Origin: Prevotella sp.
Lineage (GTDB): Bacteria; Bacteroidota; Bacteroidia; Bacteroidales; Bacteroidaceae
Length of the DNA: 47,583 nucleotides
Reading direction: 5' to 3'
NCBI GenBank assembly: GCA_017458005.1
Contig: JAFTGH010000064.1
Span: 1-47,583, forward strand
The notes beneath the pieces were generated by a model. The model had not been told where the DNA came from. It saw nothing but the letters and a program-made list of their open reading frames with translations, and searched no databases. Shown piece by piece: positions 1-47,583 of this stretch. The translations under genes and the position numbers were made by a program. Numbering within the stretch: the first letter of the stretch is position 1; every line of letters begins with the position of its first letter.

Positions 1-97
1 GGAGGTGCTGGATGTGGAACATCTCATAGACCTCCTTCATCTCGTTTATGCGATCTGTGTCCTTCGCATAACGGCTTTCGTTAGGTTGTCTCACCAT
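1..97 (-). CDS. Partial unknown protein, N-terminus only
   Basis: This is the start of a minus-strand gene that runs off the left edge of the window. Thirty-two codons are visible from an ATG at 97. The peptide begins MVRQPNESRYAKDTDRINEM, is hydrophilic, and has no signal peptide or membrane segment. I do not recognise a family from this fragment. It lies downstream of the glucan locus in the same orientation, 219 bases past the GH128 stop, with a 15-base AT-rich palindrome just upstream of it. It could be the next gene of that transcript or an independent gene. It could also be a chance ORF, because so little is visible. Confidence 0.4.
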   Translation of the reverse strand, partial: MVRQPNESRYAKDTDRINEMKEVYEMFHIQHL

Positions 98-122
98 ACT
101 TTTTCAAACTTTTGGTGTCAAC

Positions 123-137
123 CTTATTTAAAATAAG
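123..137. repeat. AT-rich perfect palindrome
   Basis: CTTATTT, one central A, then AAATAAG form a perfect inverted repeat 26 bases upstream of the ATG at 97. It could be a small operator for the partial gene. It has no GC-rich stem, so I do not call it a terminator. No function is proven. Confidence 0.3.
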
Positions 138-316
138 ACACAATGGCACTTCTCATCGAATATAACGGCACTTACACTCGCTTAGGATGCCTCCCGTCAA
201 CGACATGGATGATGGAAAACGAAAGAGAGCCCCGCGACAATCACGTCGAAGGGCCCTCGGAAGTAGATAATAAAACTAATACTATTTATTACCAATGACA
301 ACTATAAAACTAACTA

Positions 317-1876
317 TTACCTTATAACCATTTTCTTTCCGTTTACGATATAGATGCCTTTCGTCGGATGGGCGACACGCCGCCCTGAAAGGTCATAATA
401 CTGATGAGTGGTCGTGGATGACGACTGCACCCTGTTGATACCTGTCGTGGTATCGAAGCGGAGACGGTTGACAAGTATCGGCGAGGCACCCATATTATAT
501 AATAATAAGGTGTGCTGCCCTGCTGTCAAGGCCACCTCCTGCTCCACATCCGCCCATGCGTCGGCAGTGGAGGGCAACGAGGTATCGAGGAGTTTGTTGG
601 CGGCACCCAGCGCATTGCGATAGATGCGGAAGTCGTTCGCTGTGGACGACTTCATGTGGAGGGTCAGTTTATAGACCCCATCGGATGGGACATCTACCTG
701 GTATGCCGTCCACGAACTGACTTTCCACTCCACCTGCAAGGGGATGTCGCTACCCGTCTCCGTGTTGGGACGCACCTTGGGAACCTGATCGTCCATCGAT
801 GCGTTGACATAGTCCTTGGCGAGGATGTCCTCACCCATCGTATAGTATTTCTCCATGTCGAACGACGACATATAGACATACACCTTACCGAGTTCGGACA
901 ACTCACTGCCTGCGGTGTTCGTCTGGAACACACTCATATAGGGGAAGGAGTTGGCGCCACCAGAGGGGTTAGCCATAAACCAAGCATAGCCAGCCACGAG
1001 GTCGCTCTGCTCCAGTTTCTGCACCTTCTGCACCATCTGGTCGATCTGGAAGTCACGAGTGATACCAGCCTGATAGGGATAGGAGTTCGTCTCCCAAGAG
1101 CAGAACTCCGTGAGGAACATACGGGGATAGTGCCCGTTTGCCGTCTTGTAGTCGTCCATATACTTCACCAGATTGGGATACTTCGCACGGTTGGTGGGAC
1201 CCATCAGGTCTTTCTCGTCCGCCGTCTCGGTATCGCTGTAGAAATAGCGTGAGGCTACCCAGTCGACAGCCGAGTAATAGTTCATATAGGAATGGAAGGC
1301 GAGATAGTCGACCCCTGCATCAGGGACAAGACGGAAGAACTCGTCATACCATGCGAAGGGCTCCCATACCTTCCCACCTACCTGGTCGCCTGTGAAGTTA
1401 AGGGCAGGAGCCACGATCTCCAAATTGAAGTCGGCGGCTATCTGCTTCACTTTCGCCCAACTATTGGCTGCCTGTTGCGGAGTCATCGCCGAGCCGCCCA
1501 CCGCAGTACCGAGGTTAGGCTCGTTGAAGGCAAGCAGGTATCTCACCTCGCCTTGATGAGCCGTCAGATACTGGCGCAGCAAGGTCTCGTTGAAGGCGGC
1601 ATTCCAGCACATCGGCACAAAGGCAATGCTGGTGCCCAAGTTATCAGGAGTACCCGTAGGGGTCGCTCCCCAGTTATAGAGCCAGGCAACACCTGGCGAC
1701 ATCTTCTCAATGGGCGCGGCTGTCAGTGCCTGGGTCTTCTCGTCCCAGCAAACCCCGCGCTTGGCACTGCGTTGCTGTGCCAAGCCGGGGGAACAAACTA
1801 CTAACATAACCACTAAAGACAAAGCGCGGAAAACGCTTGAGTTATCTGACAACAATCTTCTTTCCATTGATGACAT
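317..1876 (-). CDS. Secreted GH128-like beta-1,3-glucanase with C-terminal binding module and T9SS tail
   Basis: Probable endo-beta-1,3-glucanase of the GH128 (Glyco_hydro_cc/Asl1-like) fold, exported and attached or released by type IX secretion. After a hydrophobic signal segment (about residues 17-34, ending GLAQ), the catalytic domain shows LLAFNEPN, whose E119 would be the acid/base, and MFLTEFCSWE, whose E257 would be the nucleophile. Residues about 365-485 resemble a CBM6-type beta-sandwich, and the last 30 residues (YYDLSGRRVA ... GIYIVNGKKMVIR) match Por-type sorting tails. The chosen ATG overlaps the end of the upstream GH16 gene by 35 bases; ATG at 1867 is an alternative. It is the last gene of the glucan locus, probably translationally coupled to the GH16 gene. 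The GH128 assignment rests on the two Glu motifs and the locus context. Confidence 0.8.
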   Translation of the reverse strand: MSSMERRLLSDNSSVFRALSLVVMLVVCSPGLAQQRSAKRGVCWDEKTQALTAAPIEKMSPGVAWLYNWGATPTGTPDNLGTSIAFVPMCWNAAFNETLLRQYLTAHQGEVRYLLAFNEPNLGTAVGGSAMTPQQAANSWAKVKQIAADFNLEIVAPALNFTGDQVGGKVWEPFAWYDEFFRLVPDAGVDYLAFHSYMNYYSAVDWVASRYFYSDTETADEKDLMGPTNRAKYPNLVKYMDDYKTANGHYPRMFLTEFCSWETNSYPYQAGITRDFQIDQMVQKVQKLEQSDLVAGYAWFMANPSGGANSFPYMSVFQTNTAGSELSELGKVYVYMSSFDMEKYYTMGEDILAKDYVNASMDDQVPKVRPNTETGSDIPLQVEWKVSSWTAYQVDVPSDGVYKLTLHMKSSTANDFRIYRNALGAANKLLDTSLPSTADAWADVEQEVALTAGQHTLLLYNMGASPILVNRLRFDTTTGINRVQSSSTTTHQYYDLSGRRVAHPTKGIYIVNGKKMVIR

Positions 1877-4800
1877 ATATACCTTTTCTCAACTGTACGC
1901 GATGACTCTGTACGTCAGAGAGTGTAGCCACACGGCGACCTTGCAGGTCGAAGACCGCATCAGCGTAAGGTACTGCGACAGCAGGCACCTCATTATTACG
2001 GATGACCTGGATGCCGTCTGCATCTGGGTCGGGATCAGGATCCTCTGCTTTCTTCTCACGCCAGAAGAAGACATTATCCAACTGCAGTTCATCACCCGTA
2101 TTGCCACCGCTCATGAACCATACGAGGTTACCCTTGAATGCCGACTGACCGCCGTTGTTCTGAGGATAGAGGTTGGGGAAATGCTGCTTGATAGCCTTAT
2201 AGGGGATATCGAAAGAGTACCACTCGTTATCGCGCTTGTAGTTGCCGATGACAGGAGTATTCTCGTCGAACGGCTGTGCGCCGATGGTAAAGCGTGACTC
2301 GGCAAAACCAATCAGATGGTTGCAGTTGTCAGTACCACGCATCGCGAAGTGCAGATACCAGTCGCCATCCTCCAGGACCGTGAGGTCGGCACCATCAGTC
2401 TCTACGAAGCCGCCACCAGACCAGCCCTTGGCACCAACTACCCAGTCGATCCAGCCCTGTCCCTCGATACCGAAGGAGTTGACAGCATCGCCACTCTTCG
2501 TACCATCGGTATAGCAGTCGCCTTCCCAATTATAAAGTGTATAGTAGCCGGCAAGGATATTCTCATCCTTCGTAGCACCCTCTGTCTGCATGGAGATGGT
2601 AGCCTCAGAGACATTGAAATTGATAAACTCCTTATTCTCCAAAGAGAGATAGCACTCACCACTCTCGTTAAGACTCTTAGTGGTGTAGTCGCCCAGTTCA
2701 CTGACCTCAGGTGTCGAACCGTCTTTCTTCTTCCAGAAGAAGATATTATCGAAAGAGAACCAACTACCTGTATAGTAGGTATCCATCGTATTGAACGCCA
2801 ACAGATTGTCGCCCACAGCGACCTTGCCGTTGCCCTTGCTCCAGAGTTTTCCGTATTTCTTCAATTCAGCCACAGGGATATCGTAAGAGTACCACTCGCC
2901 ATCACGAGGGAAGTCGGCGAAGATAGGATGTGTGCTATAGGCGCCAAACGTCAGGATAGCGTCACTGTTCTCTGCACCGATGCGGACACGGACGGGGACA
3001 TGGGCCACGGCAGCGTCGGAGCGCAGGGAGATATGGAGATAGTAACTATCGTCAATCATCGAGAGGTCTTTCTCCGTAGCCGAGGCGATACCCATGCCGT
3101 TCCAGTTCAGTGCGGTCGTGGAAGCCCATGCGGAGATACCACCCGTATAGACACCTGTGGAGTTAGCGACATCGTCGATATGGTCGCCGACCATCGTACC
3201 TTCCCATGTGTAGTAGTTGTTGCTCTGGGTGTAGTCGGTCTCTGCCTTCACCAGATTCTCCTCTCCATAAGCGCCGTCACCTGTCACACCCTTCCACATA
3301 TCCTCAGAGAGTTGGATAGGAATCATCGTACCCACCTGCTCCAAGTCGAAGGCAGAGGTGCCATCCTCGTTGACGCTCTTATAACCGAACTTGCCTAAGT
3401 CGGCTGTCGTATCCTTATAGGTAGGAATCTCCTTGGTCTTGCTCTTATAGAAGAAGATGTTGTCGAAGGAGATCTCCGCATCCGTCACACCACCACTCAT
3501 GAAGGCGATGATGTTATCGTTGAAGGTGGCAGGCTCGCCTTTGAAAAGCGGAGTCGCAAACTGCTTGAGTGCCTTGACGGGGATATCGAAATAATACCAC
3601 TGACCGTCACGCTTGAAGTCGCCGATGCTGGCAAGTTTGCCATCACTGTTGCCCACGATGAAGTTGGCATTGCTGACAGTGATCTGATGGGAAGTATGAC
3701 GTGCGATGTCGTCAGCCTTCAGGGCGAAATGCAACCAATAGGTATCGTCAATCATGGAGAGATCCTCACCATTGATGTTAAAGCCCAGTCCACTCCAGCC
3801 TGCGCTTGCCACCGTGAACATATTATATCCTTCCTCCCAGCCGAAGGAGTTCGTCTTTCCATCACGGCTGACAGGGACATAGGTATTATCCCAGATATAC
3901 AGGTTGCGGTTGGTATTGTTGACATTATAGTCATAGACATTGGCACCGGCAGCGTAGAGATGTCCTGTCACGCCCTCACTGGTAGAGAGCAGCACGGCAT
4001 CCGACACATCACTGAAATCGAAGGTCGACACACCGCTCTCGTCCAAGGCAAGAGAGGCAAAGCCAGAGAGTTCCGTGGCATTGTCGTCATGATGGTCAGG
4101 CTCCGGCTCATCAGGGATGTTCGTCACCTTCTCGCCATCGGCATCATAATAGAGGTACTGCGCGTCCGCGTCACCCTCTTTCTGGTAGACACGCACCCAG
4201 TCGACATACATCTTAGCCTCGTCGCCAGCATTCGGCAATGCCGTGATCTGTGCGGGGTCGTAGATATTGGTAAACGTACCACCCACTGCGAGGTTGAAGA
4301 GGAAATAGAACGGTTTCTGGAAATAATGACCAGGAGCCATCGCATCGTCAGTGGCTGTGATGCCCAAGGTATAATAGCGAGCCCTGTTCTTACGGGCATT
4401 GTTATAGCCCTCCAGGTCGTAGTACATATAGAGGTAGTTCTCGTCCCACTCGATGGTGAAGATATGGTAGTCGCCCTCTACGGCACCGATAGACTCAAAC
4501 TTCTCTCTGGAGAACTCCTGACTGTTCTGCTGGTGGTGCTCATTCGTGGCATCCGGACCATAGTGCAGGGTACCAGAGAAATAACGGTCCTGCCATCCGG
4601 CATACTCACCAGTGATAGCGTTGAAATGACCCATCTCCACAATATCAATCTCACCACAACGGGGCCAGCCGTAGCGGTTGATGTCATTACCCATCATCCA
4701 GTAGGCGGGCCACAGACCGTTGGCAGTCTTCGGGAATTTGATCTTAGCCTGCATGATACCATGCTTGAAGGCAGCCTTCTGGTTGGAGTTGATACGACCA

Positions 4801-5084
4801 GAGGTGAAACTCTTGCCTTGATAGTTCTCACGCTTTGCAGTCAGTATCAGGTTACCATCGGCAACACTGACATTCTCACGGCGATAGTATTGCAACTCCT
4901 GGTTACCACCACCAGAGCCACTAACCTCAATGCTCCATGCCTTCTCGTTCAAGGCAGTACCATCAAAGTTATCCTCCCACACCAGTTGATAGCCGTCGGG
5001 GGCTCCCTCTATTGCCTGCGCTGAGGCAGTAGTCGGAATGACTACTGCCAACAGAGCACCAAACAAAATATTTGATATTCTCAT
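1842..5084 (-). CDS. Secreted multimodular GH16 laminarinase-type glucanase with T9SS tail
   Basis: Endo-beta-1,3(4)-glucanase of family GH16. The signal peptide ends around ASAQA (residue 24). The GH16 domain spans about residues 28-310 and carries the signature GEIDIVEMGHF, with E145 as nucleophile, D147, and E150 as acid/base. Three related modules of about 200 residues follow, each with a W-Y-x-x-DIP strand (WYYFDIPVKALKQF, WYSYDIPVAELKKYG, WYSFDIPYKAIKQHF) and each closing with a DN-[IV]-FF[YW] motif. These look like carbohydrate-binding beta-sandwiches of unknown class. The last about 40 residues (FDLQGRRVA ... GIYVINGKKIVVR) are a T9SS-type tail. At 1080 residues it is far longer than a bare GH16 enzyme. 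It lies 24 bases after the small T9SS protein and overlaps the next gene, so it is within the operon. Confidence 0.9.
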   Translation of the reverse strand: MRISNILFGALLAVVIPTTASAQAIEGAPDGYQLVWEDNFDGTALNEKAWSIEVSGSGGGNQELQYYRRENVSVADGNLILTAKRENYQGKSFTSGRINSNQKAAFKHGIMQAKIKFPKTANGLWPAYWMMGNDINRYGWPRCGEIDIVEMGHFNAITGEYAGWQDRYFSGTLHYGPDATNEHHQQNSQEFSREKFESIGAVEGDYHIFTIEWDENYLYMYYDLEGYNNARKNRARYYTLGITATDDAMAPGHYFQKPFYFLFNLAVGGTFTNIYDPAQITALPNAGDEAKMYVDWVRVYQKEGDADAQYLYYDADGEKVTNIPDEPEPDHHDDNATELSGFASLALDESGVSTFDFSDVSDAVLLSTSEGVTGHLYAAGANVYDYNVNNTNRNLYIWDNTYVPVSRDGKTNSFGWEEGYNMFTVASAGWSGLGFNINGEDLSMIDDTYWLHFALKADDIARHTSHQITVSNANFIVGNSDGKLASIGDFKRDGQWYYFDIPVKALKQFATPLFKGEPATFNDNIIAFMSGGVTDAEISFDNIFFYKSKTKEIPTYKDTTADLGKFGYKSVNEDGTSAFDLEQVGTMIPIQLSEDMWKGVTGDGAYGEENLVKAETDYTQSNNYYTWEGTMVGDHIDDVANSTGVYTGGISAWASTTALNWNGMGIASATEKDLSMIDDSYYLHISLRSDAAVAHVPVRVRIGAENSDAILTFGAYSTHPIFADFPRDGEWYSYDIPVAELKKYGKLWSKGNGKVAVGDNLLAFNTMDTYYTGSWFSFDNIFFWKKKDGSTPEVSELGDYTTKSLNESGECYLSLENKEFINFNVSEATISMQTEGATKDENILAGYYTLYNWEGDCYTDGTKSGDAVNSFGIEGQGWIDWVVGAKGWSGGGFVETDGADLTVLEDGDWYLHFAMRGTDNCNHLIGFAESRFTIGAQPFDENTPVIGNYKRDNEWYSFDIPYKAIKQHFPNLYPQNNGGQSAFKGNLVWFMSGGNTGDELQLDNVFFWREKKAEDPDPDPDADGIQVIRNNEVPAVAVPYADAVFDLQGRRVATLSDVQSHRVQLRKGIYVINGKKIVVR

Positions 5085-5108
5085 GAGTATGACTAGTTAT
5101 ATGGTTTA

Positions 5109-6056
5109 TTACTTAATGACTTTCTTCACACCGTTAGCGGTCTTCACCAGGTTCACACCAGGACGGAGTTCCTTGACCTGACGACCTGTGAGGTCGTAGA
5201 AGGCACGTACCTCCTGATCGGCGGCTGTCTTGGTATTCTCGATACCAGAAGACACCTTCTTATAGAGATAGACACCGTCGACGGCAAGGGCAGACCCCTT
5301 CTCGGTGATGGTGATCTTATACATGCCCGTATCAGGATCTACAGCACCCTGAGTAAACTGAGATTCAGTAGCACCGTCGAAACCCACATTGAAGATAATC
5401 GTTCCTGTGGGCTTGCTGAAATCGCACTCGAAGCCATAGTTGCCATCGGGGTCGAGCAAGTCCTTGACGGGGATATCCAGATAATACCATTTGTTGAGGG
5501 CAGGAGCATTGCCTACGCCTATCAAGGTACCAGCCATCTCGCCTACCTCCTTGTTGACCACCAGTTTGATCTCACCACCTGTAGGACCGAAGGTGAACTT
5601 GAAGTTCTTCGTTGCACTCTCGGAACCGATATTCATAAAACCGATGTGCAGGATATGATCCTCTGTGACTGTCGTCAGGTCATAAGGCTGGCTCTTGGCA
5701 CCGAAATGTCCTGCGCCCCAGTCGTAGAGCGGTGTCATATTCAACTTATCGCTACCACCGAAAGAGTTGTTCTGGGTGTCCTCTATATCATATAAGGTAA
5801 ACAATTTGGGATCCCAGTCGGCTGTCCAGTAATAGAACTGGTTCTTGACCATCGCTGGGTCAAGGTTCTGGTTCGACAGGATATTACTACCCATTGCCGT
5901 CACCTGCGCGTCGGGAGCATAGATTACAATATAATCCTTACCTTTTGAGAAGTCGAAACCACCAGTGGGGGCTTCTGTAATGTACTGTGCATTGGCTGCT
6001 GTTGTCATCAGCATCATCATCGCCGTTAAGGCTGCGTTACGAGTAAACTTTTTCAT
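5109..6056 (-). CDS. Secreted T9SS-tailed single-module protein, probable glycan-binding
   Basis: A 315-residue protein with a clear signal peptide (MKKFTRNAALTAMMMLMTTA, cleavage after ANAQ) and a T9SS-like tail (FYDLTGRQVKELRPGVNLV ... KKVIK). The body resembles a single copy of the modules repeated three times in the downstream GH16 enzyme: it has the strand WYYLDIPVKDLL and ends with a VDGVYLYKK strand in place of the DN-[IV]-FF motif. No catalytic residues are recognisable, so binding of beta-glucan at the cell surface is inferred from homology and context only. The gene has its own promoter-like element and the shared upstream box of the locus (6095-6157), so it may be transcribed both from susC and independently, together with the GH16 and GH128 genes. 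Confidence 0.75.
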   Translation of the reverse strand: MKKFTRNAALTAMMMLMTTAANAQYITEAPTGGFDFSKGKDYIVIYAPDAQVTAMGSNILSNQNLDPAMVKNQFYYWTADWDPKLFTLYDIEDTQNNSFGGSDKLNMTPLYDWGAGHFGAKSQPYDLTTVTEDHILHIGFMNIGSESATKNFKFTFGPTGGEIKLVVNKEVGEMAGTLIGVGNAPALNKWYYLDIPVKDLLDPDGNYGFECDFSKPTGTIIFNVGFDGATESQFTQGAVDPDTGMYKITITEKGSALAVDGVYLYKKVSSGIENTKTAADQEVRAFYDLTGRQVKELRPGVNLVKTANGVKKVIK

Positions 6057-6094
6057 GATCGTTCTTTTTTTAAGTTATTAATAGATTTCGACTG

Positions 6095-6127
6095 CAAATT
6101 TAGTGCGAACAAGCCGTTCGCACCAAA
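6095..6127 (-). promoter_or_regulatory. Internal promoter of the glucan locus
   Basis: On the minus strand, TTTG (6124-6127), a 21-base spacer and TAAATTTG (6095-6102) fit the Bacteroidota -33/-7 pattern, ahead of the start at 6056. It would separately drive the T9SS protein, GH16 and GH128 genes. Confidence 0.6.
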
Positions 6128-6130
6128 TTT
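6096..6130. repeat. Inverted repeat covering the internal promoter
   Basis: The arms 6096-6110 and 6116-6130 pair over 15 bases with one mismatch (core GTGCGAAC / GTTCGCAC) around a 5-base loop. The palindrome spans the spacer and both boxes of the internal promoter. It could be an operator, or act as an attenuating hairpin on transcripts coming from susC. Confidence 0.6.
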
Positions 6131-6157
6131 TTCGCCACGCAAAAACCTCACTTTTTG
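6123..6157 (-). promoter_or_regulatory. Shared upstream element, copy 2
   Basis: This 35-base block is 30/35 identical to 13685-13719 upstream of susC. It contains CCACGCAAAAA and CTCACTTTTTG (plus-strand reading) separated by one variable base, and it overlaps the -33 TTTG in both places. Same spacing to the promoter in both copies suggests an activator site. Confidence 0.7.
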
Positions 6158-6160
6158 ACT

Positions 6161-7333
6161 TTACTTCTGATATACACGAACGTAGTCAATCTTCAGTGTA
6201 CAGGGAAGAGCCGACTCGTCGGTGCCGCTCATACCGCCCCAGTTTCCACCCCACGCCAGATTGAGTTTGAGATTGAAGGGAACATCATAGGGCCAATCAC
6301 TTTTACCTGTTCCAGGATTCTCCTTATCCAAAACCAGTTGTCCATCAACATAGGTACGAATGCGGTCTGCCGTCCACTCCAATGCATAGATATGATACTC
6401 ACTCTCTGCCGTTGGCACCCTCAGCGACCGACTCCACGCTCCCTGGGTGTTATTTGAGTGGTTATGACCATCCGCATGCAATGTGCATACAATGACATTA
6501 GGATCAACGCCCACCTCTTCCATGATATCTATCTCGCCACAGCCCGGCCACGGATTGGCTGCCCAGTCGTTATTATAGGGTAGCATCCAGAAGGCAGGCC
6601 ACGTGCCCTTTCCCTTAGGCAGTTTGATACGTGCCTCAAAATAGCCATAGGTCCATCCCTGATTGGTATTCATACGGATAGACTCAATGCGTGACCCGTT
6701 CTTACGTGCCACGATATTCATATAGCCATTCTTGCAGAAACCGACATTGGAACCATTCTGAGGTACTATATAGTATTGTTCCTCTCTGTTGCCCCAGCCA
6801 TTATCACCACGTCCTTGCTCGTACGACCATCCACTGGAAGGAAGGGTGCCTGTGTTGAACTCGTCATTCCATACCAGTTGATAGCCATCTGGGACGTAAG
6901 CCGACGGTGCTGTCATCTCCTCTGGGTCGTCCTCCTCAACAGGAGGAGCAGGAGATTTCTCCTGACTCACCTCTATCACCTCTGTCTTGTTATCAGAGAT
7001 AACTGATACTGAGCCATAACGTGCGTCACCAGTATTCGTTGCCACCGTAATGGTCAAGACACCGACCCGCACACTCTGCGATGCCATCGAGACTGTAAGC
7101 CAATCGGGATTATTCGACTGAACCCTCAACGAAGAGCCTGTTGTGGAAACTACAATATCGCCATAAGAGCCACCAGAGGCAGGAGCCGATATTTGTGTCT
7201 GCGTGATATTGATGACTGTCTCCTGAGGCGGCACATCGCCACCCTCGGTACTATCGCTACCACATGCCATGAACAGTAGCAGCATGGGGCAGAGGAAAAG
7301 GGAAATACTCTTTTTAAACATATCAATACTCAT
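6161..7333 (-). CDS. BACON-GH16 surface lipoprotein glucanase
   Basis: Endo-beta-1,3-glucanase of family GH16, predicted to be lipid-anchored. I start it at ATG 7333: a longer reading from 7363 begins inside a hairpin, and ATG 7321 is also possible. The signal peptide ends in LLLFMAC, so the lipidated Cys is residue 24 from this start. A BACON-type domain follows (about residues 38-125, with NPDWLTVS), then an acidic Pro-rich linker, then the GH16 domain (about 145-390). Its signature GCGEIDIMEEVG carries E267 (nucleophile), D269 and E272 (acid/base). It has no T9SS tail, unlike the other two glucanases of the locus, so it is probably the surface enzyme that makes the first cuts for SusCD uptake. 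It ends 104 bases before the T9SS protein gene. Confidence 0.9.
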   Translation of the reverse strand: MSIDMFKKSISLFLCPMLLLFMACGSDSTEGGDVPPQETVINITQTQISAPASGGSYGDIVVSTTGSSLRVQSNNPDWLTVSMASQSVRVGVLTITVATNTGDARYGSVSVISDNKTEVIEVSQEKSPAPPVEEDDPEEMTAPSAYVPDGYQLVWNDEFNTGTLPSSGWSYEQGRGDNGWGNREEQYYIVPQNGSNVGFCKNGYMNIVARKNGSRIESIRMNTNQGWTYGYFEARIKLPKGKGTWPAFWMLPYNNDWAANPWPGCGEIDIMEEVGVDPNVIVCTLHADGHNHSNNTQGAWSRSLRVPTAESEYHIYALEWTADRIRTYVDGQLVLDKENPGTGKSDWPYDVPFNLKLNLAWGGNWGGMSGTDESALPCTLKIDYVRVYQK

Positions 7334-7351
7334 CTGTTTGATTGGAAAATA

Positions 7352-7390
7352 GGCAAGTGCCAAATGACATCCATGTCATTGACACTTGCC
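7352..7390. terminator. Intergenic stem-loop between binding protein and GH16 lipoprotein
   Basis: GGCAAGTG (7352-7359) pairs with CACTTGCC (7383-7390), and AATGACAT (7363-7370) pairs with ATGTCATT (7373-7380), with a small internal loop and a 2-base apical loop. There is no strong U-run in the minus transcript. It may be a leaky attenuator or an RNA-processing hairpin that sets relative expression within the operon. Confidence 0.5.
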
Positions 7391-7425
7391 CAAAATACTT
7401 CTCTCAATAATTAGAGACTCCTCGT

Positions 7426-8784
7426 CTACTCCTTATGAGTCTGGAGGATAATCTTGGTTATCTTGATTTCTGTGTTGTTCGGGTTACCGCCAAAGTCGAA
7501 GAAGAGTTTCATCTTCTCTGCCGGTGCACCAAGCGTACACTGACGAACCACGACACGGGTCTCTCCACCTGCCACAAGGTCTTGCTCCTTAGCGAAGAAG
7601 AAGTTGTTATCGTCAGAGGCATCAGTCAACTTGAACATTGCCTTGAAGGAAGCGTTAGACTCAACGACGGCAAGGAAGTCATACTCCTGAGTAGTGTCAG
7701 TGATACCGAGAGAGGTCTCAAATGGAACCTGTGCCTGCCAGCGCTCGTATGTAGCCTGTGGCAGAGAAATAGAGATGACACCACCATCAATGGTAACGGT
7801 CGGATCAGGGATCTGAGACCATCCTGGTGCGTAGTAGCCTGGTACGAGTGTCGGGTTGGCATCGTCCCACAGGTTCTCATTCTCACGCCATACTGGCTCG
7901 GGCTCGCCCTTCTCTGGAGCGACGATGGGGTTCTTGGAGTGCTCAATGAACACCAAGTTCTCTATACTGACCTCCGTAGCATCAGGACAGCCACCAAAGT
8001 CGAAGAAGAGTTTCAGATTCTCAATATTACGGCTTGGCATCTCCGTCATATAGAAACAAACGGGCTCACCTGCCTTAACATCCTGCTCCTCTGCGAAATA
8101 GAAGTCATTGTCGTCGTTCGGATTAGTGAACTTGACCATCGCTGTGAAGTCCTTGTTAGAGGTCAGGATGCATGAGAAGTCATAGGTCACGTCGTCGGAA
8201 GCCGTTGTGCTGATATTGGTCTCGAATGGAACCTGACACTGCCAACGCTGTTCTGTACCAACGGGAATCGTCACGGAGATATCCTGACCACGGGTTGAAA
8301 TTGCCAAGGGAACACCTGGATCGTGCCAGTCACCACCTGTTGCATAATAGTAGGAAGCCTGAGTCATCGTAGCCCCGTTGAAGAGGTTATCGCTACTTTC
8401 CGCATCAAAGCCACCGAAGCCGTTCATGCGAGTCTTATCAATATGGTAATTGAATGTCAGCATATCCGTTGAGACACCATTGGCATTCTTCACCATCAGA
8501 TCTACCGAATAGTCACCAGCCTTACGCTGATACTTCTTTGCCGTAAAGTCACCGCTATACTGCGAGCCGTCTATAATCCATACGGGAGAGACACCATTGG
8601 CAGCCTTGAAAGTAAAGTAGGCAGTATTCTCATCCTGCACAACGTTGATCTCAACATTGTCGGCATAGTCAGCAGCCTTGGGGACATTGTTGCCATTCGG
8701 ACTGGCATAATCGTCGGGAGAGCAGGCAGTGAGCGCAAAGACACTGAGCACGACCCCACCCATATATTTGAATATCTTTTTCAT
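7426..8784 (-). CDS. Surface glycan-binding lipoprotein with two tandem modules
   Basis: Probable SGBP-B-like partner of SusCD. The N-terminus is a lipoprotein signal (VFALTAC, lipidated Cys 21). A PKD-like strand-rich domain follows (about 35-120), then two homologous modules of about 150 residues. Both modules carry ERWQ/QRWQ-x-QVPFET, a DDN-[DF]-[FY]-F-[AF]-x-EQD segment and KL-FFDFGG. They resemble CBM4/9-like jelly rolls. There are no catalytic residues. Position immediately after susD (18 bases) and before the GH16 lipoprotein is typical for such proteins. Binding of beta-1,3-glucan is inferred from the neighbours and not visible in the sequence. Confidence 0.75.
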   Translation of the reverse strand: MKKIFKYMGGVVLSVFALTACSPDDYASPNGNNVPKAADYADNVEINVVQDENTAYFTFKAANGVSPVWIIDGSQYSGDFTAKKYQRKAGDYSVDLMVKNANGVSTDMLTFNYHIDKTRMNGFGGFDAESSDNLFNGATMTQASYYYATGGDWHDPGVPLAISTRGQDISVTIPVGTEQRWQCQVPFETNISTTASDDVTYDFSCILTSNKDFTAMVKFTNPNDDNDFYFAEEQDVKAGEPVCFYMTEMPSRNIENLKLFFDFGGCPDATEVSIENLVFIEHSKNPIVAPEKGEPEPVWRENENLWDDANPTLVPGYYAPGWSQIPDPTVTIDGGVISISLPQATYERWQAQVPFETSLGITDTTQEYDFLAVVESNASFKAMFKLTDASDDNNFFFAKEQDLVAGGETRVVVRQCTLGAPAEKMKLFFDFGGNPNNTEIKITKIILQTHKE

Positions 8785-8802
8785 ACTGTTATCGGTTTTA
8801 CT

Positions 8803-10398
8803 TTAATTGAAATATGCATCATTTTGTTTCAAAGAACCCTGAGCACTTGAAATCTCCTTCGAATCGATGGGGATATACTTCTTATTGGGTTTCCAATCAC
8901 CAGAACGACCACGGTCACCTTTGTCATTAACAGGATCCTGTTCTGTCTTCAACAATGCAGAAGCCTTCTGGGTCACACCAGCCACATCCTCCATGCGGAC
9001 AAGGTCCCAGTAACGCTTACCCTCACCCAAGAACTCCAGACGACGCTCTGTCATGATATTGTCGAGTGTTGGCTCCACCTCAGAAACCAGTCCTGCACGC
9101 TGACGCACCTTCGTGATGTAACTCTTAGCCAAAGTGGCATCACCACCAGTACGAACCAGCAGTTCCGCAGCATTCAGCAAAGTCTCAGCATAGCGATAGA
9201 CACGCAGATTGTCGTTCCATCGGCACTGGTCAGAACCACCTGTACCGTCGGCTACATGAGAGTAACGGGGCAGATACTTATTGAGGAACAAGTTCTGGTT
9301 CTGATAACGAGCACCCGGATTGCCTGGCTCACCATCGAGGAGTGTCACATCGCGACGCTCGTCGTTGGCTGCATAGAGGTCAAGACAAGTACGACGAGGA
9401 ACAAAAGTACCCCAACCGTTATTAGCAACATCAGGATCAGAAGCGACACCGCCATCAGGACCAAGAGCCTGGCACTGGAAAGTACCGCCAATAAAGCCAA
9501 GACTGGTGCTGTAAGGGTCACTGCCGTCTGGATAAGAGCGAATACAGAGAGGACCATCCGTGTAGTTCACCTCGAAGATGGACTCATCGCACCACTCGCC
9601 ATCAGGTGACCAAAGATGGGCGAAACTATTGTCTAGACTGTACTGATTACTATTGATAATAGCCTTCATATAGTCAAGAGCCTTGGAAAAACGAGTCTGG
9701 TCGTTTTGGTACATCACTAGTTCTGCATAGATCATATAGGCAGTAGCCAGAGTAGCATGTCCCTCCTCACCAGCGGCAGCACGCATAGGCAGCACGTTGG
9801 CATTGATCGCACTCTCCAAATCGGTGATAATCTGCTCATAGGCATCGGCAGGAGCCGACTGCTCTATCGTCTCACTGGCATCAAGAGGACGCATGAAGAC
9901 AGGAATGTTACCATACCACTTCCACACTACAGTATAATAGAAACTACGCAGTACCTTGAGTTCCGCAGTAGCCTTCTGGGCAAAACTCTCAGAGATTTTA
10001 TCCTTGTTGGTCTCAATGGCACCGATAATGTCATTACATGCCTTGATACCATCGTAACTAACTGTCCAGTACTGACTGAGGGTCTTGGATGCCGTCAGTT
10101 TGAAATCAGCGGCATTATACCATGCCTCCTGGTCTGTGACACCTGCTGAACCCGTCAGCATGTCATCGCCTAGGATATCAGCCCAGTTGAGTTGACCGAA
10201 GATAACGCCATTGTAATCGTAATTATGAATAGGAACATAGGCTCCTACAAGTCCTTCCGTAAGGTGCTCCTCTGTAGCGTAGTATGAAGCCACATCGCCC
10301 TTGGTCTGAGGTTCCTGCTCCAGGAAACTGTCTGAGCAACTGGTCATAGTCAGTGCTGCTGCCAGAACGCCAATGGATAATATATTTAATGTTTTCAT
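8803..10398 (-). CDS. SusD/RagB-like nutrient-binding outer membrane lipoprotein
   Basis: SusD-family protein that forms the lid of the SusC porin and captures oligosaccharides. The signal peptide ends LTMTSCSD with the lipidated Cys at residue 21. The helix-rich body has features of the family: an early FLEQEPQTKGD segment, SYDGIKACNDII, the alpha-helical repeat region around residues 100-230, and the C-terminal RYAETLLNAAELLVRTGG and RRLEFLGEGKRYWDLVRM stretches. At 531 residues the length is usual. It sits 32 bases downstream of susC and 18 bases upstream of the binding-protein gene, so it is clearly in the same operon. Confidence 0.95.
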   Translation of the reverse strand: MKTLNILSIGVLAAALTMTSCSDSFLEQEPQTKGDVASYYATEEHLTEGLVGAYVPIHNYDYNGVIFGQLNWADILGDDMLTGSAGVTDQEAWYNAADFKLTASKTLSQYWTVSYDGIKACNDIIGAIETNKDKISESFAQKATAELKVLRSFYYTVVWKWYGNIPVFMRPLDASETIEQSAPADAYEQIITDLESAINANVLPMRAAAGEEGHATLATAYMIYAELVMYQNDQTRFSKALDYMKAIINSNQYSLDNSFAHLWSPDGEWCDESIFEVNYTDGPLCIRSYPDGSDPYSTSLGFIGGTFQCQALGPDGGVASDPDVANNGWGTFVPRRTCLDLYAANDERRDVTLLDGEPGNPGARYQNQNLFLNKYLPRYSHVADGTGGSDQCRWNDNLRVYRYAETLLNAAELLVRTGGDATLAKSYITKVRQRAGLVSEVEPTLDNIMTERRLEFLGEGKRYWDLVRMEDVAGVTQKASALLKTEQDPVNDKGDRGRSGDWKPNKKYIPIDSKEISSAQGSLKQNDAYFN

Positions 10399-10430
10399 AT
10401 TCTTATACTATTATTATTCGTTAATAATGA

Positions 10431-13400
10431 TTAGAAGCCAATGTTGAAACCAAAACTGAAGGTTCGAGCCTGTGGATAGACACCATAGTCAACACCAAGA
10501 GAGGTTCCACCAGAGGAGATTTCAGGATCATAGCCATGATACTTGGTGAAGGTCACCAGATTCTCGGCAGCGACAAACAGGCGTAGGCTCTCAACAAAGA
10601 AGCGTCTGGTAATGCTCTGAGGCAGGGTGTAACCCAATTGGATATTCTTCAAACGCAAGTAACTACCATCGGAAACATAGAGGTCTGAGGCGACAAGGTT
10701 AGCAGTATTACCCACTACGTAGCGAGGAACAGAGTTAGAGGTACCCTCGCCAGTCCAACGTCCCAGCATCCAAGAAGGCAGGTTCTGGTTCTGCTTGTCC
10801 ACACGCATAGTTGCATCGTAGATGTCGTTGCCAGCAGTACCCTGCCAGAACATCATGAAGTCGAAGCCACGCCACTCGGCATTGAAGTTAAAGCCGAAAG
10901 TCCAGTCGGGCATACCCTTACCAATCTTGGTCTTATCATTGTCGTCAATCACTCCATCCTCATTGGTGTCCACAAAGCGGAAGTCACCAGGAGAAGACGG
11001 TGAAATCAACTCACCAGCCGCATTGGTATGATACTTGGCATTATATTCTGCTGCCTCAGTCTCGTTCTGCAAGATGCCATTGGTCTTGTAGCCGTAGAAG
11101 TAAGGCCAAGGCTCACCGTTCTTACCACGTGTGAACGTTCCCATACCCATCATACTGTCATAGTCCTGCGTTCCTGTTGCATTACCAAGGTTCAGCAACT
11201 CGTTCTTGAGGTAGGAGGCATTAGCCTTGATAGCAAACTTAGCATCGGAAATACGGAACTTATAGCCCAGTTCGAACTCAATACCCGAGTTCTTCATCTC
11301 GCCGACATTCGCCATCGGCTTCATCAGACTGACATAGTCAGGAATCGGGTTATACATCAGCATGCCTTTGGTCTTCTTCACATAGTAGTCCACACTAAAA
11401 GTCAATGCATTGCTGAGGAAGCCGAAGTCAACACCAAGGTCAGTCTGTACACTCTCCTCCCATTTCAAGTCTGGATTAGCAGGTGCTCCTACACGTGTAC
11501 CTACCATACGTGTGGGATCGGCACCGAAGATATAGTTGCTGTTTCCCGTTCCAGAAGTAAAGGCGGCATACATGAAGTTACCGATGTTCTCATTACCGTT
11601 CTTACCCCAACTGAAGCGGATCTTCATATTGTTCATGATATTCTTTACAGGATCCATAAACTTCTCATTGGTGACATTCCATCCTAAAGAGAAGGAGGGG
11701 AATGTGGCATAGTGGTTGTTGCTTCCGAACTTAGAAGAACCATCTCGACGGATAGTGAACTGTGCCATATATCGCTCGTCGTAGTTATAACTGGCACGAG
11801 CGAAGAGAGAGGCAAGGGTAGCAACATCCCAAGGACCAGCACTTGCGCCTACGTCACCTGCGTCGTAACCAGTAGCATAGTCAACCCAAGGCTTTGTATA
11901 GTCTACCAAATAGTTCTTCGAAGCATAGATGCTGAAACCAGTGGTCTTTTTTGCAGACTGTCCGAGAACAACACTGATATCGTGCTTGCCGAAAGTCTTA
12001 GCCCAAGAAAGAACATTCTCCAACTGCCATACCGTCATGCGCTGTGAGTTAGAATTGGCACCATCCTTGCCACCCCAGTTGAAAGACTGGGTGAGGTAGA
12101 AGGGAACGGTATAGCCACGGTCGGTGCCATTGTACTGCACATCGGCACCATAACTGATGCGATACTTGAAACCGTAGCCCAACGACAGGTCTGCGGCAAA
12201 GTTGGCGGTGTAGTCATGCACCCAACCCCAAGGTGCCAGATGAGCGGTATTCATAAAGGCAACAGGGTTCATCTGGTTGTCATAGTCAGAGCCAGGAACC
12301 ATATAGAGGTTGCCATCGGCATCATACTGCGGAACGAAATTAACACCGTTGCTGCTCTGATAACCAGCCAGCACGTCAGCAATCTCATCCCCCTTGTAGA
12401 CGACAGGCAGTGTCGGAGCCAGGGTCAGGGTAGAGTTAAGGACACCATTACTGCGGGTGTTGGGATCAATACCAGCCTGCTTCGTACGGGTGTAAGACAC
12501 GTTGACCGTGATATCCAACTTATTCAGCCAGTCGCGATCCTTGGTATCGTCAAAGATATTGTACTTGGTATTACTACGCAAAGTCAGACGACGATAGTTC
12601 GACTTGCTGAAATTACCACCGACAATACCATCTTGAGAATAGTAACCCAAAGACAGATAGTAATTCATTTTCTCTGTAGCACCACTGATGCTGACCTCAT
12701 GATTGCTTACAGGCGCATTGTCGTTAAAGAGTTCGTCCTGCCAGTCTGTGCTATTCTTCTTGAAAGATGCCAGTTCTTCCGCAGTATAACGAGGACGCTG
12801 ACCGCTGTTGATGTAACCTTCGTTCATCATGACACCATACTCATAGGCATTCAGCACGTCACGTTTGCGCCACTTGTTCTGCCATCCGAAAGTAGCGTTG
12901 TAATTGACTTTTGTCTTGCCAATCTTTCCGCTTTTCGTGGTAACAAGGATAACACCATTGGCAGCACGGGCTCCATAAATAGCACCAGAGGCTGCATCTT
13001 TCAGCACCTCGATAGACTCGATGTCGTTCGGATTGAGGTTATCAATACCTGTCTCGCAGGGCATTCCATCTACAATATATAGAGGATCGCTGTTATTAAT
13101 AGTACCGATACCACGCACACGAATCTGAGAACCAGCACCCGGAGCACCAGAAGAACTGGTCACCGTCACACCTGCGGCAAGACCCTTCAGGGCATTGTCC
13201 ACACGAACAGGAGCCTTGCCCGCCAGATCATCAGCCGAGACCTTGGCGATAGAGGCGGTTACCACACTCTTCTTCTGGACACCGTAACCTACTACGACTA
13301 CCTCATCGAGTAGTTTGGCATCCGATTTCATCACAATGCGAAGACCGTCAGCAGCCTTCACTTCCTGAGTAATGTTACCAATGTAGGAGACCACCAGGGT

Positions 13401-13586
13401 AGAACCCTCATCGACAGACACCATGAAGTTTCCATCGAAGTCAGTCACCGTTCCATTAGTAGTTCCCTTCTGCACCACAGAAGCACCAATAACCGGTTCG
13501 CCAGTCTCATCGACAACGACACCCTTATAGGTGTGCTTTTGGGCAAAAGTTGTTGCTGACATCATTAGAAATGACAGCAAGACCAT
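10431..13586 (-). CDS. SusC-like TonB-dependent outer membrane transporter
   Basis: TonB-dependent porin for import of glucan oligosaccharides. In the longest in-frame reading the protein starts MVLLSFLMMSATTFAQ, which lacks the usual positively charged n-region. It then has a CarboxypepD_reg-like domain (YKGVVVDETGEPVIGASV), a TonB box and plug (DEVVVVGYGVQKKSVVTASI; LYIVDGMP; IESIEVLKDAASGAIYGARA; ANGVILVTTKSGK) and a long beta-barrel ending in FGFNIGF. Just upstream, ATG at 13606 opens AAAAAAGTAAG; adding a single A to that run would read MKKSKFLMVLLSFLMMSATT in frame with this ORF. The true start is therefore uncertain: a sequencing error, a slippage site or a weak start at 13586. It is the first gene of the operon, behind a good promoter. 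Confidence 0.93.
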   Translation of the reverse strand: MVLLSFLMMSATTFAQKHTYKGVVVDETGEPVIGASVVQKGTTNGTVTDFDGNFMVSVDEGSTLVVSYIGNITQEVKAADGLRIVMKSDAKLLDEVVVVGYGVQKKSVVTASIAKVSADDLAGKAPVRVDNALKGLAAGVTVTSSSGAPGAGSQIRVRGIGTINNSDPLYIVDGMPCETGIDNLNPNDIESIEVLKDAASGAIYGARAANGVILVTTKSGKIGKTKVNYNATFGWQNKWRKRDVLNAYEYGVMMNEGYINSGQRPRYTAEELASFKKNSTDWQDELFNDNAPVSNHEVSISGATEKMNYYLSLGYYSQDGIVGGNFSKSNYRRLTLRSNTKYNIFDDTKDRDWLNKLDITVNVSYTRTKQAGIDPNTRSNGVLNSTLTLAPTLPVVYKGDEIADVLAGYQSSNGVNFVPQYDADGNLYMVPGSDYDNQMNPVAFMNTAHLAPWGWVHDYTANFAADLSLGYGFKYRISYGADVQYNGTDRGYTVPFYLTQSFNWGGKDGANSNSQRMTVWQLENVLSWAKTFGKHDISVVLGQSAKKTTGFSIYASKNYLVDYTKPWVDYATGYDAGDVGASAGPWDVATLASLFARASYNYDERYMAQFTIRRDGSSKFGSNNHYATFPSFSLGWNVTNEKFMDPVKNIMNNMKIRFSWGKNGNENIGNFMYAAFTSGTGNSNYIFGADPTRMVGTRVGAPANPDLKWEESVQTDLGVDFGFLSNALTFSVDYYVKKTKGMLMYNPIPDYVSLMKPMANVGEMKNSGIEFELGYKFRISDAKFAIKANASYLKNELLNLGNATGTQDYDSMMGMGTFTRGKNGEPWPYFYGYKTNGILQNETEAAEYNAKYHTNAAGELISPSSPGDFRFVDTNEDGVIDDNDKTKIGKGMPDWTFGFNFNAEWRGFDFMMFWQGTAGNDIYDATMRVDKQNQNLPSWMLGRWTGEGTSNSVPRYVVGNTANLVASDLYVSDGSYLRLKNIQLGYTLPQSITRRFFVESLRLFVAAENLVTFTKYHGYDPEISSGGTSLGVDYGVYPQARTFSFGFNIGF

Positions 13587-13657
13587 TAAAAACTTACTTT
13601 TTTCATACGTTAGTTGTTTTGAACATGATTAATAGTAATGTCGCTTAATTTTGGTCG

Positions 13658-13689
13658 CAAAGGTAGAGTTTAAACGCATACGTTCCAAA
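13658..13689 (-). promoter_or_regulatory. susC operon promoter
   Basis: The minus strand reads TTTG (13686-13689), a 20-base spacer, then TACCTTTG (13658-13665), a near-ideal Bacteroidota promoter. The untranslated leader would be roughly 45-65 bases. Confidence 0.75.
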
Positions 13690-13719
13690 TAAATCACCAC
13701 GCAAAAAACTCACTTTTTG
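13685..13719 (-). promoter_or_regulatory. Shared upstream element, copy 1
   Basis: This 35-base block matches 6123-6157 at 30 of 35 positions and sits at the same place relative to the -33 box. It lies between susC and the divergent regulator gene, 33 bases before the regulator's -7 box, so it could also serve autoregulation. Confidence 0.7.
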
Positions 13720-13751
13720 GGCAAAAAGGGTTTTTTATAAAGAATTATTAC

Positions 13752-13759
13752 TATCTTTG
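13752..13759 (+). promoter_or_regulatory. Promoter -7 box of the regulator gene
   Basis: TATCTTTG lies 31 bases ahead of the ATG at 13791. I see no clear -33 TTTG at the expected distance, consistent with a weak or activator-dependent promoter. Confidence 0.5.
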
Positions 13760-13790
13760 CACCCATAACCTAACAAAGACACTAATAATT

Positions 13791-16676
13791 ATGAGGAAAC
13801 TGCTAACAACCATACTACACCTTATTATATATATAGGCGTATATGCTCAGCAACCCATGCTACGCAACTTCCAGGTAAGTGACTACCGAGGGGGCACGCA
13901 GAACTGGTGTATCGACATGACAGGCGCCAACCGCCTCCTTGTTGCCAACAACGCAGGACTGCTACGCTATGACAGCAGATGGTGGCAGGCTTTTGCCCTG
14001 TCGAATTTCAGTAATGTCAGGAGTATCTTGTATGACCCCACCTACAATCATGTATGGGCAGGAGGTACCAATGAGTTCGGTTGCTTCGAGGCTAATATTA
14101 ATTCTTTTGCCAACTACCACTCCGTATCAGAACGGCTACCCAAGGAACGACAACAGTTCGGAGAGATATGGAAAATATTAAAACTAGGGGACGACTATAT
14201 CTTTCAGGCAAAGAAAGACCTGTTCTTCCTGCATCGTGACAGTACACTCAGTTTCATGAGCACCCCCTTCTCGATAGATTGCTCCGCTATCATTGAAGGT
14301 CGACTGCTAGTCGCTGACGAAACGGGAATCTATGCGGTAGAGAACAACAAACTATCTACTCCTTTGCCAAACTTAGAGGAACTCAAGGGAAAGACGATAT
14401 ACGCCATCCTACCCTACCAACAGCAGATGATTATCTGTACTACGGTAGACGGACTGTTCATCTATGACGGGAATCAAACCCGCCCCTTTGCTACAGACCT
14501 GACCGCCTTCCTCTCCAACAACCAGATATTCTGTGCCGCCATCCAGAATGACATGCTTGCCATCGGCACCATAAGAGACGGATTGGTACTTCGCAACCTG
14601 AAGACGGGGATGAACCAATATGCCAATACAAGAACGGGACTTAGCAATAATACTGTTTTGTCCATCTGTTTCGACCGCATTGACAATGTATGGTTAGGAC
14701 TGGATCAGGGCATCGCCTATGTGATGCCGACCTTCCCTGCTTCCTATCTATTAGGGAAACAGAGTCCTATTGGTGCTGGCTATGCCTCTATCGTTTATGG
14801 CAACAACCTGTATATGGGTACTAACCAAGGACTCTTTACGACGCCCTACCCCTTGTCCAGTTCCCCAACACCACCAACACCACAATTGATTAATGGCATG
14901 ACAGGGCAGATATGGTGCCTCAATAATATCAACGGGACATTACTTTGCGGCTGTAATTCTGGAACATATATCATCAATGGACAACAGGCACGGAAGATAC
15001 AAGGACCTGAAGGTACCTTGTGTTTCCTACCGTTGCGCCACCATCCCGGCTATATCTTAGGATCTGACTATCTGGGACTTTTCCTACTGAGCGCCAAGGA
15101 TTTTAGTTTCGTCGGACGTGTCGCTGGCTTCGAAGAGTGTAGCGGTGCATTGTTGGAAGATCGTGATGGAAGTGTCTGGATGAGTCACTGGCAGAAAGGA
15201 ATCTACCGTCTGACACTCAATACGGATGCCCGACAAGTTGTAAAGGTTGACAGATTTGGTAAAGACAACGGACTACTGGTTGACGCTGAGAATCAGATTT
15301 GCCAGATTAACGGACGTATCCTGATTTCCAGCGTAGACGGCTTACATTACTATAACCCCAAAACAGGAAAGTTGACAAAGGATGAGAAGATGAGTAAGGT
15401 CTTCAACACCTACGGCACCTCTCTGCGCCTCTTCGAGACACCTGCCCATGATATCTGGGCATACAAAGCAGACTATCTAGCCATAGCCCACCCCAAAAGC
15501 AATGGTAACTATGAGGTAGACACCTTATCCTATAAAGGATTCGCACATGAATTGCAGATGGGTTTGGGATTCCCCTATTTCATTGCCGACAAAGACCAGA
15601 CCATCCTGAATAGTCTGAACGGATTTATCATAGCAGACAACAAGACGACCAGTAAGTTATATGAAACAAAACTGAAGATAGAACTTATCGAAAGTACCAA
15701 TCACGGTGACTCCCTCCTTTATGTCTGTGCGGCTGATACCATTGGACGAACTTTCCGCATCAGTCATGACAACAACTCCTTACGTATCACCTTCACCATG
15801 CCTGAGTATATGCGCCCAGAGGAAATTGAATATTCCTGTTGGCTGGAAGGTTATGACCATACATGGAGTGATTGGCAAAAAGGTTATACTAAGGACTATA
15901 CCTATCTTCCCAAAGGCAAATACACCTTCCATGTGAAGGCAAGAAACAAAATGACGGGTTTCGAGGACGAGAAATCTATCAGTATCGAGATTCTGCCTGC
16001 ATGGTATGAGACATGGTGGGCGTATACGCTCTACCTGCTATTGATAGCAGGCGTCGCTTGGATGCTCGTCAAGTGGATCCAAAGCAGACAAAACCGTAAA
16101 CTGGACGAGTTAAGAGCGCAGAAGGAAAAAGAGATGCGCCAGCAACAGGCGGAGTTCGAACTGGAACAGCAGAAGAAAGAAAGTGAACTGACCCGTCTGA
16201 GAAACGAGCAACTGGAGACAGAACTCAAGCATCGCCAGAGTGAACTGGGCGACTCCACGATGAACCTGATGCGCAAGAATGACATGCTACAGGCGCTCGA
16301 CACCCAACTCGACGAACTCTCAGAGAGCGTCAGAAGAGAGGACACAAAGTCGAAAATTACCCAGAAGATCAAGGATATCCGCCACGACATACAAAACAAC
16401 ATCAACGAAGACGAGGGTTGGGATAAATTTGAGGAGAACTTCAACTTGGTTTACGACAACTTCATGAAGCGACTCACCAATCGCTTCCCCGACTTGAAGA
16501 TGAACGACCGCAAACTGTGTGCCTACCTGCGCATGGGACTCTCCTCAAAGGAGATGGCATCACTGCTCAACACCTCCGTTCGTAGTATCGAGACCGCCCG
16601 ATATCGCCTACGCAAGAAACTGGGTATGGAGCAAGGTGATAACCTAGTGGAGTTTATCCAGACTTTTGAGGAATAA
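13791..16676 (+). CDS. Membrane-spanning Y_Y_Y / LuxR-HTH regulator of the glucan locus
   Basis: Predicted one-component sensor-regulator. The N-terminal signal or anchor (ILHLIIYIGVYAQ) leads into a long periplasmic region with beta-propeller-like repeats (for example TGLSNNTVLSICFDRIDNVW) and a Y_Y_Y domain at about 665-735 (CWLEGYDHTWSDWQKGYTKD). One membrane helix follows (about 740-762, YTLYLLLIAGVAWMLV), then a long charged coiled coil (about 768-860) and a C-terminal LuxR-type helix-turn-helix (about 900-961, MGLSSKEMASLLNTSVRSIE). It resembles the periplasmic part of hybrid two-component systems but has no histidine kinase, receiver or AraC domain. It is divergent from susC and ends at a strong hairpin. 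It probably senses a glucan oligosaccharide and activates the locus; that role is inferred from position. Confidence 0.85.
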   Translation: MRKLLTTILHLIIYIGVYAQQPMLRNFQVSDYRGGTQNWCIDMTGANRLLVANNAGLLRYDSRWWQAFALSNFSNVRSILYDPTYNHVWAGGTNEFGCFEANINSFANYHSVSERLPKERQQFGEIWKILKLGDDYIFQAKKDLFFLHRDSTLSFMSTPFSIDCSAIIEGRLLVADETGIYAVENNKLSTPLPNLEELKGKTIYAILPYQQQMIICTTVDGLFIYDGNQTRPFATDLTAFLSNNQIFCAAIQNDMLAIGTIRDGLVLRNLKTGMNQYANTRTGLSNNTVLSICFDRIDNVWLGLDQGIAYVMPTFPASYLLGKQSPIGAGYASIVYGNNLYMGTNQGLFTTPYPLSSSPTPPTPQLINGMTGQIWCLNNINGTLLCGCNSGTYIINGQQARKIQGPEGTLCFLPLRHHPGYILGSDYLGLFLLSAKDFSFVGRVAGFEECSGALLEDRDGSVWMSHWQKGIYRLTLNTDARQVVKVDRFGKDNGLLVDAENQICQINGRILISSVDGLHYYNPKTGKLTKDEKMSKVFNTYGTSLRLFETPAHDIWAYKADYLAIAHPKSNGNYEVDTLSYKGFAHELQMGLGFPYFIADKDQTILNSLNGFIIADNKTTSKLYETKLKIELIESTNHGDSLLYVCAADTIGRTFRISHDNNSLRITFTMPEYMRPEEIEYSCWLEGYDHTWSDWQKGYTKDYTYLPKGKYTFHVKARNKMTGFEDEKSISIEILPAWYETWWAYTLYLLLIAGVAWMLVKWIQSRQNRKLDELRAQKEKEMRQQQAEFELEQQKKESELTRLRNEQLETELKHRQSELGDSTMNLMRKNDMLQALDTQLDELSESVRREDTKSKITQKIKDIRHDIQNNINEDEGWDKFEENFNLVYDNFMKRLTNRFPDLKMNDRKLCAYLRMGLSSKEMASLLNTSVRSIETARYRLRKKLGMEQGDNLVEFIQTFEE

Positions 16677-16678
16677 CA

Positions 16679-16708
16679 AAAGAGGGTGTGCGTCGGCACA
16701 CCCTCTTT
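16679..16708. terminator. Bidirectional terminator between regulator and aquaporin genes
   Basis: A perfect 13-base stem (AAAGAGGGTGTGC / GCACACCCTCTTT) with loop GTCG lies between two convergent genes. The stem ends in A-rich and T-rich flanks on both strands, so it can stop transcription from either side. Confidence 0.9.
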
Positions 16709-16725
16709 CATTATGTCTTTACGAC

Positions 16726-17403
16726 TTATTTCTCTTCTGGATCGATCACCTTCCAAACAAGAGCAGCAAGTGCGCCACCTACGAATGGACCTACGATGAA
16801 TACCCAGAGTTGGCTCAGTGCCTTACCTCCCTCAAAGAGAGCGGGACCAATAGAGCGGGCCGGGTTGACAGAGGTACCTGTGTAGTTGATACCTACAAGG
16901 TGGATCAGAATCAAGGCGAGACCGATGGCAAGACCAGCGAAATTGTTGGTAGCGCCATTTGTCTTGGCGGTAGCACCCAGTACAACCAACACGAAGATAA
17001 AGGTAAGCACAATCTCAGCAACCAGACCGTTCAGCACGTTCTCTGAGGCACAAGCGTTAGCACCTGTTGCCGTACCACGAGCAAGACCTGGGTCGGTAGA
17101 TACGAGGAAGGCAAGCAAGGCAGCAGCAATGATAGCACCAATCACCTGGAAGAGCATATACATACCACAGTCCTTGGAGTTCATACGACCACTCAGGAAC
17201 ACACCCAGTGTGATAGCGGGGTTGATGTGACAACCAGAAATACCACCAATGGCATACGCCATGGCAACAACAGACAGACCAAAAGCAATGGCTGTACCTA
17301 CTACAGATGCTGTATCAGCACCACAATTGAGGCTGACAGCGGCACCGCATCCCAAGAATGTCAGCACGAATGTGCCTACCATTTCTGCTAAATACTTTTT
17401 CAT
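16726..17403 (-). CDS. aqpZ: Aquaporin (MIP family)
   Basis: Water channel of the major intrinsic protein family in the inner membrane. The 225-residue protein has six hydrophobic segments and the two half-helix motifs: GCHINPAITLG in the first half and TSVNPARSIGPALF in the second. The latter ends with R, as in the aquaporin selectivity filter. Length and motifs favour an AqpZ-type water channel over a glycerol facilitator (whose second motif is NPARD), though substrate is not proven. It has its own promoter and faces the terminator after the regulator gene, so it is a single-gene unit. Confidence 0.92.
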   Translation of the reverse strand: MKKYLAEMVGTFVLTFLGCGAAVSLNCGADTASVVGTAIAFGLSVVAMAYAIGGISGCHINPAITLGVFLSGRMNSKDCGMYMLFQVIGAIIAAALLAFLVSTDPGLARGTATGANACASENVLNGLVAEIVLTFIFVLVVLGATAKTNGATNNFAGLAIGLALILIHLVGINYTGTSVNPARSIGPALFEGGKALSQLWVFIVGPFVGGALAALVWKVIDPEEK

Positions 17404-17447
17404 AACCTTTTATTATTTAAGTGATTAATAAGTGTAATATCTAAACG

Positions 17448-17478
17448 CAAAATTAGTCATTTTATTTCAGATTCGCAA
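17448..17478 (-). promoter_or_regulatory. Aquaporin gene promoter
   Basis: On the minus strand TTG (17476-17478), a 20-base spacer and TAATTTTG (17448-17455) stand 45 bases before the ATG at 17403. Confidence 0.65.
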
Positions 17479-17496
17479 GCAAATCCAGAAAAAACT

Positions 17497-19041
17497 TTAC
17501 TCCTCCGTGTAATCGAAATAGGAGAACTCGCCGTAACTCTCACCATCGGAACACTCGGTGAACATACCCAGGGTGACCCCCGTAAAGCCACCCACCATCT
17601 CTGTGCTGACCAATGGGCACTCTAAGGCACCCAGACTCCTAAAGTCCTTGTCTTGGTCGGTAGCATAGGAGAAGTAGTACCTCTCACCATCGCTGGTGAT
17701 GCGAAGCCGCACCTTGTCAGGGATACCACCCTCGCCCCACTCCATACGCTGCTGATGTCCATTGACCGACTTGATCCTGTAGTCGAGGTAGACACCGCGG
17801 GTGTTGACATAGAACGACAGGTAGCCGTCGTTGATCTGATAGACGGCAAGTCCGTAGGTCGAGGTCTCGGGAGCATGCAGTGTCACCTCCGTCTCGACGG
17901 ACATGTTGGCACTCTCCTGTCGGCGACCGATGAAAGTGGGTTGCTGATTGTCGGCTAAGATCCCATGCGACGACAGGTGCAGATTACCACCCACTATCGC
18001 ATAGTTCTCTTTCCTTGGGTTTTGCAGATAGACCCACTCGGGTCCCAACTCCATCTTATTAAATAAGGTACGTATAGTACGAGCCTGAGACTTCTGTGGC
18101 GCCAATGTCCTCACCTGCATCACGGTGTCGATGGGATTACCGCCATTGACAACGGGCCACTCCCCCTTCTTCCACTCCACGGGGGCAAGATAAGTCTCAC
18201 GTCCCAGATGATGATAGGAGCCACCATAGTTACGATAGGCGAGGAAGACGATCCACCACGAGCCGTCCTTTGCCTGAACGAAGTCACCATGCCCAGTGCC
18301 TTGTATCTGCATGCCCTGTCCTGCCATACAACAGTTGGTGAGGATAGGATTGGCTGGGTTCGCCTCGTAAGGACCGTCAATATTCCGGCTACGTGCGATA
18401 GTCAGCCGATGGGCAAGTTCGGTACCGCCCTCGCTGATCAGCAGATAGTAATAGCCATCTTTCTTATAGAGGTGTGGTCCCTCTGGGTAACGTCCTCCCG
18501 TACCCTGCCAGAGCGCCTTGCTTTTCGTGAGTTGCTTTCCCGTCTTGGGGTCAATCTCGCAAAGCGTGATAGTATTGTCGGGGTTGCTGACCATATAGCA
18601 TTTACCGTTCTCAAACCACAGCGACGGGTCGATGCCCTGTTGCTCCAGCCAGAGCGGTTCGCTCCACGGTCCCTTCGGGTCTTTTGCCGTCACCATGAAG
18701 TTACCTCCATTCCCTACATTGGTGGTAATCATATAATAGGTACCCTCATGATAGCGGATGGTGGGGGCATAGATACCCAGCCAAGAGGAGGCACCCTTCA
18801 ACGGCAACTGACTCTCACGGTCGAGCACATTACCTATCTGTTCCCAGTTCACCAAGTCCTTCGAGTGATAGATGGGCACCCCAGGGAAATACTGGAATGA
18901 GGAGTTGACGAGATAGAAGTCATCACCTACCCGACAGACGCTGGGGTCTGGATGATAACCTGAGATGACGGGGTTTCTCAACTGTGCCGCTGCCGTCATT
19001 GAGCAGAGTGCCAGGATAAACACAAATAACTGCTTTCTCAT
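17497..19041 (-). CDS. GH43 beta-xylosidase / alpha-arabinofuranosidase
   Basis: Secreted or periplasmic family 43 glycoside hydrolase of the XynB type. The signal peptide is MRKQLFVFILALCSMTAAAQ. The five-bladed propeller (about 22-310) shows the three catalytic acids in context: GYHPDPSVCRVGDDFYLV (base Asp), GIDPSLWFENGKCYMV (pKa-modulating Asp) and RYPEGPHLYKKDGYYYLL (acid Glu). The C-terminal 190 residues match the beta-sandwich that often accompanies XynB-type enzymes. It probably cleaves xylose or arabinose from xylan side chains or ends. It lies 25 bases downstream of the thioredoxin/esterase fusion gene with no promoter between them, so the two are likely co-transcribed and may act together on hemicellulose. 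Confidence 0.88.
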   Translation of the reverse strand: MRKQLFVFILALCSMTAAAQLRNPVISGYHPDPSVCRVGDDFYLVNSSFQYFPGVPIYHSKDLVNWEQIGNVLDRESQLPLKGASSWLGIYAPTIRYHEGTYYMITTNVGNGGNFMVTAKDPKGPWSEPLWLEQQGIDPSLWFENGKCYMVSNPDNTITLCEIDPKTGKQLTKSKALWQGTGGRYPEGPHLYKKDGYYYLLISEGGTELAHRLTIARSRNIDGPYEANPANPILTNCCMAGQGMQIQGTGHGDFVQAKDGSWWIVFLAYRNYGGSYHHLGRETYLAPVEWKKGEWPVVNGGNPIDTVMQVRTLAPQKSQARTIRTLFNKMELGPEWVYLQNPRKENYAIVGGNLHLSSHGILADNQQPTFIGRRQESANMSVETEVTLHAPETSTYGLAVYQINDGYLSFYVNTRGVYLDYRIKSVNGHQQRMEWGEGGIPDKVRLRITSDGERYYFSYATDQDKDFRSLGALECPLVSTEMVGGFTGVTLGMFTECSDGESYGEFSYFDYTEE

Positions 19042-19066
19042 ATTCTTTGTCTTGGGTTGAACTTCA

Positions 19067-20371
19067 CTATCTCACTCCCTTCAGTGTCCGTATCAAGAAC
19101 GCACTGGCGATATCCGTCGTACGGTAGACATTCTGGGAGAAGCCATGGTCAAAGTACTCTTGCAGCACATACTCACTACCCTGCCACTGCTGGTGGAAAC
19201 GCTCTCCATAGGTGTAAGGCACCACACGGTCGGCATTGCCATGGATAATGAGGGCTGGTCCCTGATACTTCGAAGCAGTCTCATAGATAGGCAGTGAGAA
19301 AGCCGTCTTGATATAGTTACGTCCCAGTTTGTTACCTCCCCACAGTTCCACATATTCTGGCGGGTCAAGCGGGTTATACGTCTTCCCCATCGTAGAGCCA
19401 CGGATAGCGTCATCACGCAACACGGCGGCTGGAGCCATCAGCACCACGGCACTGATATCCTCGCCAAGGTCCCCTGCTGTCATGGCAGCGACGACACCAC
19501 CCTGTGAGTGTCCTACCAAGGCAATCTTTGAGACATAGCGCATATCCCGTACGTATTCGATGACCTTCTTGGCATCGTTGACCTCATTAGGCACCGTCAT
19601 ATCCTTGAACGCGCCCTCACTCTCGCCATGACCGTTGAAGTCGAAACGGATAGAGGCGATGCCGTGCTTCTGCAACGAGTCAGCGACGAGTTCGAAGAGC
19701 GGACCGTCCTTCGACCCGCCAAAACCATGACAGAACACCACCATCGGACACTGCTCGCCCTGCTTGAGTACGGGTTTCTGGATGACAGCCTGCAACTTCC
19801 CGTGGTCACCATCTATCGTCACACGCTCTCTCGTGGGCTGATAACCAGTCGGGCGCAACTCTTTCAGGTATTTATCCACCTTATAGGTCAGCACGGTGGA
19901 GAGCGCCACCTTGCCGTCCTTACCGATAACCACCATCGAGGGAATCCACTTCACACCATACGTTTTGGCAATATCTGTCTCCTTGAACTTCTTCAGTTCC
20001 GATACCTGCGTATAGGTGATACCGAATTGCTCACAGCCCTTGCGCCATGCCTCCACATCGGTATCCATCGAGACACCCACAAACTCCACTCCCTGCGGGG
20101 CATATTCCCGATACATGCGCACCACCTCGGGCGCATCCTTACGGCAGTCAGGACACCAGGAAGCCCAGAAGTCGAGCACCACCGTTTTCCCTTTCAGTTG
20201 TGAGAGTTTAAACGTCTTCCCGTCAAGGGTCTTCATCTTGAAATCAGGGGCGACAGCACCTGGTTTGATGAGTTCCGTCGCATATTTATCGTCGAAATCG
20301 GGCTCCGGTCCAAACTGTGCGTTTGCCATTGTCGCACACAACAGAAACGCTACGCAAAAAAGTTTTCTCAT
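19067..20371 (-). CDS. TlpA-like thioredoxin fused to a feruloyl-esterase-like alpha/beta hydrolase
   Basis: Two-domain exported protein. After the signal peptide (MRKLFCVAFLLCATMANAQ), residues about 35-165 form a TlpA/AhpC-type thioredoxin domain with active site FWASWCPDCRKDAPE and the cis-proline segment KWIPSMVV. Residues about 175-434 form an alpha/beta hydrolase close in pattern to Est1E/LJ0536-type cinnamoyl esterases: CHGFGGSKDGPLFELVADSL, FDFNGHGESEG, nucleophile elbow GHSQGG, acid GNADRVVP and histidine DHGFS. A complete catalytic set is present in both halves. The gene is nine bases after the metallopeptidase gene and 25 before the GH43 gene. An esterase that removes ferulate or acetate from xylan fits the GH43 neighbour; the reason for the redox domain is unknown. 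Confidence 0.85.
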   Translation of the reverse strand: MRKLFCVAFLLCATMANAQFGPEPDFDDKYATELIKPGAVAPDFKMKTLDGKTFKLSQLKGKTVVLDFWASWCPDCRKDAPEVVRMYREYAPQGVEFVGVSMDTDVEAWRKGCEQFGITYTQVSELKKFKETDIAKTYGVKWIPSMVVIGKDGKVALSTVLTYKVDKYLKELRPTGYQPTRERVTIDGDHGKLQAVIQKPVLKQGEQCPMVVFCHGFGGSKDGPLFELVADSLQKHGIASIRFDFNGHGESEGAFKDMTVPNEVNDAKKVIEYVRDMRYVSKIALVGHSQGGVVAAMTAGDLGEDISAVVLMAPAAVLRDDAIRGSTMGKTYNPLDPPEYVELWGGNKLGRNYIKTAFSLPIYETASKYQGPALIIHGNADRVVPYTYGERFHQQWQGSEYVLQEYFDHGFSQNVYRTTDIASAFLIRTLKGVR

Positions 20372-20380
20372 GACAGTTCT

Positions 20381-21253
20381 TTACAATTCCGCATCAGAGC
20401 ACTGGAAGGTGGTACCTTTCGAGATGTCACCAGTCTCCAGTCCGAGTTTGAACCACTTCATACGCTGCTTGGAGGTACCGTGGTTGAATGACTCTGGAAC
20501 GGCATAGCCACGTGCCTTTTTCTGTAAGTAGTCATCGCCGATGACCTGTGCACACTGGATAGCCTCCTCAATATCACCATCCTCCAGAGAGCCGAAACGC
20601 TTGTTGTCATGATGCGCCCATACGCCAGCATAGAAATCGGCAAGCAGTTCCAGACGCACACTGAGTTTGTTAGCCTCCGCCTCTGGCAGTTTCGCCATCT
20701 GCTCATGTACCTTGGCAAGTGTTCCTGTGAGATACTCCACATGGTGTCCCACCTCATGGGCTATCACATAAGCATAAGCGAAATCACCATCTGCACCCAG
20801 TTGCTGCTTCATCGTCGTGAAGAACGAGAGGTCGATATATAGTTTCTGGTCACCAGAGCAATAGAAAGGACCCATTGCCGCAGAGCCTTGTCCGCATGCC
20901 GTCTGGACACCACCCGTGTAAAGCACCATCTTAGGTACCTGATACTGGGCACCGTTCTGACGGAATATCTCTGTCCATACATCCTCCGTACCTGCGAGGA
21001 TCTGTGTGGAGAACTTGGCTAGCGCCTGCTCTTCCTCCGTAAACTCAGGCTGACCCTCGGTGACCTCGGTATTGCCCCCGAAAGTGTTCTGCTGCACTTC
21101 CTGCATGACAGCACTCAGCGGATCGCCACCAGAGAGCCAAGCAAACAATGCCACCATAATAATACCACCGATACCCAGACCGGCTTTCGTACCGCCACTC
21201 ATACCACGGCGGTCCTCTACGTTCGAACTTTCTCGTCTTCCGTCTAATTTCAT
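20381..21253 (-). CDS. YpfJ-type membrane-anchored zinc metallopeptidase
   Basis: Neutral zinc metallopeptidase family (Pfam Zn_peptidase, YpfJ-like). The N-terminus has the family's typical basic stretch with DRRG(M) followed by one membrane helix (about 25-42, GLGIGGIIMVALFAWLSGG). The zinc site is VIAHEVGHHVEYLTG, an HExxH motif, followed further on by ELLADFYAGVWAHH, which supplies the third ligand region. The length of 290 residues is usual. Its substrate is unknown in the family. It has its own -7 box at 21287 and may lead the transcript that continues into the thioredoxin/esterase and GH43 genes (gap of nine bases). Confidence 0.88.
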   Translation of the reverse strand: MKLDGRRESSNVEDRRGMSGGTKAGLGIGGIIMVALFAWLSGGDPLSAVMQEVQQNTFGGNTEVTEGQPEFTEEEQALAKFSTQILAGTEDVWTEIFRQNGAQYQVPKMVLYTGGVQTACGQGSAAMGPFYCSGDQKLYIDLSFFTTMKQQLGADGDFAYAYVIAHEVGHHVEYLTGTLAKVHEQMAKLPEAEANKLSVRLELLADFYAGVWAHHDNKRFGSLEDGDIEEAIQCAQVIGDDYLQKKARGYAVPESFNHGTSKQRMKWFKLGLETGDISKGTTFQCSDAEL

Positions 21254-21286
21254 AATGTTATTATTTTAGTTTTCAGGTTCTGATTG

Positions 21287-21294
21287 CAAAGATA
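21287..21294 (-). promoter_or_regulatory. -7 box upstream of the metallopeptidase gene
   Basis: The minus strand reads TATCTTTG 33 bases ahead of the ATG at 21253. The -33 box is not clear. Confidence 0.5.
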
Positions 21295-21301
21295 AACAAA
21301 T

Positions 21302-21859
21302 TTATTCAAAAACCACCGAATACACATAATTTTTCTCTGCACAGACGGTGGTTTTTATCTGCTCCGCTCCTGTCAGAACGGTCTTTAAGTCGTTGCGGAT
21401 GCCCTCCCCTGAGCATTTCAGCACCGCTTCTTTCATGGTCCACAAACGAGTAAACTCCAAAGCGGGATAGGACGACTGGGTAATCCGCATGACCTCGCTG
21501 TCGTTCATCGTATAGCGCACCAGTGACTCCTTATACTCACGGATGCTCTCGATATCGACTCCCACGGGACGGTCGTTAATGGCACAGATGGCTGCCTCAC
21601 GACAATGGCTGAGGTTGAAATGTATCTCTGGATGTCCCATGATAGCGGGTTTACCATGCTCCCCATACTCAAAGACTGGTCTCTCCGTGATGCCATACTC
21701 TTCGCGAAGTCCCTCGCACAGCAACAGATAGGCAGCGGCACAGGTCTTACGTCCTTGCTCGTGCTTGAACCTTAGAGCCTGTTCACGACGCTGTTCCGAG
21801 AGCAAGGGCAGTGCCGCCTCGAAATCGAAATGAGCGATATCGTCATTCAGGTATATCAT
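21302..21859 (-). CDS. 4'-phosphopantetheinyl transferase superfamily protein (Sfp/AcpT type)
   Basis: Transfers 4'-phosphopantetheine from coenzyme A to a carrier-protein serine. The 185-residue protein shows the family signature: VGVDIESIREY (Mg-binding Asp and Glu) and LWTMKEAVLKCSGEG (WxxKEA). An upstream HFNLSHCREAAICAI segment matches the FNLSHS motif. The start overlaps the end of rmuC by 17 bases, indicating translational coupling. No carrier-protein or polyketide genes are in the window, so its target may be the housekeeping acyl carrier protein or a distant cluster. Confidence 0.88.
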   Translation of the reverse strand: MIYLNDDIAHFDFEAALPLLSEQRREQALRFKHEQGRKTCAAAYLLLCEGLREEYGITERPVFEYGEHGKPAIMGHPEIHFNLSHCREAAICAINDRPVGVDIESIREYKESLVRYTMNDSEVMRITQSSYPALEFTRLWTMKEAVLKCSGEGIRNDLKTVLTGAEQIKTTVCAEKNYVYSVVFE

Positions 21860-23084
21860 CTGTCTCCAAGCCTAAGGGGGTCTCTGACTTAGGTATACGG
21901 CGGTTGGGGTTCTCCTTCGCTCCAAGGTCGATGAGTTCCCTACCCTTCTGCACCACGCTCTGGCGACCCTCTTCGAGTTTGTTCTTCGAGAAGTCGAACG
22001 CCTTGCGAGCCTGATCCAGTTGGTCGCCCACCCTATTATAGCGTTGGATGAAATCGCCCAGACGGTCGAGCAGTTGTTCGGCAACCCCAAACACTTTCTC
22101 CTGGTTCTCCGCCTGCTGGTTCTGCACCCATGCGATATGTATCATGTGGAGGATGCCCAACAGGTTCTGCTCTCCTGTGATAAACACCTTACGCTCGAAA
22201 GCCTCACGCCATAGCGTCGGGTCGTTGGCAAGGGCAAGTTGCAGGGAACTCTCGAAAGGCACGAACATAATCACGAAGTCAACCGCCTCACGGGGTGCCT
22301 TGATATATTTAGAGTAGTCTTTACGGGCGAGTTCATTGACATGGGAACGGATAGACTTGATATGGTCCTGCAAGGCACGCTCTTTCTCCGCAGGCTCCTC
22401 GGCATTGACATATCGCTGATAGGCGACCAATGACACCTTCGAGTCGATGACGGCATCCTGTCCCTGCGGATAGTGCAGGATGACATCAGGCTGCATCTCC
22501 TTACCCGTATCATCGTTTTTCAAGGGACGACCGTGCTCATTGCGCAGACGAGCCTGCACCTCATAATGGATGCCCTCTGTCAGTCCCTGGGAGGCAAGGA
22601 GGTCGCCCAAGATAATCTCACCCATATTACCACTGACCTTATTGTCACGGCGCAGCACATTGGCAAGCGACTCTGCCTTCTCGCCAATCTCCCTATTGGA
22701 CTCCATCATCATCCGCAACTGCTCACGGAGCGACGCCGACTGCTCGGTATGGTCTTTGGTATTGTCGCTGATAGCCTTACGCATCTCACTGATAGCATCT
22801 TTCAGAGGTTGGGTAACCCCAGCCATCGACTCCTTGTTCGATTCTTTCAACTTCGAGGCACTGCGCTCCAATATCTGCTGCGCCATATTCATAAACTGCG
22901 CATCACGTTTCTCCTGCTCCTCGAGTTTCTCACCCTTTGCCTCCTCCATCTGCTGGCGCAGATGCTCTAACTGCACGTCTTTCTTGGCGCCCTCTATACG
23001 AAGCACGTCCATCTTTCGGTCCATCAACACGTAGAGGACCGTAGCACCTATCGCTACACCTAATATAATATATAATGCTATCAT
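21843..23084 (-). CDS. rmuC: DNA recombination protein RmuC homologue
   Basis: RmuC-family protein, linked in E. coli to limiting inversions and to nuclease-like activity at DNA structures. I start it at ATG 23084 (MIALYIILGVAIGATVLYVL), giving 413 residues. The longer reading begins upstream of a clear promoter box at 23091-23098, and the shorter start begins directly with the usual N-terminal membrane helix. A long coiled coil follows (about 25-140), then the RmuC core with GNMGEIILGDLLASQGL, VILHYPQGQDAVIDSKVSL and DFVIMFVPFESSLQLAL. It overlaps the transferase gene by 17 bases. Confidence 0.92.
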   Translation of the reverse strand: MIALYIILGVAIGATVLYVLMDRKMDVLRIEGAKKDVQLEHLRQQMEEAKGEKLEEQEKRDAQFMNMAQQILERSASKLKESNKESMAGVTQPLKDAISEMRKAISDNTKDHTEQSASLREQLRMMMESNREIGEKAESLANVLRRDNKVSGNMGEIILGDLLASQGLTEGIHYEVQARLRNEHGRPLKNDDTGKEMQPDVILHYPQGQDAVIDSKVSLVAYQRYVNAEEPAEKERALQDHIKSIRSHVNELARKDYSKYIKAPREAVDFVIMFVPFESSLQLALANDPTLWREAFERKVFITGEQNLLGILHMIHIAWVQNQQAENQEKVFGVAEQLLDRLGDFIQRYNRVGDQLDQARKAFDFSKNKLEEGRQSVVQKGRELIDLGAKENPNRRIPKSETPLGLETDDIPE

Positions 23085-23090
23085 CGTCTG

Positions 23091-23119
23091 CAAAGATACT
23101 AATAATTCTCCATTTTCAA
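23091..23119 (-). promoter_or_regulatory. rmuC promoter, decides the start codon
   Basis: TTG (23117-23119), an 18-base spacer and TATCTTTG (23091-23098) on the minus strand lie only six bases before ATG 23084. The transcript would have little or no leader, and the longer ORF start at 23126 would lie outside it. The -33 part falls within the heptad repeat. Confidence 0.6.
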
Positions 23120-23133
23120 CTCTCAATCCTCAA
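23106..23133. repeat. Degenerate heptanucleotide repeat at helicase 3' end
   Basis: Four 7-base units (TTCTCCA, TTTTCAA, CTCTCAA, TCCTCAA) run through the helicase stop codon and into the rmuC promoter. The period and sequence resemble the heptads inside the cardiolipin synthase gene at 33612-33646. Confidence 0.55.
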
Positions 23134-24520
23134 TTATTTCCGTTTGTGCCTTCGACCAGTTGACGAGATAGAGTTTTTCCGTGGCACGGGTGAATGCCGT
23201 GTAGAGCCAATGGATATAGTCAGGTGTGAGCATGTCGTCCGTCATATATCCCTGGTCAAGATAGACATGCGACCACTGTCCGCCCTGCGCCTTATGACAA
23301 GTGGCGGCGTAGGCGAACTTCACCTGCAAGGCATTATAGTACCTGTCCTCCTTGAGTTTCCTCAGACGGTCTTGCTTCAAGGGAATGTCCGCATAGTCGT
23401 CCATCACGGCTTGGTAGAGTTGCTCCTGCTGCTCATGTGTCAAAGCAGGCGCCTCCGAGGTCAGCGTGTCGAGCAGAACCATTGCCGTCAACTCGTAGTC
23501 GTCATAATCGGGGAAGGTCATCGTGACCTCCGCAAAACGAAAGCCATAGAGTTCATGGACGTTACGCACCCTACGCACTACAGCACGGTCGCCATTGGCG
23601 ATGAACTCCTCTTTCCGCCAATAGTAGTTATTCTTCACGATCATGAGTTGGTCGCCTGTAGTCAGTTCGTCCTCTCGCCCCAGCACCATATTACGGATTC
23701 CCTGGTTGTAGATATTCGCCCTTTTGTTACTTCGGGTGATGACCATCGTATCGTCAAGTCCCACTCTTGAATAACTGCTGGCAAGAGACTCTATCAACTC
23801 GTCACCTGGCACTATTCTTATATCATCGAAACCAGCAAAGCGAATCTTCGGAAGGACAATATCCCCTTCCCTTATTCTCGTCGCATTATACAGGATACCT
23901 GACTCCTGACTCTGGCGCAGCACCTCTTTGAGATCACACTCATGCACATGCAGCCCATAACCTCTTAAGACCTCCGACATCAGTGCTGGACTCCATTCCT
24001 CGCCGACTGGGGGCAACTGCGCCTGGTCGCCGATAAGCAGCATCCGACAATTACGACCGTTATACACAAACTGTATCAAATCGTCGAGCAACTGCCCTTG
24101 GGCGAAGGGCGTATCACCATAGTTGGTGGCATTGGCTATCATCGAAGCCTCATCAATGATAAACAAGGTGTCCTGCGCCGAGTTGAAGTTTAGGTCGAAA
24201 GCACCCTCCATAGACTTCTGCCGATAGATGCGGCGATGAATGGTATAGGCGGGATGCTCCGCATAGAGAGAGAACACTTTGGCGGCACGACCCGTAGGAG
24301 CCATCAACACGATCTTCTGCTTGAGCGACACCAATGCCTTGACGATGGCGGCGGCAAGAGTGGTCTTTCCCGTACCTGCCGAGCCTCTCAGCACCATCAC
24401 CGCATGCTCATGACGGTCCGTCATGAACAAGGAGAACACGTTGATAGCATGCTCTTGTTCTGGTGTTGGCGTATGTACCAATGCCAAGCGAATACGGTAT
24501 TTTAGTTCGTCAGTGATCAT
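23123..24520 (-). CDS. RecD-like superfamily 1 DNA helicase / AAA ATPase
   Basis: ATP-dependent 5'-3' type DNA helicase related to RecD/RecD2 and Dda. The start ATG 24520 (MITDELKYRIRLALVH, 465 residues) is preferred over a TTG at 24532, because that TTG lies inside the -7 promoter box. Motifs in order are: LRGSAGTGKTTLAAAI (Walker A), LFIIDEASM (Walker B), GDQAQLPPVGEEW (motif III), and in the UvrD_C_2 part KFAYAATCHKAQGGQW and YTAFTRATEKLYLVNW (motifs V-VI). The protein is shorter than RecD2 and has no RecBC neighbours, so it probably acts alone in repair or replication. It reads divergently from the DUF3822 operon. Confidence 0.9.
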   Translation of the reverse strand: MITDELKYRIRLALVHTPTPEQEHAINVFSLFMTDRHEHAVMVLRGSAGTGKTTLAAAIVKALVSLKQKIVLMAPTGRAAKVFSLYAEHPAYTIHRRIYRQKSMEGAFDLNFNSAQDTLFIIDEASMIANATNYGDTPFAQGQLLDDLIQFVYNGRNCRMLLIGDQAQLPPVGEEWSPALMSEVLRGYGLHVHECDLKEVLRQSQESGILYNATRIREGDIVLPKIRFAGFDDIRIVPGDELIESLASSYSRVGLDDTMVITRSNKRANIYNQGIRNMVLGREDELTTGDQLMIVKNNYYWRKEEFIANGDRAVVRRVRNVHELYGFRFAEVTMTFPDYDDYELTAMVLLDTLTSEAPALTHEQQEQLYQAVMDDYADIPLKQDRLRKLKEDRYYNALQVKFAYAATCHKAQGGQWSHVYLDQGYMTDDMLTPDYIHWLYTAFTRATEKLYLVNWSKAQTEIIED

Positions 24521-24529
24521 ATTTAGTTG

Positions 24530-24567
24530 CAAAGTTAATCATTTTTTGCGAAAATTGATTAACTTTG
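24530..24567. promoter_or_regulatory. Divergent promoters, helicase and DUF3822 operon
   Basis: TAACTTTG occurs on the minus strand at 24530-24537 and on the plus strand at 24560-24567, 22 bases apart. Both transcripts would start within about 10-15 bases of their start codons. No good -33 boxes are seen. Confidence 0.6.
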
Positions 24568-24575
24568 CACTCGAT

Positions 24576-24692
24576 ATGAAGATTTCAAAGCGTTTTGACG
24601 AAACGGTGCCCAACCGCATTATTAACTTGATACTTGCCCTAATGGCAGGTATTCTTGCCGTTTTGTGCGTCATGAGTATCCTACAACACTAA
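24576..24692 (+). CDS. 38-residue single-span membrane peptide
   Basis: Small ORF directly behind a TAACTTTG promoter box. It encodes a basic N-terminus (MKISKRFDETVPNR) and one hydrophobic helix (IINLILALMAGILAVLCVM), ending SILQH. Its TAA is immediately followed by the ATG of the DUF3822 gene with no gap, so it is the first gene of a tight operon with DUF3822 and rsmD. It cannot be merely a leader of DUF3822, because the stop and start codons abut. I do not recognise a named family. Function is unknown; an inner-membrane partner of the DUF3822 protein is one possibility. Confidence 0.65.
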   Translation: MKISKRFDETVPNRIINLILALMAGILAVLCVMSILQH

Positions 24693-25517
24693 ATGCAGAC
24701 GACTATGCTAGAGAATAGCCACATCACCCATAAGCAACGACTGATAATCCGTGTCAGCCGTAATAGTCTTGCTTTTGCCACAGTCGGCAGTGAGGACAAC
24801 GGAGAGATTGCTTTCGAGCCCTATCAACTGAATACGGGTATCTCGATGGCGGCGAACCTGCGGGAGGCTTTCCGTTCTGAGGACATCCTCAACGAGTCCT
24901 ACAGCCGTGTCTTGGTCATGGTCGACAGTCCTACACTGATGGTTCCTGTCGAACTATTCCATGAGGAGGACCGTCGCACACTCTACCAGCATTCCTTCCA
25001 AGGACACGAGCAGGAAGAAATCCTGCATACCGTCTTGCCCGACCTGAATAGTGTTGCCGTATTCTGCGTCAATAAGGATATGAGTCTGGTCATTCACGAC
25101 CATTTCGACCAACCCATCTTCATCGCCGCTATTGCCCCCGTATGGCGTTACCTCCATCAGCGCAGTTACATGGGTGTAAGAGACAAGTTGTATGTCTATT
25201 TCCACGACCGCCACATGGAGGTGTTCAGTTACGGGCAGAACCGCTTCAAGTTCTGTAATACATTCGACACCCATGATGCCCACGATGCCCTCTACTATAT
25301 CCTATACACCTGGAAACAGATTGGGCTGCAGGCTGAGCGCGACGAGATACATCTGGTAGGCGATATGCCTGAGGGCGAATGGCTGACGGAGGAACTGAAG
25401 AAATATGTCAAAAGGGTCTATGCCATCAATCCTGCTGGCGACTTCAACCGCTCGGTAGTCACACAGATAGAGGGGATGCCCTACGACCTCATGACCCTAT
25501 TCGTGAAAGGCAGATGA
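24693..25517 (+). CDS. DUF3822 family protein
   Basis: A 274-residue protein of the DUF3822 family, common in Bacteroidota and usually next to rsmD as here. It has no signal peptide or membrane segment. The layout suggests an actin/ASKHA-like fold of two similar halves (N-terminal RLIIRVSRNSLAFATVG and central DKLYVYFHDRHMEVFSYG strands), but this is my inference from the pattern and no biochemical role is known. The ATG abuts the stop of the small membrane peptide, and its TGA overlaps the rsmD ATG by four bases (ATGA), so all three proteins are translated from one message. Confidence 0.85.
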   Translation: MQTTMLENSHITHKQRLIIRVSRNSLAFATVGSEDNGEIAFEPYQLNTGISMAANLREAFRSEDILNESYSRVLVMVDSPTLMVPVELFHEEDRRTLYQHSFQGHEQEEILHTVLPDLNSVAVFCVNKDMSLVIHDHFDQPIFIAAIAPVWRYLHQRSYMGVRDKLYVYFHDRHMEVFSYGQNRFKFCNTFDTHDAHDALYYILYTWKQIGLQAERDEIHLVGDMPEGEWLTEELKKYVKRVYAINPAGDFNRSVVTQIEGMPYDLMTLFVKGR

Positions 25518-26044
25518 GAATCATTACAGGGAAATACAAAGGAAGGCATTTTGAGATACCACGCTCCTTCAAGGCACGTCCCACGACAGACTTTGCCAAG
25601 GAGAATATCTTCAACGTGCTGAATGGATACGTCGACTTCGAGGATGCCACGGCACTCGACCTCTTCTCTGGTACGGGCAGTATCACCCTCGAACTCCTCT
25701 CTCGTGGATGCAGCCATGTCGTCAGTGTGGAACTGGACCGTGACCACCACCGCTTCATCCAGGACTGCTTGAGGAAACTCAACACACAGGCTTGTATTCC
25801 CATCCGTGGTGACGTGTTCCGTTTCCTCAAGTCATGCAAGCAGCAATACGACATCATCTTCGCCGACCCTCCTTACGCGCTCAAGGAATTACCTACCATC
25901 CCCGACCTTATCTTCGAGAAAGACCTTCTGAAGTCAGATGGCATCTTCGTCTTCGAGCATGGCAAAGACCATGACTTCTCCCAGCATCCCCATTTCGTGG
26001 AGCACCGCAGTTATGGAAGCGTCAACTTCTCACTGTTCAGATAA
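25514..26044 (+). CDS. rsmD: 16S rRNA (guanine966-N2)-methyltransferase RsmD
   Basis: SAM-dependent methyltransferase that modifies G966 of 16S rRNA. I start it at ATG 25514 (MRIITGKYKGRHFEIP), which matches the family N-terminus and overlaps the DUF3822 stop by four bases. The SAM-binding loop is ALDLFSGTGSITLELLSRG, followed by VVSVELDRD, and the catalytic motif IV is IIFADPPYALK. The usual ARPTTD-x-KE-x-IFNVL segment is present (RPTTDFAKENIFNVL). The length of 176 residues is normal. It is the last gene of its operon. Confidence 0.95.
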   Translation: MRIITGKYKGRHFEIPRSFKARPTTDFAKENIFNVLNGYVDFEDATALDLFSGTGSITLELLSRGCSHVVSVELDRDHHRFIQDCLRKLNTQACIPIRGDVFRFLKSCKQQYDIIFADPPYALKELPTIPDLIFEKDLLKSDGIFVFEHGKDHDFSQHPHFVEHRSYGSVNFSLFR

Positions 26045-26176
26045 ACTGCTCCTGTCTCTACCTTGTAGGAATACGGCAAGACTCTGTGATCCATTTATCT
26101 GAAACATTAGTATCTTGGTTTACCTTGTTAAAACAACTCTTATACTGAGGAACTTGTGCAATTTTTGCACTGGTTA

Positions 26177-27370
26177 TTAATAAAGCAGACCAAAAAGCCA
26201 AAGAGGAATCTTCTTTCCGTGACCTATATCGATACCATCACTAACAACGTAACTGTCTTCAATTCCCTTTATCTGTTTGAAACCTTTATTCTTTCCTCCT
26301 ACTTCAAAAAGCCATCTCCCATCTACAACCAAATCACCTTGATTAGGCATGGAGAGTTTATGACCAACACCCACTTGCGATGCAAAATATGTCTCACGCA
26401 TCGTCCCCTCTTCTACATGTGGAGTCAGACAGTGCATCAAGTTGGTGTTGTAGAACAGAACCTTTTCTGGCTTCGTCAGCATGTTCATCCCACTATCAAC
26501 AGAGTAAAGTCGACGCACCAATGCCGCCTTGTCCATCAGGTCGATGAGTTTCAACACATTATTGCGTGATGCTTGTAACATGAGGCAGAGTCCAGATATG
26601 TTTAAGGTGTAAGGCGAACTTTCTGCCAATACCGCCAGTAACTGCTTGGTCTTATAGACAGAATCGTATTCAATGTTGCTAACAGAAGGAATCTCGCTGG
26701 TGACAATAGTCTCTATTACCTGCTGGAGGCGGTCGGCAAAGCCGTCACCTTCTTCGCGATAAAAGGGATAATAACCTGTCTCAAGATATTTCTCGAAATG
26801 CTGCAGCACCTTCACCTTCGACGTAATCTCTGATGCCTGCATGAAATGGTCGATTAGTATCGTTTCTAAAGGGAGGACTGGCAACTGAGCCACCTGCTCC
26901 AACTGCAGGTATTCCCTGAACGACAATCCCTCCAGCGTGTATTGGCGATGACGGCGTGAAAGATCACCCATCAACGACTCCTCCAACTTTAGCATCGATG
27001 AACCTGTAACCACAATATGCAATTGCGGATAGGAATCGTATATATTCTTGATTTCTTGCTGCCATCCTTTGTACTTATGTACCTCGTCCAGGAATAGGTG
27101 AGTACCACCATGAGTGTAGTGATATTCTGCCAAGTCAAGAATTGAATGATTGGCAAACCAAATGTGATCAAGTGATGCATAAAGAGCCTTCTGCTTGTCC
27201 TTAAAAGTGCGTAGGATATGCTGAAGGAGCATCGTCGTCTTGCCGACACCCTTGGCTCCTTTAATCACGATTAACCTATTATCCCAGTTTATCCTTTCAT
27301 AAAGATATCTGGTAAAACTCAATTCCGTTCCCGCCAACAGGCGACCATAAGTCTTATACAATCTATCCAT
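26177..27370 (-). CDS. AAA ATPase with DUF4143 domain
   Basis: ATPase of the AAA_14/DUF4143 group, frequent in accessory regions of Bacteroidota; function unknown. The start is ATG 27370 (MDRLYKTYGRLLAG), because an upstream in-frame TTG lies in the promoter box. The protein (397 residues) has Walker A KGAKGVGKTTMLLQ, Walker B THLFLDEVHKYKGW, sensor-like VVTGSSMLKLEES, a winged-helix middle (NISGLCLMLQASRNNVLKLI) and a C-terminal nuclease-like strand set (GDLVVDGRWLFEVGGKNKG) with the E-x-GGK-x-K pattern seen in DUF4143. A short inverted repeat GCACG-CAAAAA-CGTGC (27374-27389) lies between promoter and ATG and may regulate it. Confidence 0.87.
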   Translation of the reverse strand: MDRLYKTYGRLLAGTELSFTRYLYERINWDNRLIVIKGAKGVGKTTMLLQHILRTFKDKQKALYASLDHIWFANHSILDLAEYHYTHGGTHLFLDEVHKYKGWQQEIKNIYDSYPQLHIVVTGSSMLKLEESLMGDLSRRHRQYTLEGLSFREYLQLEQVAQLPVLPLETILIDHFMQASEITSKVKVLQHFEKYLETGYYPFYREEGDGFADRLQQVIETIVTSEIPSVSNIEYDSVYKTKQLLAVLAESSPYTLNISGLCLMLQASRNNVLKLIDLMDKAALVRRLYSVDSGMNMLTKPEKVLFYNTNLMHCLTPHVEEGTMRETYFASQVGVGHKLSMPNQGDLVVDGRWLFEVGGKNKGFKQIKGIEDSYVVSDGIDIGHGKKIPLWLFGLLY

Positions 27371-27388
27371 TTCGCACGTTTTTGCGTG

Positions 27389-27420
27389 CAAAGATATATT
27401 TTTTACCTTGAAAAAACAAA
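27389..27420 (-). promoter_or_regulatory. ATPase gene promoter
   Basis: TTTG (27417-27420), a 20-base spacer and TATCTTTG (27389-27396) on the minus strand match the consensus closely. The inverted repeat 27374-27389 begins at the end of the -7 box, where an operator would block transcription. Confidence 0.7.
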
Positions 27421-27787
27421 TATTTCGCTCGTTTTTTACTTTTGAAAGTTAAAAGCGGAAAGAACTCAAATAAATAATAGTGATAAAACACCAGCGAGAC
27501 AAATAAATAAAAATTGTTTCTCTTGCTGATATTTAATTACTTAGATTAAAATCTACTCTCTAATACTTATCCTCTTGAAAACTTGGCTCCTGACTGATTA
27601 TCAGCAACTTGCACCGTTCTTAAATATTTTTAGCCAAATAAACTTCGCGGTCAGAGGCGGTCAAAAGCGATTCATTGGCTAGTTTGACAAACTTATTATT
27701 TCGGATAAAGAGGTACAAAACTTTAGCGAAATATGACACTTTTGGAAGTTTTTCGATTTAAAGAGGCTAAAGCAGATAGATTTTTCG
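27421..27787. other. AT-rich intergenic region between divergent genes
   Basis: I see no gene here. The sequence is AT-rich with scattered imperfect inverted repeats (for example around 27492-27528), and it separates the ATPase and TPR-regulator promoters. Confidence 0.4.
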
Positions 27788-27795
27788 TAATTTTG
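27788..27795 (+). promoter_or_regulatory. -7 box of the TPR regulator gene
   Basis: TAATTTTG lies 20 bases before the ATG at 27816. No convincing -33 box is seen. Confidence 0.5.
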
Positions 27796-27815
27796 CACCG
27801 CAAAATGGAAATCAG

Positions 27816-29561
27816 ATGCGAAAAGCGATATACCTATATGTAATATGTGCTATCGTCGTTCTGACGGGATGCAAAGGCAGACAACTGCCAAAGGAATTGC
27901 AGGCGGTCAGCGAGATTATCAACGACTATCCTGACTCTGCCCTTGTATTACTCAACAGCATGGAAGCAGAAAAGGCTACCTGGAATAAGAACACTTGTAT
28001 GCGCTATGACCTGCTGCGGCTGAAGGCGCAGAACAAGGCTGGCATACTCTTTTCTTCCGACTCGCTCGCCAGAACGCTCACCGACTACTTCGACAGCTAC
28101 GGAACACGCAACGACAGGCTACTCACCCGTTATCTGCTCGGACGAGCCTATCAGAACATGGGCGATGCTCCAATGGCTTTGCAGACCTATTTTGATGCCA
28201 TCGAACAGGCCGACACCACAGCCACCGACTGCGACTACAACACGCTGATGGGTATTTACGGCCAGATGGCAACGATTTTTCATCAGCAGAGTCTGCCCCA
28301 CGACGAGATACGCGCCATTCATCAATATGCCGACTGTATCAGCCGTTTTGGCAGTGACATAGAAGTCATTGAGGCACGAAGCCAACGGATAAGGCCTTAC
28401 TATCTGCTTGGTGAGAAAGACAGCGTACTGCAAATCATCAACGACACCTATCAGTCTCTGCTGAAACTCGGCAATCGCCATGATGCAGCCGATTGGGTCG
28501 GCCCTTCCATCTATCTCTACCTGGAACGTGGAGAACTGGAGAAAGCCCGCCAGATGAAGGATATCTTCGAAAACGAATCGAACCTATTTGACGAGCAAGG
28601 AAACATTGCCGCTGGCAGGGAGTTTCACTATGTCATCCGAGGCTTCTACGATCTGGCTTGCCATCATACGGACTCGGCGGAATATCATTTCCGCAAGGCA
28701 CTCCGCTATGGTCATGCCTCCGACTGTTACAAGGGGCTGATGACCGTCTATCAGGAGCGGCATAATGCAGACTCCGTGATACACTACGCCCTGCTGTTTG
28801 AGGCTGCGCAAGACTCGCTCCACAACCAAATGAGCACCGATGCCATCCACCAGATGTCGGCTCTCTACGACTACACCCGCAGCCAACAACAGGCAGAACG
28901 GGAGGCGCTGAAGGCGCGGACAGCCCGCACATGGGCGGTCGCCATCATCGTCCTCGCCATGCTTATTGTTGCGATCATTGTCTATTACTATCGCCGCAGT
29001 CAGGCCAAGCGTCGCAGGGAAATCCTTCGACTCGACAAAGCCCTGTCCGATGCTAAGAACGAGCGTGAGGGCATCTTGCAGGAACTAACCCGCCTCAAAG
29101 CGCAAGACTACGAGGGTCTGATAGCCGAGAAGGAACACCGCGAGCAGGAATTGGAGCAGATGATAGCCTCACTACAGAGCGACAACAACCACCAACCGAC
29201 AGACAACCTCGAAGCCTTCGCCGATAGCAAGATAGCCATGCTGTTCAAGCGAAAGTCGGAAGACAAGACCGAGCGTCCCATCCCGACAGGAGCCGAATGG
29301 TGGTTGTTGGAATCACAGTTCTGTAAGGACATGCCAGCCACCTTCGAACGATTCTGTGCCGGGCGCAAACTATCGCCTCTGGAAGTGCGCACCTGCATCC
29401 TCTTGATACTTGGTTATCCAGAGAACATTATCGTCAAGATGACGGAAAAATCGCCCCAGACCGTCACCACCGCCAAGACCCGTGCAAACGAGAAACTGTT
29501 CGGCCAGAAAGAGGCTCATTCACTGAAATCCAACCTGCTTCGCCTCCAAAACCGCGTTTGA
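27816..29561 (+). CDS. TPR-containing membrane regulator with C-terminal HTH-like domain
   Basis: A 581-residue protein of a type common in Prevotella and Bacteroides. The N-terminus has a signal with a lipobox-like end (CAIVVLTGCKG, Cys 19). Residues about 30-350 are helical repeats of TPR character (for example LGRAYQNMGDAPMALQTYFDAI and HHTDSAEYHFRKALRYG). One membrane helix follows (about 372-392, WAVAIIVLAMLIVAIIVYYY), then a coiled coil (about 395-460), and a C-terminal HTH-like region (about 515-575, LSPLEVRTCILLILGYPENI). The predicted topology is periplasmic TPRs and a cytosolic DNA-binding end. Its target may be the lipoprotein gene downstream, which lies 166 bases away with its own promoter. 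The regulatory role is inferred. Confidence 0.75.
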   Translation: MRKAIYLYVICAIVVLTGCKGRQLPKELQAVSEIINDYPDSALVLLNSMEAEKATWNKNTCMRYDLLRLKAQNKAGILFSSDSLARTLTDYFDSYGTRNDRLLTRYLLGRAYQNMGDAPMALQTYFDAIEQADTTATDCDYNTLMGIYGQMATIFHQQSLPHDEIRAIHQYADCISRFGSDIEVIEARSQRIRPYYLLGEKDSVLQIINDTYQSLLKLGNRHDAADWVGPSIYLYLERGELEKARQMKDIFENESNLFDEQGNIAAGREFHYVIRGFYDLACHHTDSAEYHFRKALRYGHASDCYKGLMTVYQERHNADSVIHYALLFEAAQDSLHNQMSTDAIHQMSALYDYTRSQQQAEREALKARTARTWAVAIIVLAMLIVAIIVYYYRRSQAKRRREILRLDKALSDAKNEREGILQELTRLKAQDYEGLIAEKEHREQELEQMIASLQSDNNHQPTDNLEAFADSKIAMLFKRKSEDKTERPIPTGAEWWLLESQFCKDMPATFERFCAGRKLSPLEVRTCILLILGYPENIIVKMTEKSPQTVTTAKTRANEKLFGQKEAHSLKSNLLRLQNRV

Positions 29562-29689
29562 TTTATTTTGATTTAAAGTTTTTGTAAGTCGCTGTGCGGC
29601 AAACGGATAATGCATCGTATTTCCTTCAATTGCCGTTCTCTTTACCGTTTTTATTAGCATTTCCACATCTTCTTTTATTGCGTTTTCCC

Positions 29690-29697
29690 TAACTTTG
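29690..29697 (+). promoter_or_regulatory. -7 box of the lipoprotein gene
   Basis: TAACTTTG lies 30 bases before ATG 29728. The longer in-frame start at 29695 falls inside this box and is therefore rejected. Confidence 0.55.
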
Positions 29698-29727
29698 CAG
29701 AAAAATAACATCAAAATTATAACGCAA

Positions 29728-30762
29728 ATGAAAACAATGAAGATTTGGAGAATCATGTTCATGACGCTTGCTGCTTTCTCCCTCGCATCTTGCAGCAGCG
29801 GCAACGATGAAGAGATGGTTTCGGGAAGCGATGCCCAGCGCGCCCTCTTCGAAATGAAGAACAACTACTGCGGCGAACTACGCTACGGTCTTAAAGACGA
29901 GACAGGTCGCCAGACCCTCAAAGGCTACACCGCCCGCTCGGCAGAGGGATTGACCATCAGTCTGCCGCTCGAACCGATTGCCGAACAGGTAAAGGACGCA
30001 ACGATTGCGCAGAAGATTCGCACGCTGGGTTATGCCGAGGTCTATGCCAACTATCAGTTTGAGACCGTTGAGAAAGGCGGTGATGCCCGATTCGTGCTAC
30101 AGCCTCAGATGGTGACCAACGAGCGCATGACCACACCGCTGACACACACTCAGCCCGTCACCTACAGCGGTCTGACGCTCCTTTTCACGGGCACATACAC
30201 GGGCAACTTCGTCAAGGAGAACGAGGCGTTAGTGTTCAACATCTGCGTCGGTCAGGTGCTTATAGACAATGAGCCGCTCGAAGGCTTCCAGCCCGTCCTC
30301 TACACCTTCCAAGGCAATGCCCAGTACACTGCCACCGGGGAACGTGAAGAAACTCAGGTGGAGAAGGAGCACCGCCAGCAGACCGACTACGCGCTGCAAG
30401 GCATATGGTTCCTCGACGAGCAGGAGTTTATTGCCACCAACCTCATCGGCGAAGGCATCACCCGCTACGACCGCAGCCAGAGCGGCTACTGCTACGACTT
30501 CTACAACAGCCACTTCACCATTCGCCATTTCGACAACGTTACAGGCAAGGACAAGTTGGTAGCCAACGGCACCTACACCATCCGCTATGACGAAAAGACC
30601 GGCGACACCACGCTACGGCTCTACACCTACGTCACCGAGACCTCTAGTCCATCGATTCTCTTCCTGTTCACCGTCTACCATCTCAATGGAAACGACATGC
30701 AACTCCGCACGCACGGTGAAAATTCAGAAACGATCTACAAACTGAGCAGATGGGAGCGATAA
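29728..30762 (+). CDS. Unknown lipoprotein, possibly DUF4840-like
   Basis: Exported lipoprotein of 344 residues from ATG 29728 (MKTMKIWRIMFMTLAAFSLA); ATG 29737 is an alternative. The lipobox is SLASCSSG. The N-terminal half (NNYCGELRYGLKDETGR; VTYSGLTLLFTGTYTG) resembles DUF4840-type proteins of Bacteroidales, though I hold this loosely. The C-terminal half (QGIWFLDEQEFIATN ... YCYDFYNSHFTIRHF ... ANGTYTIRYDEKTGDTTLRL) looks like a lipocalin-like beta-barrel. Its codons are richer in G and C than those of the flanking intergenic DNA. It follows the TPR regulator in the same direction and may be its target. No function can be assigned. Confidence 0.7.
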   Translation: MKTMKIWRIMFMTLAAFSLASCSSGNDEEMVSGSDAQRALFEMKNNYCGELRYGLKDETGRQTLKGYTARSAEGLTISLPLEPIAEQVKDATIAQKIRTLGYAEVYANYQFETVEKGGDARFVLQPQMVTNERMTTPLTHTQPVTYSGLTLLFTGTYTGNFVKENEALVFNICVGQVLIDNEPLEGFQPVLYTFQGNAQYTATGEREETQVEKEHRQQTDYALQGIWFLDEQEFIATNLIGEGITRYDRSQSGYCYDFYNSHFTIRHFDNVTGKDKLVANGTYTIRYDEKTGDTTLRLYTYVTETSSPSILFLFTVYHLNGNDMQLRTHGENSETIYKLSRWER

Positions 30763-30957
30763 TGATGCACTTATTTCAAGTCAGCCGTTGATTATTAACG
30801 ACTGGCTCATTTTTGACATTACTGCCACCGATGGATTGACCTCCCATAGAACATCCCATTTCTGAAGCAAGTTGCTTGATACGCCAGACGGCAGTTTGTC
30901 ATGAATATTTACTGATGTCACCCACTACTTTATCGGCTTCAGCATCATCAGTAAAAG

Positions 30958-30984
30958 AAACTGTTCGGAGTTTCCGAACAGTTT
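30958..30984. terminator. Hairpin terminator
   Basis: AAACTGTTCGGA and TCCGAACAGTTT form a perfect 12-base stem around GTT, with A-rich and T-rich edges. It lies 195 bases after the lipoprotein stop and can act on either strand. Confidence 0.75.
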
Positions 30985-31081
30985 TACGTTATAATATTAC
31001 AAAGGTATGAATTTATTTCCAAACTTAGTCCGTTTTCACCTGTAAAAAACAAAATTGCACTTCTATCCTGCACCTTTTTAT

Positions 31082-31185
31082 GAAGGCGGCACCTCCTGCC
31101 TGCGGAGGCCGTACCTTCGCCCCTCGAAGGCGGCACCTCCTGCCCTCGGAGGTACGGGCTTCGTGGCAAGGAGGCCGTACCTTCG
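31082..31185. repeat. GC-rich mosaic repeat
   Basis: GAAGGCGGCACCTCCTGCC occurs exactly at 31082-31100 and 31126-31144, and GGAGGCCGTACCTTCG occurs exactly at 31104-31119 and 31170-31185. The two units are partly complementary to each other (CCTCC / GGAGG, GAAGG / CCTTC), so the block can fold into several hairpins. Such elements are likely dispersed elsewhere in the genome. Confidence 0.7.
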
Positions 31186-31265
31186 TAAAATAGTGAAGTG
31201 CATCCCCAATAATTAGACAATGATAAATCTGGCAGGTGAGTAGTTTGAGGCTAAACGTTAAATGT

Positions 31266-31293
31266 ACGGTAATAGTTTGGCAACTATTACCGT
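31266..31293. repeat. Perfect 12-base-stem hairpin downstream of hipT
   Basis: ACGGTAATAGTT, loop TGGC, AACTATTACCGT. No run of U follows on either strand. A second copy of ACGGTAATAG occurs at 31332-31341. It may be a transposable-element scar or an RNA-stabilising hairpin. Confidence 0.6.
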
Positions 31294-31435
31294 GCCTTGC
31301 GCCCTTTATTTATCGGGGGGTGAGCCACATGACGGTAATAGGTTAATAGTTTTTGTGAATTGAGGCTCACTTCCGAGGTGTTTGTAACGTTCAAACGGGT
31401 CGTTTGTGGCTTACAAGCGGATCGAATGTAACGTT

Positions 31436-32374
31436 CTAAATAGTCTCCAACCTGTCGAATCTGGAAAGAATCAGTTGTTCATACTGCACTTTCATCTGTT
31501 CGCTGAGAAAGGAATCGCTGATGAGCCTCTGCCACTTCGGAAGCAACCTACGCATATTGTCTATCAAGCGTAACACAATATTCTGCTCCAGTCCCATACT
31601 CTTAGCAGCACTCAGGAAATCTCCAAGTTGAAGTTTCGACTTCCGTCCGTTGAGAGGAAGTGCAAACTCTTCCTTGTCCTGAGGGTTGGCAATAGCCACA
31701 TTCAACAGATCGTATGCAGGAGTCAGCCTGTATGAGTCAACAGGACGGTAGAGTGAGAAGTTCTTCAAGTGCATATCATTATTACCTGTCACGAAACAGA
31801 ACAGCAACAGTTGCAGATAGTTTGTCAGATCGAGTCGTGGCATGTCGCTATACTGCGTCACCGCCTTGGCTATCTGTTCGTATGAACTTCTGTATTTATA
31901 CTCTGTGGGGTGCATGGTTAACTGACACATATCCTCCATGTCTATCTTCTCACCCTTTGCAGTACGGTCAATACGCTTGGTAAGATACCCCAGTTTGCCG
32001 TCAGCCAATCGTATCAGCGTATGTGGCACAACATTGATTTTCGCAGCCTCAGCAAGATGCATGGTCAAATCCTCATTCTCTGGCAGCAACGGGTAGGTAG
32101 TGGTCTGAGGTTTAAAGATATAGTCGCCCCACAGTCCCACTATCGTCAATCGGCTACAACCTTCATGCCTGCTGAGGTTCAGTGAGAGTTTTGGCTGAAC
32201 ACCTGTCAGAGATGTCTGAGAGCGTATCACCTGTTCCGCAAGGCGGTCGAGGTCCTCATGGCGATAATCAAGCAAGGGCACTTCCTTTGTGCCAAAAAAT
32301 TTCTTGGCACACTGCGGATGAAAATCGGTTTGTCCTTTGTCCAATTCCTGATAGCAATACAAGCACTTACACAT
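31436..32374 (-). CDS. hipT: HipT-like Ser/Thr kinase toxin with N-terminal zinc-finger-like motif
   Basis: Kinase toxin corresponding to the C-terminal part of HipA, encoded separately as in HipBST systems. Starting at ATG 32374 gives 312 residues. The N-terminus has a CxCxxC...HxxC arrangement (C2, C4, C7, H19, C22) that looks like a zinc-binding knuckle. It is followed by the nucleotide-loop segment RSQTSLTGVQPKLS (S52-K62), the region where HipA and HipT autophosphorylate. The catalytic loop is TGNNDMHLKNFS (D200, N205), and LTPAYDLLN supplies the metal-binding D222. The start overlaps the hipS stop by eight bases. Known HipT phosphorylates a tRNA synthetase; the target here is not visible. 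A downstream start or a longer one at 32392 is possible. Confidence 0.88.
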   Translation of the reverse strand: MCKCLYCYQELDKGQTDFHPQCAKKFFGTKEVPLLDYRHEDLDRLAEQVIRSQTSLTGVQPKLSLNLSRHEGCSRLTIVGLWGDYIFKPQTTTYPLLPENEDLTMHLAEAAKINVVPHTLIRLADGKLGYLTKRIDRTAKGEKIDMEDMCQLTMHPTEYKYRSSYEQIAKAVTQYSDMPRLDLTNYLQLLLFCFVTGNNDMHLKNFSLYRPVDSYRLTPAYDLLNVAIANPQDKEEFALPLNGRKSKLQLGDFLSAAKSMGLEQNIVLRLIDNMRRLLPKWQRLISDSFLSEQMKVQYEQLILSRFDRLETI

Positions 32375-32705
32375 GACTCCTCCCTCCTTCATTTACAGGT
32401 ATGACACTGACAGAGCCTATACACTCCTTGCAGCAGAGCAACAGGAGCGACATGCGGTCGAGAATGCTGATGTCTGTATTCCGTAAGGCGACATCGAGTA
32501 GCCAGCCTTCGGGTATCAGTCCGTCAAAAAAAGGAAAAAGGATGGGACTGACAAAGGCTTCACTTTGTAAGGGCAGGGTCAGACTGATTGCCAATGCGTC
32601 CTGTCGTTCCAGATAGTCGCTATCATAACAGAAGCGATAGGTTCCATCCACTTCCGTCAGCATACCAGCGAATATGCCTCTGCGATATATTTCCGCCTGC
32701 CTCAT
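32367..32705 (-). CDS. hipS: HipS-like small protein (HipA N-terminal subdomain)
   Basis: A 112-residue protein equivalent to the HipA N-terminal domain (couple_hipA): AEIYRRGIFAGMLTEVDGTY, YLERQDALAISLTLPLQSEA and FPFFDGLIPEGWLLDVA match the family closely. In full-length HipA this region is fused to the kinase; here it ends and the kinase starts in another frame with an eight-base overlap. In the E. coli HipBST system the separate HipS is the antitoxin, so the same role is inferred. The ATG overlaps the hipB TGA by four bases. The split does not look like damage: both halves have good starts and conserved ends. Confidence 0.87.
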   Translation of the reverse strand: MRQAEIYRRGIFAGMLTEVDGTYRFCYDSDYLERQDALAISLTLPLQSEAFVSPILFPFFDGLIPEGWLLDVALRNTDISILDRMSLLLLCCKECIGSVSVIPVNEGGRSHV

Positions 32706-32905
32706 AACTTCTTCGTTGCTGTCAACTCATAGTTGAACAAGTCGAGTAGTTGGTTTACCTTGTCCATCCTCAATGTAGTTTTCCCTTGCTCCAGACTACG
32801 AACAAAACAAAGACCCACGCCTGATTTCATAGCGAGATCCTCTTGTGTTAGACCATTTTCCTTACGTAAGGTCTTTACCACAGTTGCCAACTTCGTCTTT
32901 TCCAT
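32702..32905 (-). CDS. hipB: HipB-like Xre-family DNA-binding protein
   Basis: Sixty-seven residues forming a Cro/CI-type helix-turn-helix: LATVVKTLRKENGLTQEDLA and SGVGLCFVRSLEQGKTTLRM are the typical HTH_3 helices, followed by a short dimerisation helix (VNQLLDLFNYELTATKKL). It is the first gene of the hipB-hipS-hipT operon and should autorepress it together with the other two proteins. Candidate operators lie just upstream at 32914-33007, the nearest one directly between promoter and start codon. Confidence 0.9.
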   Translation of the reverse strand: MEKTKLATVVKTLRKENGLTQEDLAMKSGVGLCFVRSLEQGKTTLRMDKVNQLLDLFNYELTATKKL

Positions 32906-32913
32906 ACCTACAA

Positions 32914-33007
32914 TTATATGCTTTCGAATGCAAATATAGAAAATATTCTGTATATTATATTACTTCATATATAAATTATATGATTCTTTAACTATTTATA
33001 TGCTTTC
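32914..33007 (-). promoter_or_regulatory. hipBST promoter and candidate operators
   Basis: The -7 box TATATTTG is at 32931-32938 on the minus strand. TTATATGCTTTC (plus-strand reading) occurs exactly at 32914-32925 and 32996-33007, and a partial copy TTATATGATTCT lies at 32976-32987. One copy falls just after the -7 box and two lie upstream of it, the layout expected for HipB-mediated repression by looping or cooperative binding. Confidence 0.6.
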
Positions 33008-33055
33008 TGCTATAAATTAATTAAACTATCACACTTATTACACATTAGGTAGCCC

Positions 33056-34495
33056 TCACAATAGCGGTGAGAGCAGGCGGGTGAGACTCTCCCACAAGCG
33101 CTTCTTGAAAGAGGGATGAATCCTTTGGGGGAGATCGCCCAAGAGGACTGACTGCTCCTGATCTTTCAGGAAGATATTCTTCATACGCAAGGCGATTCCC
33201 TCGTCGTAGATAAACACATTCGCCTCGAAATTATTCTCGAAGGAACGGAAGTCGACATTGGTGGAGCCACAGGTGGTCAGCGAGTCGTCACACACCATCA
33301 TCTTGGAGTGGAGGAACCCCGACTCATAGAGATATACTTTGACGCCTGCCTCGTAAGCCTCACGAAGGTAGGAGCGTGATGCCCACTCCACGAAACGGGC
33401 ATCGGAACGACGGGGACAGAGGATGCGTACATCGACACCTGCCACTGAAGCGGTCTTCAAAGCAAAGAGCACGGGTTCGTTGGGCAGGAAATAAGGTGTC
33501 TCGATATAGATATAACGACGTGCCGACTGGATGGCATGGACATAGCCCTGCATAATCTCGGGATAGGGATTGGTGGGACCACTGGTGACCACTTGCACCA
33601 AGCAGTTGTTTGGTGAGAGGTGAGAGGTGAGAGGTAAGAGGTTAGGATAATAGACACGGTCGGTAATCAAGGTGCGGTCGACGAAATACCAGTCGACGAG
33701 GAAGGCACGTTGGATGCCATAGACGGCACCACCTGTCATACGCAACATCGTATCACGCCATGGCTGATCACCTGTTCCCTTCACATAGCGCAAGGCGATA
33801 TTCATTCCGCCGATATACCCCACCCTGCCATCGATGACGATCAGTTTTCGGTGGTTGCGATAGTTGACCTTACTCGTAAATGAGGGGAAGCGCACAGGCA
33901 GGTAGGGAGTTACCTCGATACCCTCCTCTCGCATCCGCTCGAAGAAGGCATGCCCCACATTCCAGCAGCCCACATCATCATAGATGACACGGATATGCAC
34001 CCCCGCCCTCGCCTTATCGATGAGCGCATCGGCGACCAGTCGTCCTAAAGCATCGTCCTCGAAGATATACATATCGATATGGATATGATGAGTCGCCTGG
34101 GCGATGTCCCGCAGCAACTCAGGGAAGAAGGCATAGCCGTCAGTCATGATATCCACCTGATTGTCTTTGAAAGGTAAGGAGAAAGACTGGTTGACAAAGA
34201 GGTCGACCAACTGCTTCTGTCGCTCAGGCACCCGCAGGTTCTGTTGCTCCACGAAACTCAACATGGAGCGTTTCGTCAACTGGTCGAGGCTGCGCTGACT
34301 GACCAGTCGCTCCTTGCGATGGTTGATGCCGAAGAAGAGGTAGAACACCAGTCCGATGACAGGCACGAAGATGATCACCAACGCCCACGCCATCGTCTTG
34401 GCAGGCTGACGGTTGTCCATCACCACATGGATGACAGCCAAGGCGATGACGACCCACATCAGGGTAACACCTGTGATATATAGTAGTGACTGCAT
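33056..34495 (-). CDS. cls: Cardiolipin synthase (phospholipase D family)
   Basis: Makes cardiolipin from two phosphatidylglycerol molecules at the inner membrane. There are two N-terminal membrane helices (about 5-25 and 36-56, PLDc_N) and two HKD catalytic motifs: NYRNHRKLIVIDGRVGYIGG near residue 222 and LHSKMMVCDDSLTTCGSTNV near residue 398. The length of 479 residues is normal. The ATG at 34495 directly abuts the dnaG stop codon, so the two are translated from one message. A 7-base tandem repeat is embedded in the coding sequence at 33612-33646 (residues about 283-295, NLLPLTSHLSPNN), between the two active-site motifs. The reading frame is intact in this copy. Confidence 0.93.
   Translation of the reverse strand: MQSLLYITGVTLMWVVIALAVIHVVMDNRQPAKTMAWALVIIFVPVIGLVFYLFFGINHRKERLVSQRSLDQLTKRSMLSFVEQQNLRVPERQKQLVDLFVNQSFSLPFKDNQVDIMTDGYAFFPELLRDIAQATHHIHIDMYIFEDDALGRLVADALIDKARAGVHIRVIYDDVGCWNVGHAFFERMREEGIEVTPYLPVRFPSFTSKVNYRNHRKLIVIDGRVGYIGGMNIALRYVKGTGDQPWRDTMLRMTGGAVYGIQRAFLVDWYFVDRTLITDRVYYPNLLPLTSHLSPNNCLVQVVTSGPTNPYPEIMQGYVHAIQSARRYIYIETPYFLPNEPVLFALKTASVAGVDVRILCPRRSDARFVEWASRSYLREAYEAGVKVYLYESGFLHSKMMVCDDSLTTCGSTNVDFRSFENNFEANVFIYDEGIALRMKNIFLKDQEQSVLLGDLPQRIHPSFKKRLWESLTRLLSPLL
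33612..33646. repeat. Heptanucleotide tandem repeat inside cls
   Basis: The plus strand reads GGTGAGA three times, then GGTAAGA and GGTTAGG: five 7-base units. Seven is not a multiple of three, so gain or loss of one unit would shift the cls frame. The encoded segment lies in a non-catalytic loop. Confidence 0.8.
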
Positions 34496-36415
34496 CTATC
34501 GCCCAAGTTTTATACTTAACTGCTGATAAATCTCATTCAGTCGTTCGAACTCTTCCTTGAACTCCTGGCTCTTGTAAATCTCCGGATTTGTCTTGAGTTC
34601 GTTCATGAGTTCCTTCTTCCGCTCGTTCACAATGACATAGCGGAAGTCGAGAATCAGGTGCTCCACCTGTTGGCGCATGCCCTGTTCCGTCTGTTTCATC
34701 TCGAAGCCACGTCCCAGTTGGTAGTTATCCACGGCGAGGCGGGTGGCAAGTTGGCTCACCTCGATATCAGGATGCTGGGTGAAATAGGTCTCTGCCTTGA
34801 AACCGTCCTCCATGGAATGCATCACCGCCTCATGCAGGATACGGTTATAGAGGTCGTTGCTGAAGGAGAGACCGTCGCCACTGAAGTCGAAATCAATATA
34901 CTGGGCGACATTCATATCGATGAAGCCGCCATCCTCGGTCTCCAGTCCCCTCATAATCACCATATCGCCATGACGGATAATCAGTTGGATGAGCATACGC
35001 TCCACCTCTGAGGTCTGCTCCTGAAGTGTATGCAGTCCTATCGGCTCTGGGGGTGTCTCCTGCTCCTGTTGCCGCTCCTCACGCTCCGCCTCCTTGCGCT
35101 GCTCCTCCTTGTCGCCAGCGATATACTTATTCGTCTGCGATATCAGTGTCCGCTCGTCTACGTCCAATCGGCGGGAACAGTCGGAGATATAGGCAGAGCG
35201 CACGATGGAATCAGGTATCACACTCACGGAGCGCACGATGCTGTTTATCGCCTCGGCTCGTTTGATAGGGTCTTTCACCCCTTTCAGCAACAGGTCGGTC
35301 TTAAACTGGATGAAGTCGGTCTGATGGTCCTCGATGTATTGTCGGAACTCCGTTGCCGTATGCTTGCGGGAGAAAGAGTCGGGGTCATCGCCGTCAGGCA
35401 ACAGCAGCACCTTCACGTTCATTCCCTCTTGCAGCAGCATGTCAGTACCACGCATAGCGGCATGGATACCAGCCTCATCGCCGTCGTAGAGCAATACGAT
35501 ATTCTGAGTAAAACGGCGCAGCAGACGAATCTGGTAGACAGAGAGCGCCGTACCTGAGTTTGCCACCACGTTCTCCAGTCCACACTGATGCATCGCTATC
35601 ACGTCGGTATAGCCCTCCACCATATAGACACAGTCCTCTTTGACAATTGCTTTCTTCGCTTGGAAGATACCATATAACTCCCGTTCCTTATGATAGATCT
35701 CTGAGTCGGGCGAGTTGACGTATTTCTGCTGCACGCCCTTTGTGGCGGCATCGAGTTTTCTGCCACCAAAGGCGACCACCTTACCACTGACATTCAACCA
35801 AGGGAAGATGGCACGACCCGCAAAACGGTCGTAGATGCCACGCTCGTTCTCTATACATAATCCTGTCTTGACGAGATACTCGTCCTTATAGCCCTTACGA
35901 CGTGCCTCATTGACAAGGGCGTCACGCTTGGTGAGGGCAAAGCCCAACTGAAACTTCTTGATGATATCGTCACGGATTCCACGACTACGGAAATACTGTT
36001 TACCGATAGCCTGTCCGTCGACATCCTGATTCAGTATCTCATGAAAATACTGACAAGCCCACTCGTTGACGATAAACATCGACTCACGGTCACTCTGCTC
36101 CTTCTTCTCCTCGTCGGAGAGTTCGCGCTCCTCAATCTCGATGTTGTATTTCCTCGCCAACCAGCGCAGCGCCTCCGGATAGGTAATCTGCTCGTGCTTC
36201 ATCAGGAAATTGACAGCATTGCCTCCCTCACCGCAGGCAAAGCAATGACATATCTGCTTCGAGGGCGACACCATGAACGACGGGGTCTTGTCGTCATGGA
36301 AAGGACACAAGCCCTTATAGTTCACCCCCGCCTTGCGGAGGCTCACGAACTCGCCCACCACATCCACAATATTGGTGGCATCCATGATCTTGTCTATCGT
36401 CGCTCTGTCAATCAT
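34496..36415 (-). CDS. dnaG: DNA primase DnaG
   Basis: Synthesises RNA primers at the replication fork. The CHC2 zinc finger is visible (GLCPFHDDKTPSF and QICHCFACGEGG; C37, H40, C58, C61). The TOPRIM core shows VYMVEGYTDVIAMHQCG and VLLYDGDEAGIHAAMRG with the metal-binding acids. A Glu/Gln-rich linker (about 440-460) leads to the C-terminal DnaB-interacting domain. The length of 639 residues is normal. It lies 20 bases downstream of the sensor kinase gene with no promoter box between them, and cls follows with no gap, so this essential gene seems to share a transcript with two sensor proteins. Confidence 0.96.
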   Translation of the reverse strand: MIDRATIDKIMDATNIVDVVGEFVSLRKAGVNYKGLCPFHDDKTPSFMVSPSKQICHCFACGEGGNAVNFLMKHEQITYPEALRWLARKYNIEIEERELSDEEKKEQSDRESMFIVNEWACQYFHEILNQDVDGQAIGKQYFRSRGIRDDIIKKFQLGFALTKRDALVNEARRKGYKDEYLVKTGLCIENERGIYDRFAGRAIFPWLNVSGKVVAFGGRKLDAATKGVQQKYVNSPDSEIYHKERELYGIFQAKKAIVKEDCVYMVEGYTDVIAMHQCGLENVVANSGTALSVYQIRLLRRFTQNIVLLYDGDEAGIHAAMRGTDMLLQEGMNVKVLLLPDGDDPDSFSRKHTATEFRQYIEDHQTDFIQFKTDLLLKGVKDPIKRAEAINSIVRSVSVIPDSIVRSAYISDCSRRLDVDERTLISQTNKYIAGDKEEQRKEAEREERQQEQETPPEPIGLHTLQEQTSEVERMLIQLIIRHGDMVIMRGLETEDGGFIDMNVAQYIDFDFSGDGLSFSNDLYNRILHEAVMHSMEDGFKAETYFTQHPDIEVSQLATRLAVDNYQLGRGFEMKQTEQGMRQQVEHLILDFRYVIVNERKKELMNELKTNPEIYKSQEFKEEFERLNEIYQQLSIKLGR

Positions 36416-36435
36416 GATCTTATTATTTTCTCACG

Positions 36436-38340
36436 TTAAAGAGGTAACTCCACCACAAAGCGGCAACCGTCATGATAACTGGTGTCAAGGGTGAGGCTGC
36501 CGCCCAGATTCTGAATATGGCGCTTCGTCAGAGGAAGTCCTAAGCCCAAGCCCTCTGAGAGGTCATCAACCTTGGTGAATGGCACAAATATCTGCTCGTA
36601 GTATTCCTCTGAGATACCAGAGCCTGTGTCCTCAAAAACAAATCGAACCCTCGTGTCTGTCTTCGAGACATGCAGGGTGATATGCTGACCATCAGAATAC
36701 TTTGCCGAGTTATACAGGATCTCGCGCAGACTGCGCATCAGATAAAGGCGACTGGTACGGATACAGAACGAATCGGGAAGTTCTGTCTTGAAGATAACAG
36801 GAAGATCAGGGAAATGAAGATTGGTGTTGGCTACGCTCTCACGTGCCACCTCATTACACGACACCTCCTCATAGTTCCGACTACTCATCTCCTCCGAGAG
36901 CCCCGTGTCCGAACTGTCGTAAAGCATCAGCACCATACGGTTGAGGGTCATGGAGTTATGACTCATCGTATCCGTAATATTCCTCACCTCGTCGACTGGC
37001 AGGTCCTTGATGCTGTCTCGTAACACCTGTGCAAACCCCATGATGATATTCAGCGGAGTACGTATCTGATGTGTCATGTTCTGGATGAACACCGTCTTCT
37101 GACGGTCAGCCTCCTGCACCAGCAGACTTGCCTGCTGGAGTTCCTCATTACGACGGGCGGTCTCCTCGTTTACCTTCTGTATCTGGCTGATATGACGGGC
37201 AAGGGACTCCTGCATGGCGGCGAAACTGTTCTGCAGCCGTCCTACGGCATCCACCCTACTACTGCGTGGAATCCGCTCGTCATAATGACCTTCCGCCATG
37301 CGTTGCGACTGGTCTACAAGGCGGTTCAAGGGACGAATGGCATGCGTGACAATCTTACGGCAGAGCCATAGTATCAGAACCAGACCGACAGCAATCAATG
37401 CCAGGATAATATAGGTCAACTGATTATAACTCCGAAGGATGTCACTATCCGGACAGACAAGGGCAAGGCTCCAGTCGGTGCCGTCCACAGGACAATAACT
37501 CACCTGGCAGGGCTCTTCGTAGACACGAACCTTCATCATCCCCTGATGTCCTGTCGTCATCTCATGTCCTAAGGCGATGATATCTGGATGGCTACGGGCA
37601 TTTGCCACGTCGAAGATGGTCTGGCTGACCAGTCGGGTGGAGTCTGGATGCACATAATAGTGCCCGTCCGCACCCAACAGCAAGAAATAGGCATTCGGAT
37701 AGGGTTTCTCCTCTGCGATCACATCCGCGAGCATGTCCAGCGACAAGTCGGTGGAGATGACTCCGACAAACTTCCCGTCAACATAAAGGGGTTTGCAGTA
37801 AGAGGCTATCATCCCCTCTGCTGACAGCGTTCCCTCGTTGAAGTCGTCAAAAGGATCCACCCAACACGCCTTTCCCAACTCCCGTGGTGTCTTGTACCAC
37901 ACCTTATCGAAATACTCGTATTCCGCCTCACGGACGGTCGTGATACTATCGCCCTCACGGACGGAGTAGGCGGAGAAATATCTGCCATATTGGGGAAACA
38001 TATCCGGCTCCATCGTGATAGAGCATCCGTTGACATTGGCATTCAGTTGGACGATACGACGGGAATAGGAAAGCAAGTCATCGGGCTGCAGGTTTTCTGT
38101 CACAAGCCAGTCGTTCGAGTAAGTTGCCACCTCCACCGTACCCAGATAACGCTTCACACGCTGGGCGGTCGTATTCAGCACACTGGCAGCATGCTCCATT
38201 GCCTCCTGCTTGATATGCCTGCGTGACCGGATGAACAAGAGTCCCAACGACACGAGGAAGATGAGCACGGTCATCAACAGGATGCTGATACTCAGTTTCA
38301 GCGACAGCGACTGACGGATATGGCGTAACTTGTTCCTCAT
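36436..38340 (-). CDS. Membrane sensor histidine kinase with dCache-like domain
   Basis: Predicted periplasm-sensing kinase of 634 residues. Order: membrane helix (about 17-38), a periplasmic dCache-like domain (about 45-300, with VWYKTPRELGKACWVDPFDD and YYVHPDSTRLV), a second helix (about 308-328), HAMP (330-385), a coiled coil, HisKA with phosphoacceptor H424 in QNMTHQIRTPLNII, and an HATPase domain ending the protein (N-box REILYNSAKYSD, G1 FEDTGSGIS, G2 GLGLGLPLTKRHIQNLGG). All catalytic elements are present. There is no fused receiver and no response regulator gene in the window. It begins four bases after the end of a paralogous but degenerate sensor, with which it may form a pair. The dCache region suggests a small organic ligand. 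Confidence 0.92.
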   Translation of the reverse strand: MRNKLRHIRQSLSLKLSISILLMTVLIFLVSLGLLFIRSRRHIKQEAMEHAASVLNTTAQRVKRYLGTVEVATYSNDWLVTENLQPDDLLSYSRRIVQLNANVNGCSITMEPDMFPQYGRYFSAYSVREGDSITTVREAEYEYFDKVWYKTPRELGKACWVDPFDDFNEGTLSAEGMIASYCKPLYVDGKFVGVISTDLSLDMLADVIAEEKPYPNAYFLLLGADGHYYVHPDSTRLVSQTIFDVANARSHPDIIALGHEMTTGHQGMMKVRVYEEPCQVSYCPVDGTDWSLALVCPDSDILRSYNQLTYIILALIAVGLVLILWLCRKIVTHAIRPLNRLVDQSQRMAEGHYDERIPRSSRVDAVGRLQNSFAAMQESLARHISQIQKVNEETARRNEELQQASLLVQEADRQKTVFIQNMTHQIRTPLNIIMGFAQVLRDSIKDLPVDEVRNITDTMSHNSMTLNRMVLMLYDSSDTGLSEEMSSRNYEEVSCNEVARESVANTNLHFPDLPVIFKTELPDSFCIRTSRLYLMRSLREILYNSAKYSDGQHITLHVSKTDTRVRFVFEDTGSGISEEYYEQIFVPFTKVDDLSEGLGLGLPLTKRHIQNLGGSLTLDTSYHDGCRFVVELPL

Positions 38341-38344
38341 CTTC

Positions 38345-39859
38345 TTATTCCTTTACTTCCTTTAATGAGGCGTCCAATAGTTCGTTGAGCAACACGGTGA
38401 CCACCTTACCCTGCTCCTCTATATGCGCCACCACTTGGTTAGCGTCCTGAGAGTCCATCTCCTGACAATGCGCACAGAGGGTTGCGACATCTGTCTCTAT
38501 AGCACTGACGGGAACCGTCATCTGATTGGTCATATTATGGAGGAAAGCCGTCTTGACGCGATCTGACTCCCTCACCTGCTCATAAGCCTCTGTCAAAACC
38601 TCTCCTCGTGAGCGAAGGTCCTCCGTCAACCGCTTCAGTTCTCCCACGTGGGCAGACAGTGCCTGCTGCATCTGCTGGAAATGGTCTTGCAGACGACCCA
38701 CCTCATCCTCCTGCTGACTGTCTGGAATAGGCTCGTCATAATGTCCCTCCGCAATACGCTGGGCGGATTTGGAAAGCATCCTCAACGGCAACAACTGATG
38801 ATGAGCGATAGCCCAACAACCAACCAATAGAAGGAGCAGTCCCGCAATCGCGATACCGATGACGATATACAAGAGTTCATTGTACTCCCCAAAGATATCA
38901 GCCTCAGGATAGACAATACCTATGCTCCAGCCCGCATCATCCAGCGAGCGTCCTGGCACCTCAGCACGTTTGAAGGGCTTGTAGAACACATAACTGTCGA
39001 CCCCAGCCACCTTGAAATGCTTATAGCCTGTCTCGCCTGCTATCATTGCCTTTCCTACCTCTATCAACTCATGGTCATCCTTGTAGTCCATGATGGAGCG
39101 ATGAAAGAGTTTGGTACTATCTGGATGGACGATATACGAGCCGTCACTTCCCAGCAAGGTAGCATAGGAGTTTGGAGACGGTTTTGCCGACAGCACAATC
39201 TGGGAGAGCAAGGGCAGCGACACATCCACGGCAAACACTCCCACTGGTCGCCCCTCGGCACTATAAATCGGCAGGCAGAAGGTAATGATTGCCTCTCCCT
39301 CTGTCTGGTTGTCTTTCAAGGGGTTCAACCAACAAGGATGTCCCGTCTCCATCGGTTGGGTATACCATATCTGCTCCGTATAGGGGACATTCCCGAAAGT
39401 CTCTGCCTGAATGATGGGCGAGTCTGACATTTGGAGAGAGTCCGCACTGGCATGGTGGACGTAAGCCATGAAATACTGCCCATGGTCCTTGTAATAATAA
39501 GGCTCGTAAGCAATAGCACAGCCAGCGACATAGGGATTGGTCTCTACGATCTTACGACTATAGGTGAACATCCGCTCTGGCTGGTTGAGATGGTTTATCA
39601 GGTCCCAATAGATATTACCCGATGACTGCTCTACGCTCAGCAACACATTATCCACTTGGCGCACCGTGCTCTCCAGCGTCTGCTCGGCTTTCTGCCTCGC
39701 CTCCTTCTTCACCACCTTTCTCGAAAAATGGAACATGATGAGGAGCGCTACGGTCAGCAGCGTCGCTATCGCAGATACGATCATCAGACTGATTCGTACG
39801 GATAAGGTCCTAGTGACGAACTTAGTCGGTAGTAATATCACGGTTGCAAATTTACGCAT
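38345..39859 (-). CDS. Degenerate sensor kinase: dCache-HAMP with dead HisKA and no ATPase domain
   Basis: Paralogue of the adjacent kinase: helix (about 24-43), dCache-like domain (about 50-320; IWYTQPMETGHPCWLNPLKD and YIVHPDSTKLF align with its neighbour), helix (about 330-350), HAMP (350-405) and coiled coil. The HisKA-like helix reads LHNMTNQMTVPVSAI where the neighbour has IQNMTHQIRTPLNII, so the phosphoacceptor His is Asn (N445). The protein stops about 55 residues later without any HATPase domain. The stop is four bases before the next start, so this is a stable gene arrangement and not an obvious frameshift. A TAAATTTG sequence overlaps codons 2-5, so the true start could lie slightly downstream (for example the GTG at codon 7). 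It probably acts by pairing with the full kinase. Confidence 0.85.
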   Translation of the reverse strand: MRKFATVILLPTKFVTRTLSVRISLMIVSAIATLLTVALLIMFHFSRKVVKKEARQKAEQTLESTVRQVDNVLLSVEQSSGNIYWDLINHLNQPERMFTYSRKIVETNPYVAGCAIAYEPYYYKDHGQYFMAYVHHASADSLQMSDSPIIQAETFGNVPYTEQIWYTQPMETGHPCWLNPLKDNQTEGEAIITFCLPIYSAEGRPVGVFAVDVSLPLLSQIVLSAKPSPNSYATLLGSDGSYIVHPDSTKLFHRSIMDYKDDHELIEVGKAMIAGETGYKHFKVAGVDSYVFYKPFKRAEVPGRSLDDAGWSIGIVYPEADIFGEYNELLYIVIGIAIAGLLLLLVGCWAIAHHQLLPLRMLSKSAQRIAEGHYDEPIPDSQQEDEVGRLQDHFQQMQQALSAHVGELKRLTEDLRSRGEVLTEAYEQVRESDRVKTAFLHNMTNQMTVPVSAIETDVATLCAHCQEMDSQDANQVVAHIEEQGKVVTVLLNELLDASLKEVKE

Positions 39860-39897
39860 TTTTTACGATATATCCGCCATTATCAAGGATTTTTTAC

Positions 39898-39905
39898 TAT
39901 CTTTG
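39898..39905 (+). promoter_or_regulatory. -7 box of the esterase/pseudo-HAD gene
   Basis: TATCTTTG lies 20 bases before ATG 39926, in the 66-base gap between divergent genes. Confidence 0.55.
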
Positions 39906-39925
39906 CACCTGTCAAGTATCATCTT

Positions 39926-40915
39926 ATGGAAAATCCTTATACAAAACAATATCCAGAACTGATGGCAGGCAAGACCGTCCTATACGTTCATGGTTTTGCC
40001 AGCAGCGGTCAGTCTGGAACAGTTTCACGACTTCGTGAGGTCATGCCACAGGCAAGAGTGATAGCCCCCGACCTGCCCATCCATCCGCAGGAGGCTATCG
40101 ACCTGTTGCACCAGACATGTGAGCAGGAGCGTCCCCACCTGATTATCGGCACCTCGATGGGAGGCATGTACACCGAGCAACTCTATGGCTATGACCGTAT
40201 CTGTGTGAATCCCGCACTGGAGATGGGAGAGACGATGAAGGCTCACGGCATGACGGGAACCCAGCAGTTCCAGAACCCCCGACTGGATGGTGTCCAGGAG
40301 TTCTATGTCGACAAAACACTCATCAAGGAATACAAGGAGCAGTCTGAGCATCGCTTTGAGGGCATCAACGCAGAAGAGCAACAACGGGTCTATGGGCTCT
40401 TTGGGGATGAGGACACGACGGTAGACACGTACGACCTCTTCCATGAGCACTACCCACAGGCTATCCATTTCCATGGGGAGCATCGCATGAACGATAAGTC
40501 GTTCATGCATTCTGTCGTACCCGTCATCCGCTGGATTGACGACCAGCAGGAGAAGCGGGAACGTCCTATCATCTATATAGGTATCGAATGTCTGATAGAC
40601 GCCTACCAGAAGCCCACCAGTTCCATGATGAAGGCGGTGCGTATGCTGATAGAGCATTACCAAGTGTTTTTCGTCGCCACTCCGCCCACGTATGCCACAA
40701 CCATGCCGTGGTTAGAGGAGCACGTCAATGTCCCTGCCTGGCATCACACCATCTACACAGACCGTCGTGACCTTTTGTATGGTGACTATCTGATAGCCTC
40801 CCCTACACAGGGGAGTTCAGAGGGGTCATTGGCAACCCTCCTTGAATACGGCTCCGACACCTTCAAGACTTGGGAAGAAATCATTGAATACTTCTCACGC
40901 CTCGGAGGGCAGTAG
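39926..40915 (+). CDS. YqiA-like alpha/beta hydrolase fused to a degenerate NT5C/HAD-like domain
   Basis: Two-part cytosolic protein. Residues 15-205 are a small alpha/beta hydrolase of the YqiA/YcfP (UPF0227) type: VLYVHGFASSGQSGT, nucleophile elbow IIGTSMGGMYTEQL (S77), acid in GDEDTTVD and probable His in HFHGEHRM. Residues 213-329 resemble the 5'(3')-deoxyribonucleotidase (NT5C) branch of HAD phosphatases: PIIYIGIECLIDAYQKP aligns with the nucleophile strand, VFFVATPP with motif II, and TDRRDLLYGDYLIASP with the RKDLV-GDYLIDD region. The DxD nucleophile pair is replaced by G219 and E221, and the later Asp by A291, so the HAD half should be catalytically dead. The 3' end overlaps the convergent gene by 21 bases. 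Confidence 0.78.
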   Translation: MENPYTKQYPELMAGKTVLYVHGFASSGQSGTVSRLREVMPQARVIAPDLPIHPQEAIDLLHQTCEQERPHLIIGTSMGGMYTEQLYGYDRICVNPALEMGETMKAHGMTGTQQFQNPRLDGVQEFYVDKTLIKEYKEQSEHRFEGINAEEQQRVYGLFGDEDTTVDTYDLFHEHYPQAIHFHGEHRMNDKSFMHSVVPVIRWIDDQQEKRERPIIYIGIECLIDAYQKPTSSMMKAVRMLIEHYQVFFVATPPTYATTMPWLEEHVNVPAWHHTIYTDRRDLLYGDYLIASPTQGSSEGSLATLLEYGSDTFKTWEEIIEYFSRLGGQ

Positions 40916-43906
40916 AACGACTCCGTGTTGCTTCTTGCCATCCATCATAATCTTCAAGGGACGGTCGAAACGGACATGACGGACAAACGCTGTCTCCTCG
41001 ACGGCGGGCATGCTGTCGAGTATCTCCCTTTGTAGGATACCATCGCCCGTATAGGTATTGATGGTGAAGTAGCCCACACCGAACGATGTCAGGTTCTGGA
41101 AGAAGTGCGTACCCTGAGAGGGGTCGACATGGTAGTTCTTCAGTCCTGCCTCCACGATGACTCGGGCTGCGGATATGTGAGGCCATTTCACGGGGATGCC
41201 CAGCCAATAGTCACTGCTGCCCCATCGTCCAGGACCTATCAGCACGTAGTTCTTGTCCGCATCAAGGAACTTACGGTTGATCTGCTCTATCTCATCGGCA
41301 ATCTGCGGGTTGTTTGCCGCCGTGAAGTCATCGTCTGTCTTGACATAGACCACATCGACGACATCCTCTGAGATACCGTGTCCCAGAGAGTTATGGGAGC
41401 GCAACAGACACTGTTCGTCCGGGATGGCGGCAAGGTCCTCATCCAGCACCTGCTTGGAGTCGACGATAGGACGGATTTGCAGCAGATAGAAATCACCTGT
41501 TGTCCCTTGTGAGTCACTCGTCAGATTACAAGCAAACTCGATCTCCACAGGACGACGCATCTCCTCCGAGCCATATTTCTGTGCCATCTGCAGAATCTCG
41601 GGCAAAGGGAAGATGCCGTGCTGTAGCACACCACAGAAGGAGATCACCTTACGTCCTCCCTCATAGATGCCGTCACGGATAATCTGGTCTGAGGGGTCGT
41701 AGGTGGAGGCGATACCATTCAGGGAGCCATCCTTGTCCGCCTCCTTCACACGCAGGTTCTTGATATTGAAACCGTCATCCACCTTGAAGTCATCACCTAC
41801 ATGCGACATATCCAAGGCATAGAAACGGGTCTGCGTCTCTTTCAACGCCGTCTCCATCTCGGAGGTCTGCAACACCTGAGTCGGGTGATAGGGCGACACT
41901 CGCAAGGTCTGTCCGCCATCCACGATATATTTTCCCAAACCCAGAGCGAGGGAGGCGATACCCTCCTCTGCCGTCTCGTCGCCGATGGGGTAATAGTTGA
42001 GGGAGCGCAACACGCCACTGAACGTCGGGTAGTAATGGTCCCCGTACTGGCGACCCACCACCTCCTGCAGGATGACCGCCATCTTCTCTTGGTCGATGAC
42101 GTTAGAGGTCGCTGTCATATATGCCTTCGAATCCTTGTAGTAGACAGAGGCATAGACACCTTTGATAGCACAGGCGAGCATGCGCAGCATCTCGTATTTA
42201 TCCTCCAGATAGGGTATCATATAGGTGCTGTAGATTCCTGCGAACGGCTGGTAATGGCTATCCTCCAACAAAGAACTGGAACGCACGGCAATCGGTGACT
42301 TCACCGCATCAAAGAAGGTGAAGAAGTCGGCTATCAGGGAATCGGGCAACTGCGCTTTCAAGAAGTGGTGCAGGATATCCTCGTCGGAGGCATCGCTCAA
42401 GGCAATCCCCCAGAGGTTGTTGTTGTCCATGAACTCATCGAAGAAATCGGTACAGAGTACGACGGTCTTCGGTATCGACACGGTGGCATTCTCAAACTTA
42501 TTCAACTCCACATGCCGCTTGATGATATTGTCCAGGAAGGCAAGACCACGCCCTTTTCCTCCCAGCGAGCCCTCACCGATACGGGCGAAATGGGCATAGC
42601 GGTCGAACTTCAGACGGTCGAAGACGGCAACGACACCGATATTCTTCATCCGACGATACTGCACGATGGCATCGAAGATAATCTGGCGATGGGCATCCAC
42701 ATCCTGCAACTTATGCCATGTCACCGTCTTCAGGAAAGCGGAGACGGGGAAGATAGCACGGGCGCAGAGCCATCGGCTCATGTGGTTACGGGAGATATGG
42801 TAAAGCATGGAGTCATTGGGAATCTTGAAGATATTATCCTGCAACTCCTTCAGCGTAGAGACACGGGCAACCTCCTCCTTGGTCACTGGGTCACGGAAGA
42901 TGAAGTCGCCAAACCCCATGTGCTCCTCGATGACATGACGCAGGTCGACATTCATCTTCTTGGAGTTCTTGTCGATGAAGTCGAAACCCTCCGCCTCCGC
43001 CTTCTCCTTATTCTGTATCTCACTGCTCTGGAGAATCAAAGGCACATACTCGTCACGGCGGCGAATCTCCCGCAACAGTTTCAGACCTGCCTCCGCATCA
43101 CCCTCCTCCACATGGGAGAGCCTGCCTGCGGTCGTCTTGATGGGGAAACGGGTATCGCTGATAACACCCAACACGTTATCATGGTACTTGTCGTACCACT
43201 CCATCGCCTCCTCGTAATTGGTGGCGAGGACAACCTTTGGGCGACCTCTCTTTCGCTGGGCGGCGGCATGGGGATTCAACGCCTCTGTCGAGAAGTTCTT
43301 CGACTGGGCAAGGATATAGTTATAGAGGTTAGGCAATACGGAGGAGTAGAAACGGATATTATCCTCCACCAGCATGATCATCTGCACACCAGCCTCCTTG
43401 ATATCATGCTCAATGTTCATCCTGTCCTCAATCAGTTTGATAATCGACAGGATGAGGTTGGTGTTGCCGAGCCAACAGAACACATAGTCGAAGATGGACA
43501 TGTCCTCGTTCTCGATACGCTTGGTAATACCATGGGAGAAGGGGGTCAGCACGACACAGGGAATCTGGGGAGCCGACTGCTTGACATCACGCGCCACGGC
43601 AAAGGCGTCATTGTCGGCATTACCCGGCATACAGATAATCAAGTCGATATCGGTGGTCCTCAGCACCTCCTCCGCCTCCGCTGTCGTCGACACCTGTGTG
43701 AAGGTGGGCGGATAGCGCAGTCCCAGTTCCATATACTCGTCAAACAGTTTCTCGTCGATACGTCCGTCGTCCTCCAGCATGAACGCATCATAGGGATTGG
43801 CGACAATCAAGATGTTGAAGATACGGCGCGTCATCAAGTTGACGAACGACACATCTTTCAGGTAAAATTGATTCCACTCGTTGGGTATTTTATTCGTCTC
43901 GCTCAT
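40895..43906 (-). CDS. Double receiver-like domain protein with PEP-synthase-type ATP-grasp domain
   Basis: A 1003-residue cytosolic protein. Residues about 28-160 form a receiver-like fold with no phosphoacceptor Asp (LIICMPGNAD) and no Lys. Residues about 175-330 form a second receiver with the acidic pair (VEDN, E181/D182), acceptor D251 (GVISDTRFP), S294/S295 (LILQSSE) and K313 (FIDKNS). Residues about 440-850 match the PEP/pyruvate-binding ATP-grasp domain of PEP synthase and PPDK: GEGSLGGKGRGLAFLDN, SPIAVRSSSLLEDS and FYLLQIRPIVD. The His-carrying swivel domain and the PEP-binding barrel are absent, so it is not a complete PEP synthase. A C-terminal region (about 880-1003) of unknown type has IGPGRWGSSDYWLGIPV. 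The substrate to be phosphorylated is unknown. It is a single-gene unit with its own promoter. Confidence 0.82.
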   Translation of the reverse strand: MSETNKIPNEWNQFYLKDVSFVNLMTRRIFNILIVANPYDAFMLEDDGRIDEKLFDEYMELGLRYPPTFTQVSTTAEAEEVLRTTDIDLIICMPGNADNDAFAVARDVKQSAPQIPCVVLTPFSHGITKRIENEDMSIFDYVFCWLGNTNLILSIIKLIEDRMNIEHDIKEAGVQMIMLVEDNIRFYSSVLPNLYNYILAQSKNFSTEALNPHAAAQRKRGRPKVVLATNYEEAMEWYDKYHDNVLGVISDTRFPIKTTAGRLSHVEEGDAEAGLKLLREIRRRDEYVPLILQSSEIQNKEKAEAEGFDFIDKNSKKMNVDLRHVIEEHMGFGDFIFRDPVTKEEVARVSTLKELQDNIFKIPNDSMLYHISRNHMSRWLCARAIFPVSAFLKTVTWHKLQDVDAHRQIIFDAIVQYRRMKNIGVVAVFDRLKFDRYAHFARIGEGSLGGKGRGLAFLDNIIKRHVELNKFENATVSIPKTVVLCTDFFDEFMDNNNLWGIALSDASDEDILHHFLKAQLPDSLIADFFTFFDAVKSPIAVRSSSLLEDSHYQPFAGIYSTYMIPYLEDKYEMLRMLACAIKGVYASVYYKDSKAYMTATSNVIDQEKMAVILQEVVGRQYGDHYYPTFSGVLRSLNYYPIGDETAEEGIASLALGLGKYIVDGGQTLRVSPYHPTQVLQTSEMETALKETQTRFYALDMSHVGDDFKVDDGFNIKNLRVKEADKDGSLNGIASTYDPSDQIIRDGIYEGGRKVISFCGVLQHGIFPLPEILQMAQKYGSEEMRRPVEIEFACNLTSDSQGTTGDFYLLQIRPIVDSKQVLDEDLAAIPDEQCLLRSHNSLGHGISEDVVDVVYVKTDDDFTAANNPQIADEIEQINRKFLDADKNYVLIGPGRWGSSDYWLGIPVKWPHISAARVIVEAGLKNYHVDPSQGTHFFQNLTSFGVGYFTINTYTGDGILQREILDSMPAVEETAFVRHVRFDRPLKIMMDGKKQHGVVLLPSEA

Positions 43907-43927
43907 AAATTGTTATTGATTCTGTTG

Positions 43928-43987
43928 CAAAGTTATCACTTTTTTTCGCATTATCGCTCTCCATTTCATATTTTCTTTGTAATTTTG
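43928..43987. promoter_or_regulatory. Divergent promoters for the receiver/ATP-grasp and SLC13 genes
   Basis: TAACTTTG on the minus strand (43928-43935) is 22 bases before ATG 43906, and TAATTTTG on the plus strand (43980-43987) is 44 bases before ATG 44032. The -33 boxes are weak for both. Confidence 0.55.
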
Positions 43988-44031
43988 CACCTGTTTTAGA
44001 GAATTCGTTTCTAATTAATCATTTATAAACA

Positions 44032-45537
44032 ATGTTTCATATTTACAAAGGCTATGAACTTGTGGAGGCTTACCACAAGATGCGATTCGCCAGAAGGTTT
44101 CATCCCAGTGAGGGATTCAAGAAGACCACGCAGGCGCTCATCGTACTCATCGTGACATTATTCCTATGGAATATCCCGTCGTCATGGTTTGGCATCGACG
44201 GACTGACAGTGGTACAACAACGTATCATCGCAATCTTCGCATTTGCCACGCTGATGTGGATCCTGGAGGTGGTATCGTCATGGGCTACCTCTGTCGCCAT
44301 TATCGGACTGATGCTGCTCTTCGCCTCGGATAGCGGTATCAAATGGATGTGCGACCCTGAGCAGGTGGGCACACTACTCTCCTACAAATCGGTGATGGCA
44401 ACCTTTGCCGATCCTGTCATCATGCTATTCATCGGTGGCTTCATCCTCGCCATCGCCGCGACGAAGACAGGACTGGACGCCCAACTTGCCAAGGTATTGC
44501 TCAAGCCCTTCGGCAACAAGAGCGAGAACGTACTGTTAGGCTTTATCCTCATCACAGGACTGTTCTCGATGTTCGTGTCGAACACGGCGACAGCGGCTAT
44601 GATGCTGACTTTCCTCACTCCTGTGTTCCGTCAGTTGCCCCCAGAGGGCAAGGGACGTATCGCCATGGCACTGTCCATTCCCGTGGCTGCAAACCTGGGC
44701 GGTATGGGTACACCTATCGGTACTCCTCCTAACACCATCGCCCTGAAATACCTCAACGACCCCGAGGGTCTGAACATGGGACTGGGCTTCGGTGAGTGGA
44801 TGATGTTCATGACACCGTTGGTACTGGTTCTGCTGTTGCTCGGCTGGTATCTGCTGAAGACCCTCTTCCCCTTCAGCCAGAAAACAGTGGAACTGGAGAT
44901 TGAGGGCGAGATGAAGAAAGACAAGCATACCTATATCGTCATCGTGACCTTCTTCTTGACGGTGGCTCTGTGGCTGCTCGACACCGTGACAGGCATCAAC
45001 TCGTACACCGTCGCACTGATCCCGTTTGTCATTTTTGCCCTAACAGGTGTGATTACCAAACGTGACTTGGAGCAGATCAACTGGAGCGTCATCTGGATGG
45101 TGGCTGGCGGCTTCGCCCTCGGCTACGGTCTCAACGCCTCTGGTCTTGCAGCCAATGCGGTGAAGAGTATTCCCTTTGGCGAGTTCTCCCCATTGCTCAT
45201 CCTGATTCTCTCTGGACTTATCTGCTATGTCCTGTCGAACTTCATCAGCAACTCCGCTACTGCGGCACTGCTGATGCCTATCCTCGCAGTGGTTTGCGCC
45301 GCTATGGGCGACAAGTTGGATGCTATCGGTGGTACCTCTACCGTCCTGATTGGTGTCGCTATTGCCGCATCAAGCGCCATGGTATTGCCCATCTCCACCC
45401 CGCCGAACGCCCTTGCCTATGCCACTAATCTGGTACAGCAGAAGGACATGTCGAAGATCGGACTCATCATGGGTATCATCAGCATGGTACTGGGTTACAT
45501 ACTGCTCTATATCATGGGTTCCTTACACGTTTTGTAA
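44032..45537 (+). CDS. SLC13/DASS-family sodium:anion (dicarboxylate) symporter
   Basis: Inner-membrane transporter of the divalent anion:sodium symporter family, likely for C4-dicarboxylates such as succinate, or for sulfate. About eleven hydrophobic segments are present. The two inverted-repeat signatures are clear: FVSNTATAAMMLTFL with GMGTPIGTPPNTIAL in the first half, and NFISNSATAALLMPIL with LPISTPPNALAYATN in the second half. These SNT/SNS and TPPN motifs bind sodium and the anion's carboxylates. The length of 501 residues is normal. It stands alone, 130 bases upstream of gdhA in the same direction, and gdhA has its own promoter. Substrate choice cannot be read from the sequence. Confidence 0.92.
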   Translation: MFHIYKGYELVEAYHKMRFARRFHPSEGFKKTTQALIVLIVTLFLWNIPSSWFGIDGLTVVQQRIIAIFAFATLMWILEVVSSWATSVAIIGLMLLFASDSGIKWMCDPEQVGTLLSYKSVMATFADPVIMLFIGGFILAIAATKTGLDAQLAKVLLKPFGNKSENVLLGFILITGLFSMFVSNTATAAMMLTFLTPVFRQLPPEGKGRIAMALSIPVAANLGGMGTPIGTPPNTIALKYLNDPEGLNMGLGFGEWMMFMTPLVLVLLLLGWYLLKTLFPFSQKTVELEIEGEMKKDKHTYIVIVTFFLTVALWLLDTVTGINSYTVALIPFVIFALTGVITKRDLEQINWSVIWMVAGGFALGYGLNASGLAANAVKSIPFGEFSPLLILILSGLICYVLSNFISNSATAALLMPILAVVCAAMGDKLDAIGGTSTVLIGVAIAASSAMVLPISTPPNALAYATNLVQQKDMSKIGLIMGIISMVLGYILLYIMGSLHVL

Positions 45538-45588
45538 CGTCAAAACTAACAATTTGTAAACTTTACATAAATTTTTTAGGGGATTTTC

Positions 45589-45619
45589 TTGGTTGTTTCA
45601 AGAAAATTCCCTATTTTTG
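45589..45619 (+). promoter_or_regulatory. gdhA promoter
   Basis: TTG (45589-45591), a 20-base spacer and TATTTTTG (45612-45619) lie 48 bases before ATG 45668. Confidence 0.7.
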
Positions 45620-45667
45620 CATTACCAAAATAACAAAATGTCAGTTTAACAATAAAATCTTAAAACT

Positions 45668-47005
45668 ATGAACGTTGAGAAAATCATGCAGGACCTGGAG
45701 AAGAAACACCCAGGTGAAGTGGAGTACTTACAAGCAGTTCGCGAAGTATTGGAATCCATCAAGGATGTGTACAACGAGCACCCAGAGTTTGAGAAAGCGA
45801 AGATCGTGGAGCGCATCGTCGAGCCGGAGCGCATCATCACCTTCCGTGTGCCTTGGGTAGACGACAAAGGCGAGGTGCAGGTGAATATCGGCTACCGTGT
45901 GCAGTTCAACAGCGCCATCGGTCCCTATAAGGGAGGTCTGCGCTTCCATGCCTCTGTGAATCTGAGTATCCTGAAGTTCCTCGGTTTCGAGCAGACCTTC
46001 AAGAACGCCCTCACCACCCTGCCGATGGGCGGTGGAAAAGGCGGTAGCGACTTCTCGCCCCGTGGCAAGAGCGATGCGGAGATCATGCGTTTCTGCCAGG
46101 CGTTCATGTGTGAGTTATATAAGGTGATAGGTCCTGATGTCGACGTTCCTGCTGGTGACATCGGTGTCGGCGGTCGTGAGATTGGCTACCTCTTCGGGAT
46201 GTACAAGAAACTGACCAGTCAGTTCCATGGTGCCACCCTGACGGGTAAGGGTCTGGAATGGGGCGGCTCTATCCTGCGTCCAGAGGCTACTGGCTATGGC
46301 GCCCTCTATTTCGTCCACCAGATGCTCGACACACACGGACTCGACATCAAGGGTAAGACCATCGCCCTCTCTGGCTTCGGCAATGTGGCATGGGGTGCCG
46401 CCAAGAAGGCTACCGAGTTGGGAGCGAAGGTCATCACCATCAGTGGTCCTGACGGCTATATCTACGACCCCGCAGGTCTCGACGACGAGAAGATTGAGTA
46501 TCTACTGGAGTTGCGTGCCTCTGGCAATGATGTCTGCGCACCATACGCCGAGGAGTTCGACGGAGCCCAGTTCTTCGAGGGCAAGAAGCCTTGGGAGCAG
46601 AAAGCGGATATCTACCTGCCTTGTGCTACGCAGAATGAACTCAATGGCGAGGATGCTGATAAGATTCTTGCCCATAAGCCATTATGCGTCGCTGAGGTCA
46701 GCAACATGGGATGCACTGCCGAGGCTGTCAACAAGTTCATTGCCGCAGGACAACTGTTTGCCCCAGGCAAGGCTGTCAACGCAGGCGGTGTGGCAACATC
46801 AGGCTTGGAGATGACGCAGAACTCCATGCGCATCGCATGGACTGGCGAGGAGGTCGACCAGAAACTGCATCATATCATGTCAGGCATCCATGAGCAGTGC
46901 GTGAAGTACGGCAAGCAGGGCGACTACATCAACTACGTGAAAGGTGCCAACGTGGCAGGCTTCATGAAGGTGGCAAAGGCTATGCTCGCACAAGGTATCG
47001 TGTGA
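45668..47005 (+). CDS. gdhA: NADP-type glutamate dehydrogenase
   Basis: Hexameric glutamate dehydrogenase that assimilates ammonia: 2-oxoglutarate + NH4+ + NAD(P)H to glutamate. Motifs are strong: YRVQFNSAIGPYKGGLRFH, the active-site stretch TLPMGGGKGGSDF with catalytic K124, DVDVPAGDIGVGGREIGYL, the nucleotide-binding fold ALSGFGNVAWGAAKKATELG and the C-terminal NAGGVATSGLEMTQNSMRIA. The length of 445 residues and the sequence fit the class of small (about 450-residue) enzymes, normally NADP-dependent. It has its own promoter and a terminator hairpin downstream. Confidence 0.97.
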   Translation: MNVEKIMQDLEKKHPGEVEYLQAVREVLESIKDVYNEHPEFEKAKIVERIVEPERIITFRVPWVDDKGEVQVNIGYRVQFNSAIGPYKGGLRFHASVNLSILKFLGFEQTFKNALTTLPMGGGKGGSDFSPRGKSDAEIMRFCQAFMCELYKVIGPDVDVPAGDIGVGGREIGYLFGMYKKLTSQFHGATLTGKGLEWGGSILRPEATGYGALYFVHQMLDTHGLDIKGKTIALSGFGNVAWGAAKKATELGAKVITISGPDGYIYDPAGLDDEKIEYLLELRASGNDVCAPYAEEFDGAQFFEGKKPWEQKADIYLPCATQNELNGEDADKILAHKPLCVAEVSNMGCTAEAVNKFIAAGQLFAPGKAVNAGGVATSGLEMTQNSMRIAWTGEEVDQKLHHIMSGIHEQCVKYGKQGDYINYVKGANVAGFMKVAKAMLAQGIV

Positions 47006-47035
47006 TACACCTTATTATATATTGATCAAAGAATA

Positions 47036-47072
47036 AAGGCCCTGCCAAGCACGATGCTCAGCAGGGCTTTTT
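47036..47072 (+). terminator. gdhA terminator
   Basis: GCCCTGC (47039-47045) pairs with GCAGGGC (47061-47067). An inner AGC/GCT pair (47048-47050, 47056-47058) extends the fold, and the hairpin is followed by TTTTT. It sits 31 bases after the gdhA stop. Confidence 0.88.
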
Positions 47073-47075
47073 CAG

Positions 47076-47226
47076 TTATGCCATACACGAGGGCACACCC
47101 AGTGTGGTGGCGATGGCGAACTTCTGACGGATGGTGCCGTCGGCACGGCGGGTCTGACCAGTTTCACCTTCTGTCCCATCTCGAAGGCATGTTCTTGTTT
47201 TTCATCTTAATAAATTTCTGACTCAT
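47076..47226 (-). pseudogene. Possible remnant of an HU-related DNA-binding protein gene
   Basis: From ATG 47226 the minus strand encodes MSQKFIKMKNKN, similar to the start of HU-related histone-like proteins of Bacteroidota. After a change of frame it gives AFEMGQKVKL, similar to the F-x-LGQKVKLDG segment near the middle of the same family. The bases between these parts in a normal gene (about 60-70 codons) are missing, and a third frame ends at 47076. A weak promoter box (TACCTTCG, minus, 47307-47314) and a normal-looking leader precede it. It could be a deletion remnant; the match is short and by eye only. Confidence 0.35.
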
Positions 47227-47421
47227 AGTTTTTGTGTGTTTTTAAAAGGGTTAATGAAAATTGATTGTGTGTCTTTCATTTGTCGCGCAACTTCTGATTG
47301 ACGGTGCGAAGGTACAACATTTAACACGCCATGTCAATAGTTTTGCGGAAAATTCGCGTAAAAATATGTTAAAGAACTGCCAAAATACTGTAAAAATACG
47401 TTAATTTCTTTTGGGTTTTTT
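47227..47421. other. AT-rich right-end intergenic region
   Basis: Apart from the weak minus-strand promoter box at 47307-47314 I see no gene or clear signal here. It leads into the palindromic repeats at 47422. Confidence 0.3.
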
Positions 47422-47504
47422 ACTCCGATATCTGGAGTCCTTGACTCCGATGCCTCCAGTGCTCGACTCCGCTATCTGGCGCAGGGTGCTCCAGATATTG
47501 GAGT
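47422..47504. repeat. Tandem near-palindromic repeats
   Basis: Three units of 22, 22 and 23 bases begin at 47422, 47444 and 47466, each starting ACTCCG. The first reads ACTCCGATATCTGGAG in its core, which is nearly its own reverse complement. An inverted copy, CTCCAGATATTGGAGT, closes the block at 47489-47504. The array lies in non-coding sequence near the window edge. Confidence 0.65.
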
Positions 47505-47583
47505 ACCCTATTAGAGGCTATTCGAAGAGAGGTATCGCAATAAGTCCGATAGCGTAGCATTACATTACAGATTACAGTTTCCC

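Follow-up and report, generated by a model that had tools for sequence, protein, structure and literature searches.

The 47,583-nt stretch of Prevotella sp. DNA analysed here (the window) carries minus-strand genes of a glucan locus and, divergent from them, a plus-strand gene for a 961-aa regulator (13791..16676) with a Reg_prop and Y_Y_Y sensor and a C-terminal NarL/LuxR-type helix-turn-helix (HTH). Nearest the regulator, domain searches identified a SusC/RagA-type TonB-dependent transporter (10431..13586), followed by a SusD-family lipoprotein (8803..10398) and a GH16 enzyme with a BACON domain (6161..7363). Further along, past a 315-aa secreted-looking protein with no family assigned (5109..6056), they identified a 1080-aa GH16 enzyme with a long C-terminal part (1842..5084) and a Glyco_hydro_cc enzyme (PF11790; 317..1876). 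We take the PF11790 enzyme to be GH128-like, and GH16, GH81 and GH128-like enzymes presumably act on beta-1,3-glucan. SusC, SusD and GH16, hallmarks of a beta(1,3)-glucan locus, are thus present; the fourth, a surface glycan-binding protein, is probably the 452-aa lipoprotein-like product of 7426..8784, which has no Pfam match and is assigned by position only.

Two 35-bp blocks at this locus, 6123-6157 and 13685-13719, are identical at 30 of 35 positions in pairwise comparison, and at 22 of 23 across a core 23-mer; the earlier note's figures proved exact on recount, and identity beyond the blocks is chance-like (3/20 to the right, 6/20 to the left). At up to three mismatches the core pattern matches twice in the window, a number attained by none of 100 shuffles. 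The core of putative operator copy 2 (13697..13719, minus strand; CAAAAAGTGAG/TTTTTTGCGTGG on that strand) lies between the SusC operon and the divergent regulator gene, where one copy had been claimed, and SusC is the first gene after it. That of putative operator copy 1 (6135..6157, minus strand) lies directly past the gene for the BACON-containing GH16 enzyme and upstream of the 315-aa protein/GH16/Glyco_hydro_cc operon; the 315-aa protein gene, first after this copy, comes after the site in several relatives too. Judging from gene order, each gene group behind a copy is likely to be one operon.

Each copy is followed on the minus strand by a TAnnTTTG -7 box, the promoter consensus of the sigma type usual for Bacteroidota: TACCTTTG (13658..13665) 31 bp downstream of copy 2, and TAAATTTG (6095..6102) 32 bp downstream of copy 1. 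These boxes place the predicted transcription starts near 13650-13652 and 6087-6089, respectively. The earlier note had described a -33 TTTG that overlaps the block and is separated from the box by 21 and 20 bp. The spacers are as described and the TTTG does fall inside the 35-bp block, but in either copy it follows the conserved 23-mer 7 bp downstream. Of the parts of the element it is the weaker one: across relatives a TTTG starts 6-10 bp after the 23-mer in 24 of 53 sites, and a TTG does so in 36 of 53. A TTTG at the -33 place in fewer than half of the sites is what we would expect of activator-dependent promoters.

We searched the whole source genome (3.05 Mb; assembly 92% complete) and found the core three times at up to three mismatches, against no match for a reversed control. 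A sequence-only promoter model, built from 37 composite promoters with the box at 31 or 32 bp, so that the box is conserved by choice, likewise gave three full-length matches, at 62.7 bits (copy 2), 54.5 bits and 51 bits (copy 1). All three copies were in the model, and the result is therefore the gap of 31 bits to the rest: the fourth-best match, at 19.6 bits, spans only model positions 14-63, the promoter half. The third copy (C3:139778-139800; model match C3:139737) lies on another contig, 336 bp from its end; behind it come genes that encode a 1049-aa F5/8/Big_2 protein, a 733-aa protein and a 1630-aa GH81 protein. In a relative, G301, one contig holds all three copies in colinear order, and the sequences corresponding to the C3 end and to the window from about base 140 onward are contiguous; because of this synteny we assign the third copy to the glucan locus. 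What separates the C3 end from the window in this genome is a stretch that G301 lacks, probably a mobile element, which would explain the contig break. All three copies thus fall within a single beta-1,3-glucan locus. The earlier note had proposed a two-promoter regulon under the Y_Y_Y/LuxR-type regulator, to be doubted if many copies lay away from glucan genes; the genome holds none of these, and the shared regulon is supported, with three promoters instead of two.

Two near-identical copies within one locus could also be left by a recent promoter duplication, or by a mobile repeat, retained by chance. Against this, the flanks are at chance identity and the genome has no dispersed copies; the reading is already contradicted by distant relatives whose regulators are 43-58% identical and in which the site keeps its place, and we give it next to no weight.

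Read in promoter orientation, the element consists of an A-tract and GTGAG followed by a T-tract and GYGWR, an 11-bp direct repeat. We examined 55 sites scoring at least 17, from 35 loci chosen as holding a locus-linked site. GYGWR lies at offset +11 in 45 of 53 distinct sites, 11 of which have a perfect second GTGAG there. By offset, the GTGAG pentamer finds its best match at +11 (0.63) and its second best at +9 (0.55), and with +9 scoring nearly as high we hold the direct-repeat reading with moderate confidence. The distance to the promoter is similarly regular. Of the 55 sites, 44 have the start of TAnnTTTG 31 or 32 bp past the 23-mer, and another five have it 41 or 42 bp past, roughly one more helical turn away. 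Of the six sites with no box at either distance, three have it at 55 bp, preceded by a second GTCGTAG copy whose end is 32 bp from the box, one is cut by a contig end, one is the distal copy of a tandem, and one has no box. At -22/-23, 13 of 63 sites have an extra half-site, GTGAGG with at most one mismatch (mean per offset, 0.73). Of tandem full sites near the 67 or 77 bp spacing of SusR-like motifs, a single locus, L046/L062, gave an example, with a distance of 76 bp. With steps of about 11 bp, the repeats and the promoter stay on one face of the helix.

A/T tracts make up a large share of the element, and the alignment of the 37 promoters shows some tract positions to be invariant, as would suit a protein-free promoter feature, an UP-like or bent tract that raises basal strength. 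Yet GTGAG is invariant in the same alignment (partly an effect of how sites were selected), other promoters of the genome score on the downstream half of the model only, and no site was found next to a regulator whose recognition helix differs. We therefore regard a purely structural element as very improbable.

The regulator has a signal-like N-terminus, a single hydrophobic segment (both read from the sequence by eye, with no predictor) and a long helical stretch ahead of its HTH. Pfam reports Y_Y_Y at 34.9 bits (cut-off 26.6) and Reg_prop at 21.9 bits (cut-off 20.4), the latter with no single stretch passing alone, and detects no kinase, receiver or AraC-type domain at E-values up to 0.001. 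The Y_Y_Y part matches by sequence the solved sensor structures of hybrid two-component systems (HTCS) 4a2l, 3v9f, 3va6 and 3ott. In profile searches the one Pfam match of the HTH, Sigma70_r4_2, reaches 19.3 bits against a cut-off of 25.7, and the NCBIfam matches MctR and TtrR lie far below cut-off. An AlphaFold model of the C-terminal 182 residues (mean pLDDT 81.5; 81-93 in the HTH block) has the four-helix HTH fold of the NarL/LuxR type. Foldseek against the PDB places the DNA-binding domains of LiaR, DosR and VraR on top, then RcsB and FixJ, with the sigma factor CnrH at rank 34 and NarL at rank 42; for isolated domains TMt is about 0.7-0.8 and the probability 0.98-1.00, with a best E-value of 0.097 and none below 0.001. 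The protein would thus resemble an HTCS sensor mounted on a one-component LuxR-type regulator. It is the only full-length regulator of its kind in the genome; nine other matches cover the Y_Y_Y region only, some with a stretch beyond.

To compare site and regulator across relatives we collected 80 loci from named genomes via a regulator profile (A1), chosen regardless of the DNA element, and scanned them with a matrix built from 27 sites; the reversed matrix gave three matches of at least 12 in all 80 loci. The anchored count adds the window, G301 and further loci, with duplicates counted once, and a locus is positive if its upstream sequence holds a divergent site scoring at least 19. Where the regulator HTH reaches 81% identity or more and the upstream sequence extends for 500 bp, 26 of 29 loci have the site. 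Where the HTH is at most 72% identical, with at least 300 bp upstream, the site is found in 0 of 53 loci, with a best divergent score of 9.8. Eight of the 29 loci had supplied training sites for the matrix; 18 of the 21 others have the site. Dropped from these counts were duplicates (L212, L213, L220, L221, L223), loci with an HTH at least 79% identical but less than 100 bp upstream (L076, L081, L082, L086, L150, L225, L226), loci in which the HTH is not covered (L214, L087), a sister locus with 152 bp (L088) and loci with no regulator (L211, L216, L218). The three misses comprise a shortened regulator with no glucan genes adjoining (L092/G342), a locus with one site 20 kb away (L217/G162) and one with a site 0.9 kb away (L222/G317); no recognisable glucan gene was found after the latter two sites. 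Six isolated matrix matches of 12.5-13.7 in sister loci were taken as background.

A census of 398 same-genus genomes used regulator residues 204-961 as query (E ≤1e-100) and the promoter model for the site. The regulator is present at 41% identity or more in 21 genomes, and at 30-35% in 11 more. At E ≤1e-6, a limit chosen after the list was seen, the promoter model matches 22 genomes, namely 18 of the 21 with the regulator and 4 of the 377 without (Fisher p 1.4e-24, uncorrected for kinship). At 1e-8 the figures are 16 of 21 and 1 of 377, and at 0.01 as many as 206 of 398 genomes match, the weaker ones listed mostly on the promoter half. Many of the 18 positives had supplied model sequences; by contig G075, G162, G317 and G361 had not. 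Among the four genomes with a site and no regulator, G233 has a glucan locus cut by contig ends, in G140 a fragment of the regulator HTH survives some 5 kb away from the site, and G049 and G089 have weak matches for which we found no explanation. Conversely, the three with a regulator and no census site are G123 (2e-5), G342 and G298, in which the regulator is in pieces and no site is seen. A further scan for the element gave 33 places in 19 of the 398 genomes, against 10 matches in 9 genomes for the reversed control; the matches in G342, G216, G130, G395, G257 and G201 look, from their raw flanks, like chance or contig-end repeats, and that in G201 was also judged chance-like from gene context. 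Across relatives the element thus accompanies the regulator, in the anchored loci as in the census.

In these sequences, presence and type of the site also follow the regulator's recognition helix. With the helix triplet ETA, 23 of 26 loci have a GTGAG-type site; with ETF, three of three do, all with the variant second half GTCGTAG; with other helices, 0 of 53 do. We then looked upstream of the 53 sister regulators for exact 7-mer direct repeats, a motif-free count, and the offsets peaked at 11: 12 loci have a repeat there, the next best offset has 6, and offsets 8-99 average 1.48, with no offset exceeding 4 inside genes. In 8 of these 12 loci the repeated word is TGATGTA or a one-base shift of it. 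TGATGTA-N4-TGATGTA, 11 bp apart and with at most one mismatch in all, is present in 10 of 17 sisters with an EIS helix, and in 0 of 36 non-EIS sisters and 0 of 29 GTGAG-type loci, in a test that is exploratory since the word had been spotted earlier in the same loci; at the same stringency the pair is absent from this genome. Pedobacter and Mucilaginibacter sisters (EIR helix) have 9-mers in common but yielded no clear element. Related regulators share ancestry, so that site counts are non-independent and p-values overstate.

These patterns raise the prospect of a phylum-wide code, in which membrane-bound, one-component Y_Y_Y/LuxR-type regulators of Bacteroidota would bind 11-bp head-to-tail repeats upstream of TAnnTTTG and in helical phase with it, and a few helix residues would set the half-site (ETA, GTGAG/GYGWR; ETF, GTGAG/GTCGTAG; EIS, TGATGTA). 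We judge the chances for and against such a code to be about even; if it is true, targets become predictable from protein sequence.

Taken together, the element is very probably the operator of the divergent 961-aa regulator, bound head to tail and activating three operons and possibly the regulator gene itself. The link to the regulator, which the earlier note had inferred, is backed by genome specificity, co-occurrence and the recognition-helix match, lines of evidence that share descent and are thus only partly independent. Activation rather than repression is suggested by position only. In the mechanism that we propose, the periplasmic sensor half would bind a glucan oligosaccharide imported by the SusC/D pair, and the helical linker would place a pair of LuxR-type HTHs in head-to-tail arrangement on one face of the DNA, a helical turn apart and beside the -33 region, from where contact with RNA polymerase would activate the three operons. 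Since the element lies at promoters of the sigma type that Bacteroidota generally use, it might instead be bound by a different factor that also serves these promoters, for instance a global sugar regulator or an alternative sigma factor, with the neighbouring regulator a bystander. A global factor fits poorly with three genome sites all in one locus, however, and any other factor would have to account for site presence that tracks the regulator across 398 genomes and for presence and type that track its recognition helix; we consider a bystander role unlikely.

Control of the regulator by its own operator is possible in this genome, since the -7 box of the regulator gene, TATCTTTG (13752..13759, plus strand), lies 32 bp on the far side of operator copy 2; binding there could either raise or damp regulator expression. 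By sequence this does not appear to be a family trait. The regulator's own TAnnTTTG lies 32 bp beyond the element both in the window and in L032, 33 bp beyond it in L062, and 43-44 bp in L079, L080 and L083, the last with another at 12 bp. The nearest one is more than 100 bp off in 19 of 26 loci examined, and none was seen in L070.

The results provide a specific predicted site for one little-studied class of Bacteroidota fibre-digestion regulators, and a three-operon regulon with a candidate helix-to-site rule is now testable; one cultured relative that carries the system is Xylanibacter brevis ATCC 19188 (locus L075). Such a site would make regulons predictable in uncultured Prevotella of rumen and gut, and would supply a defined operator on which to build glucan-responsive promoters. 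Among the entries listed in our literature searches, which covered few subscription journals and no regulon database, none defines a Y_Y_Y/LuxR-class site. We regard regulon and operator as new examples of a general kind already known, activator sites at polysaccharide loci; this reading is well supported computationally, and the architecture may extend to a wider regulator family.

The closest parallels lie among known glycan-utilization regulators. In the accessible text of Ravcheev et al. 2013 (PMC3878776), SusR-like systems of Bacteroides share with this one a locus-specific regulon, a membrane-anchored periplasmic sensor and a predicted direct-repeat site, but their boxes are 67 or 77 bp apart, against 11 bp between half-sites here, and their HTH is called unlike other known factors, whereas the fold predicted here is NarL/LuxR-like. 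Their spacing is echoed in two same-genus sisters (L228, L229), with TGATGTA-type copies 66 bp apart. HTCS of gut Bacteroides have the same Reg_prop/Y_Y_Y periplasmic sensor and direct-repeat sites, on average 21 bp apart according to that text, but our regulator has no kinase, receiver or AraC-type domain by Pfam. The beta(1,3)-glucan loci (1,3GUL) of Dejean et al. 2020 (PMC7157763), in the text accessible, likewise combine GH16 with SusC/D and a surface glycan-binding protein within a single locus, and in the legend of Fig. 1 a 'SusR-like sensor-regulator' is mentioned alongside HTCS. The present locus differs in adding Glyco_hydro_cc and GH81 genes; GH3, which belongs to the 1,3GUL core set in that text, is absent among the 13 proteins scanned here and adjoins sites in relatives L047 and L050. 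Finally, the predicted DNA-binding fold is that of NarL/LuxR-type response regulators (LiaR, DosR, VraR, RcsB, NarL), but here it would belong to a one-component, apparently membrane-bound protein fused to a glycan sensor, with a head-to-tail 11-bp repeat as its putative operator.

Comparing the same place in G301, a relative that carries all three operator copies colinearly on one contig, we found that it lacks the sequence at the end of contig G000:C3 (L034:19860-20000) as well as window positions 1 to about 140. From this sequence comparison, the two stretches are probably the two ends of one mobile element, which would probably sit between the third-operon promoter and the Glyco_hydro_cc gene. 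In G342, a same-genus genome with a shortened regulator, one sequence resembling the operator element recurs in identical form at three contig ends (C9:43, C9:51983 and C18:43); it is probably a repeat or insertion sequence with no link to glucan.

The Glyco_hydro_cc protein has a short C-terminal tail (window 317-400) in common with several products of site-driven genes (L034 proteins), probably a secretion signal. As annotated, the reading frame for Glyco_hydro_cc shares 35 bases with that for GH16 (window 1842-1876), which suggests translational coupling or a later start.

Locus L046 (= L062) contains a tandem operator pair 76 bp apart (L046:10027-10125), in which the strong operator lies 33 bp from the -7 box (TAnnTTTG) of the regulator and the weak operator is separated from the divergent -7 box by 31 bp.

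Upstream of the Pedobacter sister regulators, whose HTH has diverged, the eight loci (L125-L141) have words in common, for example ACAAAGTAA (6/8) and TTTAGCATA (5/8); these may represent the promoter box or a different operator. Upstream of same-genus sister regulators (30-31% identity), L228 and L229 carry TGATGTA-type copies spaced 66 bp apart, close to the 67-bp spacing that PMC3878776 gives for SusR-like motifs.
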